A program made the translations under genes and the position numbers. Below are positions 1 to 64,000 of a stretch of DNA of 64,000 nt, one piece after another. The DNA is from Haloterrigena salifodinae (lineage in GTDB: Archaea; Halobacteriota; Halobacteria; Halobacteriales; Natrialbaceae). Below the pieces are notes generated by a model. That model did no database searches and was not told the origin of the DNA. It was given only the letters and a program-made list of their open reading frames with translations. The stretch spans positions 1,673,969 to 1,737,968 of the forward strand of contig NZ_RQWN01000001.1 in NCBI RefSeq assembly GCF_003977755.1, given 5' to 3'. The number at the start of each line of letters is the position of its first letter. Within the stretch, counting starts at the first letter, position 1.

Positions 1-755
1 AGTTCGTCGGCGTTCTCGTAGTCCTCAATGTCGGTCTGGGCGATCGGTCGGACGGCGGTGATCTCGATGCCGTCGGCGAAGGGGGGTCGGCCGATCGCGA
101 TCCGGTAGTCCCGAAACTGGACGATCTTCATCCCCGGCTCAGAGAGCTCGAGGAAACCGTCGGGGGACTCCTTGGCGGCGTCGACGATCTCGCGGGCGTA
201 CTCGTCCATCGTCGCCTCGTCGAGGGGCTCGTCGGCGATCGCCTCGTAGCGCATCTCGCCGAGTTCGCCGCGCTTTGCCTTGGGCACCGCGCCCGTCTTG
301 AGGTGGACGCTCATCGTCTGATCGTCGAAGTAGGTCTCGACGGTGAGCGTGCCGACCTCGCGGGTCTCGGGGGAGACGTGTTCGACGTCGAGCCCCTTCG
401 CCCGGGCGACCTCCGCCTGGACGACGTCGCTGGTCAGGAAGGTGGCGCCGAGATCCTCGGCGAGATCCCGAATGAGGGCGTCGATCTCGCCCTCCGAGGC
501 GTGGCCCCGCTCGATGGCGTTGGGCCGCTCGCCGACGTACTCGAGTTCGATGACGCCCTCGTCGGCGAGGTCGGCGAGACGCTGGAGTTCCTCCAGCCCG
601 TCCCAGCCGGTATCGATCCCGTCGTTGGCCTGCGCTTCGAGTTCCGCGACGACCGCTTCCGGTACCGAAATCGTCGCTCCCTCGAACTGCCCGTCGTCGA
701 CTGTCGCCGAGACGCGGCCATCGATGACCACGCTCGTATCCGGCACGACGTTCAT
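1..755 (-). CDS. PIN-domain ATPase (PilT-like/VapC family), N-terminal part, truncated by window edge
   Basis: The reading frame starts at ATG 755 and runs off the left edge with about 251 residues visible. Residues 1-130 form a PIN-type nuclease domain: PDTSVVIDG near the start supplies the first acidic residue, and acidic residues recur around EGEIDALI and TSDVVQAE. After a linker, residues near 215-240 (MKIVQFRDYRIAIGRPPF) match the entry into the PilT-like ATPase domain of archaeal PIN-ATPase-KH proteins. The P-loop and KH domain would lie beyond the edge. Members of this archaeal family are thought to act on RNA, but their substrate is unknown. A TATA-like box at 777-786 lies about 26 bases upstream, which supports this start and a leaderless mRNA. 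Confidence 0.85.
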   Translation of the reverse strand, partial: MNVVPDTSVVIDGRVSATVDDGQFEGATISVPEAVVAELEAQANDGIDTGWDGLEELQRLADLADEGVIELEYVGERPNAIERGHASEGEIDALIRDLAEDLGATFLTSDVVQAEVARAKGLDVEHVSPETREVGTLTVETYFDDQTMSVHLKTGAVPKAKRGELGEMRYEAIADEPLDEATMDEYAREIVDAAKESPDGFLELSEPGMKIVQFRDYRIAIGRPPFADGIEITAVRPIAQTDIEDYENADE

Positions 756-776
756 ACGCTAACTGGTCGACGGACG

Positions 777-786
777 CCTATAAGGG
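777..786 (-). promoter_or_regulatory. TATA-like box for the PIN-ATPase gene
   Basis: On the minus strand this reads CCCTTATAGG, centred about 26 bases before ATG 755, the normal archaeal spacing for a leaderless transcript. Confidence 0.55.
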
Positions 787-949
787 TGTTCCACCTGCGA
801 AAGTCGTATCGGCGGGACCTACGACGCTCGTAGTTCCCGTATTCGACCTGCTCGAGGCCACGACCGTCTTCGCGTTCGACAGGAACCGAGCGGCCGCTCT
901 GCCGACTGCGACCGGTGGCCTCAACTCGCCGCCCGTCGATGACTCGCCC

Positions 950-2134
950 ATGGAGGTCGCCGAACTGACCCGCGAACTCGTCTCGATCCCCAGCCACGCG
1001 GACGAGAGGGCCGCGGGAGACTACATCGAAGCGTGGCTCCGCCGCGAAACCGACGCCGACGTGGTTCGGGACGAGGTCGGGAACGTACTCGCCCGTCGGA
1101 GCGGAGACGGAGGCGCTGGCGCAGGTGCAGACTCACGGACGGACTCGAGTCCGGGAGACGAGACGACGCCGGCGGGACGGTCGCTGGCGCTGGTCGGCCA
1201 CCACGACGTCGTCGAGCCGGCCGACGCGCAGCTCGAGGACGGCGAGTACGTTCTGGAGGAGCGGGACGGTCGCCTCTACGGCCGCGGTGCGGCCGACATG
1301 AAGGGTGCCGTCGCAGCCGCCATGCTCGCGTTTCGCGACGCTGTAATCGGGAGCAACGAGGGGGAGGAAGACGGAGACAGAGATGGTGACGGGGCGGTGG
1401 AACTCGTCTTCGCGAGCTTCGTCGGCGAGGAGGTCGGCGGCGTCGGCGCGCGCCACGCCATCGACCGCGGGTTCGCGCCCGACTACGCCGTCGTCGGCGA
1501 GGGCTCGACGGGCTACTCGGGCCCGGGCGTCACTGACGTCGCGGTCGCTCACAAGGGCCGTCGCGGATCGACGATTACCGCCCGCGGGACGGCCGCCCAC
1601 GCCAGCGAGGTCGGCGCCGGCGAGAACGCCATCTATCGCGCGACCGACGCCGTCGATCGCGTCCGCGACCTCGAGCCGCCGTCGGTCGAGGTGGCCGGCG
1701 AAGACATCGAGGGAAGCCTCGCCGTCACCGAGATCGAGGGCGGCTCGGCGATGAACGTCGTCCCGGACCGCTGCGAACTGACCGTCGACGAACGGACCGT
1801 CCCGGGAGAGCGGGCCGCCCTCGAGCGCGTCGAGGATCTCGCTGGCGTCGAGTGGACCGTCGACCAGGACTTACCGCCGATGCGCTGCGACGACGAGGCG
1901 TTCGCGACGGCGGTCCTCGAGGCGGCCGACGACGTCCAGTCGGGGTCGCCGAAACTGATCACGAAGCCCCACGCGACCGACGCGGGGTGGCTCGCCGAGG
2001 CCGGCACGGAGTGTGTGATCTGTGGCGCCGCCGAACCCGGCGAGGCCCACACCGAAGACGAGAGCGTCTCCCTCGAGGTCCTCGAGCGGTGCCGGGAGAC
2101 CTATCGGACGGTGGCGGCGTCGTGGCTCGACTAG
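950..2134 (+). CDS. M20-family metallopeptidase/deacylase (ArgE/DapE/CPG2-like)
   Basis: This 394-residue protein has the M20 zinc-enzyme layout. GHHDVVEP (near residue 84) carries a metal His and the Asp two residues on; GRGAADMKG (near 115) gives the bridging Asp; FVGEEVGG (near 160) gives the catalytic and metal Glu; a late AHTEDE (near 366) gives the last His. The middle section, with AHKGRRGSTITARGTAAHAS, is the dimerisation lid domain. Such enzymes hydrolyse N-acyl amino acids or small peptides in the cytoplasm (acetylornithine, succinyl-diaminopimelate, Xaa-His). The exact substrate cannot be read from sequence, so no symbol is given. An acidic Gly/Asp-rich insertion near residues 50-65 looks like halophilic decoration. 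It converges on the glycosyltransferase gene that follows, with 18 bases between the two. Confidence 0.88.
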   Translation: MEVAELTRELVSIPSHADERAAGDYIEAWLRRETDADVVRDEVGNVLARRSGDGGAGAGADSRTDSSPGDETTPAGRSLALVGHHDVVEPADAQLEDGEYVLEERDGRLYGRGAADMKGAVAAAMLAFRDAVIGSNEGEEDGDRDGDGAVELVFASFVGEEVGGVGARHAIDRGFAPDYAVVGEGSTGYSGPGVTDVAVAHKGRRGSTITARGTAAHASEVGAGENAIYRATDAVDRVRDLEPPSVEVAGEDIEGSLAVTEIEGGSAMNVVPDRCELTVDERTVPGERAALERVEDLAGVEWTVDQDLPPMRCDDEAFATAVLEAADDVQSGSPKLITKPHATDAGWLAEAGTECVICGAAEPGEAHTEDESVSLEVLERCRETYRTVAASWLD

Positions 2135-2152
2135 GCGCAACGGGAGAAACAG

Positions 2153-3256
2153 TTACTTCGGCGAGCTGTGCGAGTCGTCGGAGAACCAGTCGTCGGTGAC
2201 GTCCGCCGGAGACGCGGTTTCCGAGGATCGGACGGTCCGGTAGAGGTGCTCGAGTTGCTCGAGCGTCTGCCGGACGTCGTAGCGCTCGATGGCCGCTCGC
2301 GTGTCCCGATCCGACCGGAGACAGCGTTCAACGGCGTCGGCCATCGCCTCGAGGTCGCCGTATGCGAACCGTTCGCCGTTATCGGGACCGATCGTCCGGT
2401 CGAACGGCGGGACGTCGGACGCGACGACGGGCGTGCCGCAGGCGTTGGCCTCGAGCGTCGAGAGTCCGAGCGTGTCGGCGGTCGAGGCGGTGACGAACGC
2501 GTCGATCGAGGAGTAGAAGATCGGTAGCTCCTCGCGGGGGAGAAAGCCGCGGATCTCGACGTTGTCGGGCGCTTCGCGCTCGAGGCAGTCGCGGTAGGGG
2601 CCGTCGCCGACGATGACGAAGTCGTACTCCGGGAGCGTCTCGGCGACGCGGAGGATCTCGCTGACGTTTTTCTCCATGCTGAGCCGGCCGCTGTAGCCGA
2701 TGACTGTCCGGTCGGGGTACCAGTCTTCGTCGGTTGGCTGGAAGAACTCCATGTCGATGCCGACGGGGAGCTGAACGTGTTCCACGTCGCGTTCGATTCG
2801 GCTCGTTGAGGCCGTGATGATGTCGAAGCTCCGGAGGAGCGCGTTCTCCAGCGGGACGTACAGCTTCGAGAGCACGTTGGCGATCGACTCGAACTTGACG
2901 TTCTGGTGAAAGTACTCCTCGATCGGCGTGTGGTGGGTGTACACCGCGGGGAGATCGTGTTTCCGGGCGTAGTACCGACCGAGTATGCCGACCGTCGCCG
3001 GTCCGTGACAGTGGACGACGTCCAGCTCCGGAAGGGTCGACGGGCGTTTGAACACCGGAATTCGGTACCCAGGGTAGAACGGGTTCGACACCGATTTGAC
3101 CGGGATTTCGCGATCGCCGGGCTCGTAGTCGCCGTCCGGGTAGACGACGTACACCTCGTGTCCGTCCTGTTCTAACTCCTCGCGCCAGAGTTTGATCGTA
3201 TACGTGACGCCGTCGATCTCAGGGAAGTAGCTATCCGTAAAGAAACCAATTTTCAT
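2153..3256 (-). CDS. Glycosyltransferase family 4 (diacylglycerol-glucosyltransferase-like)
   Basis: The 367-residue protein has the GT-B fold. The N-terminal half opens MKIGFFTDSYFPEIDGV, the acceptor-domain start typical of MgdA/alpha-glucosyl-diacylglycerol synthase-like GT4 enzymes, with THHTPIEEY further in. The C-terminal nucleotide-sugar domain has GYSGRLSMEKN and the EX7E-type site TADTLGLSTLEANACGTPVV, in which the first Glu is Asp. It should transfer an NDP-sugar onto a lipid or glycan acceptor at the cytoplasmic membrane face. Its start codon directly follows the stop of the next GT4 gene, so the two are co-transcribed. Acceptor and sugar are not determinable here. Confidence 0.88.
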   Translation of the reverse strand: MKIGFFTDSYFPEIDGVTYTIKLWREELEQDGHEVYVVYPDGDYEPGDREIPVKSVSNPFYPGYRIPVFKRPSTLPELDVVHCHGPATVGILGRYYARKHDLPAVYTHHTPIEEYFHQNVKFESIANVLSKLYVPLENALLRSFDIITASTSRIERDVEHVQLPVGIDMEFFQPTDEDWYPDRTVIGYSGRLSMEKNVSEILRVAETLPEYDFVIVGDGPYRDCLEREAPDNVEIRGFLPREELPIFYSSIDAFVTASTADTLGLSTLEANACGTPVVASDVPPFDRTIGPDNGERFAYGDLEAMADAVERCLRSDRDTRAAIERYDVRQTLEQLEHLYRTVRSSETASPADVTDDWFSDDSHSSPK

Positions 3257-4246
3257 TCAGGTCACCTCGTTGTAAAGTGTCTGGTACCGGTTCGCGACCG
3301 ACTCGAGCGTGAACGCCTCGCTCCGTTCGGCTGCGTTCGATCCGAGTCGCGCCCGGAGGTCTGGATCCTCGAGTCGCTCGATGGCGTCCGCGAACGCGTC
3401 GACGCCGGCGTTCGACGCCGACACCTTCAGGCAGTCCTCGCCGTCCTCGAGCCAGGAGAACGTCTCGATGTCACGGATGAGGACCGGTTTGCCGGCCGTC
3501 ATCGCTTCCAGCAGTGCGATGCCCTCGTTTTCCTCGTAGGTGGGGAAACAGAAGATGTCTCCCGCTGCGAACGCGCCGCGGATGTCGTCGACGTAGCCGG
3601 TGAACGTGCAGTTGTCCGGCGACTCCTCGATGAGCCGCGTCGTTTCCCGACCCTTGAGCGAGAGGTCCAGCGGGCCGAACCACGCGAAATCGAGGTGGGG
3701 CAGCCGGCGGGCCAGTTCGACGAACGTCTCGAGACCCTTGCGCTTGATCACGTGGCCGACGAGGAAGACCGTCGGCGACTCGAGGTCGTAGCGCTCGCGG
3801 TACTCCGCCTCGAGGGACTCGAACCCGTCGAGTTTCTCGCCGTCGACGCCGTTCGAGACGACGGTCGTCCTCGCGTCGGTGTACGTCTCGATCAGCCGTC
3901 GGTTGTACTCGGAGGGACAGACCAGCGCGTCAGCCAGCCCGTAGGCCCACTCGAGGTACGGTTTCAGGGGCCTCGCGAGCGCGTTGGTAAACCGGAAGCT
4001 GTCCCCGAAGTCCTCGGCGGTGACGTGGGTGTGGGCGACGACGGGGATCCCCTGCGACCGCGCCCGCCGCGCGTACCAGACCGAGCGCGGGCCCATGAGG
4101 TTACAGTGGAGGACGTCGGCGTCCAGCGTCGGCTCGGTCGTGTACTCGACGTCCAGCTGATCCAGCATCTTCCGCTGGTGGACGACCGACTCGCGGATGC
4201 CGCCGGTGACGTGCTCTTCGAGTTCGAAGTAGTGGCTGATCTTCAT
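3257..4246 (-). CDS. Glycosyltransferase family 4
   Basis: A 329-residue GT-B enzyme. Residues 1-150 form the acceptor domain (HTHVTAEDFGDSF). The donor domain starts near GHVIKRKGLETFVELA and carries the EX7E motif in YEENEGIALLEAMTAGKPV, both Glu present. It is the promoter-proximal partner of the GT4 gene at 2153-3256; the stop of this gene abuts the start of that one. Together they probably add consecutive sugars to a lipid-linked or surface glycan. A sulfatase-like gene lies 85 bases upstream in the same orientation, so all three may be one unit. Confidence 0.88.
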   Translation of the reverse strand: MKISHYFELEEHVTGGIRESVVHQRKMLDQLDVEYTTEPTLDADVLHCNLMGPRSVWYARRARSQGIPVVAHTHVTAEDFGDSFRFTNALARPLKPYLEWAYGLADALVCPSEYNRRLIETYTDARTTVVSNGVDGEKLDGFESLEAEYRERYDLESPTVFLVGHVIKRKGLETFVELARRLPHLDFAWFGPLDLSLKGRETTRLIEESPDNCTFTGYVDDIRGAFAAGDIFCFPTYEENEGIALLEAMTAGKPVLIRDIETFSWLEDGEDCLKVSASNAGVDAFADAIERLEDPDLRARLGSNAAERSEAFTLESVANRYQTLYNEVT

Positions 4247-4331
4247 CCCGAGTATCTCGTGGCTGTGATAGGGTCGGTCGCGTTCGGGGGGATCGACGGG
4301 GCGGTGCGGTAGTGGTGACCGTGAGGTGACG

Positions 4332-5192
4332 TTACTCGACCTCGAGCCACGGCACCTCCATGAGCGGCGGGATGTACGTCTCGATGTGGTGTTCCCAGAC
4401 GCCCTCCTCGCCGAAGGCCTCGCCGTGGTCGGCGGTCACGACGACTCGCCCGTCCAGTTCCGAGACCAGTTCGGCGACGGACTCGAGGGCGATCCGCAGG
4501 TTCTCCTCGTAGAGCTCCAGGGCCGCCTCCCGCGTGCCGTTCTTGACGAGGTCGGTCGGATCGAGTTCGAGCCAGAGGCCCGCTTTCTGCGCGAATTCGC
4601 TGTCCTCGAGTCGGCTCTCGACTTTCGGTCGGATGGTATCGCTGAGCGACGACAGCGTCCCGTTGCCGCCGTCGGTCGCCTTCTCGGCTTCCTCCTGGCG
4701 ACGGATCCCCTTCTGGATCTGCTTGAGCTTCTGTCCCTTTCCGCGGGAGAGGTACGGAGCGTGGGGCTGCATGTAGTGGAGGACTGTCCGGTCAGCCCGC
4801 TCGACGGCGTCCTGATTGTTTCGGAACGCCTCGGCCAGTCCCTCCGGTGGGACCGTTCCGAGGTCGTCGTCCCAGCCGGACTTCCAGACGTCGAAGACGT
4901 TGCTGATGTGTTCCGACGCCGTCCACTCGTAATCGCAGCTGGCCCCCCATTTGAGTTCGTTCAGCGGGATTCCGAGGTCGTTGATGAACGGGTTTCCGGA
5001 GAAGTAGGCGATATCGTGCTCGTCGGTGAACGTTCGATACGCCCACTCTGGCGTGGACGAGCCGGTGCTCCACCGCTTTTCGAGCGTTCCATCGAGGTAC
5101 TCGTCATAGACGTCACGGAACACGTCGTACCGGCACGCGTCCAGCACCAGACAGTAGTCCCACTCTGACTCGAGGAAATGCTGGTCCTCCAT
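4332..5192 (-). CDS. Alkaline-phosphatase-superfamily (sulfatase-like) protein
   Basis: The 286-residue protein has the metal-site framework of the alkaline phosphatase/sulfatase superfamily: YCLVLDACRYDVFRD near the N-terminus (first metal Asp) and VVTADHGEAFGE near residue 250 followed by EHH (second metal site). It is short for a true sulfatase, usually above 400 residues, and has no CxPxR or SxPxR formylglycine motif. The nucleophile may be a Thr or Ser in the STGSSTPEW stretch. It has no signal peptide or membrane segment, so it probably works in the cytoplasm. Lying upstream of two GT4 genes, it may handle a phosphate or sulfate ester in glycan assembly. The reaction is unknown. Confidence 0.8.
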   Translation of the reverse strand: MEDQHFLESEWDYCLVLDACRYDVFRDVYDEYLDGTLEKRWSTGSSTPEWAYRTFTDEHDIAYFSGNPFINDLGIPLNELKWGASCDYEWTASEHISNVFDVWKSGWDDDLGTVPPEGLAEAFRNNQDAVERADRTVLHYMQPHAPYLSRGKGQKLKQIQKGIRRQEEAEKATDGGNGTLSSLSDTIRPKVESRLEDSEFAQKAGLWLELDPTDLVKNGTREAALELYEENLRIALESVAELVSELDGRVVVTADHGEAFGEEGVWEHHIETYIPPLMEVPWLEVE

Positions 5193-5316
5193 CGGTTGAG
5201 TTGGGGTTTCGAGTCGACAAACGTATGCTTACTGGTGTCCGGACAGTCACTGTAACTTTCCCGTCCTGATCAGTATCGGCCCGTAAACAGCCCTCAGGCC
5301 GCCTAATTCGGCTGTG

Positions 5317-6930
5317 CTACTCGAGGTAGCCGAGTTCGCGCAGGCGGTCGCGGGTCTCCTCGTCGGCCTCGGCCAGCGCGTCGGCGTCCTCGGCGTCCGT
5401 CTCGCTGGGGTCGATCCACGCGCCGCCGGCCGCCTGCTCGAAGCGGGCGAGCGCACGTTCGGCGGCGGCGACGACCTCGTCGTCGGCCGGGTCGACCGGC
5501 GTCGATTCCGCGGGGTCCTCGTCGAGTCGGTACCCCTCGTCGGGGATGCGGTCGGCGCGGACATACTTCGCGTCGGTGCTGCGGGCCGCGCGCAGGCGGG
5601 AGTAGGCCCGGTGATCGTCGGGCAGTTCGATCCCGGCCTCGCTGGCCTTCTCCTCCAAGTGGTGGAGTTCGATCACCGGCTGGGCATACTCGACGAACGC
5701 GTAGTCGTCAGCCACGTCGCTGCTCGATGCGTCGTCGGACGCCTCGCCGTCCGCGGCGTCGAGCACCGCCCGCTGTCCGGGATCCGGTTCCGGAGCCGCC
5801 TCGAAGGCGCGGTACTCGCTCGAGAGCAGGGACCGCGTCGGATCGCGGCCGGCGACGGAGCCGTCGTCCGCCGGCGCGAGCGCGTCGGCTGGATCGACGT
5901 CCAGCGCCTCGAGGACCGTGTGATAGCAGTCGAGCAACTCGACGAGGTCGTCGCGCCGGTCGGCCTCGAGGGCGGGGTGTTTGACCAGCAGCGGGACGTT
6001 GATTAGCTGGTCGTAGAGGGCGAACTCGTGGCCGTAGAGGTCGTGTTCGCCGTGGAGTTCGCCGTGGTCGGCGCAAACGACGACGGTCGTCTCTTCCCAT
6101 TGGCCGGTCTCACGGAGCCAGTCGAACAGGCGACCGAGTTCGGCGTCCATGTGAGCGATCTCGGCGTCGTAGAGCCCGCGGATGGCCTCCCACTCCTCGT
6201 CGTCGATGTCGCGGGCGCCCGAGTTGTACTCCTTCGAGTTCTGGCAGACCGAGCCCGGATCGACGCCGGGAGCGAACTCCTCGCGGTACTCCTCGGGCGG
6301 GTAGTAGGGCAGGTGGGCGTCCATCAGGTTGACGAAGGCGAACCAGCCCTCGTCGCTCTCGCTGTCGTCGACGAAGGACTTCGTCCGGTCGATGACCGAC
6401 GGCGTCTTCGTGTCGGCGCCCTCACCGCTGGCGAGTTTCTCGTGGGCCATCGCGCCGAGCCTAACGAGCTTCGACGCCAGGTCCCGAAGGTAGTCGTTGT
6501 CGTTGACGGTCTGCCAGGCGCTGGCCAGCGGCCCCGAGAGGACGTCGCCGGGGAGGACCTCGAAGAACGAGTCCTGCGCGTCGAACCCGTCGGTGAGGCC
6601 GGTGTAGGGAGTGATCCAGGCGTTCGAGGAGTAACACGCCGTGTCGTAGCCGGCCGCCGAGAGGACCTCCGCGAGAGTCGTCTCGTCCTCGAGGTACGGA
6701 CTCCCCTGATCGGCCCCGTGCTGGCTCGGGTACCGGCCGGTAAACAGCGAGGCGTGGACCGGCAGCGTCCACGGCGCGGGCGCGACGGCCGACTCGAAGA
6801 CGGTCGCCTCCTCTGCGAACGCGGAGAGTTCGGGCGTCGTTTCGCGCTCGTAGCCATACGGACCCAGTCGGTCCTTGCGGACCGTATCCAGCACAACGAA
6901 AAGGACGTTGGATTGCTGAGCGTCGTCCAT
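5317..6930 (-). CDS. Sulfatase-like hydrolase/transferase with Thr at the nucleophile site
   Basis: I choose the ATG at 6930, giving 537 residues that open VLFVVLDTVRKDRLGPYGY, the standard N-terminus of this superfamily. An in-frame start at 7071 would add 47 residues unlike the family, and a TATA-like box at 6953-6962 sits about 27 bases before 6930. The catalytic loop PWTLPVHASLFTGRYPS puts Thr (residue 55) where sulfatases have the formylglycine Cys or Ser, and His where they have Arg. ADHGELHGEHDLYGHE supplies later metal ligands. The family includes phospho-ester hydrolases and phosphotransferases as well as sulfatases, so the sulfatase label is structural only. The C-terminal 100 residues are Asp/Glu/Ala-rich. 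No signal peptide is seen. Confidence 0.87.
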   Translation of the reverse strand: MDDAQQSNVLFVVLDTVRKDRLGPYGYERETTPELSAFAEEATVFESAVAPAPWTLPVHASLFTGRYPSQHGADQGSPYLEDETTLAEVLSAAGYDTACYSSNAWITPYTGLTDGFDAQDSFFEVLPGDVLSGPLASAWQTVNDNDYLRDLASKLVRLGAMAHEKLASGEGADTKTPSVIDRTKSFVDDSESDEGWFAFVNLMDAHLPYYPPEEYREEFAPGVDPGSVCQNSKEYNSGARDIDDEEWEAIRGLYDAEIAHMDAELGRLFDWLRETGQWEETTVVVCADHGELHGEHDLYGHEFALYDQLINVPLLVKHPALEADRRDDLVELLDCYHTVLEALDVDPADALAPADDGSVAGRDPTRSLLSSEYRAFEAAPEPDPGQRAVLDAADGEASDDASSSDVADDYAFVEYAQPVIELHHLEEKASEAGIELPDDHRAYSRLRAARSTDAKYVRADRIPDEGYRLDEDPAESTPVDPADDEVVAAAERALARFEQAAGGAWIDPSETDAEDADALAEADEETRDRLRELGYLE

Positions 6931-6952
6931 TACGGAAGACAACTGAGTCCAT

Positions 6953-6962
6953 CTAAATAAAA
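6953..6962 (-). promoter_or_regulatory. TATA-like box for the sulfatase-like gene
   Basis: On the minus strand this reads TTTTATTTAG, about 27 bases upstream of ATG 6930. It is the main reason for choosing that start over the longer frame. Confidence 0.6.
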
Positions 6963-7095
6963 CGCGCCAACTATCTCGAGTCGGCGTGAAAATCGTCAAC
7001 GATAGTAAATTTCTGGGAGCTGACTCGTCTCTCCCGTATCGAACCGCCTCAACGATAATCAGACGTTTCAAGTCCGCTGACGATCCACGTCCGCT

Positions 7096-8115
7096 ATGAA
7101 CGAGCGAAATCGGCGGCGGCTTCTCATCGGCGCGTTCGGCGCGCTCGCCGTCTTCGCCGTGCTGTTCTTCGCGGTCGGTGCGCGCGACGTCATCGATAGC
7201 CTGTTCTCGGCCGCGCCCTCGCTGGTCCTCGCGACCTTCGCCCTCGCGCTGTGCTGGCTGGCTGCGTGGAGCCTGATGCTCCGGACCGTACTGGTCGCCC
7301 TGGACGTCAAGCTGCCGGTCGTCAAGGCGTTTTTCGTCTACGCCGGCGCCGTCTTCGCCAACAACGTCACGCCGTTCGGCCAGGCCGGCGGCGAGCCGGT
7401 CGCGGCGCTACTCATCTCGAAGACCTCCGACGCACGCTACGAGACGGGGCTAGCGGGGATCGCCAGCGTCGACGTGCTCAACGTCGTCCCCTCGATTTCG
7501 CTGATCCTCGTCGGGGTCGGCTACTACGGGACTACCGCCGCCATCGGCGACCGCCTCGAGACGGCGGTCGGCTCGGCGATCGTGCTGATCGCGGCGATCG
7601 TCCTCGCCATGGCGTTCGTCTGGCGACACCGGAACGCGCTCACCGAGCGGCTGCCGGCCGTCATCGCCCCCCGCCTCGGTCGCCTCGGACTCGCCCGCTT
7701 CCAGAGCGACACGCTCGAGGCGGACCTGACCGATCGGATGGGCCGCTTCTTCGAGAACATCGAGCGCGTCTCGACGGATCGCTGGCGTCTCTCCGCCGTC
7801 GTCGGTCTCTCGCTGGCCGGCTGGCTCTTCCAGACGGTCGCGCTCATGGCCGCCTTCGCGGCGCTGGGCGAACCCGTCGCGCCGTACATCCTGCTGTTCG
7901 TGATTCCGCTCGCGAACCTCGCGGGCGCCGCCCCGCTCCCCGGCGGGCTCGGCGGTATCGAAGCCGCCTTCGTCACGCTGCTCGTGCCGACCACCGGCAT
8001 TCCGGCGTCGACGGTCACTGCGGCCGTGCTCATCTTCCGCGGGGCGATCTACTGGATGCCCGTCTTGATCGGCGGCCTCTCGGTGTCCGCCTTCGGCGTC
8101 AAGGCCCTCGAGTGA
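7096..8115 (+). CDS. UPF0104 / lysylphosphatidylglycerol-synthase-type flippase-like membrane protein
   Basis: A 339-residue polytopic membrane protein with about eight hydrophobic segments. It carries the conserved NNVTPFGQAGGEPVAALL motif near residue 90 and PLPGGLGGIEAAFV near residue 280, both diagnostic of the UPF0104 (AglD/MprF transmembrane) family. Family members are flippase-like; the same domain forms the C-terminal half of haloarchaeal AglD. No soluble transferase domain is attached. It starts divergently from the sulfatase-like gene. A paralogue lies at 16006-16989, so the glycan region carries two copies. It may move a lipid-linked sugar across the membrane, but the substrate is unknown. 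Confidence 0.87.
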   Translation: MNERNRRRLLIGAFGALAVFAVLFFAVGARDVIDSLFSAAPSLVLATFALALCWLAAWSLMLRTVLVALDVKLPVVKAFFVYAGAVFANNVTPFGQAGGEPVAALLISKTSDARYETGLAGIASVDVLNVVPSISLILVGVGYYGTTAAIGDRLETAVGSAIVLIAAIVLAMAFVWRHRNALTERLPAVIAPRLGRLGLARFQSDTLEADLTDRMGRFFENIERVSTDRWRLSAVVGLSLAGWLFQTVALMAAFAALGEPVAPYILLFVIPLANLAGAAPLPGGLGGIEAAFVTLLVPTTGIPASTVTAAVLIFRGAIYWMPVLIGGLSVSAFGVKALE

Positions 8116-8180
8116 CGGCCGGGCGCGAGCGACCGAGCGGTTGATCCCCGTCGGGCACGGACGATCGGTCGTCGAAACGC

Positions 8181-8678
8181 ATGTACCGAGGTGGTCACAT
8201 CGGCTTCAACGCCCTCCTGTACGCCCCGTTCGTCCCGCTGGTGAGCCGCGGCTGGTCGCTCGAGTTAGCGCTCGCGGGAGCGGTCCTCGCCGTCGGACTG
8301 GCGAACCTCCCTGACGTCGACCAGCCGCTGCCGCGGATCCCCCACCGCGGGCCGACGCACACGATCTGGTTCGCCCTGCTCGTCGGGCTGTTGGCCGGCG
8401 TCGCGACGGCGCTGGTCGCCCCCTCGACGCCGTCGGCCTTCCGATTCGGATTCGTCGTTGGAACCGGCAGCATCGTCGCCCACCTCGCAGGGGATATCGT
8501 GACGCCGATGGGGATCAGCCCCCTCGCGCCGGTCTCGCGATACCACGTCACGCTCGACTGGTTCAAGTCCAAGAACGGCCGGATCAACCGGGCGTTCCTG
8601 CTGGTCGGATCGACCGCGCTACTCGCGTCGCTGGGTCTGACGATCGGACGGATCGGAACGGTCGCTCCGATCGGCTGA
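8181..8678 (+). CDS. DUF457/YdjM-type membrane-bound metal-dependent hydrolase
   Basis: A 165-residue membrane protein of the DUF457 family. Residues include GGHIGFNALLYAP, the PDVDQPLPRIPHRGPTHTIW motif (Asp and His putative metal ligands), and AHLAGDIVTPMGISPLAPV with the second His/Asp set. Four hydrophobic segments alternate with these motifs. The bacterial relative YdjM is LexA-regulated, but no catalysed reaction is established for the family. Its 3' end overlaps the 3' end of a second, convergent DUF457 gene by 60 bases. Confidence 0.82.
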   Translation: MYRGGHIGFNALLYAPFVPLVSRGWSLELALAGAVLAVGLANLPDVDQPLPRIPHRGPTHTIWFALLVGLLAGVATALVAPSTPSAFRFGFVVGTGSIVAHLAGDIVTPMGISPLAPVSRYHVTLDWFKSKNGRINRAFLLVGSTALLASLGLTIGRIGTVAPIG

Positions 8679-9143
8679 TCGGTCGCTCAGCACCGACGCG
8701 ACGAGAGGGTCCTCCGTCCGCCACGCGAGGACGCCGAGCGACGCCGCCCAGAGCGCCGCCGTCGCCGCGGGGCCGTGAACCGAAACGCCGAGCCCTGTGG
8801 TGTCCGCGAGCGGGAACAGCCAGTCGATCCCCTTCGCCGACAGGGAGTCGATAGCGAGGTGCGAGCCGATCCCCAGTCCGACGGCGATCGCGACCGTCCG
8901 CTCCCGCCGGAGCGCGTACGCGCCGGCGACGACGGCGGCCGCGAACAGCGGCGTGTGCGTGAGTCCGCGGTGAACCAGCGGCCACTCCCACGCCGCGGGG
9001 AACAGGAAGTCCGCGTCCGGGAGGAGACCGAGAACGATGCCGAGTCGCGGGTCTGCGTCGGTAGCCCCTCGAACGAGGGCGTAACCGACGACCGCGTGGG
9101 TGGCGAAGGCAACGGCGAGAAACGCAATCCGCGTCGTGTCCAT
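8619..9143 (-). CDS. DUF457-type membrane-bound metal-dependent hydrolase (second copy)
   Basis: About 174 residues from ATG 9143; a GTG at 9158 is a possible longer start. It has the same family layout as its neighbour: THAVVGYALVRG, GLLPDADFLFP, VHRGLTHTPLF and GSHLAIDSLSAKGIDWLFP give paired His/Asp sites between hydrophobic helices. The end is Ser/Asp/Arg-rich (repeated SDRSDRSDPSD). It converges on and overlaps the previous DUF457 gene, so the two coding tails would form antisense RNA over 8619-8678. The two proteins are clearly different in sequence, which suggests an old duplication or independent arrival. Confidence 0.8.
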   Translation of the reverse strand: MDTTRIAFLAVAFATHAVVGYALVRGATDADPRLGIVLGLLPDADFLFPAAWEWPLVHRGLTHTPLFAAAVVAGAYALRRERTVAIAVGLGIGSHLAIDSLSAKGIDWLFPLADTTGLGVSVHGPAATAALWAASLGVLAWRTEDPLVASVLSDRSADRSDRSDPSDRQTQRRE

Positions 9144-9271
9144 CGGTTCGACAGTCACCCTCCGTTACTACATGCTTTGTGACCGGTGACGCGCTCGAAC
9201 GAACCGCCGTGCCGATCGCGGACCTCCGGGAATCAACAACGCTTACATTCGGGACGGAATAGGATCAGGAT

Positions 9272-9796
9272 ATGGTACCGCTGCAACTCGAGGGGATGCC
9301 GTCCTGGCTCGAGTCGCTGTTCACGTCGGAGTTTGCGTTCGCGGTCTTGTTAGGGATCTGTATCCTCGAGGGGGCGATGATGCTGCGGTTCATGCCGAGC
9401 GAACTGGTCGTCCCGGCCGCGCTGGCGCTGATCGGGTCGTCGATCCCGGAGACGGTCGCGATCGTCGCCATCGCCATCGTCGGGACGACGATCGGTCAGT
9501 TCCTGCTGTTCTGTCTCGTCCGCCGCGCCGGGCGAGAGTACGTCATCCAGAAACGGTGGTTCCCGCTCACGGAGTCGCGACTCGAGCGCTTCGACGGCTG
9601 GTTCGATCGCTGGGGCGGGGTCGCCGTCGCCGGGAGTAATACGATGCTGGTCGTCAGAGGCCTGCTCACGATTCCCGCGGGACTCTCGGAGATGGACGGC
9701 CGGACGTTCGTCGCGCTGTCGGCGCTCGGCTCGCTTTCCTTCCAGTCGATTCTCGCCGCCCTCTACCTGTTCGGCGGCTATCTGCTAGCCCTGTGA
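9272..9796 (+). CDS. DedA/SNARE-associated family membrane protein
   Basis: A 174-residue membrane protein. It has the DedA signature: an acidic re-entrant element ICILEGAMMLRFMPSELVVPAA near the N-terminus, GTTIGQFLLFCLVRRAGREYV, and the arginine/proline loop VVRGLLTIPAGLSEM. DedA proteins are membrane transporters or scramblases for phospholipid or polyprenyl-phosphate carriers, and recycling of the lipid carrier would fit the surrounding glycan genes. That role is inferred from the family and location only. Confidence 0.83.
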   Translation: MVPLQLEGMPSWLESLFTSEFAFAVLLGICILEGAMMLRFMPSELVVPAALALIGSSIPETVAIVAIAIVGTTIGQFLLFCLVRRAGREYVIQKRWFPLTESRLERFDGWFDRWGGVAVAGSNTMLVVRGLLTIPAGLSEMDGRTFVALSALGSLSFQSILAALYLFGGYLLAL

Positions 9797-10029
9797 CGGG
9801 GGCCGGTGCCCGGTGAACGGGCGCGTCGTCGACTGTGCCACACGCTAACGGCTCAGCGCGACCGAGCGATCGGTCGATGCGCCCGCTCGAGACCACCGCC
9901 CGCTGACAGTCCGATACGTCGCGGGTTTTTGGCCAGACGAGTCGACTCGGGTGATATTCTCGTCGCGGATCTGCGATCTGCCTCGTCGGCCGACGAAGGT
10001 TCATACCGTACGTCGTTGCAATCGGTACC
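9797..10029. other. Intergenic stretch without a recognisable gene
   Basis: This 233-base spacer separates the DedA-like gene from the GT39-like gene. Frames here have no family signature. TTCATACC near 10000 is a weak promoter candidate for the GT39-like gene. Confidence 0.4.
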
Positions 10030-11622
10030 ATGTCGCCGTCCCTGCCGATCGAGACGGGCGGTGAGGGAAATCGGGATCGATCACTGGCGGGCGTCCCGGT
10101 CGAACTGTATCCGATCGTCCTCATCGCGGCTGCGCTGCGGCTGTTCCGGCTCGAGTCCGAGAGTTACTGGGTCGACGAAGTCGTCTCGGTGACGATCGTC
10201 ACGTCGAACACGCCGTCCGAACTCCTGGTCAGCGTCCCGGGGAACGATCCCCATCCGCCGCTGTACTATCTCATCCTGTCCGGGTGGACGGCGCTCTTCG
10301 GAACGAGCGAACTGACCGCGCGACTGTTATCGGCCCTCGTCGGCGTCGCGACCGTCGTCGTCCTCTACGGCGTCGGTCGACGGCTGTTCGACAGGGAAGT
10401 CGGGGCGATCGCCGCGGTGCTCGTCGCCGTCTCACCGTTCCACGTCTGGTACTCACAGGAGGTGCGAATGTACAACCTGCTCGCGTTGCTGACCGCGATC
10501 TCGTTCTACTGGTTCGTGCGAATACAGGCGGAGAGATCGACCGACGAGAGCGGCGTTCGGGACGATATCGGGTACGTCGTCTCCACGGTTCTCCTCGGTT
10601 ACACGCACGTCTTCGGGCTGTTCGCGATACTCGCCCAGAACGCGTACGTCTTCTCTCGGCCGCTGGTCCGGACCGTTCCCCGGTCGCGACTGACGCTCCG
10701 CCGCTGGATCGCCCTCGAGGGAATTACCGCGCTGCTCCTCCTCCCGTGGTTGGCGCGGTTGCTCCGCCGAACGGTGGCGGCCAGCGGCGGCGCTGCGGGC
10801 AACGTCTCGTGGATTCCGCTCCCGACTGCCGAGACCGTCAGGGAGACGTTCGCCGCGTACCTCGGCGGATACCTGTTCGAGGAGTCGTACCCGCTTCTCG
10901 TCTCGCTGGTCGTCGCAGGCTGTCTGGTGCTCGCGCTCTCGAGCGGCCGTCACGCGTGGACGGGTGTCGACCGCGATACGGCGAGGGAGACTGAGCGCGG
11001 GACGACGACAGAGGGCGGCCCCGAGAACCCACCGGTAAACGCCGTCTACCTGGTCGTCCTCTGGTTCATCGTCCCGATCCTCGTTCCGATCGTCCTCTCG
11101 CACGTCGTTACGCCGATCTTCGTGGATCGCTACTCGATCGGGGCGTCGCTGGCGTTTTTCCTCCTGACCGCGGTCGGCGTGCGGACGCTCTCTCGCCCGT
11201 CGCTTCGATTCGTCGTCGTCGGGGTGCTCCTCGTGGGCCTCGCGGCTCCCCTCCCGACGTACTATCAGGACGACCAGAAAGAGCAGTGGCGGGCGGCCGC
11301 CGCCGACGTCGAGTCGAGCGTCGACGAGGGCGACGTCGTCCTCGTGAGCAGACCGTTCACCGAGCGGACGTTCGGCTACTACTTCGACGCCGCGGACGTG
11401 CCCACGGTTCGGATCCCGCCCGACGCGTCGACCAACGAAATCCGGGCGGCCGTCGACGGGCACGACGACGTCTGGATCGTGCTCTCGTACACCGATTCGT
11501 CGACGAACCAGCGGATCGTCGACGCCGTGGAGAGCCGCGACGACTACCGCGGCCCGGTCGAGGTGAACCGGTACAACAGCATCGTGGTGGTTCGACTCGA
11601 GCGGACGTCGGACGGCGGCTAG
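10030..11622 (+). CDS. GT39-type polytopic glycosyltransferase (mannosyltransferase-like)
   Basis: A 530-residue protein with about 10-12 hydrophobic helices and a soluble C-terminal domain from about residue 410. The first outer loop contains SYWVDEVVSVTIV, with the Asp-Glu pair expected for GT-C enzymes, then NDPHPPLYYLILSGW, the proline-rich PMT-2/ArnT-like motif; PFHVWYSQEVRMY follows. Such enzymes use a polyprenyl- or dolichyl-phosphate sugar outside the membrane. This fits a pathway where the lipid-phosphate sugar is made by nearby genes. The transferred sugar is not identifiable. The C-terminal soluble domain may bind acceptor. Confidence 0.85.
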   Translation: MSPSLPIETGGEGNRDRSLAGVPVELYPIVLIAAALRLFRLESESYWVDEVVSVTIVTSNTPSELLVSVPGNDPHPPLYYLILSGWTALFGTSELTARLLSALVGVATVVVLYGVGRRLFDREVGAIAAVLVAVSPFHVWYSQEVRMYNLLALLTAISFYWFVRIQAERSTDESGVRDDIGYVVSTVLLGYTHVFGLFAILAQNAYVFSRPLVRTVPRSRLTLRRWIALEGITALLLLPWLARLLRRTVAASGGAAGNVSWIPLPTAETVRETFAAYLGGYLFEESYPLLVSLVVAGCLVLALSSGRHAWTGVDRDTARETERGTTTEGGPENPPVNAVYLVVLWFIVPILVPIVLSHVVTPIFVDRYSIGASLAFFLLTAVGVRTLSRPSLRFVVVGVLLVGLAAPLPTYYQDDQKEQWRAAAADVESSVDEGDVVLVSRPFTERTFGYYFDAADVPTVRIPPDASTNEIRAAVDGHDDVWIVLSYTDSSTNQRIVDAVESRDDYRGPVEVNRYNSIVVVRLERTSDGG

Positions 11623-11751
11623 ACTCGCCGACGACGGCTGCCTCGTCGGTCACACCCGCTCGAGTCCGAGCGCGTCGAACCCTATAGTAGCCACTGACAG
11701 TCACTGCACACCCAATCGCAAGACGGCTTCGCGATCAGTGTGTACTTCGTT

Positions 11752-13119
11752 TCAGTGGCTACGATAGCCGCTATCGATTCGACGCGGCCACCCGTCGCAC
11801 TGTCGCCTGTCCAGTCGGTCGTCGGTCATCGCGATCCACCGCACCTCGTTCCAACTCAGCCGATAGTGACAGGTCTCCGGTTTGATCTGCTCCCAATAGA
11901 TCGTCTGCATCGACGGAACGTCGGCATCGTCGGGCGTTATCGGCAGGGACTCACTCTCCGGCTCAGCCACCGCTTGGCGCGTCTGGAGCGTCGACTGCGA
12001 GGTCGGTGAGCCAAAGTGCCAGGCGAGTCCCGAGAGAACGAGCAGCGCGATCACCGCGACGACGGCGACCGCCGTCCACCGGCGGATGGAACGGGACGCG
12101 TCGTCACTGCGGCGATCCGTCGGCACCGATCCACCGGCGGTCACGCGTTCTACCGCGACGGCGACGCCGAGCGCGACGAAGGCGAGCCAGAGAAACGCGT
12201 CTGTCGAGCCGTCGAGATCGACGAACAGCACCTGGGCGGCGAGTAACAGGCCGCCCGCGGGAATCCACCACCGCTCCCGGACGTCACGGATTCCGGCGTA
12301 TGCCCAGCCGTAGAGCGCGACCGGGAGGAGCAGCGACCCGTAGCCGAACACCAGCAGTATCGTGTAAACGCGCTCGGCCACGGTGTACGACGATCCGGCG
12401 GTCAGCGTCGCGACGACCGTCTGGACGAACAGGGGAACGAGCGCGCCTGCGGCCGCGAACGCGAGGACGACGAGACCGGTCACGACGCCGCCGCCCGCGA
12501 CGGCTGAGAGCGCGCCCCGCCGCCCGGATCGCTGGGACGCCATCCCGACGATCAGCAGCGCGAAGACGCCCCCTAATTGCCAGGATCCGGCGCTCAGCGC
12601 CGCGATCGCCCCCGAGAGGAACGGTCGGTCGCGGAGAGCCAGCGCGAGCGCGAGGACGCCGAAGAACAGCGCGTAGAACTGCGCCCGGACGCCCTCGGGC
12701 GAGAGGAGGAAGAGTTCGGGCACGACGAGCATCGTCAGGCCGGCGGCGACCGCCGCTGCGTCCGTTTCAGTCACGAGGTACGCCACCCACCCCACGAGCA
12801 GGACGCTCACGGCCGCGACGAGCACCGTGAGCGTCGTTCCGAGGGCGTGCAACACGAGCATATCTCCGCCGGAGAGGGCAGCGAGCACGGCCGTGATTCC
12901 GAACGGGACCGGCGGGTTCACGTCCCAGACGTCGACGTACGGAACGCCGCCCTCGAGGACGTACCAGCCCGTGTGCTGGAAGAACGCGGGGTCCGTCGCG
13001 AGCGCCGGCCAGGCGACGAGCAGGTGCCTACCGAGGCCGGCGGCGAAGCAAACGGCGACGATCGGCCCGAGGACGACGAGCCAGTCGATACGATCCCGGA
13101 GACGTGGCTGTGGGACCAT
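11752..13119 (-). CDS. Polytopic membrane glycosyltransferase-like protein (Dol-P-sugar-dependent type)
   Basis: From ATG 13119 the protein has 455 residues; an upstream extension in the same frame to 13254 is a shadow of the epimerase gene. It opens DRIDWLVVLGPIVAVCF and has a first loop HTGWYVLEGGVPYVDVWDVNPPVPFG, with the acidic-proline pattern of GT-C enzymes, then about nine more hydrophobic helices and a short extracytoplasmic C-terminus. Haloarchaeal homologues are often called DolP-mannose mannosyltransferases; the specificity is not demonstrated. One base separates it from the stop of the epimerase gene, so they are one operon. Confidence 0.8.
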   Translation of the reverse strand: MVPQPRLRDRIDWLVVLGPIVAVCFAAGLGRHLLVAWPALATDPAFFQHTGWYVLEGGVPYVDVWDVNPPVPFGITAVLAALSGGDMLVLHALGTTLTVLVAAVSVLLVGWVAYLVTETDAAAVAAGLTMLVVPELFLLSPEGVRAQFYALFFGVLALALALRDRPFLSGAIAALSAGSWQLGGVFALLIVGMASQRSGRRGALSAVAGGGVVTGLVVLAFAAAGALVPLFVQTVVATLTAGSSYTVAERVYTILLVFGYGSLLLPVALYGWAYAGIRDVRERWWIPAGGLLLAAQVLFVDLDGSTDAFLWLAFVALGVAVAVERVTAGGSVPTDRRSDDASRSIRRWTAVAVVAVIALLVLSGLAWHFGSPTSQSTLQTRQAVAEPESESLPITPDDADVPSMQTIYWEQIKPETCHYRLSWNEVRWIAMTDDRLDRRQCDGWPRRIDSGYRSH

Positions 13120-13120
13120 C

Positions 13121-14212
13121 TCAGATCCGCTGCGAGACCTTCTTCGCAACGGCGAGGGCGCCCTGGTCCCACGCGACGCGGTGGTCGAGGCCGGTCTCGT
13201 CGGCATCCTCGTCGGCCTCGTAGTTCTCGAGGTACCACTCGTAGGTGTCCACAAGCGCCTCCCGGTTGGAGTACTCGGGCTCCCAGCCTAGACCCTTCAG
13301 CTTCTCGACGGAGACGTAGGAGTCCTCGTGGGCCGTCTCGTAGACCCACGGATACAGCGGGGAGAGGTTCAGTTCGTCCAGCACGCGGAGGACTGCAACC
13401 GTGAGGAAGGCGGGCGTTCCGATGGTTCGTTTGCCCGTCCCCGCGTAGTCAATGGGGGCCTGGAAGTCCTCCTTCATCGTACCGAACTCGTCGGTACCGA
13501 CGTTGAACGTGTCGTTCACCGATTCCTCGTCCTCGGTGAGCAGCAGTTCGATGGCGGTGACGAGGTCGCGGACGTGCAGCAACTGGTAGCGGTTGTCCCC
13601 CCAGCCGACGAGCGGGACGTTCGCGCCGTCTTCGATCCAGTCGAACAGCACCTGAAACACGCCGAGTCGCTGCGGACCGACGAACGTCTTCGGGCGAACG
13701 ATCGGGACACACATCCCCATACGGCGGAAGTCCTGGCAGACCTTCTCGGCCTCGATCTTGGCCTCGCCGTAGGCGCCGACCCCGTCTAGCGGCGACTCCT
13801 CGGTGATGGGATGCGTGTCGTGGGTCCCGTACACCGCCGTCGAGGAGACGTAACAGACCCGCTCGACGCCGCAGTCGTTCGCCGCCCAGAGCACGTTTCG
13901 CGTCCCGTCGATCGTCGTCTCTCTGATGCGGTCGTCGTCCCACAGCGGGAGCGCGGCCGCCGTGTGCACCACCGCGGTGGCACCGCTCTCCTCGAGCGCG
14001 TCGGCGACGGACGCCTCGCTTCGAACGTCCCCCTCGATGAACTCGATCCCGTCCGTGTCGTCGTCCGGCTCGAACGGCTTGAGATCGAACGCGGTGACGT
14101 CCCACCCCTGATCGCGGAAGTACTGACACGTGTGCAGGCCGAGGAATCCGGTCCCTCCAGTGACGAGAAGCGAGCCGCTCGAGTCGTCGTCCGCGCGCTC
14201 ACTATCGCTCAT
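13121..14212 (-). CDS. NAD(P)-dependent epimerase/dehydratase (extended SDR)
   Basis: From ATG 14212 the protein has 363 residues; the longer frame to 14305 lacks homologous sequence. LLVTGGTGFLGLHTCQ is the Rossmann GxxGxxG loop, and YGEAKIEAEK carries the YxxxK active site with SSTAVYG supplying the Ser. Residues after 180 form the sugar-binding lobe. Extended SDRs of this type epimerise, reduce or dehydrate nucleotide or lipid-linked sugars. It heads an operon with the membrane glycosyltransferase and is divergent from the UbiA-like gene, sharing a 170-base upstream region. The exact sugar cannot be read from the sequence. Confidence 0.86.
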   Translation of the reverse strand: MSDSERADDDSSGSLLVTGGTGFLGLHTCQYFRDQGWDVTAFDLKPFEPDDDTDGIEFIEGDVRSEASVADALEESGATAVVHTAAALPLWDDDRIRETTIDGTRNVLWAANDCGVERVCYVSSTAVYGTHDTHPITEESPLDGVGAYGEAKIEAEKVCQDFRRMGMCVPIVRPKTFVGPQRLGVFQVLFDWIEDGANVPLVGWGDNRYQLLHVRDLVTAIELLLTEDEESVNDTFNVGTDEFGTMKEDFQAPIDYAGTGKRTIGTPAFLTVAVLRVLDELNLSPLYPWVYETAHEDSYVSVEKLKGLGWEPEYSNREALVDTYEWYLENYEADEDADETGLDHRVAWDQGALAVAKKVSQRI

Positions 14213-14349
14213 CGTGATATCACGCTGAACGTCGATACGCCGAGTCAATAGTGTACCGGGGTGTATCGAATCCGTACAGTCTCGAGTCGATTGAAATCGA
14301 GACATCCAGCGCGTGATACATTCTGTGAGGGAGTCACAGGCAAGCCGGT

Positions 14350-14358
14350 CCTTTTTGC
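14350..14358 (+). promoter_or_regulatory. TATA-like box for the UbiA-family gene
   Basis: CCTTTTTGC is centred about 29 bases upstream of ATG 14383. It favours that start over the GTG at 14365, which would be too close to the box. Confidence 0.5.
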
Positions 14359-14382
14359 CATCATGTGAAGTCGAGGAGACAG

Positions 14383-15297
14383 ATGGCCCGCGCCTATACC
14401 GACCGGCGTCGGTTCGTGGGGACCGTCTCCGGGCTGGTAAAGGAGACGCGTCCCTGGCAGTGGTACAAGCAGGGCATCCTGCTTCTGGGGCTCGTCTTCT
14501 CCAAGAGCCTGTTCGATCCGGTCGCCGTCACGAACGTCGTCCTCGGAATCGTCGCCTTCTGTGCCGTCGCGGGCGCGACGTACATCGGCAACGATATCCT
14601 CGACGTCGAGGAGGACCGCAACCACCCGCGGAAGAAACACCGACCGATCGCCAGCGGGCAGGTTCCGATCCCCGTGGCAGTGACGTTCGCGGTCCTGCTG
14701 TTCGTCGGCGGGCTCGGCCTCTCCTGGCACCTCGGCCCGCTGTTCCTCCTCGTCGTCAGCGCGTATCTCGCACAGAACGCGCTCTACTCCGCGGTTCTGA
14801 AGGAGGTCGTCATCGTCGACGTGATGGTCATCGCCATCGGGTTCGTCCTGCGAGCCGTCGCCGGCGTCGTCGCCATCGACGTCTACCTGAGCCCCTGGCT
14901 CGTCGTCTGTACGTTCCTCGGAGCGCTGATGCTCGCGCTCGGCAAACGCCGCCACGAGATGATCGTCAGCGACGATCCGGCCGCGTCGCGCGCGACCCTC
15001 GCGGAGTACACCGAGGAGACGCTCGACCAGTTTCTCGTCGCCGTGCTGGCCGCGCTGGTCGTCTCCTACTCGCTCTACACGTTCTTCCGCGGCGGGCTGT
15101 GGATGATGACCACGCTCCCGTTCGCCTTCTTCGCGGCGTTCCGCTACCACCTCCTCGCCCACACGCGGAATCTGGGCGGCGACCCGAAGTTCCTCTTCGG
15201 CGACCCCCCGTTTTTCGTCAACCTCGTCCTCTGGGGGCTCCTCGTCGTCGCGGTCCTTTACGAGGTTCCGCCACGACTCCTCGAGGTGATCGCGTGA
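14383..15297 (+). CDS. UbiA-family prenyltransferase, decaprenyl-phosphate phosphoribosyltransferase-like
   Basis: From ATG 14383 the protein has 304 residues and about nine membrane helices. The first Asp-rich motif, N70-D71 through D78, runs on as HPRKKHRPIASG (81-92), and a later LGKRRHEM (from about 186) follows. Acidic NDxxDxexD, HPxKxxRPIA and GKRxxE are the motifs I recall for decaprenyl-phosphate 5-phosphoribosyltransferase (mycobacterial Rv3806c type), rather than for quinone or ether-lipid UbiA enzymes. It would transfer 5-phosphoribose from PRPP to a polyprenyl phosphate on the cytoplasmic side. It leads an operon with a PHP phosphoesterase and a UPF0104 protein. Confidence in the family is high, in the substrate moderate. 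Confidence 0.82.
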   Translation: MARAYTDRRRFVGTVSGLVKETRPWQWYKQGILLLGLVFSKSLFDPVAVTNVVLGIVAFCAVAGATYIGNDILDVEEDRNHPRKKHRPIASGQVPIPVAVTFAVLLFVGGLGLSWHLGPLFLLVVSAYLAQNALYSAVLKEVVIVDVMVIAIGFVLRAVAGVVAIDVYLSPWLVVCTFLGALMLALGKRRHEMIVSDDPAASRATLAEYTEETLDQFLVAVLAALVVSYSLYTFFRGGLWMMTTLPFAFFAAFRYHLLAHTRNLGGDPKFLFGDPPFFVNLVLWGLLVVAVLYEVPPRLLEVIA

Positions 15298-15328
15298 CCG
15301 TCTCACCCCGCTCCGAATCGATCCCGCC

Positions 15329-16009
15329 ATGACACGACGATACGATCTCCAGGTGCACACGGACGCCTCGCCCTGCTCGAGCACACCTCCCGAGCGCGTG
15401 GCCGAAGCGGCGGCCGAGGCCGGTCTCGACGGCATCGCAGTCACCGACCACGATACGCTCGCCAACGTCGACGCCGTTCGAGACGCCGCGCCGGACGGTC
15501 TCGAGGTGATCGCCGGCGTCGAAGTGACGACCACCGAGGGCCACCTGCTGGCCCTCAACGTGACGGAGGCGCCGCCTCGAGTCGATCCGCTGACGGTGAT
15601 CGACCGCGTCCACGAGCAGGGCGGCGTCGCCGTCCTCTCGCATCCGTTCGACGCGCTGCGACAGTGCTACGAGACGGACCTCGAGGCCCTCGCCGACGCC
15701 GTCGACGGGGTCGAAGCGGTGAACTCCCGCTGCGTTCGACGCCGGTTCAACGAGCGCGCGGCCTCGTTCGCGGCCGCCCGCGACCTGCCGGCGACCGGCG
15801 GCAGCGACGCTCACTTCCCGATGGAAATCGGCCGCGCGTACACCCGGGTCGAGGGCGCCGGAGCGCTCGCGGACGCAGTGCGCGAGGGGCGCGTTCGGCC
15901 GCGCGGTCGCGGACGATACTTCTCGGGGCACGTCGCGACGAAACTCCACCAGTTCCGCACCGCCTCCGGTCGCGCCGTGAGGGCCCTCACGTCGGGGCGA
16001 TTCCCATGA
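15329..16009 (+). CDS. PHP-domain phosphoesterase
   Basis: A 226-residue protein with a full set of PHP metal motifs: LQVHTDASPCS (near residue 8), VTDHDT (near 37), GVEVTTTEGHLLAL (near 62), SHPFDA (near 100) and GGSDAHF (near 150). PHP proteins are metal-dependent phosphoesterases; relatives include histidinol phosphatase, RNase AM and 3',5'-nucleoside bisphosphatases. It lies 31 bases after the UbiA-like gene and overlaps the next gene by ATGA, so it probably shares their pathway. A plausible job is removal of a sugar phosphate, but a nucleotide substrate is equally possible from sequence. Confidence 0.85.
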   Translation: MTRRYDLQVHTDASPCSSTPPERVAEAAAEAGLDGIAVTDHDTLANVDAVRDAAPDGLEVIAGVEVTTTEGHLLALNVTEAPPRVDPLTVIDRVHEQGGVAVLSHPFDALRQCYETDLEALADAVDGVEAVNSRCVRRRFNERAASFAAARDLPATGGSDAHFPMEIGRAYTRVEGAGALADAVREGRVRPRGRGRYFSGHVATKLHQFRTASGRAVRALTSGRFP

Positions 16010-16989
16010 CGACGAGCGGCGAGGCCGAGGGGGTCGGTGCGACCGTCGTCGACCGCTGCCGGCGGGCCGTCCGCGAGCACGGCGTCTGGCTGACGGCGCT
16101 GCTCTCGGTCGTCGTCTTCCTCGGCCTCGCCGCCTATGCGGACGTCGGCGACGTGACGAACGCCCTCGCCACCCTGCGCTGGCGGACGTTCGCGACCGTC
16201 ATCGGCCTGACGACGGTCGGCTACGGCTTCCGCTTCGCCAAGTGGCACTACTACCTCCGGCGTCTCGAGGTGGACGTCCCGCTCGAGGCGAGCGCCATCA
16301 CCTTCTTTAGCGGCCTGATGATGGTCGTCACGCCGGGGAAGGCCGGCGAGGTCTGGAAGGCGTGGTTCCTCCGGGACAAGCGCGGCGTGCCGGCGAGCGA
16401 GACCACCTCCGTCGTCGGCGCCGAGCGCGTCACTGACCTCGTCGCGCTGAGCGCGATGGCTGCGCTCGGCCTGCTGGTCTACAGCCGGTCATCGCTTCCC
16501 ATCGTCATTGTCCTCGGCGCCATCGGAGTCGGGATCGGCCTGCTCCAGTGGCGGCGGGCCTGTCTGGCGATCCTCGGCCGACTCGAGTCGCTTCCGGTCG
16601 TCGGCGAGCACGCGACCGAACTCGAGCGGTTCTACGAGAGCGCGTACCGGCTGTTCCAGATCCGACCGCTTGTCGTCGCGACGCTGCTCAGTCTCGCGGC
16701 GTGGGGGTTAGAGGGCCTCGCGCTCTGGCTGGTCCTCGAAGGATTCGGCGTCGAAGCCACCGTCGTCATCGGCCTATTCGTCTTCGGACTCGGGTCGGTC
16801 GTCGGCGCGGTGTCGATGCTCCCCGGCGGACTCGCCGCGGCGGAGGCGTCGATGGTCGGCGTGCTGGTCACGTTCGGCTACCCCGAAGCCGTCGCGGCCG
16901 CCGCCACGGTCGTGATCCGCGTGGGGACGCTGTGGTACGCCGCGGCGCTCGGCACGACCGTGTTTCTCGCGTACAAGGCGACTCGCTGA
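16006..16989 (+). CDS. UPF0104 flippase-like membrane protein (second copy)
   Basis: ATG 16006 overlaps the PHP stop codon (ATGA), giving 327 residues. The protein has about eight hydrophobic helices with the family motifs FFSGLMMVVTPGKAGEVWKAWF near residue 100 and SMLPGGLAAAEASM near residue 270. It belongs to the same family as the protein at 7096-8115 but to a different subgroup (TPGKAGE rather than TPFGQAGGE). Translational coupling with PHP and UbiA suggests it works on the lipid-linked product of those enzymes. Flippase activity is inferred from the family. Confidence 0.85.
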   Translation: MTTSGEAEGVGATVVDRCRRAVREHGVWLTALLSVVVFLGLAAYADVGDVTNALATLRWRTFATVIGLTTVGYGFRFAKWHYYLRRLEVDVPLEASAITFFSGLMMVVTPGKAGEVWKAWFLRDKRGVPASETTSVVGAERVTDLVALSAMAALGLLVYSRSSLPIVIVLGAIGVGIGLLQWRRACLAILGRLESLPVVGEHATELERFYESAYRLFQIRPLVVATLLSLAAWGLEGLALWLVLEGFGVEATVVIGLFVFGLGSVVGAVSMLPGGLAAAEASMVGVLVTFGYPEAVAAAATVVIRVGTLWYAAALGTTVFLAYKATR

Positions 16990-17077
16990 ACGGTCGACGG
17001 CCGGCCGCTCACTCCGCAGCGAGTCGTTCACGGGCTTCGATACCGATAGCGGTGGTAAAATCGAGGGCCGGCTGGGA

Positions 17078-18514
17078 TCAATTGCCCCGTCGGTAGACGG
17101 GGAGGCGGAACCGAACGCCGGCGTCGCGGAGCTTCCATCTCGTCTCGAAGCCGATCCACACCAGCCCGGTCAGGATCGCGATGCCGACGGCCGCGAACTC
17201 GGACGAGCCCATCCAGACCGGTGACGCGAAGAGGAGTCCGTTGTGGATCCGGTGGGGCAAGAGATTCTCGATGAGGTCGCCGATCCAGCCGAGCGGGTCG
17301 AAGTCGAAGAGGCCGCTGCTCCCGCCTCCGCCGTCCCCGCCGTCGGCCGTGCGCGACTCGAGGCCGAGTTCGGCGGCGCTTTGGCCCCCTTCGCTCTCGG
17401 CGCCGGTCTCGAGGCGTTCGGCCTCGTAGGGAAGCGTCGATGGGACCTCCCAGACAACGTCGCCGGACTCGTTGACCTCCATCACCCGGTTGCCGTGACT
17501 GTCGGCGATGAGCGTGTTCCCGTTGGGGAGGCGGTCGGCGTCGCGGGGCCACTGGATCTGATCGTCCTCCCACTGCCAGGTGCGGTTCCACTCGCCGTCC
17601 TCGCGCTGGAACTCCTGGATGCGGCCGTTTTCGGAGTCGGCGACGACGATCGCCGGCCCGCCCTGCGATTCGGGGATGTAGTCGGGGTTGTGCTGTTCGT
17701 ACTGGACGTCGTGCTCGTTCTCGCCGCCCAGCGTCCAGTTCTCGACCAGCCCCTCCTCCTGGTCGAGGAAGACGACCTGATCCTGATTCCGGAGACTGGC
17801 CATGATCCGCCCCTCGTGTTGGCCCTCGTCGATGTACTCGACGTCGTTGATGTGGGCCCAGTCGTGGGGGTACGGACCGGCCTCCTCGACGGGGAAGTCG
17901 CTCTGGGCGTCCCAGAGCCACTCGACGACCTCCGTCTCGGTGTTGACGATGAAGACCTGGTCGGCGACGATGTCCGCGACGACCACGTGGGTGTCGTTGA
18001 TGCGGTCCGCGTCGTGCCACTCACCGGCGGTCTCCTGGTGATCGTATCGCTTGTAGATGACTTCGGGCTCGGGATTCTCGTCCTCGAGGTCGACGCGCTC
18101 GATGACGTTCAGCGCACACGGCGGGTCGCTGCAGGTCGGACCCTCGCTGTGGATCGTGTCCGTCGCCGTGTACTCGATGGTCATCGGATCGCCCTCGACG
18201 GGGTCGGCGTCGAAGTACTTCGTCCGCGTGTTGTTGTAGTACGCTACCTCGCCGTCGGGCTCGTAGACAGTGATCGTCCCCGCCCGTCCGGACTCGGTTA
18301 CGACCGTGTGGTTCTCGGTCGCCGGCGCCTCCGGAACCGTCTCCTCGGACGCGGTCGAAAGGTCGTCGCTCATCGCCGCGCTCGCCACGGCGGTAGCCGA
18401 GAGGAGAATAACGGCCAGAAACACGACGCGGAGGCGGTTCCGCGAGAGCGCCGACCAGGCTCGAGAACTTCCCGAGCGAACGGCTGCGAGCGGCGATTGC
18501 GAACGGTCAGCCAC
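17078..18514 (-). CDS. Arylsulfotransferase (ASST)-like membrane-anchored beta-propeller protein
   Basis: The 478-residue protein starts at GTG 18514. A hydrophobic segment at about residues 28-47 is an N-terminal anchor, the middle is soluble, and a second membrane helix lies near residues 440-460 with a basic C-terminal tail. The soluble part repeats HD and DR-type blades: EWHDADRINDTHVVVADI, PHDWAHINDVEYID, WPRDADRLPNGNTLIADS, SHGNRVMEV, the beta-propeller pattern of arylsulfotransferase-family proteins. ASSTs move sulfate between phenols without PAPS, using an active-site His. Whether this one is catalytic is unknown. Lying at the end of the glycan region, it may act on surface molecules. 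Confidence 0.78.
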   Translation of the reverse strand: MADRSQSPLAAVRSGSSRAWSALSRNRLRVVFLAVILLSATAVASAAMSDDLSTASEETVPEAPATENHTVVTESGRAGTITVYEPDGEVAYYNNTRTKYFDADPVEGDPMTIEYTATDTIHSEGPTCSDPPCALNVIERVDLEDENPEPEVIYKRYDHQETAGEWHDADRINDTHVVVADIVADQVFIVNTETEVVEWLWDAQSDFPVEEAGPYPHDWAHINDVEYIDEGQHEGRIMASLRNQDQVVFLDQEEGLVENWTLGGENEHDVQYEQHNPDYIPESQGGPAIVVADSENGRIQEFQREDGEWNRTWQWEDDQIQWPRDADRLPNGNTLIADSHGNRVMEVNESGDVVWEVPSTLPYEAERLETGAESEGGQSAAELGLESRTADGGDGGGGSSGLFDFDPLGWIGDLIENLLPHRIHNGLLFASPVWMGSSEFAAVGIAILTGLVWIGFETRWKLRDAGVRFRLPVYRRGN

Positions 18515-18757
18515 GGTCTACCACCCTCGAGTGTCGAAACGCCAGCTGGGTACCCATCGGGACTTCATTTCCCGAGCGACGTATTAGTGTTTTTTCTACC
18601 AGTCCGATACCACGGCCGGGGAACGAAACGACGGATCGCGTAGTCGCCCCCAGGGCCAGGGCCGGTTCGGATCGCGACGCTGGACGACTCCCCGCCCGAC
18701 GCCCGGTGCTCGCGACCAAAAAGCGTATGCGACCGCTCCCGAACCTCCGCAGCAACG

Positions 18758-19117
18758 GTGAGCGAAACGGAATCTCTCCAGTCCGGGACGGAACGCGCCG
18801 ACGCCGCCCCGGTAAACGACGATCGCCCCGTCCTCGAGTCCCGGCGGCGCCGATTGCGCGCGTACCTTCGGCACAACGCCGAACGGATCTGTCGCGACGC
18901 GGTCGTGTTGGCCGGCTGGGCACTGGTGATGGTGCTCTGGATTCAGGACTTCGGGGTCCCGCGCTGGCTGTGTTACCTCGCCACGTTCGTGGGCGTCGTC
19001 GGCTACACGCAGGTGACCGCCCCGTGGGTGCGCCCGTACACGAGCCCCGACGACCTCGAGTCGAGGCCAGCGGAGGGTCGAGGGCGGCTACAGGAATCGA
19101 AGCAGCGGCACGAGTAG
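18758..19117 (+). CDS. Small two-helix membrane protein, unknown function
   Basis: A GTG at 18758 gives 119 residues. The first 40 residues are acidic and then Arg-rich (ESRRRRLRAYLRH); two hydrophobic helices follow (VVLAGWALVMVLWIQ and LCYLATFVGVVGYT), then a charged tail. I do not recognise the family. It overlaps the 3' end of the convergent gene at 19088 by 30 bases. Confidence 0.6.
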   Translation: MSETESLQSGTERADAAPVNDDRPVLESRRRRLRAYLRHNAERICRDAVVLAGWALVMVLWIQDFGVPRWLCYLATFVGVVGYTQVTAPWVRPYTSPDDLESRPAEGRGRLQESKQRHE

Positions 19118-20335
19118 CGTCACGACCCAGAGGAGCGCGCCGAGGCGCACGTAGTCGTGGTCCTCCGGATCGACTCGCACGGTGTGGGACGCCCCCACGG
19201 CGATGAACCCGAGCGCGACCGCGGTCGAGAACCGGTGGACGAGCACGTTAAGCGGAAGCCGGGTCACGCCGAGCAGCGTGTAATCGAGGAGGATCGCGGT
19301 CGCGAAGCCGACCGCGCCGGCCGCGAAGGCCGTCGGCCGGTCGAGCGACCGCGCGAAGTAGTACGTACAGACCGGCAAGCCGACGGCGAGCAGCGGATAG
19401 AACGCCGCCGCGATGAACCGGGGGTCGATCCCCTCGAGGCGCGCCTCGACGGCGATGGCGCCGAACCGGACGAAGAGGTAGAGTCCGAGCAGCGACCCCG
19501 CTAAACACAGCGCGCGCGGGACGCGAGCGGTGACCGGATTCGGGAACGAGGTCCGCGTCGAGACCCGACTCGCGAGCAGCAGTCCGGGAAGGAGGCCGAC
19601 AATCGCGACGGGGGACGGCGGGTCGCCGCTCTCGAGGTCGACGACCGTCACCCAGCCGTCGGAATCGAAGCCGCGGCCGTTGCCCAGGTGAACGCGCGAG
19701 ACGTTCGACACGTACTGCCGATCCATGAACTCGCGTTCGACGTAGCGCTGGGAGTCCTCGGCGCTGTCGACCGTGTGGCTGAGCCGGAACCAGTCCCAGT
19801 GTTCACTGTGGGCCTGGATCGCGGTCCACTCCTCGTCGGAGTCGGGCGACTCGTAGGCGCGGATGTGTTCGCGCGAGCCGAGATAGTCGCCGTCGTGGAG
19901 CTGGTAGCTCTCGTCGAGCCACACGCCCTCGGCCGTCTCGTTGGTCGTGGAGACGTAGACGTACCGCGTCGAGCCGTCGGCGCTTCGCCAGGCCGTTTCG
20001 GTCCCGATGACGTCCTCGGGGTCGGTCTCGCTCACGTCCTCCTCTTCGGGAGCGGTCTCGTTCCAGTCGCCGCGACTCCGCTCTTCTAGGTGCCGGCGCG
20101 TCTCCGCTGGATCGCCGTTGATCAACACGTTGATTGCGAGCGTCCGTTCCTCGACGGTCGTCGCGCTGCTCGTGTACGGCCACAGCGAGGTCTCGTCGCC
20201 GGTGCTCACCAGCCGCTGGTGTCGGTCGGCTTCGTGGCCGTCCGCCGACGTGGCGGCGGTCGCTCCGAGAGCCAGCGCGAAGCACGCGACGGCGACCGCT
20301 CCCAGAACGATCAGCGTCTGTCGTTCGATGGGCGG
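19088..20335 (-). CDS. Secreted/membrane protein of unknown function; N-terminus lacks a normal start codon
   Basis: The first conventional start is GTG 20209 (373 residues). The same frame stays open to 20335 and the upstream codons encode TLIVLGAVAVACFALALGAT followed by ATSADGHEAD, a good signal peptide, with no ATG, GTG or TTG in that part. ATG 20367 lies upstream in another frame (MDTRTIADGGDRPSNDRR) and ends near 20312. Either a one-base frameshift broke the start or a non-AUG codon is used. The extracytoplasmic part (about 210 residues, NxT/NxS sites such as NETA and NVS) is followed by five to six C-terminal membrane helices. No recognised family; the topology suggests a surface receptor or enzyme subunit. 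Confidence 0.65.
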   Translation of the reverse strand, partial: PPIERQTLIVLGAVAVACFALALGATAATSADGHEADRHQRLVSTGDETSLWPYTSSATTVEERTLAINVLINGDPAETRRHLEERSRGDWNETAPEEEDVSETDPEDVIGTETAWRSADGSTRYVYVSTTNETAEGVWLDESYQLHDGDYLGSREHIRAYESPDSDEEWTAIQAHSEHWDWFRLSHTVDSAEDSQRYVEREFMDRQYVSNVSRVHLGNGRGFDSDGWVTVVDLESGDPPSPVAIVGLLPGLLLASRVSTRTSFPNPVTARVPRALCLAGSLLGLYLFVRFGAIAVEARLEGIDPRFIAAAFYPLLAVGLPVCTYYFARSLDRPTAFAAGAVGFATAILLDYTLLGVTRLPLNVLVHRFSTAVALGFIAVGASHTVRVDPEDHDYVRLGALLWVVTLLVPLLRFL

Positions 20336-20519
20336 TCACCCCCGTCAGCGATCGTTCGAGTGTCCATCGGTAGAACGACGGGCCGGGCCCGTCAGGTGGC
20401 TACGTAGGACCCGTCTCGGTCCGCTTATAGGCTTTCTCGTCTCCGCTGTCGGGTGTTCTACCGATGACTGTCAGGGTTTCGAACGGATCGCGGTGACGTC
20501 CGCTATCGGGCGGACGAGG
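20336..20519. other. Spacer between the unknown membrane protein and the UspA gene
   Basis: Counting from the annotated GTG at 20209, the gene-free stretch would be 310 bases. The part from 20210 to 20335 is better read as missing signal-peptide code. The remainder holds ATG 20367 with its 18-codon out-of-frame run and no other recognisable gene. Confidence 0.45.
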
Positions 20520-21443
20520 TCAGTCCATCTCGTCGGCACGGCGCGTCGTGAGAACGGGAACCGGCGACGTGCGAATGACGCGCTCCGTGAAACTGCCAAG
20601 CAAGTGGCGGTCGATACCGGTCCGGCCGTGGGTGCCCATCACGACGAGGTCGATCGCCTCCGCCTCGGCGTAGGCGAGAACCTCTCGAGGCACCGAGCCG
20701 GTCTCGATGGCGGTCTCGACGTCGGCGGCGCCCGCCCGCGCGGCGGTCGCCGCGTCCTCCTCGAGTGCCTCCCGTATGTTCTCCTCGAGTTGGGCGGGGA
20801 GCGGAGCCGTTTCCGCGTCGGCGACCTCCGGCAGTTCGTCCATGACCGACAGCAGGTGCAACGTTCCGCCACAGCGGTTCGCGAACTGCGCGCCCAGTTC
20901 GACCGCCGCCCTCGCATGAACGCTCCCATCGGTCGGCACGAGGACGTTTCCGTAGGGGTAGGTCGCCCTCGCGTCGTCGGCCGCGCGAACCGTCAACACC
21001 GGTACCTCACTCCGGTTGACGACGTAGTCCGTGACGCTGCCGAGAATGTACTCTCCCAGGCCGCGTCGGCCGTGGGCCCCCATCACGACGAAATCGAACG
21101 CGACGCCGTCCGCGTCGTCCGACTCCGACTCTGACTCCGCGCCGGCGGTGACGAACTCGACGATCGTCTCGCGCGGTTCGCCCTGGACGACGTGCGTACT
21201 GACGGCCACGTCGCGCTCCGCGGCCAGTTCGGCGGCCGTCGACACGATCTCCTTGCCTTCCTCCTCCAGAGCGTCGACGACCTGCGTGCCGAGGCGCGTG
21301 AGACTCGGCTGGTTCGTGTCCGCGACGTTGAGGACGTGAACGACCGCATCCTGGTTGGCGGCGATATCCAGCGTGTGCTCGAGGGCCGCCCTCGCGGAGT
21401 CGCTTCCGTCGATCGGAACGAGAATGCGAGTATCCATATCCAT
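20520..21443 (-). CDS. Universal stress protein with two UspA domains
   Basis: A 307-residue tandem UspA protein. Domain 1 (residues 1-155) has RILVPIDGSDSARAAL and VVMGAHGRRGLGEYILGSV; domain 2 (160-300) has NVLVPTDGSVHARAAV and VVMGTHGRTGIDRHLLGSF. Both carry the G-x2-G-x9-G-S ATP-binding pattern, so both are expected to bind ATP. An acidic loop (ESESESDDADG) splits the first domain. A second start at codon 3 (ATG 21437) is possible. These cytoplasmic proteins help in stress survival, but their mechanism is unclear. Confidence 0.9.
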   Translation of the reverse strand: MDMDTRILVPIDGSDSARAALEHTLDIAANQDAVVHVLNVADTNQPSLTRLGTQVVDALEEEGKEIVSTAAELAAERDVAVSTHVVQGEPRETIVEFVTAGAESESESDDADGVAFDFVVMGAHGRRGLGEYILGSVTDYVVNRSEVPVLTVRAADDARATYPYGNVLVPTDGSVHARAAVELGAQFANRCGGTLHLLSVMDELPEVADAETAPLPAQLEENIREALEEDAATAARAGAADVETAIETGSVPREVLAYAEAEAIDLVVMGTHGRTGIDRHLLGSFTERVIRTSPVPVLTTRRADEMD

Positions 21444-21524
21444 GGACCGTGATTCGGGACGAATCCGCTTACGTCTATGGGACTACACTCGCAACGTGGG
21501 GCTGGAGACGGGGCTCGGCACCGC

Positions 21525-21893
21525 TCAGGCGCCGGGGATGCCAGCGGCGTCGAAGGCGGTGATCCCGAGCGCGGCGAGGGCGTAGAGAACGACCAGCACC
21601 GTCACCCAGGCGACGAGGCCGATCATCGCCGCGGCGGTCCAATCGCCGGGGTACTGGAAGTTGATCACGCCGATGTACGCCAGCAGCGCCAGCAGCGGCC
21701 CGAGCAGGGGGATCCACCCGACGAAGAAACCGACAAGCCCCCAGACGATCGCCCCGATCAACGCGGTGACGATCGCGTGGTCGTAGTCGTCGGCCCCGAC
21801 AATGATCCGGGCGCCGATGTAGATTCCCAGTGCACCGATCAGCAGGCTCACCACGAACACGATGGCTGACCCGATTGGTGACGCAGCGACCAT
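21525..21893 (-). CDS. Small four-helix membrane protein, unknown function
   Basis: From ATG 21893 the protein has 122 residues and four hydrophobic helices with Gly-rich packing (SLLIGALGIYIGARIIVG, ALIGAIVWGLVGFFVGWIPLLGP). The reading frame continues open upstream to 23603, but that part is antisense to the M32 peptidase gene and should be ignored. It resembles small haloarchaeal membrane proteins of unknown function. An inverted repeat at 21961-21980 lies upstream. Confidence 0.7.
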   Translation of the reverse strand: MVAASPIGSAIVFVVSLLIGALGIYIGARIIVGADDYDHAIVTALIGAIVWGLVGFFVGWIPLLGPLLALLAYIGVINFQYPGDWTAAAMIGLVAWVTVLVVLYALAALGITAFDAAGIPGA

Positions 21894-22196
21894 TGTACAG
21901 GAACACACGTCAGATAGCCCGAACAATCCACTGCTTGCAAGTTCTATACAGCGCTCATCGGTAGCGTATATTGGCGCTACGGCGCCGCAACGAGGCGTTG
22001 ATACGGGAGCGATACTGTCGGCGATTGCGACAGCTTCCGGTCGGTGAGCTCGAGGCGGCCGGGCAGGCCGACCGTCGATTCGCAGTCGGCTCGAGGGCCG
22101 ACGAGCGCACGAAACCCGATCCGGACGCGACGACCGACGACTGTGAAACCGCCGGAACCACGATGTTGATACGGCCGCCGCGTGTATCGGTCGTTC
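21894..22196. other. 303-base divergent spacer
   Basis: It lies between the minus-strand membrane gene and the plus-strand M32 peptidase gene. It is AT-richer around 21930-21975 (TTCTATACAG, GCGTATATTGG) and contains the perfect inverted repeat GTAGCG-8-CGCTAC. No coding signature is visible. Confidence 0.5.
21961..21980. promoter_or_regulatory. Inverted repeat with a TATA-like loop
   Basis: GTAGCG and CGCTAC flank TATATTGG. An inverted repeat around a TATA element in a divergent spacer is a possible operator. A six-base arm can also arise by chance. Confidence 0.3.
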
Positions 22197-23726
22197 ATGG
22201 CGACCGATCAGGCTCAGAGCGAGGCGGCCGACGACAGCTACGCGGCGTTCGAAGAACGCGTTCGGCGGATCGCGAACGTCTCGAACGCGTCCGGCATCCT
22301 CCAGTGGGACCAGGAAGTCGTGATGCCCGACGAGGGGACGCCCGCCCGCGCACAGCAGCTCTCGGCGCTGTCCTCGATCGGCCACGAACTGCTGACGGCC
22401 GACGAGACCGGCGCGTTGCTCAAGGAACTGGAAGACAGCGATCTCGAAGAGGACCAGGCCGCGGTCGTCCGGGAAGTCCGGCGCAAGTATGACCGCGAGA
22501 CCAGCGTCCCACAGGAACTCGTCGAGGAGATTTCCGAGACGACGACCAACGCCCACCCCGCCTGGAAGCAGGCCAAGGAGAACGACGACTTCGAGGAGTT
22601 CGCGCCCGTCCTCGAGAAACTCGTCGAACTGAAGCGCGAATACGCCGAGCACATCGATCCCGACGCCGACCCCTACGAGGTGCTGTTCTCGGACTACGAG
22701 CCCTACATCGACCTCGAGACGGCCGAGCGGGTCCTCGAGCGTCTCCGCGAGGAACTCGTGCCGCTGATCGACGCGATCGAAGAGAGCGACGCCGATCTCA
22801 CTACGGACGCCTTCGCGGGCGAATTCGACGATGACGACCAGGAGGCGCTGGCGCGGGACGTCCTCGACTCGCTGGGGTACGACTGGGACCGCGGTCGGCT
22901 GGACACCGCGCCCCACCCGTTCTCCTCGGGGACGCAGTTCGACGCCCGCGTGACGACCCGTTTCGAGGAGGACGATCTGCTGGGCTCCATTACCTCGACG
23001 ATCCACGAGTTCGGCCACGCCAACTACACGCTCGGCCTGCCCGACGAGGGCTACGGCACGCCGCTGGGCGAGGCACGGGACCTCTCGGTCCACGAATCTC
23101 AGTCTCGCCTCTGGGAGAACCACGTCGGGCGCTCCCGTCCCTTCTGGGAGCAGTTCCTCCCGACCGCCCGAGAGCGGTTCCCGGAACTCGAGGACGTCTC
23201 TCCCGAGGCGGCCTACGAGGCCGCGAATCAGGTCTACGACGACAACCTCATTCGCGTCGAGGCGGACGAACTCACCTACCACCTCCACATCGTGATCCGC
23301 TTCGAGATCGAGCGCGGTCTGATCCGCGGGGACCTCGCGGTCGACGACGTCCCGGAGGTCTGGAACGACAAGTACGAGGAGTATCTGGGCGTCCGACCCG
23401 AGACCGACGCGGAGGGCTGCCTGCAGGACATCCACTGGTCTCACGGCTCCTTCGGCTACTTCCCGACGTACTCGCTGGGTTCCGTGCTCGCGGCACAGCT
23501 GTACGCCGCCGCCGTGGACGAACTCGGCGATCTCGACGACGATATCCGCGAGGGCGACTTCGAGGCCCTCAACGGCTGGCTCCGCGAGAACGTCCACCGA
23601 CACGGCAAGCGCTACATCACGCCCGAACTGATCGAGCGCGCGACCGGCCAGGAGCTGACGGCCGACCCCTTCCTCGAGTACGTCACGTCGAAGTACGGCG
23701 AACTGTACGACCTCGAGGACTACTGA
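22197..23726 (+). CDS. Carboxypeptidase M32 (Taq type)
   Basis: I take ATG 22197 (MATDQAQSE), giving 509 residues; a GTG five codons upstream is less likely. The catalytic zinc motif HEFGH is in TSTIHEFGHANYTLG (near residue 270). Other family motifs are WDQEVVMPDEG near residue 35, GTQFDARVTTRF just before HEXXH, ESQSRLWENHVGRS, and DIHWSHGSFGYFPTYSLGS near the C-terminus. Length matches the family (about 500). M32 enzymes remove C-terminal residues from peptides in the cytoplasm, usually as dimers. Confidence 0.93.
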   Translation: MATDQAQSEAADDSYAAFEERVRRIANVSNASGILQWDQEVVMPDEGTPARAQQLSALSSIGHELLTADETGALLKELEDSDLEEDQAAVVREVRRKYDRETSVPQELVEEISETTTNAHPAWKQAKENDDFEEFAPVLEKLVELKREYAEHIDPDADPYEVLFSDYEPYIDLETAERVLERLREELVPLIDAIEESDADLTTDAFAGEFDDDDQEALARDVLDSLGYDWDRGRLDTAPHPFSSGTQFDARVTTRFEEDDLLGSITSTIHEFGHANYTLGLPDEGYGTPLGEARDLSVHESQSRLWENHVGRSRPFWEQFLPTARERFPELEDVSPEAAYEAANQVYDDNLIRVEADELTYHLHIVIRFEIERGLIRGDLAVDDVPEVWNDKYEEYLGVRPETDAEGCLQDIHWSHGSFGYFPTYSLGSVLAAQLYAAAVDELGDLDDDIREGDFEALNGWLRENVHRHGKRYITPELIERATGQELTADPFLEYVTSKYGELYDLEDY

Positions 23727-23874
23727 CGCCCGGGGTTACGTTTCGATCCCCACCAACGGGCAGCGGCTATTTTCTCCCCGAGGGCTTCGCTGTGTCCGTA
23801 CCGGACCGTAACGGAAGCCAGGTCGGGACATGAAAGGTGGTCCTTGATACCAGTAGGCAAGATAGCTTCGGCGC

Positions 23875-24678
23875 ATGCCACGTATCACGGCCGAGGACGG
23901 CGTCAACGTGTTCGCACGCGACTTGGGTGAGGGTGACCCCATCGTCTTCCTGCACGGCTGGCCGCTCAATCACCGGATGTTCGAGTACCAGTACACCCAC
24001 CTCCTCGACGAGGGCTTCCGCTGTATCGGCATCGATCTCCGGGGCTACGGAAAGTCAGAGAAACCGTACGGGGACTACAGCTACGACCGCTTCGCCGACG
24101 ACGTGCGCGCGGTCCTCGACGAACTGGACGTCGACGGCGCGACGTTAGCGGGGTTCTCGATGGGCGGCGGCACTGCGACGCGGTACATGAGTCGACACGA
24201 TGAGGCCTGCATCGACAAGCTCGCGTTGCTGGCCCCTGCGAGCCCGGTTATCACCGAGAAGCCGGACTTCTCCGAGGGGCTCGACGAGTCGGACGTGAAC
24301 CCGCTCATCGAGGGCGCGCGGACCGACCGCGCGAAGATGAACGCCGACTTCGCCGAGATGCTGTTCCATACCGACCAGAGCGACGAGATGATGGATTGGA
24401 TCTGGAGCCTCGGGATGGAAGCCTCCGGGCAGGCGACGATCGCCTCCGCCGAGACCTGGCGCGACGCCGACCTCCGGCCGGACATGGACGACATCACCGT
24501 GCCGACGAAAATTTATCACGGTGTCCACGACGAGGTCACCCCGATCGAGATCACCGGAGAGGTGCTCGAAGAGGGTATCGAGAACGCCGAACTGATCCGG
24601 TTCGAGAACAGCGGTCACGGCCTCGTCGCCGACGAGACGGAGACGATCAACGAGCAACTGGCCGAATTCGCCGGCTGA
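23875..24678 (+). CDS. Alpha/beta hydrolase (non-haem chloroperoxidase-like)
   Basis: A 267-residue alpha/beta hydrolase. VFLHGWPLNHRMF gives the oxyanion HG motif, LAGFSMGGGTATRY (near residue 95) holds the nucleophile Ser in GxSxG, YHGVHDEVTP supplies the catalytic Asp region and RFENSGHGLV the His (near residue 246). GIDLRGYGKSEKP is typical of the esterase/chloroperoxidase branch. The substrate is unknown. No signal peptide is seen, so it should be cytoplasmic. Confidence 0.86.
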   Translation: MPRITAEDGVNVFARDLGEGDPIVFLHGWPLNHRMFEYQYTHLLDEGFRCIGIDLRGYGKSEKPYGDYSYDRFADDVRAVLDELDVDGATLAGFSMGGGTATRYMSRHDEACIDKLALLAPASPVITEKPDFSEGLDESDVNPLIEGARTDRAKMNADFAEMLFHTDQSDEMMDWIWSLGMEASGQATIASAETWRDADLRPDMDDITVPTKIYHGVHDEVTPIEITGEVLEEGIENAELIRFENSGHGLVADETETINEQLAEFAG

Positions 24679-24931
24679 CTGGCGGAACCCGGATCGCAGT
24701 TCGGCTGCCGCGGTTGCGTTACCGGAGCAATACCGGAATCCCCGCCAGTCGTTCGGTGCCGTCGCGTGCGGGCCGCCGAGTAAACGACCAGTCCGTCGGA
24801 CCGATCGGGGGTCGAGTCAGGTTGCTACGGCTCAGGGACGACTCGAGGGGCCTCAGGGAGGTCGTCGATCGACCTCAGAGCGCGCACCGCAACCCGGGCG
24901 TTTTAGAGGGCGTTCGTCGTGAGTGTCGACC
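24679..24931. other. Intergenic spacer with the SDR promoter
   Basis: A 253-base spacer without a recognisable gene. A TATA-like element sits at its downstream end, at 24901-24908. Confidence 0.45.
24901..24908 (+). promoter_or_regulatory. TATA-like box for the SDR gene
   Basis: TTTTAGAG is centred about 28 bases before ATG 24932. This favours the ATG over the GTG at 24923. Confidence 0.5.
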
Positions 24932-25678
24932 ATGACCGACGCGTCACTCGCCGGCGAGACGGCGATCGTCACGGGAGCCAGTTCGGGAATCGGCGCCGCG
25001 ACCTGTCGCGAACTCGCGGCCAGAGGTTCAAACGTCGTCCTCGCGGCCCGAAGCGAGGATCAGTTGGCCGACCTCGCGGACGAACTCGAGGCCGACCACG
25101 GCGTCGAGACGGTGGTCGTTCCGACGAACGTCCGCGAGGAATTAGCGGTCGACGCGCTGATCGACGAGACCGTCGAGACCTTCGGCGGGATCGACGTGCT
25201 GGTGAACAACGCGGGGCTCTCCCGGGGCGGCGAGGTCGAGGAGTTGACGACCGAGGAGTACGAGACGATGCAGGAGACCAACGTCGACGGCGTCTTCTAC
25301 GCGACGCGGGCGGCGATCCCCCACGTTCGGGAGCGCGACGGCCACCTGATCTTCGTCGCCAGTTTCGCCGGCCGCCACCCGCGGCCGGCCAATCCCGTCT
25401 ACGCCGCGACGAAGTGGTGGACCCGCGGCTTCGCCAAGAGCGTCGCCGCCCAGATCGGCGACGACGGGGTCGGCATCACCGTCGTCAACCCCGCCGAAGT
25501 CCGCTCGCAGTTCGAGACGAGCGACGGGCGGGCGTTCGCCGACGCGTTCGACGAGGACGAGGCGAGCGAACCCGAGGAGGTCGCCGAGGCCATCGCCTTC
25601 GCCGCCAGTCAGGACCGCTCGAGCATCAGCGAGATCGATATCAATCCGCGGGACAAGTTCGCCGACACCTTCTTCTGA
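24932..25678 (+). CDS. Short-chain dehydrogenase/reductase (classical SDR)
   Basis: From ATG 24932 the protein has 248 residues, the normal size for classical SDRs. VTGASSGIGAATC is the TGxxxGxG cofactor loop, NNAGLSRGG the NNAG motif, and FVASFAG with YAATK gives the Ser-Tyr-Lys active site. ARSEDQLADL after the first beta strand hints at NADP preference. The C-terminus ends DKFADTFF. It oxidises or reduces an unknown alcohol or carbonyl. It is transcribed alone. Confidence 0.9.
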   Translation: MTDASLAGETAIVTGASSGIGAATCRELAARGSNVVLAARSEDQLADLADELEADHGVETVVVPTNVREELAVDALIDETVETFGGIDVLVNNAGLSRGGEVEELTTEEYETMQETNVDGVFYATRAAIPHVRERDGHLIFVASFAGRHPRPANPVYAATKWWTRGFAKSVAAQIGDDGVGITVVNPAEVRSQFETSDGRAFADAFDEDEASEPEEVAEAIAFAASQDRSSISEIDINPRDKFADTFF

Positions 25679-25762
25679 GCCGTGGCAGTCCGCGACCGCG
25701 GGAAAACTGGGGTGGCAGGTGCCGGGTGCAGACTCACCCGCGGTGGCTCCCATAGCTCGCGT

Positions 25763-26509
25763 ATGCGCGTCTCAATTCCGGGCCTTCCCGGCGTCTACTA
25801 CGATACCGACTCGGGATCGACGGCCATCGGCGTCGCCTCGACGGCCATCGGTCGCAAAGCACCGAAACCGCAGGGGTACGCCATCCAGTTGCTCCCCTAC
25901 GTCTGGTCGTTCGACGTCGACCTGCGGGAGGTCCCGAACGACCACCCGATCCAGTACCTCCACCCGGAAGGTGCCCGAAGCTTCGGCGAGCTCTCCCCCC
26001 AGCGCGGCGTCCGCGAAGCCGGCAACGAACTCGAGTCGGTGCTGCGGTTCGTCTGGTCGGTCAACCAGGAGGTCGAATCGACCGCGAACCAGTTGATCGG
26101 CCGCGGCTCGGCCGGGGACGGCGTCGTCATCGAGATTGAGGAAGGGACAGTCAGCGTCAGCGGCGACGAACTCGCGACCAACGAGTTCGACCTCGATGAG
26201 CCGGCGGCTGGCGGGACGGCCGGGGACGCCGTCACCACCGTCGAAATCGCCGACGGAACGGACGTCATCAACGGAAGCGACGCCGCCGAGGTGGACACTG
26301 ACGAGGAACTAGCCGTCGACGAAACGGACGAAACAGACCAACGCGACGAGACGGACTCGGAGGACGTGTTCGGCGCCACCGAAGAGCCGCCGGCCGACGA
26401 GACGTTCGATCGCGAGGAGACGTTCGGCGCCGACGAGTCCGCGTCCGACGAGGAGTCAGCCACCGGCGGGGAGACCGGCGCTGACGACATCGATCCGGAC
26501 GAGCCGTAA
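25763..26509 (+). CDS. Haloarchaeal protein of unknown function with long acidic tail
   Basis: I take ATG 25763; upstream codons to 25682 look non-coding. The 248-residue protein has a compact N-terminal part of about 130 residues (VSIPGLPGVYYDTDS, YAIQLLPYVWSFDVDL, SVLRFVWSVNQEVEST). From residue 130 on it is an Asp/Glu/Thr/Ala-rich tail with no large hydrophobic stretch, probably unstructured. No signal peptide or catalytic motif is visible. Compositionally it looks like a normal haloarchaeal gene. Confidence 0.72.
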   Translation: MRVSIPGLPGVYYDTDSGSTAIGVASTAIGRKAPKPQGYAIQLLPYVWSFDVDLREVPNDHPIQYLHPEGARSFGELSPQRGVREAGNELESVLRFVWSVNQEVESTANQLIGRGSAGDGVVIEIEEGTVSVSGDELATNEFDLDEPAAGGTAGDAVTTVEIADGTDVINGSDAAEVDTDEELAVDETDETDQRDETDSEDVFGATEEPPADETFDREETFGADESASDEESATGGETGADDIDPDEP

Positions 26510-26578
26510 GAGGCGTCAGCGCCGTCGCTGATCGAGACGTGGCGTTCGCGAAAAACGGCGGCTCGAGGGGCCCGTCGC

Positions 26579-26848
26579 TTACGCGCCGGCCGATTCGAGG
26601 GCGTCTTCGATGTCGTCGCGCTGGGTGACGCCGACGAAGCGCTCGACGATGCCGTCGTCGTTCTCGATGATCAGGGTCGGCAGCGAGCGAACCTGGTACT
26701 CGTTGGCGACGTCCTGCTGTTCGTCGACGTTGATCTTCTCGACCTCAAATCGGCCCTCCCAGTCCTCCTCGAGGTCCTCGAGGATTGGATCCTGGGTCTT
26801 ACAGGGGCCACACCAGTCAGCGTAGAAGTCCTTGAGTGTGACAGTCAT
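26579..26848 (-). CDS. Thioredoxin-family protein
   Basis: From ATG 26848 the protein has 89 residues. The WCGPC active site is at residues 12-16, followed by KINVDEQQDVANEY and the cis-proline loop VRSLPTLII. It lacks the first beta strand and helix of a full 105-residue thioredoxin, like other short archaeal thioredoxins. It reduces protein disulfides in the cytoplasm. A TATA-like box at 26878-26885 supports this start; an in-frame extension to 27148 is a shadow of the SecG gene region. Confidence 0.9.
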   Translation of the reverse strand: MTVTLKDFYADWCGPCKTQDPILEDLEEDWEGRFEVEKINVDEQQDVANEYQVRSLPTLIIENDDGIVERFVGVTQRDDIEDALESAGA

Positions 26849-26877
26849 CGGTTCATCGCTAGTTCCGACGCGGCGCG

Positions 26878-26885
26878 CATAAGGG
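26878..26885 (-). promoter_or_regulatory. TATA-like box for the thioredoxin gene
   Basis: On the minus strand this reads CCCTTATG, about 33 bases upstream of ATG 26848. Confidence 0.45.
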
Positions 26886-26940
26886 TTTCCCACCGGTCTG
26901 TGCTTGCCGCAAGCGGTGACGTCAGTGATACTGCCGGACG

Positions 26941-26950
26941 AAAGATTTAG
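26941..26950 (+). promoter_or_regulatory. TATA-like box for the SecG gene
   Basis: AAAGATTTAG is centred about 29 bases before ATG 26975. It lies back to back with the thioredoxin promoter. Confidence 0.5.
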
Positions 26951-26974
26951 TGCCACCCGTCCGTAGTAGAGGGT

Positions 26975-27136
26975 ATGGATAAAGGACAGAACAGCGGTGG
27001 GCTGATGTCCAGTGCCGGACTCGTCCGGTACTTCGACTCCGAGGACTCGAACGCGATCAAGATCGACCCCAAGACGGTCATCGCGACCGGCGTGATGATC
27101 GGGGTACTGGTACAGCTGCTGACCTTCGTCGCGTAG
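26975..27136 (+). CDS. secG: Preprotein translocase subunit Sec61-beta / SecG
   Basis: This 53-residue gene is easy to miss because of its size. It reads [20 protein letters not shown], then [16 protein letters not shown] and a single C-terminal membrane helix ending [15 protein letters not shown]. That is the archaeal Sec61-beta pattern: a short cytoplasmic Gly/Ser-rich part, the [10 protein letters not shown] motif and a tail anchor. It is the small subunit of the SecYEG translocon and helps protein export. It is divergent from the thioredoxin gene. Confidence 0.93.
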
Positions 27137-27294
27137 ACCGACGCCCACTTCTCGACGCCGACCACCCGCTCGAGAGCGGTAGCGCTCCGCTCGCCGTTGC
27201 TCGCGGCTCGATCTCGAGGACCGCGGAGCGAACGACGAGGACCGTCACGCTCGACGCGACTCGCTATCGGTCGATCTGACCGTGCGGTCAGGTA

Positions 27295-27304
27295 GCATAT
27301 ATAC
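27295..27304 (+). promoter_or_regulatory. TATA-like box for the VOC gene
   Basis: GCATATATAC is centred about 25 bases before ATG 27325. It is one of the clearest TATA elements in the window. Confidence 0.6.
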
Positions 27305-27324
27305 GAGCGCCGCGTCTCTCCGGT

Positions 27325-28179
27325 ATGAGCGACTCTCGGGATCGATTACCGGCGGCGACTCGCTTGGGACGGAGCGTACTGACGGTCAGCGACGAATCGG
27401 CCATGGTAGCTTTCTACCGGGACGTGATCGGCCTCTCGGTGCTCTCACGAGACGGATCGACGACGGTGCTCGGCGCCGGCGACGCGCCGCTGCTCGAACT
27501 CCGGCACGCGCCGGACGCCCGACCGCGGCCGACCGATGCCGCGGGACTCTTTCACAACGCCTTCCTGGTCCCCAGCCGCGAGGCACTGGGGGCCGGACTG
27601 GCCCGAATCCGCGACCGCTGGTCGCTCACCGGCGCGTCCGACCACGGCGTCAGCGAGGCGCTCTACCTCGACGATCCCGAGGGCAACGGCGTCGAACTCT
27701 ACTGGGATCGGCCGCGTTCGGAGTGGCCCCGCGACGGCGAGGGGGGCATCCAGATCGGCTCGTGGCCCCTCGATCTCGAGTCGGTCGCGGCCGCCGCCGA
27801 CGACGGGGCCAGCGACACCGTCCCGGGCGGAACGACCCTGGGCCACGTCCACCTCGAGGTGTCGTCGCTCGAGACCGCCCGAGAGTTCTACGTCGACGCG
27901 CTCGGCTTCGACGTGAAGACGGCCTCCCCGAAAGCGCTGTTCGTCGCCGCCGGCAGCTACCACCACCACCTCGGCTGCAACACCTGGAACGACCGCTCGA
28001 GTCCCACGCCGGCCGACGCCCGCGGCCTCTCGCGGCTCGACCTCGTCGTCCCCTCGAGCGAAGACTTGGATCTGATTCGGGAGCGACTCGAGGACGCGGG
28101 CGCGGCCATCGATGAGCGCGCTGGCGGCCTCGAGTGCAGCGATCCCGACGGGATTCGAATCCGGTTTCGAGCAGCGTAG
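27325..28179 (+). CDS. VOC-superfamily protein (glyoxalase/extradiol dioxygenase-like) with two VOC modules
   Basis: A 284-residue protein with two VOC modules. Module 1 (about 13-130) starts SVLTVSDESAMVAFYRDVIGLSVL and has LYLDDPEGNGVELYWDRP. Module 2 (about 165-280) starts LGHVHLEVSSLETAREFYVDALGFDV and has the metal-ligand His in GHVHLEV and again in HHHLGCNTW. It matches the haloarchaeal catechol-2,3-dioxygenase-like group. The bound metal and substrate are unknown; ring-cleavage and glyoxalase activity are both possible in this fold. Confidence 0.86.
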   Translation: MSDSRDRLPAATRLGRSVLTVSDESAMVAFYRDVIGLSVLSRDGSTTVLGAGDAPLLELRHAPDARPRPTDAAGLFHNAFLVPSREALGAGLARIRDRWSLTGASDHGVSEALYLDDPEGNGVELYWDRPRSEWPRDGEGGIQIGSWPLDLESVAAAADDGASDTVPGGTTLGHVHLEVSSLETAREFYVDALGFDVKTASPKALFVAAGSYHHHLGCNTWNDRSSPTPADARGLSRLDLVVPSSEDLDLIRERLEDAGAAIDERAGGLECSDPDGIRIRFRAA

Positions 28180-28222
28180 AGACGACCGGATTCAGTCGCT
28201 GACGGTCGAACGCGGGACGCGG

Positions 28223-28230
28223 CCTTTTTG
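28223..28230 (+). promoter_or_regulatory. TATA-like box for pdxT
   Basis: CCTTTTTG is centred about 28 bases before ATG 28255 and supports that start. Confidence 0.5.
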
Positions 28231-28254
28231 CCGTCCCCCTCCCTAGCCGCGGGT

Positions 28255-28884
28255 ATGTCACTGACCGCCGGCGTCGTCGCCGTCCAGGGCGACGTCGCAG
28301 AACACGCCGCCGCCATCGAACGCGCCGCCGCGGCCCGCGACCGCGAGGTTACCGTCCGCGAGATCCGCGAGTCGGGGCTCGTCCCCGACTGCGACCTGCT
28401 GGCGATGCCCGGCGGCGAGTCGACGACCATCTCCCGGCTCGTCCACAGCGAGGGGATCGCCCCCGAAATTCGGGCCCACGTCGAGGCCGGCAAGCCCCTG
28501 CTGGCGACCTGCGCCGGCCTGATCGTCGCCTCGAGCGACCCGAACGACGACCGCGTCGAGGAACTCGGACTGCTCGACGTCGGCGTCGAGCGCAACGCCT
28601 TCGGCCGGCAGAAAGACAGCTTCGAGGCGCCGCTGGCGGTCGACGGACTGGCCGACGACGACCCCTATCCGGCGGTGTTCATCCGCGCGCCGGCTATCGA
28701 CGACGTCTCCGGCGGAGACGCGCAGGTGCTCGCCTCGTGGGACGACCGACCAGTCGCCGTAAAACAGGGGCCGGTCGTCGGCACCGCGTTCCACCCCGAA
28801 CTCACCCCCGATAGCCGCATCCACGGGCTCGCCTTCTTCGAGAACGAGGCGGCGACCGTTCCGGTCCTCGAGGACGCACAGTAG
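28255..28884 (+). CDS. pdxT: Pyridoxal 5'-phosphate synthase glutaminase subunit PdxT
   Basis: From ATG 28255 the protein has 209 residues and opens AGVVAVQGDVAEH, the PdxT signature. MPGGESTTISRL is the glycine-rich loop, LATCAGLIV holds the nucleophile Cys, RNAFGRQKDSFE is the family motif, and GTAFHPELTPD carries the catalytic His and Glu. PdxT takes ammonia from glutamine and passes it to PdxS, which builds PLP from ribose 5-phosphate and glyceraldehyde 3-phosphate. pdxS is not in the window. Confidence 0.95.
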   Translation: MSLTAGVVAVQGDVAEHAAAIERAAAARDREVTVREIRESGLVPDCDLLAMPGGESTTISRLVHSEGIAPEIRAHVEAGKPLLATCAGLIVASSDPNDDRVEELGLLDVGVERNAFGRQKDSFEAPLAVDGLADDDPYPAVFIRAPAIDDVSGGDAQVLASWDDRPVAVKQGPVVGTAFHPELTPDSRIHGLAFFENEAATVPVLEDAQ

Positions 28885-28954
28885 TTCGGTCGACGGTCGG
28901 CGCGAACAACGGAACGAGAAAGAGTTACGTTGGCAGTCGGCGATCGAACGGCAG

Positions 28955-29617
28955 TCAGCGATCGGAGGCGTCTGGCGCTCGGAACGTTCGGATGGTGTCT
29001 CGCTTACCCGTCTGGACATCGACTTCGTCGAACCCCAGGTCGGTGAAGATCGCGCTCCAGTCGCGGTAGTAGAGCGGGAAGTCGTCGTTGACGTAGCTCA
29101 CTTCGGGATCGGTCGATCCGGCGTGTCCGGCTTCGTCTCGCTCGGTCTCACGCTCCTCGAGTTCGCTCTCGTTTTCCACGGTGATGAGGAGGTCGTCCGT
29201 GATCCGGGCCAGCTCCTCGAAAACCCACTCAGCGTCGGGGTGGAGGTGCTGGAGCGTCTCGACCGAGTAGACTGCGCCGAACTGGTCGTCGTCGAACTCG
29301 CGGACGACGTCTTCGATCGCGTCGAGATAGAACTCGCCGTCAGCGGCGAGGTCGGGGTAGTGGTCCTCCATGACGTCGAACGCGTCCGCGTTGAGTTCGA
29401 TCCCCACCGGGGAGTCGAACCCGTGTTCGTAGAGGTGCGAAAGATGGCGGCCCGAACTGCAGCCGAGTTCCAGAACCGGCGCGGCCGGATCGACGAATCG
29501 CTCGAGCGTCCGGAGAATAGCGTCGCTCGTCTCGTTCGGGCCGTAGTAGGCGTAGTATTCCGGTGAGTACTCGCCGGACCGCTCCGCCCACTGACGCCGA
29601 ACATCGTTAGAATCCAC
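28955..29617 (-). CDS. Class I SAM-dependent methyltransferase
   Basis: I choose GTG 29617, giving 220 residues from MDSNDVRRQWAERSGEYSPE. The frame extends to 29860, but that upstream part lacks the family pattern. PVLELGCSSGRHLSHL is motif I (SAM-binding), GIELNADAFDVMEDHYPD is motif II with the acidic ribose-binding residue, and GAVYSVETLQHLHPD is the post-motif. The C-terminal domain ends KRDTIRTFRAPDASDR. The methyl acceptor is unknown. It converges with pdxT. Confidence 0.82.
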   Translation of the reverse strand: MDSNDVRRQWAERSGEYSPEYYAYYGPNETSDAILRTLERFVDPAAPVLELGCSSGRHLSHLYEHGFDSPVGIELNADAFDVMEDHYPDLAADGEFYLDAIEDVVREFDDDQFGAVYSVETLQHLHPDAEWVFEELARITDDLLITVENESELEERETERDEAGHAGSTDPEVSYVNDDFPLYYRDWSAIFTDLGFDEVDVQTGKRDTIRTFRAPDASDR

Positions 29618-29892
29618 AGGCCCTAGCAGTTGGAGGAGACGTAAAGCCTCGTCGGGAGGCGTGTCTCGGCGCCGGGGCCGACGCCGAGCGGCACGGCACA
29701 TCTCTCGAACTGGAGATTCCACAGAAGCTTCGCGGCAGTCCGACGAATCGGACGCGATTTCCCGGATAACCGATGGTGTATGGACAAATAGATTTTCAAA
29801 GGCGTGTTTAGATGATGTTCGAACAATATACACGCCATTTTCCATACGAATGCGGAACACTTAACCGTGTATTCCCTCTTCGTTTAGTCGCA
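29618..29892. other. 275-base spacer upstream of the cold-shock gene
   Basis: An AT-rich stretch from about 29775 to 29890 precedes the cold-shock gene and holds its promoter, with TATA-like CACTTAACC at 29858-29866. Two frames cross it but show no protein signature. Confidence 0.45.
29858..29866 (+). promoter_or_regulatory. TATA-like box for the cold-shock gene
   Basis: CACTTAACC is centred about 31 bases before ATG 29893, in an unusually AT-rich upstream region. Confidence 0.5.
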
Positions 29893-30087
29893 ATGGCAAA
29901 CGGTAAGGTTGACTTCTTCAACGACACAGGCGGCTACGGTTTCATCGAGACTGACGACTCCGACGACGACGTGTTCTTCCACATGGAAGACGTTGGCGGC
30001 GAGGACCTCACGGAAGGAACCGAGATCGAATTCGACATCGAACAGGCTCCCAAGGGCCCCCGCGCGACGAACGTCGTCCGCAACTAA
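29893..30087 (+). CDS. Cold-shock-domain protein (CspA family)
   Basis: From ATG 29893 the protein has 64 residues. It has both RNA-binding motifs, RNP1-like GGYGFIET and RNP2-like DVFFHMEDV, in the five-strand cold-shock domain. It is highly acidic (DDSDDDV), as usual in haloarchaea. These proteins bind single-stranded nucleic acid and act as RNA chaperones. Codons before the ATG in the open frame do not look coding. Confidence 0.95.
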   Translation: MANGKVDFFNDTGGYGFIETDDSDDDVFFHMEDVGGEDLTEGTEIEFDIEQAPKGPRATNVVRN

Positions 30088-30372
30088 CTACGGACTCACA
30101 GTGTCGTTGAGAAGCGGCAGCACGTGATTTCGTTTCTTCTATCCACAACACACCGAGAGCGACCGCTCGAGCGCTCCGTCGATACCGCACCGACACTCCG
30201 AAGAGCGAGTGCGCCGATGGCCTGAGATAGCTACCCGTCCCATCCACGTCGAGCCGAGCGACTGCCGAACGGCCTCAAGCGGAGCACGACGCTTGCCCGA
30301 CGGCCGGGACGTGCTCGCGTGCATGCATTCGCGACCGGACATGTTTTCTCCCTCGCACGCGAGGGTGACGAT
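30088..30372. other. Spacer between cold-shock gene and BFN gene
   Basis: A 285-base spacer. Its 3' end holds ATGTTTTCTC near 30341-30350 and a GC-rich hairpin at 30350-30365 close to the next start codon. I see no gene. Confidence 0.45.
30350..30365 (+). promoter_or_regulatory. Short hairpin before the BFN start codon
   Basis: CCCTCG and CGAGGG are separated by CACG, ending seven bases before ATG 30373. It could fold in the mRNA leader or serve as a protein-binding palindrome. Confidence 0.3.
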
Positions 30373-30840
30373 ATGCAGGCTTCTATCGACGCGGTTCGCG
30401 TCGCGGGAACCCCCGAGGGACCGGTTCCGGTAGTGGTCCTCACCGTCGACGGCGAGGACGACGTGGTTCCGATCTTCATCGGCTTCAACGAGGCGACGAG
30501 CATCGCCCGCGGCCTCGAGGCCGACGATATCGGTCGCCCGCTGACCCACGACCTCCTCCTGGACGTGATGGAGGAACTGGGGAGCCGAATCGATCGCGTG
30601 GTCATCAACGAGATCGAACAACGCGAGGACGGCCAGGGCGGGACCTACATCGCCGACCTCCACGTCCAGACCCCTCGCGGTGAGACCGTCATCGACGCCC
30701 GCCCCAGCGACTCGCTGGCGCTTGCGGCCCGAACGAACACATCCATCGAGGTCACCGAGGACGTCTTCGCCGACGGCCGCGACGAGAGCGAAAAGTTCGA
30801 GCAACTCGAGGATATTCGCAACGTATCGGGTGACATGTAG
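30373..30840 (+). CDS. Bifunctional nuclease (BFN, DUF151) family protein
   Basis: From ATG 30373 the protein has 155 residues. VPIFIGFNEATSIARGLE, PLTHDLLLDVMEELG and IDARPSDSLALAARTNTSI are core BFN motifs. Plant and bacterial relatives have combined RNase/DNase activity, but the archaeal role is not established. The acidic C-terminal tail (DESEKFEQLEDIRN) is short. The stop codon TAG is followed at once by the ATG of hisE, so translation is likely coupled. Confidence 0.87.
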   Translation: MQASIDAVRVAGTPEGPVPVVVLTVDGEDDVVPIFIGFNEATSIARGLEADDIGRPLTHDLLLDVMEELGSRIDRVVINEIEQREDGQGGTYIADLHVQTPRGETVIDARPSDSLALAARTNTSIEVTEDVFADGRDESEKFEQLEDIRNVSGDM

Positions 30841-31125
30841 ATGGACGACACGCTCGAGGAGTTGTTCGCCGTGATCGAGGACCGTAAGGAAACGCTGCCC
30901 GAGGACTCCTACACCGCCTCGCTGTTTACCCACGAGAAAGGCGAGAACGCGGTGCTGGAGAAACTCGGCGAGGAGTCGACCGAACTCGTGCTCGCGGCGA
31001 AAGACGACGACCGCGAAGAGATCGCCTACGAGGCCGCCGACATCGTCTACCACCTGCTCGTCTTGCTCTCGATGAAGGAGATGAGCCTCGAGGACCTCGA
31101 GGCCGAACTCGAGGCGCGACGGTAA
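30841..31125 (+). CDS. hisE: Phosphoribosyl-ATP diphosphatase
   Basis: A 94-residue HisE. LFTHEKGENAVLEKLGEESTELVLAAK contains the ExxE catalytic helix (GEESTE), and EIAYEAADIVYHLLVLLS contains the second acidic ExxD site (EAAD), as in all-alpha NTP pyrophosphatases. It hydrolyses phosphoribosyl-ATP to phosphoribosyl-AMP and pyrophosphate, the second step of histidine synthesis. It is not fused to HisI and the other his genes are not nearby. It abuts the BFN gene. Confidence 0.95.
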   Translation: MDDTLEELFAVIEDRKETLPEDSYTASLFTHEKGENAVLEKLGEESTELVLAAKDDDREEIAYEAADIVYHLLVLLSMKEMSLEDLEAELEARR

Positions 31126-31394
31126 GGACTCGAAAGCGCGGAGAGTGTGCGTCGGTCCCGGGCGAGCGCTAATTTGTGGCCGACGCGAGAGTTGCGTCCC
31201 GGCCCCAGGACGCTGAGGCGCTTCTGCTATCGTGATCGCACGCGGAGGATACCTTAATGAACCGGCAGGTTCCACCGTTCTGTTGTGAAGGCAACTGGTC
31301 GGCCGACCGTCCGCGGGCCGACCGCTTCGACGACGAATCGACTCCGCCCTGAACCGACCGCCGCCGGTATTCCAGCAACTCGAGGTGCTACGAC
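31126..31394. other. Spacer upstream of the MoxR/DUF58/DUF4129 operon
   Basis: A 269-base spacer. ACCTTAATGA near 31250 is the best TATA candidate, about 145 bases before the GTG start, implying a leader of about 115 bases if it is the promoter. No gene of its own is recognised. Confidence 0.4.
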
Positions 31395-33716
31395 GTGCCA
31401 GATCCCTCCGACGATCCGACGGACGACGGCCCCGACTATCGACAGCTCTCGGTCGTCGCGCTCGCGGCGCTGGCGATCGTGCTCGCGGCGTTTCTCGCCC
31501 CGGCCGGCAGCGGGATCATGAGTCCCGACGCTAACGTCAATCCCGACGCCGATCCGAACGTCGACCCGAACGCGAACCCGAACGTCGATCCGGGATCGGC
31601 CCCGGCCGAGCCGCAGGGCGACGGTCCCGACAGCATCCCGAATCTCGATATCAACTGGGACGGACTGCTCGAGTGGACCGAGTTCGACTGGCTCGGGAAT
31701 GGCGACCCCAAGCCCAACGGCGAAATCGATCGCGGGCCCGGGCCGGGCGACGGCGGCCCCTCGAGTCCGGCGTGTGCGATCTGGCTGGACCGCGAACCGA
31801 CGCCCGGCAGCGAGGTGACGGCGCGGATCCAGTACGAGGGCGAGCCCGTCGCCGGCGCCGACGTCTGGTACGACGACGATTACGTCGGGAAAACAGACGA
31901 GCAGGGGCGCGTGACGGGAACGGTCCCCTACGTCGAGAACCTGAACATCCGCATCGAGTCGGACGAGTATCCGGGGTGTTCGGGAACTGCGGAGACGGCG
32001 AGCGCGACGGCGTCCGCGACCACGCTACTCGGTGCCGGCGTGGGGACGAGCCCGAGCCTGGTGCCGACCGGCTTGACGGCGAACGCGCCAACGCTCGCGA
32101 GCGCCCAGGAAGTCGACGAGGTCGACAACGGCAGCGTCGAGTACGAGGTCGACGGGGAGGTCGAAATCGCCGTTCGCGGGCCGCCTGACCCGGGTGAGTC
32201 TGTGACGGTCGAGGCGTCCATCGAGGGCGTCCCGATGGCCAACGCGAGCGTGACGATCGACGGCGAGGAGGTCGCTGAGACGAACGCGGACGGACTCGCG
32301 GTTATCGACGTCCCCGACGACGGCACCGAATCGTTCGAACTCGGCGTCGCCCGCGGCGATTTCGGCGGAACGACGACCGTCGAGGTCCGACTGCTCGAGG
32401 TGTCGCTCTCCCCCGAGGGATTGGCACCGATCCCCGGAAGCCCCGGCGTCCTCGAGGCAACTGTCGACGACGAGCCAGTCGCGGACGCCGAGGTGCGGGT
32501 CGGCGACGAGGTGATCGGTACGACGGACGACGACGGACGCCTCGACCTCGCGTTCCCCGTCGATCCGACGACGGTGATCACGGTCAGCACGGCCGATCGG
32601 ACCGAGACCGTGAGTCTCGCCGGCCAGTACGGCAGCGTCGCGGTCGTTCTCGGCGTCGCCGTCGTCGGACTGACCGCCGTCGCCGCCCGGACCCACGGCA
32701 GGCGCGGCGCGGCCGGCGTCCTCGGCGCGACGGGGGCGACGCTGGTCGTCCTCACCGTCGAGGCGTTCTACGGGCGGGCCGCCGGTGCCCTCTCCCTTTT
32801 GACTCTCGGAGCGCTGGCGCTCGGCGTCACCTACGTCCGGAGCGACCGCACCATTCTCGACGCGCGGCCGTCACCCGGCGACGCCGCGGGCGGCGTCCTC
32901 GAGTGGATCGTCAACCGACTTCTCGCGCTGGTCGCCCGCCTCGAGCGCGTCGTCGACTGGGTCCGCGCGCGGCTTGCGGCCGCTCGAGCGTGGGCCGCGT
33001 CGCTGCCCCGGTCTGGCAGGGCGCTGGCCGCGGCGTTCGGCGGCTGGCTGGCCGCGCTCCCGTCGCGAGGACTCGCGATCGGCCGTCGCTGGCTCGAGAT
33101 GCTTCGACGGATTCCGTCGGCGGCTGTTATCGGCGTCCTCGCCGCCGGTCCCGCCGTCGCCGCCGGCTACGTCGTCGACGGACCGCGGGGAGCCGCCGTC
33201 GTCGCGGCCGCGCTCGGAGTCGCGGCGCTGCTCTACCGAGGGCGCGACGAAGACGATCCCGAGGAGCGCGAGGACGACGACGAGAACGAACGCGTCGAAC
33301 GGACGGCCGCCGCGCCCGACACCGCGCCGGAGACCGACGATCGCCTCACCTTCCGCGAGCTGTGGCGGGCCTTCGCCCGACGGGTCGCCCCCCGTCGATG
33401 GCGCCACTACACGCCCGGCGAGGTCCAACGCGCCGCCCGACAGCAGGGGTACCCCGACCGGCCGGTCGACGAACTGACGACGCTGTTTCGGGAGGTCGAG
33501 TACGGCCGCCGCCCGCTCTCGAGCGGCGTCCGGGATCGAGCCGATACGGCCTACGCGGCGCTCCTCGAGACGGAGGACGACGATGGTGACGACGCGGACA
33601 CCGAGGGCGGTGTAGCCGACGGAGGCGGAATGGACGAGACGGACGACGCAGGCAATTCAGACGGGTCAATGGCCAGTAACACGCCCGATCGCGATCCAGG
33701 AGGTGAACGGCCGTGA
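31395..33716 (+). CDS. DUF4129-domain membrane protein with Asn/Asp/Pro repeats and Ig-like domains
   Basis: The start is GTG 31395 (773 residues). A hydrophobic segment at 17-34 acts as anchor. Residues about 40-70 form repeats of the NPDADPNVDPNANPNVD type, followed by a Gly/Pro linker. Two to three carboxypeptidase-regulatory/Ig-like domains follow (ITARIQYEGEPVAGADVWYDDDY near 135, SVTVEASIEGVPMANASVTIDGEEV near 275, EATVDDEPVADAEVRVGDEV near 355). Four hydrophobic segments lie between 410 and 610, and the C-terminus (about 650-735) is a DUF4129 domain (TPGEVQRAARQQGYP, LTTLFREVEYG). DUF4129 proteins occur with transglutaminase/DUF58/MoxR sets. Overlap GTGA links it to the next gene. Confidence 0.85.
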   Translation: MPDPSDDPTDDGPDYRQLSVVALAALAIVLAAFLAPAGSGIMSPDANVNPDADPNVDPNANPNVDPGSAPAEPQGDGPDSIPNLDINWDGLLEWTEFDWLGNGDPKPNGEIDRGPGPGDGGPSSPACAIWLDREPTPGSEVTARIQYEGEPVAGADVWYDDDYVGKTDEQGRVTGTVPYVENLNIRIESDEYPGCSGTAETASATASATTLLGAGVGTSPSLVPTGLTANAPTLASAQEVDEVDNGSVEYEVDGEVEIAVRGPPDPGESVTVEASIEGVPMANASVTIDGEEVAETNADGLAVIDVPDDGTESFELGVARGDFGGTTTVEVRLLEVSLSPEGLAPIPGSPGVLEATVDDEPVADAEVRVGDEVIGTTDDDGRLDLAFPVDPTTVITVSTADRTETVSLAGQYGSVAVVLGVAVVGLTAVAARTHGRRGAAGVLGATGATLVVLTVEAFYGRAAGALSLLTLGALALGVTYVRSDRTILDARPSPGDAAGGVLEWIVNRLLALVARLERVVDWVRARLAAARAWAASLPRSGRALAAAFGGWLAALPSRGLAIGRRWLEMLRRIPSAAVIGVLAAGPAVAAGYVVDGPRGAAVVAAALGVAALLYRGRDEDDPEEREDDDENERVERTAAAPDTAPETDDRLTFRELWRAFARRVAPRRWRHYTPGEVQRAARQQGYPDRPVDELTTLFREVEYGRRPLSSGVRDRADTAYAALLETEDDDGDDADTEGGVADGGGMDETDDAGNSDGSMASNTPDRDPGGERP

Positions 33717-34567
33717 CGCGCCGCGAGTGGCTGCTCGTGGTCCTCGGAATCGCGTTCGTCGTGGCCGGCCTCCTGTTCGGCCTCGAGGCGCAGCCGGCGT
33801 GGGCGTGGACGGCGAGCGTCGCGTTCGGCGTCTTCGTGCTCGCGCTCGTCGCGGTTGCGGTCGGCGGCGCGAAGATTCGCGGCGCGCTCGATACGACCGC
33901 CGACGCGCCGCCCGTCTCGTGGGCGCCCGGCGACTCGTTCGCCGCGCCGACCCCCGAGCGGAGCGATCCAACGCCCGAACTCTCGAGCGACGAGGTCGCG
34001 TCGGTAATCGAGCGAGCCGGCGAGCGAGCGCGCCACCGCGAGACCGTCGAAGACGGCCTCGAGGTGGTTCGCCCGCCGCTCCGGGAGGCGTTGGGCGAGG
34101 CCCTCGTTGCGGGCGGGCAGTCGCGGGAGGCAGTGAAAGCGACGCTCGCTGACGGCTCGTGGACCGACGACCGACTGGCCGCGAGCGTCCTCGAGCCGTC
34201 GATCAACCCCTCTGATCGGCCGTTCCGCGAACGAATCCGGGCGTGGCTCTTCCCCGAACGGGTCGCCCGCGAGCGAAGTCGGCGGGCGACGGGCGCCGTC
34301 GCCGAGGCCGCCGATGAGGCGCTCCCGTCGGTCCCCGGCCAGTCGGCCCCCCGGACGAAGCCCGTTCTGCAGCCGCGACTCGAGGAACTCCGGCGCGGTG
34401 CCGACGGCCGACTCCAGCGAGCCGTCGATCCGACGGCGACCGTCCGCGGGCCGCGACCGCCGCGGCCGCGGCTCGCGTCCGACGATGCCGACAGTAGTAC
34501 CGAGAGCGGCGCGGGCCCCCCCGAAGTAGACGGGCCAGACGGGAAACGCGAGGTGGCGGACCGATGA
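33713..34567 (+). CDS. Haloarchaeal membrane-anchored protein of the DUF58/MoxR operon (DUF7269-like)
   Basis: The GTG start lies in the DUF4129 stop codon (GTGA). Of 284 residues, two membrane helices fill positions 5-55, and the rest is cytoplasmic, acidic and helical (LSSDEVASVIERAGERARHRE, VRPPLREALGEALVAGG). No catalytic motif is visible. Haloarchaea carry a protein of this layout between DUF4129 and DUF58 genes; I recall the name DUF7269 for it, but am not certain. Its position implies a structural or adaptor role in the complex. The stop overlaps the next start (ATGA). Confidence 0.8.
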   Translation: MTRREWLLVVLGIAFVVAGLLFGLEAQPAWAWTASVAFGVFVLALVAVAVGGAKIRGALDTTADAPPVSWAPGDSFAAPTPERSDPTPELSSDEVASVIERAGERARHRETVEDGLEVVRPPLREALGEALVAGGQSREAVKATLADGSWTDDRLAASVLEPSINPSDRPFRERIRAWLFPERVARERSRRATGAVAEAADEALPSVPGQSAPRTKPVLQPRLEELRRGADGRLQRAVDPTATVRGPRPPRPRLASDDADSSTESGAGPPEVDGPDGKREVADR

Positions 34568-36135
34568 GCAGACGGCTGCGCTGGCGCGGCGCGATCGCGG
34601 CCACGGTGGTGCTCGTCCTCGCCGGCCTGCTCGACGCCAGCCCCGTCCTGTTGCTCGCCGCGATCGTCCCGCTCGTCTACGTGGCCTACGGCTCGCTGTC
34701 GACCGTTTCGGTGCCTGAGGGACTCGCGGCGGTCCGCGAAGTCTCGCCGACGCCGGCGGCGCCCGGCCGTCCTGTCACCGTGACGCTGACGGTGCGAAAC
34801 GAGTCGGATCGGGCGGTCACCGACTGTCGACTCGTCGACGGCGTCCCCGAAGACCTCGCCGTCCTCGAGGGATCGCCGCGGGCCGGCGTGACCCTCGAGC
34901 CCGGCGAAGAACGCCGAATCGAGTACTTGGCCGTCGCCCGACGCGGCGAGTACGAGTTCGACGCGCCGGAGTGTCGCGTTCGCGGGCCCGGCGCGAGCGC
35001 GGTCGCGACGACGCGGCTGTCGACCGCGGGCGCGGAACGGCTGGTGTGTCGGCTCGACGCCGACGCGCCGCCGATCGAGGAGGTCGGACGCGGCCGGATC
35101 GGGCAGCTGGCGACCGACCGACCCGGCGAGGGTCTCTCCTTCCACTCCGTTCGCGAGCACCGGCCGGACGATCCGGCCGACCGGATCGACTGGCGCCACT
35201 ACGCGAAGCGCGGGACGCTCGCGACGATCGACTACGAGCGCCAAGTCGCGGCGACCGTCGTGCTGGTCGTCGACGCTCGCCCGTCCAACGTGGTCGTCTC
35301 GGGGCCCGGCCGACCGACCGCCGTCGAGTTCGCAGCCTACGCGGCGACCCAGACGCTGACCAACCTGCTCGGCCACGGCCACGATGTCGGCGTCGCCGTC
35401 ATCGGTCGTGACGGCGACGGGCCCGCGGGCCTCCACTGGATCGAACCCGCGAGCGGCCGCGAGCAGCGCACGCGCGCACTCGAGGTCATCCGTTCGGCGA
35501 CGGCGGACGAGTCCTCGAGCGGCCGGTTCTCGCGACCGTCCTCGGAGAGGCAGGACCGTGGACAACTGCCCCGACAGGTCCGCAAGGTACTCGAGCTCGC
35601 GCCGGCGGGAGCGCAGGTGGCGCTGTTCTCGCCGGTGCTCGACGATCGGTCGGTCACGGCGGTCGAGCGCTGGCGCGGGGGCGGCCTCCCCGTCGTCGTG
35701 CTCTCGCCCGACGTCGTCCCGGCGAACACCGTTAGCGGCCAGTACGAACAGCTCCGGCGGCGGACCCGATTGGCTCGCTGCCAGGCGCTTGGCGCCCGGA
35801 CCTTCGACTGGCGCCGCGGGACGCCGCTGCCCGTCCTCATCGAACACGCCTTCACGGCCGACGCGCGGCTCTCGAGCGCCCGGCTCTCGGGCGGATCCGG
35901 CGGTGGTAGTGGTCGGAACGGCGGCGAAGCCGGCAGCGCGGACGGATTCGGTGGCGAAACCGGATCCGGGACCGATGGCGTCGATTCGACGGCGTCGGCG
36001 ACGCTCGAGTCGGAGTCGGAGACGGCCGAGTACACGTGGCGGTCGCCGGCCGACGACTCCGCGGGAGCCGAGCGCGACGGAGCGGTCTCGACCGACGGCG
36101 ACGACGCCTCGCCGCGACAGGGAGGTGATCGGTAG
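34564..36135 (+). CDS. DUF58-domain protein (vWA-like fold)
   Basis: A 523-residue protein. Two N-terminal helices (about 8-45) are followed by an extracytoplasmic or beta-rich part with a CARDB-like section (AAPGRPVTVTLTVRNES). The DUF58 signature FHSVREHRPDDPADRIDWRHYAKRG lies near residue 190, followed by a vWA-like domain with LVVDARPSNVVVSG that lacks a perfect DxSxS metal site. The tail from residue 440 is Gly/Ser/Asp/Glu-rich. DUF58 proteins pair with MoxR AAA ATPases in a proposed chaperone or assembly system. It is linked by ATGA overlap upstream and abuts the next gene. Confidence 0.9.
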   Translation: MSRRLRWRGAIAATVVLVLAGLLDASPVLLLAAIVPLVYVAYGSLSTVSVPEGLAAVREVSPTPAAPGRPVTVTLTVRNESDRAVTDCRLVDGVPEDLAVLEGSPRAGVTLEPGEERRIEYLAVARRGEYEFDAPECRVRGPGASAVATTRLSTAGAERLVCRLDADAPPIEEVGRGRIGQLATDRPGEGLSFHSVREHRPDDPADRIDWRHYAKRGTLATIDYERQVAATVVLVVDARPSNVVVSGPGRPTAVEFAAYAATQTLTNLLGHGHDVGVAVIGRDGDGPAGLHWIEPASGREQRTRALEVIRSATADESSSGRFSRPSSERQDRGQLPRQVRKVLELAPAGAQVALFSPVLDDRSVTAVERWRGGGLPVVVLSPDVVPANTVSGQYEQLRRRTRLARCQALGARTFDWRRGTPLPVLIEHAFTADARLSSARLSGGSGGGSGRNGGEAGSADGFGGETGSGTDGVDSTASATLESESETAEYTWRSPADDSAGAERDGAVSTDGDDASPRQGGDR

Positions 36136-37599
36136 ATGGCCATCGCCGGCCCCCGCCTCGACAGTCCGTCGGCGATCGGCGACGAGGGCAGACCGCGGGC
36201 GACGAGCCTCTGGGTGGCCACGCTCGTCGTCGTCGCCGTCGTCGGCGGGATCGGTATCCGGACCGGCGAGCCGTCGCTGTTGCCGACGCTGGCCCTCGTC
36301 GCCGGCGGCGCCGTCGCCGGCGTCGCCCTGCTCAAGCGCGACTCCTTCGCCCGGCTGTTCGTCGGTCACCTCCTGCTGGTAACTGCCGGCTCGGCGCTCG
36401 CGGTTCTCGTCGTCGTCGGACCGTTCCTCGACCGGGCGCTGTTCGTCGTGGCCGCCTGCGCGCTCTCGCTGGTCGGCGTCGCGGCGGCCTGGGCCGACGT
36501 CGGGAGCGACGATGTCGCGCGGGCGGTCAAGAGCGCGGCCGTGACCTACGTCTCGATGCTCGTCAGCGCGATCGTCGTCACCGTGCTGCTCGCCATCGCC
36601 GTCGCCGGCCGGGTCGCCATGCAGTGGGTCACCGGACCGGCGGCGCCGCTATGGTCCGTCGTCGGCTTTCTGGCGGTCGTGTGGGCGACCGCCGCGGCGC
36701 TCCTGATCGGCTACCGGCAGCTTCCGCTCCGACAGCTGACGCCTCGGTCCCGCCGCGAGCCCCTCGAGTCGCGACTCGAGCGCGTCCATCGAGGCCTCCG
36801 GTGGACGCTCTTCGGGCTCCCCGTGCTGGGGATCGTCTTGACGGTACTCTGGACCTGGGGTGGGTTCGGCAGCGGCGTCCGACAGTTCGGCCTCGAGGCG
36901 CTGTTCCGGGGACTATCGTCGCCGTTCGTCGTCTGGCCGCTCGTCGCCGTCGGGTTCGCGGTCGCACTCACCGGAACGCTGGCCGGCGCCGCGCGGCGCC
37001 TGACCCGCCAGATCAGCGTCGAGTCGACCCGGAGCGCCGTCGCGATGACCGTCGGCGTTGCCATCACGGTCGTCGGCGTCGTCTGGGCCGTCCTCCTGTT
37101 CTTCGGGCTGGTTCGGGGCGTCCCGCGGCTGGCCTGGGGGCTGACGACCTCCGGCGCGCCGGTCGCCGCGCTGTTGCTGGCCGGGCCGCTGGCGCTGTTC
37201 GTCGTCGGCGGCGCCGCCGTCCTCGCCGACGGCCTGGAGTTGCTCCCGACTCGAGCGACCGGGCCGGCCGTCGCCGCGACGGGGCTGCTGTTCGTCGCGA
37301 TCGGACTGGGCGGGGGCGAACCCATCCTGACGTTCGCGACCGTCGCCGGCGCCTTGCTCGTCTGGGACGTCTCGACGTTCGGCCTCGGGCTGACCGCCGA
37401 ACTCGGCCACCTCCCCGACACCCGCCGCCTCGAGCTGTTCCACGCTGCGGTCGCCGTCGGCGTGGCGCTGGGCGCCGTCCTGCTGGCGGCCGGTCTCGAG
37501 GCGCTGCGGTCGGGCGCGTTCGCGGGGATCGGCACTGCTGGCGGCGCCGTCGTGATTGCGTTCGGCGCGGTGCTGTTGCTGGTGCCGTTGCGCGGGTAG
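36136..37599 (+). CDS. Polytopic membrane protein of the DUF58/MoxR operon (DUF7519-like)
   Basis: A 487-residue hydrophobic protein with about 13-14 membrane helices, Gly/Ala/Val-rich, with no extended soluble domain and no recognised active-site motif. Its start directly follows the DUF58 stop. Haloarchaeal operons of this kind often end with a large membrane protein; I recall DUF7519 for it, with moderate certainty. It could be the membrane platform or channel on which the MoxR-DUF58 pair acts, a role suggested only by position. Confidence 0.78.
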   Translation: MAIAGPRLDSPSAIGDEGRPRATSLWVATLVVVAVVGGIGIRTGEPSLLPTLALVAGGAVAGVALLKRDSFARLFVGHLLLVTAGSALAVLVVVGPFLDRALFVVAACALSLVGVAAAWADVGSDDVARAVKSAAVTYVSMLVSAIVVTVLLAIAVAGRVAMQWVTGPAAPLWSVVGFLAVVWATAAALLIGYRQLPLRQLTPRSRREPLESRLERVHRGLRWTLFGLPVLGIVLTVLWTWGGFGSGVRQFGLEALFRGLSSPFVVWPLVAVGFAVALTGTLAGAARRLTRQISVESTRSAVAMTVGVAITVVGVVWAVLLFFGLVRGVPRLAWGLTTSGAPVAALLLAGPLALFVVGGAAVLADGLELLPTRATGPAVAATGLLFVAIGLGGGEPILTFATVAGALLVWDVSTFGLGLTAELGHLPDTRRLELFHAAVAVGVALGAVLLAAGLEALRSGAFAGIGTAGGAVVIAFGAVLLLVPLRG

Positions 37600-37659
37600 C
37601 GGTTCGGCTCCGATGGGACCGATCAGGGGATTGATGTTCACCGAGTATCACGTTCGCAT

Positions 37660-38871
37660 ATGGACGAATCGAACGTGACGCCCGCCGGCGCCGAAGCCAC
37701 CGTCCGCGACGTCGTCGGGCGCATCGAGGAAGCCGCCGTGGTCGACCACGGCGTGCTCTACGCCGTGCTCTCGGCCGTGTTCGCCCGCGGCCACGTCCTG
37801 CTCGAGGACGTGCCGGGAACGGGTAAATCGGTCATCGCGCGGACGATCGCCGAGTCGATGGGTCTGGAGTTTACGCGCATCCAGTTCACCCCCGACCTGC
37901 TGCCCTCCGACGTGAGCGGGTCGACGGTCTACGACGAACACAACGGCGAGTTCGAGTTCTCGGAGGGGCCGGTGTTCGCCAACGTCGTGCTGGCCGACGA
38001 GATCAACCGCGCGCCGCCGAAGACCCAGGCCGCGCTGCTCGAGGCCATGGAGGAGCGCCAGGTCAGCGTCGACGGGACGACCTACGACCTGCCCGAGCCC
38101 TTCGTCGTGATCGCGACCCAGAACCCGATCGAACAGGAGGGAACATTCCGCCTGCCGGAGGCCCAGCGCGACCGCTTCAGCGTCAAGACCTCGCTTGGCT
38201 ACCCCGACGCCGACGGGGAGATGGGACTGCTCGAACGGCGGGCGAACCGCCGGACGCTGTCGCCGAGCGTCGAGCCGGTTACCGATCCAGACGCGGTGCT
38301 ATCGATCCAGGAACTGACCGAAGATGTGACCGTCGACGAGAAGCTCCGGCGCTACATCATCGACCTCGCGCGGGCGACCCGGCGGGACGGCCATGCCGAG
38401 ATCGGCGTCTCGCCGCGGGGCGTCCAGCGAGTCTTTGAGGCGGCCCGCGCAGCGGCGGTCATCGACGGCCGATCCTACGTCACGCCTGACGACGTGAAGC
38501 GCCTCGCCGAGCCGACGATGGCCCACCGGATCGTACTCACGACCGAAGCCAGCGTCGAGGGCGTCGCGGGCGGCGATATCGTGCGGCGCGCCCTGCGGTC
38601 GGTCGACGTGCCGGCGGTGTCGCCGGACGCGAGCGAGCCCGACGGCGACGACCCCGGTAGCGAACCGCTCGCAGACAGCGACGTAGCGGACTCGTCGGCA
38701 GACCCAGAGGACGGCGCGTCCCCTGCCGACCCGTCGTCCGATGACTCGAGCGACGACCCGGACGCTACCTGGACCGAATCGGACCAGAGCCGCGATTCCG
38801 ACGACGTGATCGACGAACGCTCGCCAACCGATGAGGCCACTCGAGCGGACGACGATTCACCGTGGCCGTAA
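37660..38871 (+). CDS. MoxR-family AAA+ ATPase
   Basis: A 403-residue MoxR protein. Walker A is LLEDVPGTGKSVIA near residue 50, FTPDLLPSDVSGSTVYDE follows, Walker B is NVVLADEINRAPPKTQAAL near residue 110, and sensor 1 is VIATQNPIEQEGTFRLPEAQRDRF. The lid domain carries sensor 2 near SPRGVQRVFEAARAAA. The last 80 residues are an acidic Asp/Ser tail. MoxR ATPases work with vWA or DUF58 partners to activate or assemble target proteins. It is last in the five-gene operon, after a 60-base gap that could hold its own promoter. Confidence 0.93.
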   Translation: MDESNVTPAGAEATVRDVVGRIEEAAVVDHGVLYAVLSAVFARGHVLLEDVPGTGKSVIARTIAESMGLEFTRIQFTPDLLPSDVSGSTVYDEHNGEFEFSEGPVFANVVLADEINRAPPKTQAALLEAMEERQVSVDGTTYDLPEPFVVIATQNPIEQEGTFRLPEAQRDRFSVKTSLGYPDADGEMGLLERRANRRTLSPSVEPVTDPDAVLSIQELTEDVTVDEKLRRYIIDLARATRRDGHAEIGVSPRGVQRVFEAARAAAVIDGRSYVTPDDVKRLAEPTMAHRIVLTTEASVEGVAGGDIVRRALRSVDVPAVSPDASEPDGDDPGSEPLADSDVADSSADPEDGASPADPSSDDSSDDPDATWTESDQSRDSDDVIDERSPTDEATRADDDSPWP

Positions 38872-39009
38872 GGGAGGTCGGGCCGAACAATCGCCGCCGC
38901 TGTCCGTCAAATTCGTCCGCCATGTGAATGGTTCATGGACGTACTACAGGATTCGCCCTTGCAAACGCCCGTCGTAGCTTGATGGCCATCCCCAGCGTTG
39001 ATTCGCGTG

Positions 39010-39354
39010 ATGGCGCTCCAACAGATCGATCACGCGGACGACCACATGCAGGAGTGTATCGACAACTGTCTCGAGGCCGCCCAGGTCTGCGAGTGGTGTG
39101 CCGATGCCTGTGCAGACGAGGACGGGATGGCCCGCTGTATCCGGCTCTGTCGGGACGTGGCAGACATCGCGTCGCTGCACGCGCGCTTTATGGCCCGCAA
39201 CTCGGGCTACCACGAGGAACTGGGCGAGATCTGCGCCGACCTCTGTGAGGAGTGCGCCGAAGAGTGCGAACAGCACGATCACGACCACTGTCAGGCCTGC
39301 GCGGAGATCCTGCCGGAGTGTGCCGAAAGCTGTCGGGAGATGGCGTCGGCCTGA
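39010..39354 (+). CDS. Cysteine-rich four-helix-bundle copper-binding-type protein (DUF326)
   Basis: I choose ATG 39010, giving 114 residues with 15 cysteines. The Cys fall in helical pairs (ECIDNCLEAAQVCEWCADAC, CIRLCRDVADI, EICADLCEECAEECEQ, HDHDHCQACAEILPECAESC) with His in HDHDH. This is the pattern of four-helix-bundle copper-storage proteins (Csp/DUF326). Such proteins bind several copper(I) ions inside the bundle. No signal peptide is seen, so it would act in the cytoplasm. It stands alone between the MoxR operon and a histidine kinase. Confidence 0.87.
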   Translation: MALQQIDHADDHMQECIDNCLEAAQVCEWCADACADEDGMARCIRLCRDVADIASLHARFMARNSGYHEELGEICADLCEECAEECEQHDHDHCQACAEILPECAESCREMASA

Positions 39355-39581
39355 TTCGGAACCGGGAGGCGGCAACCGCCGCTCTCGTAATAGGCTCGAA
39401 CCAGTACCACTGCGCTTACGTTTCAGTGGGTTGTCGATACTGAGCCGCGTTCTTTTGTACGTCGAGGATCTTTCTCTGATACGATTTCGGTGAGACCGAT
39501 TGCCCTCCACTCTCGATTGACGGTCCGACCACGCGACAGTACTCGGACCGGTCCAGATTCCAACCCGATCTGCCAGATTCT
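39355..39581. other. Spacer upstream of the histidine kinase gene
   Basis: A 227-base spacer of lower GC content, with TTCTTTTGTACG and ATCTTTCTCTGATACG near 39450-39485. No coding signature; the kinase promoter is probably here. Confidence 0.4.
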
Positions 39582-42500
39582 ATGAGTGAAACAACGCAGA
39601 ACCCCGGCGACGAAGAAGAGCCGGCGCTCGAGGGCGAGCTCGAGCCGCCGAGCGACCGAACTGACTTCCCCGACTTCCGCGGTCCGGTCGCGCCCCTCGA
39701 GGACCACGAGACGGTCGACCATTTCGGACTGATCTACGAGACGCACGCCGAACGGTTCGCGGCGGTCGGTCCCTACGTCGTACAGGGACTCGAGCGCGGC
39801 GAACGCTGCATGTACATCCGCGCGGACAGTTCGCGCGAGGAGGTACTCGACGCGCTGCAAAGCGGCGGAATCGACGTCGACGCCGCACTCGATTCGGGAC
39901 AGCTCTCCGTCCACACCGTCGAGGAGACGTATCTCGACGGCGGTTCGTTCGACGTCGACGAGGGGTACGACCTTCTCGAGCGCGCCATGGAAGAGGCGCA
40001 CGCGGAGTACGAAGGGTTCCGCGTGACCGCCGAGGAGACGTGGCTCGCCGACGACGAGCACGCTCAGGAAGCGTTCATGAGCTGTGAGGCGCACGTAAAC
40101 GACCTCGTCGACGGCGAGGAGAGCACGGCCCTGTGTCAGTACGACCGCACCGAGTTGCCCCCGGAAGTCATCGAGGACGTCATCCAGACGCACCCCTATC
40201 TCATCTACGACGGAACGGTCTGCCAGAACGTCTTCTACACCCCACCCGAGGAGTACTTCGGTCCCGCCCGTCCCGCTCGGGAGAACGAACGCAAACTGCA
40301 GACGCTGGTCGATCGCACCGACGCGGAGGCGACGCTCGAAACCGAGGAGTGGGCCCAGCGGCAGCTGTACGCGATCGCCGCGGATCCCCATCGCTCGTTC
40401 GAGGAGAAGATCGATGACCTCCTCGCGTTCGGCCGCGAGATGTTCGACCTCGAGGTCGGCGGCATGGCCCGCGTCGATCCGGCGACAGATTACTACCGGA
40501 TCGAAGCGGTCAGCGGCGACCACGACGGGCTGGAGGTCGATACGGAGATCCCGCTGTCGGAAACCTACTGCCACGAGGTCGTCGAGAACGGGCCGGCCGA
40601 CACCGTCCCGATGCCGACCGAACTGTCGACGGTCACCGGCGAACTATCGGAACCGAAGTCCCGCGCGTCCGACGACGTACGGGCGTATCTCGGCACCTGC
40701 ATCCCGATCGAGGGCGATCTCGATCGGACGTTCTTCTTCACCTCCTCGGACCCGTCGGACGGCGCGTTCTCCGAACGGGAGCGGACCTTCCTGCGGTTGA
40801 TGGGCCAGTGGGTCAAGTACGAACTCGAGCAGCGACGCCACGAGCGACTCCTGCGGGATCTCTACGAAACAATCGCGGATCCGCAGGCGTCCGTTTCCGA
40901 GAAAATCGAGGGGCTGCTCGAACTCGGAAGCGAGCGGTTTGGCCTCGAGATCGGGTACTTCACGCAGACCGACGACGACGAGACGTTCGAGATCATCGCC
41001 ACGATCGGCGATCACGACGAGATCCGAGCAGGCGCCAGGGACACGCTGTGTAACACGTACTGCGAGAAGCTCCTCGCGTCGCCGGGCCCGATCTCCGTGA
41101 CCGACGCCGCCGAGGTCGGCTGGACCGACGACCCCGCCTACGAGCGGTTCGGCCTCGACGCGTACTTCGCGACGACCGTCCACGCTGGCGGCGAGGAGTA
41201 CGGCACGCTGTGTTTCGGCTCCGAATCACCGCGCGACCGATCCTACAGCGACAGCGAGCGCACCTTTCTCGATCTGATGGGACAGTGGTTGAGTTACGAA
41301 CTGGAACAGCAGCGACGCGTCCGCTACCTGCAGGAGAGCTACGAGATCACGTCCGATCCCGCGCGCTCCTTCGAGGAGAAGTTACAGGCGTTGTTCGACC
41401 TCGGGAGCGAGCAGTTCGGCCTCGACGTCGGCGGCATGGCCAAGGTCTTCCCCGACGCCGACCGACTCGAAGTCGAATACACGAGCGAGGAGTGCGGTCC
41501 GTTCCGGTCCGGGCTCGAACCGCCGCTGTCGGGAACGTATTGCGGGGCGGCGTACGGCGCGGACGACCCCATGACCATCACCGATCCCGTCGCGGAAGGC
41601 TACGACGGATATGCCTACGAGGTGCTCGGGTTCGAGGCGTATCTCGGCACGCACATTGAGGTCGATAGCGGACACGACCGCTTGTTCTTCTTCACGACCA
41701 CCGAGCCGCGAGCCCGTCCGTTCACGGACGCCGAGCGCACCTTCCTCGATCTGATGGGACAGTGGGTGAGCTACGAGCTCGAGCGACGGAAACACAGGCA
41801 ATCGCAGGAGAAGCTGTACGAAATCACCGCCGACAGCGATCTCTCGTTCGACGAGAAGACCGAGCACCTGCTCGATCTGGCTCGCGAGCGGTTCGACCTC
41901 GAGATGGGATTCCTCCTCGAGAAACAAGGCGACGAGTTCCGCGTCGTCAAGACTCGAGGGACGGATCTCGAGGAGGGCGTCGCGCGGCTCTCGGCGAACC
42001 CCGGCAACTACTGTAAGCGAACCATTACGATGGAGACGCCGCTGGGCGTCGAGGACGTCACGGCGGTCGGCTGGGACGACGATCCGCTCTATCGTGAGTA
42101 CGATCTGGGCTGTTATCTCGGCACGAAGGTGACCGACGGCGACGGCGTCTACGGATCGGTGTGCTTCGCCGATACCGGCGGTCGGGACCGGGAATTCACC
42201 GACGCCGACTACGCCTTTCTCGACCTGATCGGCCAGTGGCTCAGCTACGAACTCGAGCGCGACGAACGCGAACGCCGGCTCGAGCGCTCCAACGAGCGTC
42301 TCGAGGAGTCGAACGAACGCCTCGAACAGTTCGCCTACGCGGCCAGTCACGACCTGCAGGAACCGCTCCGGATGGTCTCGAGTTACCTCCAGTTGCTCGA
42401 GAGCCGATACGAGGACACCCTCGACGCGGAAGGCAAAGAGTTCCTCGAGTTCGCCGTCGACGGCGCCGATCGGATGCGCGAGATGATCGACGCCCTGCTG

Positions 42501-42995
42501 GCGTACTCCCGGGTCGAGACTAGGGGCGACCCGCTGGAACCGGTCGCCCTCGAGGACGTCTTCGAGAGCGTCCGCGAGGACCTCCGCATGCAGATCGAGG
42601 AGTCCGACACGACGATCACCGCCGACTCGCTCCCGCGGGTCCGGGGCGACGCCAGTCAGTTACGACAGGTGTTTCAGAACCTCCTCAGCAACGCAATCAC
42701 GTATAGCGGCGATGAACCGCCGCGCGTTCACGTCACCGCCGAACGACGGGGTCGAGACGTGGTCGTCTCGGTCCGCGACGAGGGAATCGGCATCGATCCG
42801 GACGAGCAGGACCGCATCTTCGACATCTTCGACCGCCTCCACAGTCGCGAGGAGTACGACGGGACGGGGATCGGCCTCGCGCTGTGCGAGCGAATCGTCG
42901 AGCGCCACGGCGGGGAGATCTGGGTCGACTCCGAACCCGGCGACGGCTCGACGTTCTCGTTTCTGCTGCAGCCCGCGGCCGCCGGCAGCTCGTGA
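39582..42995 (+). CDS. Soluble sensor histidine kinase: MEDS domain, four GAF-like repeats, HisKA-HATPase
   Basis: A 1137-residue cytoplasmic kinase without membrane helices. Residues about 45-220 form a MEDS/DcmR-type sensory domain (DHFGLIYETHAERF, PYVVQGLERGERCMYI). Four GAF-like repeats start near 262, 426, 586 and 745, each opening with (L/S)Y-x-I-(T/A)-(A/S)D and a Phe-Asp-Leu or Phe-Gly-Leu core (EMFDLEVGGMA, ERFGLEIGYFT, EQFGLDVGGMA, ERFDLEMGFLL), each closing LMGQW or LIGQW. A short coiled coil leads to HisKA with SHDLQEP (phospho-His about 923), then HATPase boxes NLLSNAI, DEGIGID and GTGIGLALCERI. No receiver domain follows; the partner regulator is unknown. Confidence 0.93.
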   Translation: MSETTQNPGDEEEPALEGELEPPSDRTDFPDFRGPVAPLEDHETVDHFGLIYETHAERFAAVGPYVVQGLERGERCMYIRADSSREEVLDALQSGGIDVDAALDSGQLSVHTVEETYLDGGSFDVDEGYDLLERAMEEAHAEYEGFRVTAEETWLADDEHAQEAFMSCEAHVNDLVDGEESTALCQYDRTELPPEVIEDVIQTHPYLIYDGTVCQNVFYTPPEEYFGPARPARENERKLQTLVDRTDAEATLETEEWAQRQLYAIAADPHRSFEEKIDDLLAFGREMFDLEVGGMARVDPATDYYRIEAVSGDHDGLEVDTEIPLSETYCHEVVENGPADTVPMPTELSTVTGELSEPKSRASDDVRAYLGTCIPIEGDLDRTFFFTSSDPSDGAFSERERTFLRLMGQWVKYELEQRRHERLLRDLYETIADPQASVSEKIEGLLELGSERFGLEIGYFTQTDDDETFEIIATIGDHDEIRAGARDTLCNTYCEKLLASPGPISVTDAAEVGWTDDPAYERFGLDAYFATTVHAGGEEYGTLCFGSESPRDRSYSDSERTFLDLMGQWLSYELEQQRRVRYLQESYEITSDPARSFEEKLQALFDLGSEQFGLDVGGMAKVFPDADRLEVEYTSEECGPFRSGLEPPLSGTYCGAAYGADDPMTITDPVAEGYDGYAYEVLGFEAYLGTHIEVDSGHDRLFFFTTTEPRARPFTDAERTFLDLMGQWVSYELERRKHRQSQEKLYEITADSDLSFDEKTEHLLDLARERFDLEMGFLLEKQGDEFRVVKTRGTDLEEGVARLSANPGNYCKRTITMETPLGVEDVTAVGWDDDPLYREYDLGCYLGTKVTDGDGVYGSVCFADTGGRDREFTDADYAFLDLIGQWLSYELERDERERRLERSNERLEESNERLEQFAYAASHDLQEPLRMVSSYLQLLESRYEDTLDAEGKEFLEFAVDGADRMREMIDALLAYSRVETRGDPLEPVALEDVFESVREDLRMQIEESDTTITADSLPRVRGDASQLRQVFQNLLSNAITYSGDEPPRVHVTAERRGRDVVVSVRDEGIGIDPDEQDRIFDIFDRLHSREEYDGTGIGLALCERIVERHGGEIWVDSEPGDGSTFSFLLQPAAAGSS

Positions 42996-43123
42996 TCCGT
43001 CGCCTCGCTATCCGCGGGCGAAAATCGGAAGCTATCGAATCGATTGCGGACGGAAGGAATAGCAGAGATCGTATTACAGGACGTACTACGACCGTCAACC
43101 GCGTCGAGCGATCGGTCCGACGA

Positions 43124-43495
43124 TCACGGATTGAGCACGCCGCCGACGGCTCCCGCGAGCGCGCTCTCAATGGCCATCACCAGCGAAATCACGACGGCGA
43201 GCGCGAAGATGCCGAGGCCGGCGGCGCCGGAGATTGCACCCCCGATTGGGCCGAGCGCGAGCCCGGCGATGCCGACGGCGACGCCGATCAGGAGACCGCC
43301 GATGATTCCCCCGAGCGATCCCGCGAGCAGCCCGTGCCAGAGTCCGCTGCCGAGGCCGCCGCCGGCCATATAGCCGGCGACGAACCCGCCGATCAGCCCC
43401 GCAGCGAGTTGGCCGATGCCGGGGAGGACGAGGCCGACGATTCCGAGGACGGTCGCGAGCAGGAAGCCGATAAATACGGCGCGCCAGTTGGTCAT
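43124..43495 (-). CDS. Gly-rich membrane protein (DUF5518-like)
   Basis: From ATG 43495 the protein has 123 residues with four hydrophobic segments full of Gly and Ala (ATVLGIVGLVLPGIGQL, GLIGGFVAGYMAGGGLGSGL, GGIIGGLLIGVAVGIAGLA, LGIFALAVVISLVMAIESAL). It has the layout of the halobacterial DUF5518 family, known only as small membrane proteins. No enzymatic motif. Transcribed divergently from the NOG1-like gene with 159 bases between the starts. Confidence 0.75.
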   Translation of the reverse strand: MTNWRAVFIGFLLATVLGIVGLVLPGIGQLAAGLIGGFVAGYMAGGGLGSGLWHGLLAGSLGGIIGGLLIGVAVGIAGLALGPIGGAISGAAGLGIFALAVVISLVMAIESALAGAVGGVLNP

Positions 43496-43624
43496 ACCTA
43501 GAGGGAGGGACCGAGCGACGATAAGGAGACGGCGCGTATACTGCGACCGTTCATCAGTGGGCGGACTCGCAGGACGACTGCGGCGAATCAGCCGACCCGG
43601 ATCGCTCGAGGGATAACGAACGAC

Positions 43625-43633
43625 CTTTTAAGA
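43625..43633 (+). promoter_or_regulatory. TATA-like box for the NOG1-like gene
   Basis: CTTTTAAGA is centred about 26 bases before ATG 43655. A strong leaderless promoter. Confidence 0.6.
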
Positions 43634-43654
43634 GCGCGCGTCGTACGTATCGCT

Positions 43655-44644
43655 ATGATTTTCGAAGACCTTCCGACGACGCCCACGTCGGAAGAGCTGA
43701 TCGACAAGGCGTTTTCGCGGGCGGCGCGGGCCGGCAAGGCCAAACGCGGCCTCGAAGCCCAACAGTCGATGCTCCAGACGGCGGCCAACATCATCTCGGA
43801 CAACCTAGAGAACGTCGTGACGGCGTGGCCGGACTTCGAGTACGACGCGCACCCGTTCTACTACGAGCTCGCGGACGCGATCGTCGACGTCGACAAACTC
43901 CGCCAGAGCCTCTCCGAAGTGATGTGGGCCAGCCGGAAGGCCCGCGAGATCCACGAGGAGTACCAACCCCGCCTGCGCAAGACCGACGTGGACACCGCGC
44001 GCAAGCACCGCAAGCAGGCCTTCGCCCGGCTCGCGGACATCGTCGAACAGATCGACGACCACCTACTGTACATCAACGAATCGCGCAACGATCTGCGGGA
44101 CCTGCCCGAAATCAACCCCGACGAGCCGACGATCGTCGTCGCCGGCTACCCCAACGTTGGCAAGTCCTCGTTCGTCAACGACGTCACCAGTGCCCGCGGC
44201 GAGACCGCCTCCTACCCCTTCACCACGAAGGGGATCGGCCTCGGACACTTCGAGCACGAGCACCTCCGATACCAGCTCGTCGACACGCCGGGACTGCTCG
44301 ACCGCCCGCCGGCCGAGCGCAACGAGATCGAGACCCAGGCGGTCAGCGCCATCGAGCACCTCGCGGACTGCATGCTCGTGATGATCGATCCCAGCGGCGA
44401 GTGCGGCTACCCCCTCGAGTCCCAACTCGAGCTTCGGGACTCGATCGTCGACCAGTTCGAGTCCGTTCCGGTCCTCACCGTCGCGAACAAGATCGACCGC
44501 CGGGAGGTCTGGAACGAGGACCTGCTCGATAAACTGGACGCCGACTACACCATGAGTATCGAGACCGGAGAGGACGTCGAGACGGTGCTCGAGGCGGCCA
44601 TCGAAGCGGTCGACTACGAGCCCGAACTCCCCTTCGAGGAGTGA
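43655..44644 (+). CDS. NOG1-family GTP-binding protein
   Basis: A 329-residue GTPase. The N-terminal helical domain (1-150, IFEDLPTTPTSEELIDKAFSR, HPFYYELADAIVD) is the NOG1 signature. The G domain has G1 AGYPNVGKSSFVN near residue 168, G2 around YPFTTKGI, G3 VDTPGLLD, and G4 NKID. NOG1 proteins assist large-subunit ribosome assembly. The archaeal protein lacks the eukaryotic C-terminal extension, as expected. Confidence 0.93.
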   Translation: MIFEDLPTTPTSEELIDKAFSRAARAGKAKRGLEAQQSMLQTAANIISDNLENVVTAWPDFEYDAHPFYYELADAIVDVDKLRQSLSEVMWASRKAREIHEEYQPRLRKTDVDTARKHRKQAFARLADIVEQIDDHLLYINESRNDLRDLPEINPDEPTIVVAGYPNVGKSSFVNDVTSARGETASYPFTTKGIGLGHFEHEHLRYQLVDTPGLLDRPPAERNEIETQAVSAIEHLADCMLVMIDPSGECGYPLESQLELRDSIVDQFESVPVLTVANKIDRREVWNEDLLDKLDADYTMSIETGEDVETVLEAAIEAVDYEPELPFEE

Positions 44645-44663
44645 CCCGACGGCTACCGCATCG

Positions 44664-45002
44664 ATGAGAGGCCCCGGACTCCTCTGGATGCTCCAGACCG
44701 CCGCCGGTTTCTCGATGGCCGGCCCGATGTTCTTCCTGGGACTCGAGTCGGTCCGAACGGGGCGGTACGAGTGGGCCGCATTCTACCTGACGCTGGGTGC
44801 GCTGGTCTGCTACTTCCCGACGTACCTCGTGAACCGGATCGGCGGACCGCGAACCTGGATTCGACGCCGACTCGGGCGGCGCGGACGGAAAACGGAGACG
44901 AACGCGAAAACGGACGACGGCGACGACCGGTCGGACTCGAACGCGGACGACGCCGTGGACGGCTCGCGGTTGAGCCGTCTCGAGCGCCTCCGCGATCGGT
45001 GA
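44664..45002 (+). CDS. Small two-helix membrane protein, unknown function
   Basis: A 112-residue protein with two hydrophobic helices (MLQTAAGFSMAGPMFFLGL and WAAFYLTLGALVCYFPTYLV), a basic stretch (RTWIRRRLGRRGRK) on the cytoplasmic side and an acidic end. No recognised family. It begins 19 bases after the NOG1-like gene and may be co-transcribed. Confidence 0.65.
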   Translation: MRGPGLLWMLQTAAGFSMAGPMFFLGLESVRTGRYEWAAFYLTLGALVCYFPTYLVNRIGGPRTWIRRRLGRRGRKTETNAKTDDGDDRSDSNADDAVDGSRLSRLERLRDR

Positions 45003-45044
45003 ACGGCGTCTCCGATAGCATCCCGTCGCCGCGATTCGATTCGG

Positions 45045-45806
45045 CTACTCCTCGACGCGGATCAGGATCTCGTCGGCGTCCCACCCGACGTCGAGCGTGA
45101 CGGTGGTCTCACCCGTTTCGTGCAAGTAGAGCGTCGTCGAGTCGGTTCCAGCCGCGTCGGTCGTCCCGTTCTCGGGGTCGACCGTCGCGACGGTCTCGTT
45201 GGAACTCGCGTACGCGACCGACTCGTTCGGCTGGTCGAGCTCCGTCGCCATCTCGAGCGTCAGTTCGCCGCCGCTCTCGCTCAGGGAGACGGTACAGTTC
45301 TCCGCGGTACAATCGTTGGCGGTCCCGTTCTGTCCGTCCGGGCTGGTCCAGTAAGCGATTCGGTGCTCGAACTCGAGTCGGTCCTGGGCTCCGTCGGCGT
45401 CGACGACCGCGCGGTGGACTCCCGGCTCGAGCGACGCAGAGGCGGTTAGCTCGAGGACCGCCCCCTCGCGCCAGAGGGAATCTGCTCGCTCGAGAACGCG
45501 GGTCTCGACGGACCGCACGTACTCGCCGTCGATCAGGAGGTCGGCGGCGTCGGCCTCGATCGAGCCGCCGCCGACGTTCTTGGCGTATATCGTCACGTTG
45601 TCGGCGGTCTCGTTGTACGTCGTCCCGGCCTCGGGGTGGTTGATGAGCGAAATTTCGCCGTCGATCGTCGCGACGTCCCGTGCACCCTCGCCCTCGACGG
45701 ACTGGGCGTACAGCCCGGCCTCCGTGGCGATGCTGCCCGCGAACAGCGTCGCGGCGCTGATCGCGGCGGTGAACAACAGTAACTGGACGACGGAGGCTCG
45801 GACCAT
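45045..45806 (-). CDS. Archaellum-FlaG-like anchored secreted protein with C-terminal Ig-like domain
   Basis: From ATG 45806 the protein has 253 residues. The N-terminal hydrophobic helix (VVQLLLFTAAISAATLFAGS) has no cleavage site and works as an anchor. The next 90 residues (DGEISLINHPEAGTTYN, NVTIYAKNVGGGSIEA, LLIDGEYVRSVETRVLE) resemble ArlG/ArlF-type extracellular domains. Residues 150-253 are a second Ig-like domain with NxS/NxT sites (NGT, NCT, NES). No archaellum gene lies beside it, so an archaellum role is doubtful; it may be a general surface protein. Confidence 0.62.
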   Translation of the reverse strand: MVRASVVQLLLFTAAISAATLFAGSIATEAGLYAQSVEGEGARDVATIDGEISLINHPEAGTTYNETADNVTIYAKNVGGGSIEADAADLLIDGEYVRSVETRVLERADSLWREGAVLELTASASLEPGVHRAVVDADGAQDRLEFEHRIAYWTSPDGQNGTANDCTAENCTVSLSESGGELTLEMATELDQPNESVAYASSNETVATVDPENGTTDAAGTDSTTLYLHETGETTVTLDVGWDADEILIRVEE

Positions 45807-45927
45807 CGGCGGAGGGTTCGACGAAACGACGGGCCGGGAACGGGATAACCCTACCGGCCGTCGGCGTCCGGGTCGCCGGCGACCGGAGTCGAAGCGAGCG
45901 CGAGAGCGAACCGAGCGGGCGGACGGC

Positions 45928-47220
45928 TCAGCGTTCGACGAGCCCGACGTACCTGACCTGGACGTCGACCTCCTCGTCCGTGTGTTGGTTGATTCGCTCA
46001 TGTAACCGATCGGCCAACTCGGGCGGCGCTTCGCCTGGCGGGCCGCCGACGGTGACGACGACGCGTTGCGGCCCGATGAAGGGATAACTCTCGTCCATGA
46101 CCACGTTGAACTCGAGGACCTGGTACTCAGCGAACTCCTCCTGGGAGAGAACGGTTTCGGCCTCGTCGTGGGCGTTTTCCTCGAACGTCGAGACGGTGTA
46201 CGACGAGTAGGTGATGGCCCCAAGGAAGACGGCGAAGACGAGGACGATCACGGCCAGTCCGGCCACCCGCCGCCGAACCCGCTGTTCCGTCTCGCCGAGC
46301 GAGAACAGGTTCTCCGGACGGTAGCCGGCCCACCACAGCGTCAGCAGCCCGGCGAGATTCACCGAGAGCACGTTGACCAGCACGAGCACGGTCGCGCCGA
46401 TGGCGGCGGAGGGTTCGCCCCACGCGATCGCGATGCCGGCTGCCGCGGCCGGCGGGATCAACGCCGCCGCGATCATGACGCCGACCAGGGCGACGGCGGT
46501 CCCCGTCGCGATGCTGATGATCCCCGCGATGCCGGCGCCCAGCGCGATCACCAGCGAGAGCAGGTCCGGCGCGAGCCGCTCGGAAATCTCGCCGACGGTA
46601 CTGATGTTGAGCGTCGGCGGCACGATGTTGGTCACCCTGACCAGCAGCGCGAAGATCGCTGCCGCGCCGATCGCGAGGAGGATGCCGATGATCTGGTAGC
46701 GGAAGCTCTCCCTGAACAGTTCCTCGTCGTCGATCACCGAGCCGACGCTCAGCCCGAGCGCCGGCCCGATCAGCGGCGCGATTACCATTGACCCGACGAC
46801 GACGGCCGGCGAGTCGAGGAAGAGCCCCGCGGTCGCGACGACGGCGCTGATAACCGTCATGATCACGTAGACCGAAAACGTCGGCGTCAGCGAATCGGCC
46901 TCCGACTGTAGCTCCTGCCTCGAGATGCGGTCGGTCTCGACGTCGCCGTTCTCGTACTCCTCGCGGAGGGCCTCGAAGCGCCGCGAGACGACCGTCTCCG
47001 CGTCGACGACGACCGTATAGGCATCCTCATCGACGCCCACGTCCTGGAGCTCGTCGAGCACCGGTTCGACGGCCGGATCCGGCAGCGGAAAATAGACGAC
47101 CGCAGTGTACCCCCGATTGCTCTCCTCGTCGGTCAGGACGTAGTCGATCCCCCGGTCGTCGAGCTCCTCGAGGATCGTCTCCCGCTTCCCCGTCGGTACC
47201 GTCAACTGAACGAGCCGCAC
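45928..47220 (-). CDS. DUF389 (TIGR00341-type) membrane protein
   Basis: A 430-residue protein. The N-terminal 100 residues (MRLVQLTVPTGKRETILEEL) are a soluble ferredoxin-like domain. The DUF389 core follows: VIMTVISAVVATAGLFLDSPAVVVGSMVIAPLIGPALGLS and SVIDDEELFRESF, with about ten membrane helices (residues 125-350). A second soluble domain ends the protein (VVVTVGGPPGEAPP). The family is widespread in haloarchaea and has no established transport substrate. Confidence 0.87.
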   Translation of the reverse strand: MRLVQLTVPTGKRETILEELDDRGIDYVLTDEESNRGYTAVVYFPLPDPAVEPVLDELQDVGVDEDAYTVVVDAETVVSRRFEALREEYENGDVETDRISRQELQSEADSLTPTFSVYVIMTVISAVVATAGLFLDSPAVVVGSMVIAPLIGPALGLSVGSVIDDEELFRESFRYQIIGILLAIGAAAIFALLVRVTNIVPPTLNISTVGEISERLAPDLLSLVIALGAGIAGIISIATGTAVALVGVMIAAALIPPAAAAGIAIAWGEPSAAIGATVLVLVNVLSVNLAGLLTLWWAGYRPENLFSLGETEQRVRRRVAGLAVIVLVFAVFLGAITYSSYTVSTFEENAHDEAETVLSQEEFAEYQVLEFNVVMDESYPFIGPQRVVVTVGGPPGEAPPELADRLHERINQHTDEEVDVQVRYVGLVER

Positions 47221-47364
47221 GTAGGTGGGTGAGTACCCCCGGGCTCATAACTTGGGGCGCTTTCGCCGCGCAGGCATCGGATTTCACGACGATGGATCGA
47301 TCGCGATCCGGCGCCGACCGACTGAACCGATAGCTACTTCCGCCGATCAATTCAACCCACAGAC

Positions 47365-47838
47365 ATGATTCGGCGCTTCGCTCCGTGGTTTGGCATTGTG
47401 CTGCTGGTCGCGGTCGGCGGATATCTGGCCGCGTTCGGACGCGACGCGGTCGCGGACCCGATGACGACCATGCTGCTGGCCGGATTCGTCGTCGCCGCAG
47501 TCCTGTCGATCGTCGGCGGCGTCCGCGAGGCGGTCGCGCTCGGTCCGGTAACACTCCCGTGGAACGTCCTCGTCGGCAGCGCGGGCGTCCTCGTAGCGCT
47601 CGTCGTCGCCGTCTCGACCGTTCAAAGCCTTTGGGACGGCGGCGCGACCACAACCCAATTCGCGGACGCAGCGCTGCTCGTCGGCTGTAGTTCGATCGCG
47701 TGGTTCGGCGTCCAGACCGTCCGCGACAGCCGTCACGTCGACCTCGAGGCGTCGCCATCGCGGACCCGACTCGTCGCGATCGCTGCGCTCGCGGTCGCGT
47801 CGATGGTCGGCGGCGGCCTCGTCGTGACGGTCGTCTAA
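47365..47838 (+). CDS. Five-helix membrane protein, unknown function
   Basis: From ATG 47365 the protein has 157 residues and about five hydrophobic segments (WFGIVLLVAVGGYLAAF, TMLLAGFVVAAVLSIVGGV, NVLVGSAGVLVALVVAVS, AALLVGCSSIAWFGV, LVAIAALAVASMVGGGLVVTVV). No recognised motif. It stands 51 bases upstream of engB but engB has its own TATA box. Confidence 0.66.
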   Translation: MIRRFAPWFGIVLLVAVGGYLAAFGRDAVADPMTTMLLAGFVVAAVLSIVGGVREAVALGPVTLPWNVLVGSAGVLVALVVAVSTVQSLWDGGATTTQFADAALLVGCSSIAWFGVQTVRDSRHVDLEASPSRTRLVAIAALAVASMVGGGLVVTVV

Positions 47839-47857
47839 CTCGCAGCGCCGATCACGA

Positions 47858-47867
47858 CGTATAAACC
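47858..47867 (+). promoter_or_regulatory. TATA-like box for engB
   Basis: CGTATAAACC is centred about 28 bases before ATG 47890. Confidence 0.6.
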
Positions 47868-47889
47868 TGCGACGCTCCTACGATGGTCC

Positions 47890-48507
47890 ATGTTCGATAC
47901 GCGTCCCGACCGCGAGGCCGAAGTCGTCCTCGTCGGTCGCTCGAATGTGGGCAAGTCCACGCTCATGCGCGAGATTACGGGGCACAAGTTCGACACCGGC
48001 GGCAAACCCGGCGTCACGCGCCAACCAAACCACTACGACTGGGCGGCCGAGGACTTCGTCGTCACCGATCTCCCCGGCTTCGGCTTCATGAGCGGGGTCG
48101 ACGAGGAGTATCGCGAAGAGATCAAGACCAATATCGTTCAGTACGTCGAGGAGTACGCCGACAACATCCTCGCCGGCATTCTGGTCGTCGACGGCAAGAG
48201 CGCCGTCGATATCATCGACCGCCACTCCGGCCCCGACGAGATCCCCTACGACGTCGAGATGTTCCACTTCCTTCGAGATGTCGACATCCCGACCGTCGTC
48301 GCCGTCAACAAGATGGACAAGGTCGACGACAAAGACGAGCGCCTGAACGACCTCTGTGACCGGCTCGGGCTCTACCCGCCGTGGAAACAGTGGCAAGAGA
48401 CCATCGCGCCGATCACCGCCAAGAACGGGCAGATCAACTCCCTCAACGAGGCCGTCCGTGAGCATCTGCACGAGCAGAACCGGGACGACCTCTTCAAGTT
48501 CTTCTGA
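47890..48507 (+). CDS. engB: GTP-binding protein EngB
   Basis: A 205-residue TrmE-Era-EngA-EngB-Septin GTPase. G1 is [17 protein letters not shown]2 lies around [13 protein letters not shown]3 is DLPGFGFM, and G4 is NKMDKVDD. It is the single-domain form of EngB (YsxC/YihA), here with the archaeal acid-rich composition. EngB proteins help assemble the large ribosomal subunit in bacteria; the archaeal role is assumed similar. Confidence 0.93.
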
Positions 48508-48752
48508 ACCGACCTTTTACGCTGCGCTCACGTTCGTTCGCTCGGTAAACGGTCGATCAAAAGCGCTCCTCCCTCCGTTCCGAGCGCGCCGCGCTCTCCA
48601 CGTCGGTCGTCGGCCCGCTCGCTCGGCCTTCGGCTTCGCTCGCGGTAGGTATCGTGGACAGCCTGCTCTCCCCCGGGTGCACGACTCTCGTACTTCTCGA
48701 GTCGCGCCTGGCCAGAGAAGTCTCTGTTAGCCAGCCGGTCTGAGTAGTCGAT
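48508..48752. other. Low-complexity intergenic spacer
   Basis: A 245-base spacer between convergent genes. It carries GCTCACGTTCGTTCGCTCGG and related C/G/T-rich runs, a spacer style that recurs after genes at about 27178 and 61500. No gene is recognised. Confidence 0.4.
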
Positions 48753-49268
48753 TCACTCGGGTACCAACTGCCTTCTCATCTCCAGACACGCCAGCGCCAC
48801 GCCGTCTTCCATCTCGAGGCGAACCGTCTCGACGCCCGCGTAACCCTGTCGCTCGTAGAACCCGACGGCGTTTCTCGAGGCAGTCAGCACGAGCGCCTCG
48901 AGACCCGCGTCGCGGGCAGCCGACTCGAGCGTCTCGAGGATCGCCCGACCGATGCCTTGGCGCGCGTAATCGGGGTGGACGTAGACGGCCCCGATTTCGC
49001 CGGTCGACGGGTCGTCACGGCCAGCGGGCTCGCAGTCGAGCAGGCCGAAGCCGACGACGCCGTCGGCCTCGTGGTCGGCGACGACGACGCGGAAGCCGTC
49101 CTGCTCGAGCGGGTACCGCTCGGGATGAACGTTCGAGAGCCATGCCTGGACCTGTTCGTCGTCGTATCCGTCGCTGCCGAGGACGCAAATCGACGCCTCG
49201 TGGACGGCGGCGATCGACGCGGCGTCTGCGGACGTCGCCTCGCGGAGCGAGAGCCGGGGGAAAGTCAT
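48753..49268 (-). CDS. GNAT-family N-acetyltransferase
   Basis: I choose ATG 49268 (171 residues); the frame to 49466 is unlikely to be translated. The GNAT core includes LREATSADAASIAAVHE, the central strand GAVYVHPDYARQGIGRAILETL with the acetyl-CoA pyrophosphate loop (ARQGIGRA), and a late ASRNAVGFYERQGYAG (motif B). It transfers an acetyl group from acetyl-CoA to an unidentified amine. Confidence 0.87.
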   Translation of the reverse strand: MTFPRLSLREATSADAASIAAVHEASICVLGSDGYDDEQVQAWLSNVHPERYPLEQDGFRVVVADHEADGVVGFGLLDCEPAGRDDPSTGEIGAVYVHPDYARQGIGRAILETLESAARDAGLEALVLTASRNAVGFYERQGYAGVETVRLEMEDGVALACLEMRRQLVPE

Positions 49269-49471
49269 CGTCGGACGTAGAACGCGGTCGACGAACAAAT
49301 CGGGGTCGGGTCGAACCCCGAATTCGTCCGTTGTACTGTACTTAACCGGATAGTAATAATGGCCCGACATCTCGAAGACGAAATCATGGACAGTAGCATA
49401 CGGACTGATCGATCTACTCCACTGCATCGGCGGAACGAACGCACTACGGGCGACGATCGAGGTCACCGACG

Positions 49472-50635
49472 ATGACCGGTTTCGGACGACGCGACGTCTG
49501 CCGGGTCGGCGCGGCGGGCGCGTTGGCGGTAGCCGGACTCGGGACCACCGGGACCGGAGCGGTCGTCGGTTCCGCCGAACAGAACACGAACGGTCGCGTC
49601 GTGTTCGTCTACGACGATAGCTGGCGCGAGGACTGGACCGACACGTTCCCCGTCCATCAGGACGAGGGCGTTCCCGCCTGTAGTGCGGCCGTCGTCGACC
49701 ACGTCGACACCTCCTGGGGGCTGCTCCCGGAACACCTACGGGAGATGGAGGACGCGGGCTGGGAGATCATGGCCCACACGACGAGTCACGTCGCGGTCGG
49801 CAACCTCTATCTAACCGCGCCGGCCGCGGCCGGCGACGAACGGCTATATCTCGACGGGAGCTTCCTCGCCGAATACGAGGGCGAGGAGATCGTGATCAGC
49901 GATGGCGATCGAACCGTCGAGAACGCCGTCGCCGGCGGCGACCGGGACGACACCGGAATCTACCTCGACCTCGCGGAGCCGATCGGCGAGTCGTTCGACG
50001 CGGAGACCGCGTACGTCCGCTTCACCGAGGACCGGATCCGAGACGAGGTCGTCAGCTCGAAGGAGGCGCTCGAGGAGCTGGGCGTCGAGGTCGACGGGTT
50101 CGTCTCGCCGTACGGTCGCAGCGACGGGCTGGTCGAGGACCTCGTTCGGGACCACTACGCCGCGTTCGCGAACCGCGGCGGCAACGGAGTGAACGCGCTC
50201 GAGGGACTCGACCCGCACGCGCTCGGTCGCTCGAGCATCGACGGACACGCGGTGACCGAAGCCGAGATCGAGGCCTTCTTCGACGACGTCGCCGCGAACG
50301 ACGCCCTCGGCATCGCGGTCGGTCACAGCCAGTTCGATGAGACGACCCCCGAACGGATCCGGTTCGCAATTCGGGCGGCGAAAGAGCGCGACCTCGAGAT
50401 CGTGACGCTACGAACGGCGCTGGCCGATCTCGGGTTCCGAGCGGGGAACGGCGGCGGAACCGATGGAACCGGTGAGGAATCCAACGAGAGCAACGGGACT
50501 GATGGGACCGGTGAAGAATCCGACGAGAGCGACGACGATTCGCTGCCGGGATTCGGGATCGCCGGCACGCTCGCCGGCCTCGGTACCGCGGGGTATCTCC
50601 TCTCGAATCGTCGACGCGACGACGAGCGGTCCTGA
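49472..50635 (+). CDS. Secreted polysaccharide deacetylase-like protein with PGF-CTERM anchor
   Basis: A 387-residue secreted protein. GRRDVCRVGAAGALAVAGLG is a Tat-type signal with twin Arg. The deacetylase domain begins VVFVYDDSWRED (DD near residue 50), carries IMAHTTSHVAVGNL (HxxxH-like), and ends near GIAVGHSQFDETTPERIRF. A repeated linker GTDGTGEESNESNGTDGTGE follows, then DDDSLPGFGIAGTLAGLGTAGYLL and RRR, a PGF-CTERM sorting signal for archaeosortase ArtA. It should deacetylate a surface glycan. A small upstream ORF (49359-49475) overlaps the start. Confidence 0.87.
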   Translation: MTGFGRRDVCRVGAAGALAVAGLGTTGTGAVVGSAEQNTNGRVVFVYDDSWREDWTDTFPVHQDEGVPACSAAVVDHVDTSWGLLPEHLREMEDAGWEIMAHTTSHVAVGNLYLTAPAAAGDERLYLDGSFLAEYEGEEIVISDGDRTVENAVAGGDRDDTGIYLDLAEPIGESFDAETAYVRFTEDRIRDEVVSSKEALEELGVEVDGFVSPYGRSDGLVEDLVRDHYAAFANRGGNGVNALEGLDPHALGRSSIDGHAVTEAEIEAFFDDVAANDALGIAVGHSQFDETTPERIRFAIRAAKERDLEIVTLRTALADLGFRAGNGGGTDGTGEESNESNGTDGTGEESDESDDDSLPGFGIAGTLAGLGTAGYLLSNRRRDDERS

Positions 50636-50740
50636 CGAGGCCGGGTACGGTCGCGACAGTCGGTCTCGTGGGCGCCGCCGTCTCCCGTCGGTCCACCGAG
50701 CACCGGGTCGGACGACGATCGGCCGTCACCCGAGCGCTGA

Positions 50741-51670
50741 TCAGACGACGCGGTTGTAGAATTCTTCGCCGGACTCGAGCCGCGAGACGTTCTCGCGGAC
50801 GATGTCACCGATCGCCCGGAAGTAGTCTTCGGTGAAGGCGGCGCAGTGGGGCGTGACGATCACCTCGTCCAGGTCCCACAGCGGCGACTCCTCGGGGAGC
50901 GGTTCGGTCTCGAAGACGTCCAGCGCCGCACCCTCGATGGTCCCCGATTCCAGGGCGTCGATCAGCGCCGCCTCGTCGACGACCGGGCCGCGGCCGACGT
51001 TGACGAAGTAGGCGTCCCCGCGCATGGCCTCGAAGACGTCGGCGTCGACGAGGTGGCGAGTCTCGTCGGTCAGCGGCAGCGTCACGATCACGAAGTCGGC
51101 GTCGGCGACGGCCTCGAGCAGGTCCTCGGTCGCGTAGACCTCCTCGAAGCCAGGGACGGGCGCCGCGGAGCGACGAACGCCGGTGACGCGGACGCCGAGC
51201 GAGCCGAGCACCTCGGCGACGCCGCTCCCGAGGGTGCCGGTACCGAGCACGCAGGCCGTGGTCCCGGACAGCGTGAAGCCCTCGTCCCACTCGGGCTGGT
51301 CCCAGCGCCGTTCCTGTTGGTTTGCGACGTGGTCGTGGAGCCGGCGGGCGAACGAGAGCAGGTAGCCCGCGACCGTCTCGCCGACCCACCGGTCGTGGAT
51401 GCCCGTGCTGTTGGTGAGGACGACATCGTCGGCTTCGAACTCGTCGAACGGGAACCGGTCGACGCCCGCCTGAATGGAGTGTACCCAGTCGACCTCGAGG
51501 AACGCCTCGCGGTACTCCAAGGTGACGACGGCGTCGCAGGCCGCAATCTCGTTGTCGCCGATCACGCCGACCTCGAGCGGGAGATCGGCCAGGAAACCCG
51601 CGAGTTCCGACGGCGGAAACACCGCCTCGACCGAGTCGTGAACGCCGAGTCGTTCGAGTTCGAACTGCAT
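50741..51670 (-). CDS. D-2-hydroxyacid dehydrogenase
   Basis: I choose ATG 51670 (309 residues). The catalytic-domain start MQFELERLGVHD is followed by the Rossmann domain with CVLGTGTLGSGVAEVLGSLGV (GxGxxG). The conserved catalytic Arg is in FVNVGRGPVVDEAALI, the Glu in VFETEPLP, and the His in TPHCAAF. It belongs to the group using D-isomers of 2-hydroxy acids with NAD(H); the substrate is unknown. Confidence 0.9.
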   Translation of the reverse strand: MQFELERLGVHDSVEAVFPPSELAGFLADLPLEVGVIGDNEIAACDAVVTLEYREAFLEVDWVHSIQAGVDRFPFDEFEADDVVLTNSTGIHDRWVGETVAGYLLSFARRLHDHVANQQERRWDQPEWDEGFTLSGTTACVLGTGTLGSGVAEVLGSLGVRVTGVRRSAAPVPGFEEVYATEDLLEAVADADFVIVTLPLTDETRHLVDADVFEAMRGDAYFVNVGRGPVVDEAALIDALESGTIEGAALDVFETEPLPEESPLWDLDEVIVTPHCAAFTEDYFRAIGDIVRENVSRLESGEEFYNRVV

Positions 51671-51897
51671 AGTGGGCGATACGCTCGAGTCCGGGTTCAA
51701 GGTTTGGGCGAACGACAAGATGCGCCAACGGTGTGCGGAGATCGACTACGGCGAGATTCGAGCGGTCGCTCTCGAAGCGAATCGACACCTATCGCGACAC
51801 TGCACGCTCGTCGTCGAAACGAAGTGGCGGCTCGGGGAAAATCCTCGTCACAAGGGGCTCAGAGGGGGTAACACTTCGTCATGGCCGCCGATAGTCG

Positions 51898-53409
51898 CTA
51901 CTCCCTCGAAAGGTTTCGGTCTGTCGTTTCTCGAGCCGTCAACTCGCTATCGGTTCGCCACGTCTCGAGTCTCCGCAACTCCTCGACGACTTCCCCGATG
52001 GCGTCCGTCTCGAGCGCGCCGCGCTCGGTTACGATCTCGTCGACGCAGTCGGCGGGCGTCACGTCGAAGGTCGGATTCACCACGTCGACCGCCGCCTCGC
52101 CGTCGTAGACCGCGGAGCGATCACCAGACTCGAGGTTCACGCCCTCGCGCGTCGAGACCTTGTCGGTGGCGGCGACGACCGCCACCGGCACGTCCTCGCG
52201 GGCGGCGGCGATCGCCAGCCCGCGGGTGCCGGTCTTGTTTACCACGGCGCCGTCGGGGAGCACCGTGTCGGCGCCGACGACGACGCGGTCGACGCCCTCG
52301 CTCGAGAGGACGTGCGCCGCGGCCGCGTCGGTGTGGACCGCCACGGGACAGTCGATGTCGTCGCTCGCGGCCAGTTCTTCGGCCACGTCGATCCCCTCTC
52401 GTGCCGGCCGAGACTCGGCGACGAACACGCGTGACGGGTCGCCGCCGCGGAGCGCCTCGAGGACGGTGCCGGACCGCGAGAGCGTCGTGACGGCGCCGTC
52501 GATCCGCGCGCCGGCGTTCGCCGCGGCGTCTTCGTCCGCCGTCAGCGCGCGGTCGACGTTCGACAGCGCCGACTCGAGGACGTGGGGCGCGCCGACAGCG
52601 GTCTCGTCGCCGTCTGCGACATCGGCGGCGTCGGCCATCGTTCGATTGATCCGATTCCGAAGAACGGCCATCGAGGGTCGGGCCTCGAGCAACCGACCGG
52701 CGAGTTCGGCGAGCTCGTCCCACTCTTCCTCCGGATCGGTGCCGAACGCACGGGTTTCCCGTTCGTCGTCTCGAGGCGACGACGTCGCCTCGCGCTCGGC
52801 GACGAGCAATCCGGCCCGATCGCGCAGCACCTCGAGCGCGCGGATCGACAGCGACGCGGCGCCGTGCTCGTCGTCGGCCGCGATCGAGCGGACCGTCGGG
52901 GCGACGCGCTCGTAGGCGGTCCAGAGTTCGGGAACCGTCTCGCTGATTTCGTCTCCAGCGGTGGCCTCGAGTCCGTCCTCGTCGTCCGGCCAGGACTCGA
53001 GGTCGAGCATCGCCGTCGGGGCGGCCCACTCGAAGGCGTCGTGTTCCTCGCTCAGTTCGATCTCGCGAGTCTCGCAGTCGAACAGGTACGGGTGGACGAC
53101 CCACTCGCGCCCGAGGTCGGCGTCTTCGAACTCGACGGGGCGTCCGGATCGGACGAGCGAGATGGCGTCGGACTCGAGGCCGGTCTCCTCGCGGATCTCG
53201 ACGGAAACCTGCTCGTCCGGCTGGCCCTCCGCGAACCCCGACACGCCGCCCCATTGCCCCTGGTACGTCCCGACGGCGTCGCTGCGTCGCAGTAGCAAGA
53301 CGTCGCTGCGGTTGCGAAGGAAGGCGGTAACGACGTGGGTCGCGTCCGACTCGTCCCCGACCGGCGCGTTGCGGTCGCGATCGCGTCCGGGGCCCGATGA
53401 ATCGCTCAT
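51898..53409 (-). CDS. NUDIX domain fused to an eIF2B-like (ribose-1,5-bisphosphate isomerase-type) domain
   Basis: From ATG 53409 the protein has 503 residues. Residues 22-150 form a NUDIX domain with the box GFAEGQPDEQVSVEIREETGLE, which fits GX5EX7REUXEEXGU except that the first Glu position is less typical. Residues 190-480 form an eIF2B-type domain (LRNRINRTMADAADV, VGADTVLPDGAVVNKTGTRGLAIAA, VNPTFDVTPADCVDEIVTERG), the GxxNKxGT stretch being its sugar-phosphate or nucleotide site. The fusion is a haloarchaeal arrangement. The NUDIX part may hydrolyse a nucleotide and feed the isomerase-like part, but no substrate is shown. Confidence 0.88.
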   Translation of the reverse strand: MSDSSGPGRDRDRNAPVGDESDATHVVTAFLRNRSDVLLLRRSDAVGTYQGQWGGVSGFAEGQPDEQVSVEIREETGLESDAISLVRSGRPVEFEDADLGREWVVHPYLFDCETREIELSEEHDAFEWAAPTAMLDLESWPDDEDGLEATAGDEISETVPELWTAYERVAPTVRSIAADDEHGAASLSIRALEVLRDRAGLLVAEREATSSPRDDERETRAFGTDPEEEWDELAELAGRLLEARPSMAVLRNRINRTMADAADVADGDETAVGAPHVLESALSNVDRALTADEDAAANAGARIDGAVTTLSRSGTVLEALRGGDPSRVFVAESRPAREGIDVAEELAASDDIDCPVAVHTDAAAAHVLSSEGVDRVVVGADTVLPDGAVVNKTGTRGLAIAAAREDVPVAVVAATDKVSTREGVNLESGDRSAVYDGEAAVDVVNPTFDVTPADCVDEIVTERGALETDAIGEVVEELRRLETWRTDSELTARETTDRNLSRE

Positions 53410-53470
53410 GGTTGGGGCAACGGCCGCCCGGAGGGAATCGCTTTCGGGACTGGACGCCCGATACTCGCCC

Positions 53471-53986
53471 ATGCCGCACATCGCAATCGTCTCCGACACG
53501 CACGTTCCCTCTCGAGAGCGATCGATCCCCGACTGGGTGGTCGACGAGATCGAGCGCGCCGATCACGCGATCCACGCGGGGGATTTCGACTCGAACGAGG
53601 CCTACGAGCGAGTCGTCGACCTCGCGGGCGGCCCCGCGAGCCTGACGGCCGTCCGCGGCAACACGGATCCCGCGACGATCGACGTCCCGACGACGGCGAC
53701 CCTCGAGGTTGGCGGCGTAACGTTCGTCGTCACCCACGGTACCGGGGCGCCTCGTGGCTGGCACGACCGGGTCGTCGAGACCGCCCGCGGCGAGACCGAC
53801 CGAGAGAGCAACGACGACTTACTCGCTGTGGCCGGCCACACCCACGAGATCGTCGATACGACGGTCGATGGGGTCCGCGTGCTCAACCCCGGCAGCGCGA
53901 CCGGCGCCAGCCCCGCCGACCGCGCGACGATGCTCGTCGCGACCGTCGAGGACGGATCGCTCGCGGTCGAGGAGCGGACCGACTGA
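53471..53986 (+). CDS. YfcE/MJ0936-type metallophosphoesterase
   Basis: From ATG 53471 the protein has 171 residues. The binuclear metal motifs are SDTHVPSR (D-x-H), HAGDFDSNE (GD), AVRGNTDP (GNxD), THGTGAPRGWHDR (GH type) and AGHTHEI (GHTH). It acts on phosphodiester or nucleotide substrates, commonly with Mn or Ni. The open frame extends upstream to 52961 but that is antisense of the NUDIX gene. Confidence 0.9.
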   Translation: MPHIAIVSDTHVPSRERSIPDWVVDEIERADHAIHAGDFDSNEAYERVVDLAGGPASLTAVRGNTDPATIDVPTTATLEVGGVTFVVTHGTGAPRGWHDRVVETARGETDRESNDDLLAVAGHTHEIVDTTVDGVRVLNPGSATGASPADRATMLVATVEDGSLAVEERTD

Positions 53987-54082
53987 ACGCCGCGACGGAG
54001 ACGACGCGGCGGCGTGGCCGGTGACTGTCTTCGCGCCGGCAAATCCCGTGAACTATACCCGTTTCGCGTTCTACCTCGTGGC

Positions 54083-54628
54083 ATGACCGAACGTGTCACG
54101 GTATCTCTCGACGAAGATTCGCACGCGGCCCTCGAGACGCTGCTGTCCGAGACCAACCACGGACAGAGTGAACTCGTTCGCCGGGCGCTGACGTTCTACG
54201 CGGCGAACTTCGAGGCCGCGAGCGGCCGGCCGAGCGACAGTTTAGAGCAGTACTACCGGATGCTGACCTCCGGCGAACACGTGTTGTTAGACGTCGACTT
54301 CCTCCATGCCTTCCTCGAGCACTGCTACGACGGCGGTGACCCCGACCCGGAGTTCGTGGCGGCGGCCGACCGCGTCTCCGACTACCACGCCCGCGAGTAC
54401 GCCCAGCGATTCGAGAGCGTCGGCGAAGTACTCGAGTGGCTCTCCTTCTGTGGCTTCCTCGAGGTGCGCCGCGAGGAGGGCGACGTCTACCACATCGTTT
54501 TCCCGTCGGAAGCGATCCGCTGGTTCATGACCCGGTTCCTCGAGCGCAGCACCGTCGACATGCCCACTGAAATCGAGATCGACCGGGGCGTCTCGAAGGT
54601 AATCGTCACCGAACGCGGGGGCGACTGA
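54083..54628 (+). CDS. Ribbon-helix-helix DNA-binding protein with C-terminal sensor-like domain
   Basis: From ATG 54083 the protein has 181 residues. Residues 1-45 (ERVTVSLDEDSHAALETLLSE, HGQSELVRRALTFYAANF) are a CopG/Arc ribbon-helix-helix. Residues 60-181 form an alpha/beta domain found in haloarchaeal RHH regulators (FLHAFLEHCYDGGD, HAREYAQRFESVGEVLEWLSF). It lies upstream of the Nramp-like gene and hyuAB and might regulate them, but this is only suggested by position. Confidence 0.85.
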   Translation: MTERVTVSLDEDSHAALETLLSETNHGQSELVRRALTFYAANFEAASGRPSDSLEQYYRMLTSGEHVLLDVDFLHAFLEHCYDGGDPDPEFVAAADRVSDYHAREYAQRFESVGEVLEWLSFCGFLEVRREEGDVYHIVFPSEAIRWFMTRFLERSTVDMPTEIEIDRGVSKVIVTERGGD

Positions 54629-54790
54629 CTGCCCGTCGATTTCGGATCACGGTTGCTCCCGATTCATCGCCTCGAGCACCGATCGAATGATTTCATACGA
54701 GTTCATACGGCGGGCGAACCGACTCGAGCGAGTCGTCGATCCGTATGTGCGGTTCTTAACAACCATTTTGGTCCTCTCGACGAGGGCCAT

Positions 54791-56011
54791 ATGTGGACAC
54801 GTATCATGGGCATTGTAGACCGACTCAAGGCGATCGGGCCGGGTGCGCTGGTGGCAGCGGCGTTCGTTGGACCGGGAACCGTCACGACCGCGAGCGTCAT
54901 CGGCGCGGAGTACGCGTATCTGCTCGTGTGGACGATCGCGTTCTCGATTCTGGCGACGATGGTGCTCCAGGAGATGAGCGCGCGACTCGGCCTGATCACG
55001 AAGGAGGGACTGGGGGAAGCGTTTCGAAACGAGTTCTCGAACCCGCTCGCGAGGGGCGTGACGATCGCGCTCGTGGTGAGCGCGATCGGGATCGGGACGG
55101 CGGCGTTCCAGACCGGCAACATCGTCGGCGGCGCCGCCGGCCTGGCGACGATCACGGGCATCAGCGAGAACGTCTGGGGCCCGGTCATGGGGCTGGTCGC
55201 CGCCGGCCTGCTGTGGACGGGCAGCTACAAACTGATCGAGCGGGTCTTCATCGGCCTCGTCACCGTCATGGGGCTGGCGTTCGTGCTCAACATGATTATC
55301 GTCCGTCCGGACCCGACGGCGCTCGCGGGCGGCCTCGTGCCGGCGGTCCCCGAGGGCTCGGCGTACCTGATCGCCGGCCTCGTCGGGACCACTGTCGTCG
55401 GCTACAACCTGTTCCTGCACGCGAGCACCGTCCAGGAGCGGTGGGACGGCGCCGAGGATCTCGCGGAGTGTCGGACGGACACGATCGCGATGGTCGCCGT
55501 CGGCGGCGTCATTACGACGGCGATCGTCGTCACCGCGGCTGCGGTGTTCCCCGAGGGGACCCAGATCACCGGCGTCGGCGAGATGGCCGACCAGCTCGAG
55601 CCCGTCTTCGGCGGCTACGCGCTGACGTTCTTCGCGATCGGCCTCTTCGCGGCCGGCTTCACGAGTTCGATGAGCGCGCCGCTGGCCGGCGCCTACGCCA
55701 CCGCCGGCGCGCTCGGCTGGGAGCGCGACCTCAAATCGACCCGCTTTCGCGCGATCTGGTTGACGATCATCGGCATCGGGATTCTCTTCTCGGCGCTGGA
55801 CTACAACCCGGTCGAGGTCATCGTCTTCGCGCAGGTCGCTAACGGGCTCTTGTTGCCCATCCTCGCGGTCTTCCTCATCTACGCGATGAACAACGACGAG
55901 CTACTCGGCGAGTACACGAACAGCACCCTCCAGAACGTGCTGGGCGGACTCGTCACGGTCGTCGTGATCGGTATCGGCCTCCGAACGCTCTACGACGTCT
56001 TGCTCCTTTGA
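54791..56011 (+). CDS. Nramp-family-like metal transporter lacking the DPGN motif
   Basis: I choose ATG 54791 (406 residues). About 11 hydrophobic helices match the Nramp/SLC11 layout. Where Nramp helix 1 has DPGN, this has FVGPGTVTTASVIGAEYAYL, so the metal-binding Asp and Asn are replaced. Helix 6, normally AxxMPHxxxxHS, reads VVGYNLFLHASTVQERW. The canonical Mn/Fe site is therefore not conserved, as in Nramp-related proteins that carry other ions such as Mg. It is followed within 4 bases by hyuA. The substrate is unknown. Confidence 0.82.
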   Translation: MWTRIMGIVDRLKAIGPGALVAAAFVGPGTVTTASVIGAEYAYLLVWTIAFSILATMVLQEMSARLGLITKEGLGEAFRNEFSNPLARGVTIALVVSAIGIGTAAFQTGNIVGGAAGLATITGISENVWGPVMGLVAAGLLWTGSYKLIERVFIGLVTVMGLAFVLNMIIVRPDPTALAGGLVPAVPEGSAYLIAGLVGTTVVGYNLFLHASTVQERWDGAEDLAECRTDTIAMVAVGGVITTAIVVTAAAVFPEGTQITGVGEMADQLEPVFGGYALTFFAIGLFAAGFTSSMSAPLAGAYATAGALGWERDLKSTRFRAIWLTIIGIGILFSALDYNPVEVIVFAQVANGLLLPILAVFLIYAMNNDELLGEYTNSTLQNVLGGLVTVVVIGIGLRTLYDVLLL

Positions 56012-56015
56012 CCGA

Positions 56016-58121
56016 ATGACGGATTCAAACCCTTCCGACCCGACGCGGAACGCATCGATCACCGACCACACCCCCCGTACCGACGGCGGTGCGTCGCCCT
56101 CGAGGGACGGGACCGACACCCGAATCGGCGTCGACGTCGGCGGGACGTTCACCGACGTAGCCCTCTCGGTCGACGACGACCTCGTCACCGCGAAGGTGCC
56201 CTCGACCGATCCCCAGCACATCGGGGTCCTCGAGGGTCTGCGTAAGGCCTGCGACGACGCGGGGATCGACCCCGCCGAGATCGACGAGTTCGCCCACGCG
56301 ATGACCGTCTCGGTCAACGCCCTGCTCGAGCGCGGCGGTGCGAAGACTGCCCTCGTGACCACCGAGGGCTTTCGCGATGTCCTCGAGATCGGCCGGCAGG
56401 ACCGGCCTGATCTGTACGACCTCGAAGCCGAGAAGCCCGAGCCGCTGGTGCCCCGAGAGCGGCGCTTTGAGGTGAGCGAGCGGACGACGACCGACGGCGT
56501 CGAGGAACCCGTCGATCCCGACGAGGTCCGGGATCTCGCGGCGACGCTGCGCGACCGGGACGTCGAAGCCGTCGCGATCTCGCTGCTGCACGCCTACGCC
56601 GACCCCGAAAACGAGGAGCGCGTCGCCGAGACGCTGCGCGAGGAACTCGACGTTCCCGTCTCCGCCTCCCACGAGGTGCTCGCGGAGTTCCGCGAGTTCG
56701 AGCGCACGTCGACGACGGCCGTCGACGCCTACGTGCGGCCCGCGATCGACCGCTACGTGGGTCGACTGGTCGAGGAGTCCGAGGACGCCGGCGTGCCGGC
56801 GCCGCGGATCATGCAGGCCAACGGCGGCATCGCCGACCCCGAGACGGTTCGGGACCACGCCGTGACGACGACGTTGTCGGGTCCGGCCGCTGGCGTCGTC
56901 GGCGCCGCGGCGACCGTCGACGACGAGGACGTCGAGGGGCTCGTCACCTTCGATATGGGCGGCACCTCGAGCGACGTGAGCCTCGTCCGGGACGGCCGCG
57001 CGGAGCGGACGACCGACGCCGAGATCGACGGCCTCCCGATCCGGACACCGATGGTCGACGTCAATACCGTCGGCGCGGGCGGGGGGTCGATCGCCTGGGT
57101 CGACGCCGGCGGCGCGCTCAGAGTGGGTCCCCGCTCCTCGGGCGCCGACCCCGGTCCCGCCTGTTACGGCAAGGGCGGCACCGAACCCACCGTGACCGAC
57201 GCCAACGTCGTGCTGGGCTACATCGGTCCCGAAACCGCGCTGGGCGGCGAGATGACCCTCGACGTCGAGGCGGCCCGCGAGGCCCTCGAGCGACTGGCCG
57301 ACGAGGCCGGCCTCGAGAGCGCGCTCGAGGCGGCCCGCGGCGTCTACCGCGTGGCGAACGCGACGATGACCCGGACGATCCGCTCGGTGACCGTCGAGCG
57401 CGGTCACGATCCTCGCGAGTTCGCGCTGGTCGCGTTCGGCGGCGCTGGCCCGATGCACGCCGCGGCGCTGGCCGACTCGCTCGAGGTCGACCGCGTCGTC
57501 GTCCCGCGACCGGGCGGGGTCCTCTCGGCGTTCGGCCTGCTGGCGGCCGACGAGAGCTACGACGCCGTGCGGACGGTCGGCGTAGACTTGAACGCGGCCG
57601 ACCCCACGGACCTCGAGGCCGTCTACGACGACCTCGTTGCGGACGTCCTCGCCGACGCCTCCGACCCCGACGCGGCGCAGGTCGAACGCGCGGCCGACTG
57701 CCGCTACGCGGGCCAAAGCTTCGAGCTGACCGTCTCCGCCGACGAGGAGTTCGATGTGGAAGCCGTCGCCGAACGGTTCCACGAGGCCCACGAGCGCGCG
57801 TACGGCTACGCCTTAGACGAGGCTGTCGAGGTCGTCAACCTCCGCGCGACGGCGACCGTTCCGGGCTCGGAGCCGACCGTCCGCCACGAGGGCCCGGGCG
57901 ACGCGCTCGTCGGGACGCGGGAGGCCCACTTCCCCGGCGCCGGCACCGAGCCGCGACAGGCGACGGTGTACGATCGAGATCGTCTCGTGGCCGGGTCGAC
58001 GGTCTCCGGCCCGGCGATCCTCGAGCAGGCCGAGAGCACGACCGTCGTCCCGCCGACCTGGACGGGCGAGATCCTCGCGGACGGCACCCTCGTCATGACG
58101 CGAGGGGGTGATTCCCAATGA
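56016..58121 (+). CDS. hyuA: Hydantoinase/oxoprolinase family subunit A
   Basis: A 701-residue protein. IGVDVGGTFTDVALS near residue 35 and FDMGGTSSDVSLV near residue 315 are the two ATP-binding phosphate motifs, and ALVAFGGAGPMHAAALA near 470 the third. The residues fit the HyuA (5-oxoprolinase/N-methylhydantoinase A) type, which uses ATP to open a cyclic imide or lactam ring. It overlaps hyuB by ATGA. The substrate, hydantoin, oxoproline or another lactam, cannot be told from the sequence. Confidence 0.92.
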   Translation: MTDSNPSDPTRNASITDHTPRTDGGASPSRDGTDTRIGVDVGGTFTDVALSVDDDLVTAKVPSTDPQHIGVLEGLRKACDDAGIDPAEIDEFAHAMTVSVNALLERGGAKTALVTTEGFRDVLEIGRQDRPDLYDLEAEKPEPLVPRERRFEVSERTTTDGVEEPVDPDEVRDLAATLRDRDVEAVAISLLHAYADPENEERVAETLREELDVPVSASHEVLAEFREFERTSTTAVDAYVRPAIDRYVGRLVEESEDAGVPAPRIMQANGGIADPETVRDHAVTTTLSGPAAGVVGAAATVDDEDVEGLVTFDMGGTSSDVSLVRDGRAERTTDAEIDGLPIRTPMVDVNTVGAGGGSIAWVDAGGALRVGPRSSGADPGPACYGKGGTEPTVTDANVVLGYIGPETALGGEMTLDVEAAREALERLADEAGLESALEAARGVYRVANATMTRTIRSVTVERGHDPREFALVAFGGAGPMHAAALADSLEVDRVVVPRPGGVLSAFGLLAADESYDAVRTVGVDLNAADPTDLEAVYDDLVADVLADASDPDAAQVERAADCRYAGQSFELTVSADEEFDVEAVAERFHEAHERAYGYALDEAVEVVNLRATATVPGSEPTVRHEGPGDALVGTREAHFPGAGTEPRQATVYDRDRLVAGSTVSGPAILEQAESTTVVPPTWTGEILADGTLVMTRGGDSQ

Positions 58122-59845
58122 CGCCAGATCCGAACGAAACCGCGGACACAACGACCGAAGCGGACGAATCGAATGTAACGGGCACCGACGACATCGATCC
58201 GGTGACCCTCGAGGTGCTGCGCAACCAACTCGAGAGCGTCGCCGAGGAGATGGGCCAGACGCTGATCCGCGGCGCCTACTCGCCGAACATCAAGGAGCGC
58301 CGGGACTGCTCGACTGCCCTGTTCGACGCCGAGGGCCGGATGATCGCGCAGGCCGAGCACATTCCCGTCCACCTGGGCGCGATGCCCGCGGCCGTCGACG
58401 CCGTCCTCGAGTACGATCCCCAACCCGGCGACGTGTTCATCCTGAACGACCCGTTCCGCGGTGGCACGCACCTCCCGGACGTGACGATGGTGTCGCCGAT
58501 CGCGCCCGGCGCGGACGTCGAGGCCGACGGAGATGACGCGGACGGCGACGAGAGCGATATCGTCGGCTACGCGGTTTCGCGGGCCCACCACGCCGACGTC
58601 GGTGGGATGACCCCCGGCAGCATGCCCGCCGGCGCCCAGGAGATATACCAGGAGGGGCTTCGCCTGCCGCCGACGCGGATCGTCGAGGACGGCGAGCCCC
58701 GGGAAGAAGTCCGCTCGCTCGTGCTCGCGAACGTCCGCAACCCCGGCGAGCGCCGCGCCGACCTCCGGGCTCAGCAGGCGGCCAACGAACGCGCCGAGGA
58801 ACGCCTCGCCGCGCTGTTCGACGAACACGGCCGCGAGACGGTCCTCGAGGGCTTCGACGCCGTCATCGATTACTCTCGCGAGCGGATCGAAGACGAGATT
58901 CGGAAGCTTCCCGACGGCACCTACGAGGCGACCGACGTCCTCGAGGGCGACGGCGTCACCGACGAGGACGTCGAGATCACGGTCGCGGTGACGATCGACG
59001 GCGAGACGATCGACGTCGACTTCGCGGGCACCGACGGCCAACTCGACGGGAACCTGAACGCGCCGCTGGCCGTCGCGAAGAGCGCGGTCTACTTCGTCGT
59101 GCGCTGTATCACCGATCCCGAGATCCCGCCGAACCACGGCTGTTACAAGCCCGTCGACGTCCGCGCGCCCGCGGGAACGCTACTGAACCCCGAGTCGCCC
59201 GCCGCCGTCGTCGGCGGCAACGTCGAGACCAGCCAGCGGGTGACCGACGTGGTCTTCACCGCGTTCGCCGAGGCGGCGCCCGACCGCGTGCCGGCACAGG
59301 GACAGGGAACGATGAACAACCTGACTATCGGGGCCCGCGACGGCTCCTTTACCTACTACGAGACAATCGGTGGCGGCTTCGGCGCGCGAGCGGACCGCGA
59401 CGGGATGGACGGCGTTCAGGTCGGCATGACGAACACGCTAAACACGCCGGTCGAGTCCCTCGAGACCGAGTACCCGCTCCGGGTCGAGCGCTACGCGCTC
59501 CGGCCCGACAGCGGCGGCCGCGGCCGCCAGCGCGGCGGTCTGGGCCTCGAGCGCACCGTCACCGTCGAGCAGCCGGCGACGGTGTCGCTGCTGACCGAGC
59601 GCCGACGCCACGCGCCCGAGGGCGTCGCCGGCGGCGAGAGCGGCGCGACCGGCGAGAACCTGATCGACGGCGAGGAAGTCGCCGCGAAGACGACTGTCGA
59701 CGTGGCGGCGGGAACGACCGTGACCGTCCGCACGCCCGGCGGCGGCGGCCACGGCGACCCCGACGAGCGCGACGCGGACGCGCTCGAGGCCGATCGCGCG
59801 GCCGGAAAGACGACCGACTCGGACGGCGAGGGGGACGAGGAGTGA
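58118..59845 (+). CDS. hyuB: Hydantoinase/oxoprolinase family subunit B
   Basis: A 575-residue protein with the hydantoinase-B domain from about residue 24 ([20 protein letters not shown]) on. Motifs include [35 protein letters not shown] (His and Asp), [18 protein letters not shown] and [19 protein letters not shown]. It overlaps hyuA (ATGA), and the two form a heteromer that uses ATP to open the ring. The last 40 residues are acidic. Confidence 0.92.
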
Positions 59846-59852
59846 GTGGCCG

Positions 59853-60653
59853 ATGGCCGACTCCGACGCTCCCAGCGCTGACGCGGGCACTATAGCTGAC
59901 GCGTCCGGTACGGACGATACCGCCGACGTGCGCGGCCGACTGGGACTGATCGTCCCCTCCTCGAACACGACGGCCGAACCGGAGTTCCGCCGTACGCTCC
60001 CCGCCGACGTCACCGTCCACGGCGCGCGCATGGCACTCGAGTCGGTAACCGTCAGCGAACTCGACGCGATGAGCGACGACGCGGCGCGGGCGGCCGAACT
60101 GCTCGGCCACGCCGACGTCGACGCCGTCGCCTACGCCTGTACGACCGGCAGCCTGCTCCACGGACCGGGGTTCGACGCCGAACTCGAGGATCGCCTCTCG
60201 GAAGCGGCCGGCATCCCCGCGGTCGCGACCGCTCGGTCGGTCGTCCGCGCCCTCGAGGCCCTCGACGCCGAGCGGATCGCGGTCGTCACGCCCTACACCG
60301 CCGACCTCGACGCGAAGGAGCGGGAGTTCCTCGCGGCCGCGGGGTTCGAAGTCGCCTCGATCGACGGCCGCGGCCTCGAGGCGAACACGGAGATCGGTAC
60401 GTTGACCCCCGACGACGCAGTCCGGCAGGTCCTCGAGTGCGTCGACGGCGATGGTGACGACGACGCGCTCGACGCCGTCTTCGTCTCTTGTACGAACTAC
60501 CGCTCGCTCGCGGCCGTCGGCTCCCTCGAGTCGAAACTGGGGGTGCCGGTAGTCACGAGCAACGGCGCGACCCTGTGGGACGTCTGCGGCGTCGCGGGGC
60601 TCGAGGTCGATCTCGACGGACTGGGGACGCTACTCGAGTGCGAGCGGCCGTAA
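59853..60653 (+). CDS. Asp/Glu racemase superfamily protein (maleate isomerase / hydantoin racemase type)
   Basis: A 266-residue protein. Residues 1-28 are an acidic extension; the domain starts GRLGLIVPSSNTTAEPEF. Paired catalytic Cys are in AYACTTGSLL (Cys96) and VFVSCTNYRS (Cys213), as in the maleate cis-trans isomerase/arylmalonate decarboxylase/hydantoin racemase group. Seven bases after hyuB, it could racemise hydantoins or a ring-opened product so that both forms are used. An isomerase on another dicarboxylate is the alternative. Confidence 0.85.
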   Translation: MADSDAPSADAGTIADASGTDDTADVRGRLGLIVPSSNTTAEPEFRRTLPADVTVHGARMALESVTVSELDAMSDDAARAAELLGHADVDAVAYACTTGSLLHGPGFDAELEDRLSEAAGIPAVATARSVVRALEALDAERIAVVTPYTADLDAKEREFLAAAGFEVASIDGRGLEANTEIGTLTPDDAVRQVLECVDGDGDDDALDAVFVSCTNYRSLAAVGSLESKLGVPVVTSNGATLWDVCGVAGLEVDLDGLGTLLECERP

Positions 60654-60690
60654 TCGTCGGCACCGACGTTTCCGTTCCCCGATGACGATG

Positions 60691-60699
60691 TGTTTTTGA
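60691..60699 (+). promoter_or_regulatory. TATA-like box for cofE
   Basis: TGTTTTTGA is centred about 27 bases before ATG 60722. Confidence 0.5.
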
Positions 60700-60721
60700 C
60701 ACCGCTGTTCCACCCATCAGT

Positions 60722-61492
60722 ATGGAACTCGAACCAGTGACGGGCCTGCCAGAGGTCCGTCCCGGCGACGACATCGCCGAACTCGTCGCGGAGCGGGTCG
60801 ACTTAGAGCCCGGTGACGTGCTCACCGTTGCGAGCACGATCGTCTCGAAGGCCGAGGGGCGGACGGCGGACTTCGAGGATTACCCCGTCAGCGGCCGCGC
60901 ACAGGAGATCGCCGACCGGATCGAGGAGATCGCCGGCGAGGAGAAGGACCCGCGGTTCGCGCAGGCCGTCTTGGACGAGAGCGCGGAGCTGTTGATCGAC
61001 GTCCCGTTCCTGCTGGCCGAGACGCGATTCGGCCACATCTGTCCGAACGCGGGGATCGATCGGTCGAACGTTCCGGACCACGACATCCTTCTGCTACCCA
61101 GAAAGCCGAGCGAGAGCGCCGAGCGCATCCGTTCGGGACTCGAGGAACGGGGCTACGAGGACGTCCCTGTGATCGTCACCGACACCTGCGGACGCCCGTT
61201 CCGACACGGCCAGACCGGCGTCGCGATCGGCTGGGCCGGCATGCCAGCCAGCCGGGACTGGCGCGGCGAAGAGGACCGCGACGGCCACGAACTCGGCGTC
61301 ACCGTCCAGTCGGTGGTCGACGAACTCGCGGCCGCCGCGAACCTCGTCACCGGCGAGGGCGCGGGCGGCGTCCCCGCGGTGGCCGTCCACGACTGGGAGT
61401 TCGGCGACCACGGCGGCAGCGACGAGCTGTTCAGAGGGGTCGAAGGCGACCTCGTCCGCGAGGCGCTTCGAGACTGGGAGTTCGACGGCTGA
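60722..61492 (+). CDS. cofE: Coenzyme F420:L-glutamate ligase
   Basis: A 256-residue CofE. EPVTGLPEVRPGDD starts the domain; the catalytic motifs are TVASTIVSKAEGR, CPNAGIDRSNVP, VIVTDTCGRPFRHGQTGVAIG and AGMPASRDWRG, with a late NLVTGEGAGGVPAV. It adds L-glutamates to F420-0 using GTP to give F420-1 and F420-2. The single-domain form lacks the FbiB nitroreductase half, as in archaea. The mer-like gene downstream is a likely user of the cofactor. Confidence 0.95.
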   Translation: MELEPVTGLPEVRPGDDIAELVAERVDLEPGDVLTVASTIVSKAEGRTADFEDYPVSGRAQEIADRIEEIAGEEKDPRFAQAVLDESAELLIDVPFLLAETRFGHICPNAGIDRSNVPDHDILLLPRKPSESAERIRSGLEERGYEDVPVIVTDTCGRPFRHGQTGVAIGWAGMPASRDWRGEEDRDGHELGVTVQSVVDELAAAANLVTGEGAGGVPAVAVHDWEFGDHGGSDELFRGVEGDLVREALRDWEFDG

Positions 61493-61628
61493 GGGGCGAG
61501 ATCCGAGCGAAGCGAAGGTCTCAGTACGGCGAGCGGGGAACGGGCGTGACCCGCGAGCGCTGAGCGGAGTGGCGGTCTCGAGACGGTGAGCAGGGGAATC
61601 AAGGCCGACGCGGCCGTAGATCGCGGCG
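61493..61628. other. Intergenic spacer
   Basis: A 136-base spacer with purine-rich runs (GAGCGAAGCGAAGGTCTC). No gene is seen. Confidence 0.4.
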
Positions 61629-62447
61629 ATGGCTGCGACCGAACCGGGATACGTCTGCCGACGCTGCGAACGGGGGTTGTCACGGTGGGACGGCCAACTG
61701 AACTGTCCGAACTGCAGCGTAACTGTTCCGATCGTGGACGGAATCCCGCGCTTTCCGGTCCCCGACGCCGTGGACGACTCAGCACACGAGACGTTCTTCG
61801 ACCGGCTGGCGCCCGTCTACGAGACACCGGTCTGGTTCCAGCCGCTGTACCGCTTCGTCGGCGGTGCAACCGCGCCGCGGGACGACCGCTCGATGATCGC
61901 ATCGATGCTCGACCTCGAGGCCGAATCCGGAACCGAATCCGCGGCTGAAGGAGACACGGAAGCACCGAGCGTGCTCGACGTCGCCTGCGGCACGGGCCGG
62001 ATCACCCGCCGCGTCGCCCGCGACGCCGCGTCAGTTCTGGGGGTCGACATCTCCGGAGGCATGCTCGAGCGGGCGCGGCGGTACGCCGCCCGCGAGGGGC
62101 TCAAGAACGTCGCGTTCGTGCGGATGAGCGCCGACGAACTGTGGGTCGACGACGGCGCGTTCGATCGGGTCGCCTGCTGCTGGGCGCTGCACCTCTTCCC
62201 CGACGTCGACGCGGCGCTGGCCGAACTGCACCGCGTCCTCCGGCCCGGCGGCCGGCTCGTCGGGACGACGATCGTCGACGAGTACGTGCTCGGCGCGGCG
62301 CCCGTGCGGGCGGTCGCGCGACTGACGGTCGGCGCCGAACCGTTCGACGTCGACTCGTTTCGCACCCGCCTCCGCGAGGCGGGGTTCTCGAGCCTCGAGT
62401 TCGACCGCCGCGGGGCAGCGCTGTTCTTCCGGACGCAAGCCGGGTAG
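61629..62447 (+). CDS. Class I SAM-dependent methyltransferase with N-terminal zinc ribbon
   Basis: From ATG 61629 the protein has 272 residues. Residues 10-29 are a zinc ribbon with Cys10, Cys13, Cys26 and Cys29 (CRRC, CPNC). Then comes the SAM domain: VLDVACGTGRITRRVA (motif I), DISGGMLERARRYA (motif II) and AFDRVACCWALHLF (motif IV). The zinc ribbon and layout resemble RlmA-like rRNA methyltransferases and small-molecule methyltransferases; which one is not decidable. Confidence 0.87.
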   Translation: MAATEPGYVCRRCERGLSRWDGQLNCPNCSVTVPIVDGIPRFPVPDAVDDSAHETFFDRLAPVYETPVWFQPLYRFVGGATAPRDDRSMIASMLDLEAESGTESAAEGDTEAPSVLDVACGTGRITRRVARDAASVLGVDISGGMLERARRYAAREGLKNVAFVRMSADELWVDDGAFDRVACCWALHLFPDVDAALAELHRVLRPGGRLVGTTIVDEYVLGAAPVRAVARLTVGAEPFDVDSFRTRLREAGFSSLEFDRRGAALFFRTQAG

Positions 62448-62619
62448 CCGGTGGTCGACGCCCGCCGTAACCCTATCTCCGCGACGGCGGCCACCGTCTC
62501 CGGTGACGGTGGGCTTTTCACCGCGCTGGCCGACCCTGCGGACATGAACCGACACGCGGTTCCGAATCGGTCCTCGATTCGGACGGACGGCCGACGGGGC
62601 GAGCGCGGAGGGTCGGCGA

Positions 62620-63633
62620 ATGAGTGATCCCGACAGTCCGACCTGGGCGATCGAGCTCACGCCCGAGCACCCGCCCGAGCGCATCGCCGACCTGGCGGCT
62701 CGCGCGGAGGCCAACGGGTTCGATATCGCCTTCACGAGCAGCCACTACTTCAATCGCGACCCGTTCGTCGTGCTCTCGAGAATAGCCGACGCGACCGACG
62801 ACCTGCGCCTCGGGCCGGGAGTCGTCAACCCCTACGAGACTCACCCGGTCAAACTCGCGGCCCAGACGGCGACGATCGACGAGGTCAGCGACGGGCGAGC
62901 CGTCTTCGGCGTCGGCGCCGGCGACCGCTCCTCGCTGTCCAATCTCGGCGTCGAGCGCGACCGGCCGCTCCGGCGCGTCCTCGAGACGTTCGATCTCGCG
63001 CGGGATCTCTGGGACGGCGAAACGGTTACCCACGAGGGAACGTTCACGGCGCGCGACGCGTCGCTGAACCTCGAGCCCGCGAGCGAGATTCCGGTCTACG
63101 TCGGCGCGCAGGGCCCCCACATGCTCCGGATGAGCGCGAAACACGCCGACGGCGTGCTGATCAACGCGGCCCACCCCCGGGACCTCGAGTGGGCCGCCGG
63201 CGAACTCGAAAACGGACTCCAAGAGCGACCCGACGACGCCGGCGACTTCGAGTCGCTGGCCTTCGCCAGCGTCAGCGTCGCGGGCGACGAGGAGGCGGCT
63301 CGAGAGGCGGCCCGACCGCCCGTGGCCTTCATCGCCGGCGGCGCGGCCGATCCCGTCCTCGAGCGCCACGACATCGACCGCGATGCGGCCGAAGACGTGG
63401 GCGCAGCCTTGGAGCGCGGTGACCTGAACGAGGCCTTCGGCCGCGTGACGCCCGAGATGATCGACGCCTTCTGTATCGCCGGGACGACCGAGACGGTCGC
63501 CGAGCGCTTCGAAGCGGCCTTAGAGCACGTCGACGGCATCGTCGTCGGCTCGCCGCTGGGCCCCGACCTCGAGGACGCGATCGAGCGCGCGAGCGAGGCG
63601 CTGGCGGCGGCGACGGACAGCGAAAACGACTGA
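62620..63633 (+). CDS. F420-dependent LLM-class oxidoreductase, methylenetetrahydromethanopterin reductase-like
   Basis: A 337-residue luciferase-like TIM barrel. WAIELTPEHPPERIADLAARAE opens the domain, GFDIAFTSSHYF is the Mer-type strand 2, NPYETHPVKLAAQTATIDEVSDGRAVFGVGAGDRSSL holds the F420 loop, and PVYVGAQGPHMLRMSAKHADGVLIN is the later loop. It matches haloarchaeal proteins annotated as 5,10-methylenetetrahydromethanopterin reductase (mer). The folate or pterin substrate is inferred; other F420-dependent reductases share this fold. Confidence 0.85.
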   Translation: MSDPDSPTWAIELTPEHPPERIADLAARAEANGFDIAFTSSHYFNRDPFVVLSRIADATDDLRLGPGVVNPYETHPVKLAAQTATIDEVSDGRAVFGVGAGDRSSLSNLGVERDRPLRRVLETFDLARDLWDGETVTHEGTFTARDASLNLEPASEIPVYVGAQGPHMLRMSAKHADGVLINAAHPRDLEWAAGELENGLQERPDDAGDFESLAFASVSVAGDEEAAREAARPPVAFIAGGAADPVLERHDIDRDAAEDVGAALERGDLNEAFGRVTPEMIDAFCIAGTTETVAERFEAALEHVDGIVVGSPLGPDLEDAIERASEALAAATDSEND

Positions 63634-63660
63634 CTTCGGCGTAGATCGCCGGCGCCGGGA

Positions 63661-63855
63661 TTAGTTCGCGGAGAAGAGGCTCCCGACGGCGCCGAGGGTG
63701 AGGGCACCGAAGACGCCCATCGAGAAGACGATCAGGAGGCCGCCGACGAGAACGAGCAGCGGCGCGAGCCCCTGGCCCATCGCGACGTCGCCGAAGAGGT
63801 CGATCATCTCGGTGAGGTTGTCCACGATAACGTTCATCGGAGTGACGGTGTCCAT
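63661..63855 (-). CDS. Small membrane protein, unknown function
   Basis: A 64-residue protein from ATG 63855; a second ATG at 63837 is possible. LTEMIDLFGDVAMGQGLAPL precedes a hydrophobic helix and hairpin (LVLVGGLLIVFSMGVFGALTLGAVGSLF) at the C-terminal end. I do not recognise the family. It converges with the mer-like gene. The absence of low-complexity sequence and the good membrane helix suggest that it is real. Confidence 0.6.
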   Translation of the reverse strand: MDTVTPMNVIVDNLTEMIDLFGDVAMGQGLAPLLVLVGGLLIVFSMGVFGALTLGAVGSLFSAN

Positions 63856-63987
63856 GTCCGGGGGTTGTCACCGATGCTACTTGGCCGTGCCGGTACGCCG
63901 TCGCACGGTGGCGGTCCGCACGACCGGTTCCGGTCCCATCGGGCGGCGAGCGGAGCCACTAAGCCGGCGCCGGCCGTACGGCCACCC

Positions 63988-64000
63988 GTGACCGACGACG
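63988..64000 (+). CDS. Possible start of a gene cut by the right edge
   Basis: GTG at 63988 begins GTG-ACC-GAC-GAC, a typical haloarchaeal acidic N-terminus, but only four codons are visible. It is a candidate start, nothing more. Confidence 0.2.

Follow-up and report, generated by a model that had tools for sequence, protein, structure and literature searches.

An AUC or AUU codon conserved across 16 haloarchaeal species is the probable start of a gene for a putative membrane protein

On the minus strand of the window (the whole stretch of 64,000 nucleotides of the Haloterrigena salifodinae genome that was analysed), translation of a gene with an encoded hydrophobic N-terminus very probably starts at the ATC codon 20329-20327 (AUU in one related species), giving a product of 413 aa. 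This codon is the likeliest start because of the spacing of the Shine-Dalgarno (SD) sequence in front of it, because a conserved peptide begins there, and because an ATG is aligned with it in distant homologues. Since the odd start has been kept across 16 species, it most likely reflects neither a sequencing error nor a frameshift. Judging from the sequences compared, an AUC/AUU start with a compensating SD appears to be conserved in this archaeal clade, whereas earlier archaeal proposals each concerned one genome.

The main frame is closed upstream by TGA 20338-20336, which sits inside the SD sequence GGGGGTGA, and stays open from 20335 to the stop at 19088. An earlier note on this DNA had described a hydrophobic signal in a frame open for 126 bases above GTG 20209 and free of ATG, GTG and TTG. 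This was confirmed on the minus strand of this genome, where the stretch translates as PPIERQTLIVLGAVAVACFALALGATAATSADGHEADRHQRL and the signal or anchor encoded between the in-frame TGA and GTG 20209 is IERQTLIVLGAVAVACFALALGATAATSADG. The ATG 20367 that the note had placed in another frame, with a stop near 20312, begins an ORF of 18 codons in the -1 frame, with its stop at TGA 20313-20311. As explanations the note had offered a missing or added base, a rare start codon (ATC or CTG) or a programmed frameshift, and it had proposed comparing the region in homologues. That comparison found the start-less arrangement in 16/16 orthologues, and the option of a rare ATC start is now strongly supported, the SD spacing and these orthologues placing it at 20329-20327 (Table 1).

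Table 1. Positions in the window of the gene, its proposed start and the features of its leader.
Feature	Coordinates	Strand	Remarks
Re-annotated main ORF	19088..20329	-	Proposed start ATC 20329; 413 aa plus stop; by orthologue comparison
Layout of the main ORF			N-terminal hydrophobic helix, middle domain, about six C-terminal helices
Proposed start codon ATC	20327..20329	-	ATC in 15/16, ATT in 1/16 orthologues; ATG aligned in six distant homologues
Shine-Dalgarno sequence GGGGGTGA	20336..20343	-	6 nt before ATC; pairs with the 16S 3' end
Upstream ORF, 18 codons, MDTRTIADGGDRPSNDRR and stop	20311..20367	-	-1 frame; 19-nt overlap with the main ORF
Signal/anchor-coding stretch, no conventional start in this genome	20210..20326	-	Helix predicted for residues 3-24
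Inverted repeat GACGGGCCCGGCCCGTC	20377..20393	-	5' leader; possible hairpin
TATA-box-like CCTATAAGCGG	20421..20431	-	Possible promoter, by consensus only

Protein searches covered 61 genomes first and then 125 genomes of the family, the second search giving 24 genomes at E ≤ 1e-95. The 16 orthologues of the clade (E ≤ 5e-171, 67-100% identity, five genera) come from G000-G005, G028, G029, G067, G092, G107, G111, G114, G118, G119 and G136, where G000 is this genome, G001 Haloterrigena salina, G119 Natrinema zhouii and G028 Halopiger djelfimassiliensis (the later-search loci L031, L032 and L033 are records of G001, G119 and G028 and were counted once). All 16 are free of ATG, GTG and TTG between the in-frame stop and the end of codon 10, and the hydrophobic signal stretch was found in all of them; a GTG or TTG occurs at codons 11-18, within the hydrophobic part and at differing places, in 10 of the 15 other orthologues. 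The eight next-best genomes (G007, G034, G012, G075, G016, G076, G077 and G078) have an ATG or GTG within five codons, and a strong SD is absent before the conventional start in these eight relatives. The tree of 26 rows groups the 16 clade orthologues together (support 98/99) with one change of label. Among the 29 first-search loci examined at the start (8 in the clade and 21 outside; L028, whose match begins at residue 91, was left out), six of the 21 outside loci have an ATG at the exact aligned codon (L019, L023, L024, L025, L027 and L030), e.g., M-K-R-R-H-L-L in a distant homologue against I-E-R-Q-T-L-I here, and the remaining 15 have an ATG or GTG within five codons. Matches were extended without gaps to reach these positions; for L025 and L027 the alignment already starts at residue 1.

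The sequence around the proposed start follows one pattern throughout the clade, [GC]G[GA]GGTGA, exactly 6 nt, and then ATC (15/16) or ATT (G028). The conserved peptide I-[ED]-R-[QRG]-T-L begins at the ATC in the clade orthologues, and codons -1 and 0 vary without pattern (PP, PA, AA, PT, ST, RL, LA, SR, SS). Pooled raw pN/pS (pairwise, not tree-corrected) is 0.54 for codons 2-22 of the main frame and 1.62 for the ten same-frame codons above the ATC, which include the SD and its stop; for codons 2-6 alone it is 0.70, a weak signal that counts against the ATC reading. The other rare start suggested by the earlier note, the CTG at codon 6, is unlikely: it falls within the conserved peptide, 21 nt past the SD, even though it is conserved in 16/16.

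The duplex of the SD with the 16S 3' end reaches -13.8 to -17.9 kcal/mol in all clade orthologues, against -2.6 to -6.1 kcal/mol before one ATG or GTG in each of eight relatives (one start was tested per outgroup gene, although a second GTG lies a few codons above it in L013 and L014). From this contrast, the lack of a conventional start goes together with a strong SD. The 16S 3' end GGCTGGATCACCTCC was present in 8 of the 13 genomes searched, including 4 of the 5 congeners (G002-G005, 2-3 copies), and was not found in the drafts of G000 and G001, which may lack rRNA operons. SD pairing recruits the small subunit in archaea according to one study (PMC7531240). Two points count against the ATC reading: in six of the 16 leaders, those that were folded, most of the SD is predicted to be base-paired (mean unpaired probability 0.01-0.35), and a study of Haloferax volcanii reported that initiation at 5'-UTRs is not driven by the SD (PMC3986360).

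If translation starts at the ATC, the near-cognate AUC would presumably be read as Met by the ordinary initiator tRNA, the unusually strong SD at good spacing would offset the poor codon, and the product would be a 413-aa membrane protein with a hydrophobic N-terminal signal or anchor. By analogy with infC and sigR (see below), the retained weak codon may be a way to cap, limit or regulate production of the protein. The fidelity role would here fall to aIF1, which is reported to discriminate against non-canonical starts in Sulfolobus solfataricus (PMC6237735).

Both the SD and the ATC are contained in the 18-codon upstream ORF. Its start place is occupied by ATG in 14/16, GTG in 1/16 and ATA in 1/16 (G067), and its stop follows after 18 codons in 15/16 and after 24 codons in G107. 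Two neighbouring codons are invariant in 16/16, the CTG that ends in the first two bases of the upstream stop and the ACG preceding it; for comparison, an invariant codon was found in 1 of the 12 invariant Thr columns, in 3 of the 20 invariant Leu columns and in 28 of the 147 over all residues counted. The peptide of the upstream ORF is hardly constrained (pN/pS 0.79 for codons 2-9, 0.85 for codons 2-18 and 10.0 for its five overlap codons, which hold few synonymous sites), so the presence and extent of this ORF may matter more than its product. Because the SD and the AUC lie inside it, ribosomes on the upstream ORF probably influence initiation at the AUC, perhaps by competition or coupling, and its translation would open the paired SD. 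A more far-reaching reading, possible but rather unlikely in our estimate, takes the AUC/AUU codon as a control device of the clade, gated by aIF1 and by ribosomes on the overlapping, SD-bearing 18-codon leader ORF; if true, it would parallel infC/sigR control in archaea and add the input of a leader ORF. As a separate observation, the fourth codon of the upstream ORF, CGA (20356-20358, minus strand), is invariant in 16/16 and could pair with TCG 20326-20328 across the start (ATCGA); a change on both sides of this pairing was found in none of the 16 leaders.

How ribosomes might reach the AUC can be pictured in two ways. In one, initiation occurs by termination-reinitiation: the upstream ORF ends at 20313-20311, ribosomes move back, and the SD guides the restart. 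This is compatible with the AUC start and does not exclude it; we consider it a minority option. The upstream ORF contains the SD, which precedes the downstream start; the predicted pairing of the SD and the invariant stop-making CTG fit this course; and in H. volcanii the SD is reported to contribute variably to reinitiation and not at 5'-UTRs (PMC6728339, PMC3986360). Within the window, 4 of the 41 coding-like ORFs (selected by a crude composition filter, with likely false ones included, e.g., 20007-21134 and 21525-23603) reach an SD duplex of -13.8 or stronger (3256, 33713, 36136 and 58118); the start of each coincides with or overlaps the stop of an upstream ORF. Against it, four other ORFs that lie no more than 7 nt from an upstream stop (25682, 34564, 56016 and 59853) have a weaker SD, -4.0 to -11.1, as found on re-using 15 of the 41 ORF rows for this comparison. 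The overlap here is 19 nt instead of a few nucleotides or an abutment, while reinitiation in H. volcanii reportedly depends extremely on distance, falling to near zero at +23 nt, and overlaps of more than 8 nt are said to be rare there (PMC10666635); moreover, G067 lacks the upstream ATG or GTG and the upstream ORF of G107 is extended. In the other picture, to which we give somewhat more credence though still with doubt, the upstream ORF would act as a decoy, lowering expression by competition with the AUC, which itself would be used by direct SD-driven initiation. The conserved upstream ATG and the recruitment of the small subunit by SD pairing argue for such a decoy, and the SD that is reportedly without function at H. 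volcanii 5'-UTRs argues against it.

Other explanations would do without the AUC start. Given the conserved ATG upstream, some unusual kind of recoding has a remote chance. One rival is a programmed -1 frameshift, in which translation would start at ATG 20367 and shift into the main frame between TGA 20338 and the upstream stop at 20311. The constancy of the upstream start and of the 18-codon length speaks for such a shift, and an internal SD-like sequence can stimulate -1 shifting (PMC8211752). Yet an X XXY YYZ slippery heptamer occurs in the overlap of none of the 16 orthologues, there is little amino-acid constraint on the upstream frame in the overlap, G067 has ATA at the upstream start place, and six distant homologues carry ATG at the position of the ATC; the frameshift raised by the earlier note is thus disfavoured and appears very improbable. 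Little chance is likewise given to GTG 20209 as a start, whether the principal or an additional one, from which a signal-less product would result. Codons 40-41 (20206-20212, minus strand) include ATG, GTG or TTG in 13/16, often as ATG-GTG or TTG-GTG, and the place may serve as a second start for a signal-less form; but no conventional codon is present there in G001 (97% identical), G118 and G028, no single column is conventional in all 16, the SD duplex there is only -2.0 to -7.4, and the hydrophobic stretch upstream of it is found throughout the clade at a pN/pS of 0.54. The earlier note had held that homologues starting at this GTG without a signal would refute its view: the conventional codon was largely there, but the signal was missing from none of the 16. 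A one-base change would join the frames, but a base missing from or added to the assembly, with the true start at ATG 20367 or GTG 20339, is excluded in practice. The genomes of 16 species share the frame relation although the sequence around it differs at many other places, a sequencing error is not expected to recur in this way, and the frame of GTG 20339, which lies inside the SD and +1 from the main frame, stops after 4 codons in G028.

The AUC start resembles several reported cases, each described here as far as the matched parts of the sources go. In Streptomyces sigR the start is GTC in 32 of 34 species and GTT in the other 2 (PMC5472188), compared with ATC in 15 and ATT in 1 of 16 here; its extended conserved SD is AGGAGGTG, here GGNGGTGA or CGAGGTGA. 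However, sigR is bacterial, IF3-repressed and backed by a mature N-terminus and mutants (PMC5472188), whereas the present case is archaeal, is read from sequence comparison and has an overlapping upstream ORF. The infC gene (IF3) uses ATT in E. coli and ATC in Streptomyces, the same two codons as here; it encodes a fidelity factor and autoregulates (PMC5472188), unlike the uncharacterised membrane protein encoded by the present gene. Likewise archaeal is L12ae of Staphylothermus marinus, for which an ATC start was inferred by alignment as no valid start was present (PMC2678158), although this concerned one crenarchaeote genome and not 16 species with SD and leader analysis. In the Kariarchaeaceae (Asgard), the tubulin gene atubA likely starts with ATT behind a plausible RBS, placed by homology and RBS distance (PMC13394414), but in one metagenome operon against 16 species here. 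Overlapping gene pairs of a haloarchaeon also have the SD inside the upstream ORF and a downstream start that overlaps its end, but the overlap described for them is 4 or 1 nt, whereas here it is 19 nt with an 18-codon leader and a start other than ATG or GTG. The two overlapping ORFs of S. solfataricus fucA1, read by -1 programmed frameshifting (PMC8211752), stand in the same -1 relation as here; the present gene differs from fucA1 in lacking a slippery heptamer, in the slight constraint on its upstream peptide and in the ATG aligned with its start in distant homologues.

In a study of start-codon evolution, one AUG to AUU switch was counted in 61,358 ancestral AUG starts (PMC5622118), and an AUC/AUU start held over five genera would therefore be rare. 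The efficiency of ATT is about 0.3% relative to ATG, as cited by PMC10666635, and H. volcanii has been found to make small proteins that begin with CTG (PMC12482152). Among the matches listed from a partial literature collection, none reported an archaeal AUC/AUU start conserved across species. Because automatic gene calling relies on ATG, GTG and TTG (PMC5472188), the protein is at risk of being annotated without its signal. Two questions could be put to this gene as a natural test case: how well an archaeal ribosome equipped with eukaryote-type factors copes with near-cognate starts, and whether haloarchaea other than Haloferax make use of the SD in a 5' leader.

Further upstream in the leader, the repeat GACGGG-n5-CCCGTC folds as a hairpin of -8.4 kcal/mol or better in 13/16 and is weak in G028, G067 and G029; the inverted repeat at 20377-20393 could be an RNA hairpin or an operator, although as the operator of a regulon it was rejected, the pattern occurring at only 2 places in G000. 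TATA[AT] is present at the matching place in 15/16 leaders; judged by this box, transcripts would begin near 20400. RNAalifold found 12 weak pairs in the 16 leaders, none of them with both partners changed, and no supported consensus structure. We also searched G000 for further AUC starts, using two SD forms at one spacing and judging coding by eye: GAGGTGA-N6-ATH occurs at 21 sites and GGGGTGA-N6-ATH at 8, including this gene, and no second gene was convincing. The ORF following L065 has an ATG three codons on, and the 140-codon frames without a conventional start at L051 and L060 were judged non-coding from their composition.

The encoded protein is likely a membrane protein with an extracytoplasmic domain, a topology that is inferred. 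Pfam gave no match at E 0.001, nor at E 1 for the main protein, and NCBIfam (E 0.015, below the cut-off) and PDB sequences (E 0.044) gave weak matches only, none of them usable. A low-confidence AlphaFold model from 9 sequences (mean pLDDT 56.9) has a helix at residues 3-24, a mixed middle domain and six C-terminal helices. Eight plasmid records match the protein, all annotated as 'hypothetical protein'. Around the gene, a small hydrophobic ORF at 18758-19117 (plus strand) is convergent and overlaps its 3' end by 30 bp; Pfam gave no match for it, and NCBIfam none that was usable. The ORF at 17078-18514 (minus strand), which lies downstream of the gene on its own strand, matches arylsulfotransferase (ASST, PF05935) and has its own N-terminal hydrophobic segment.
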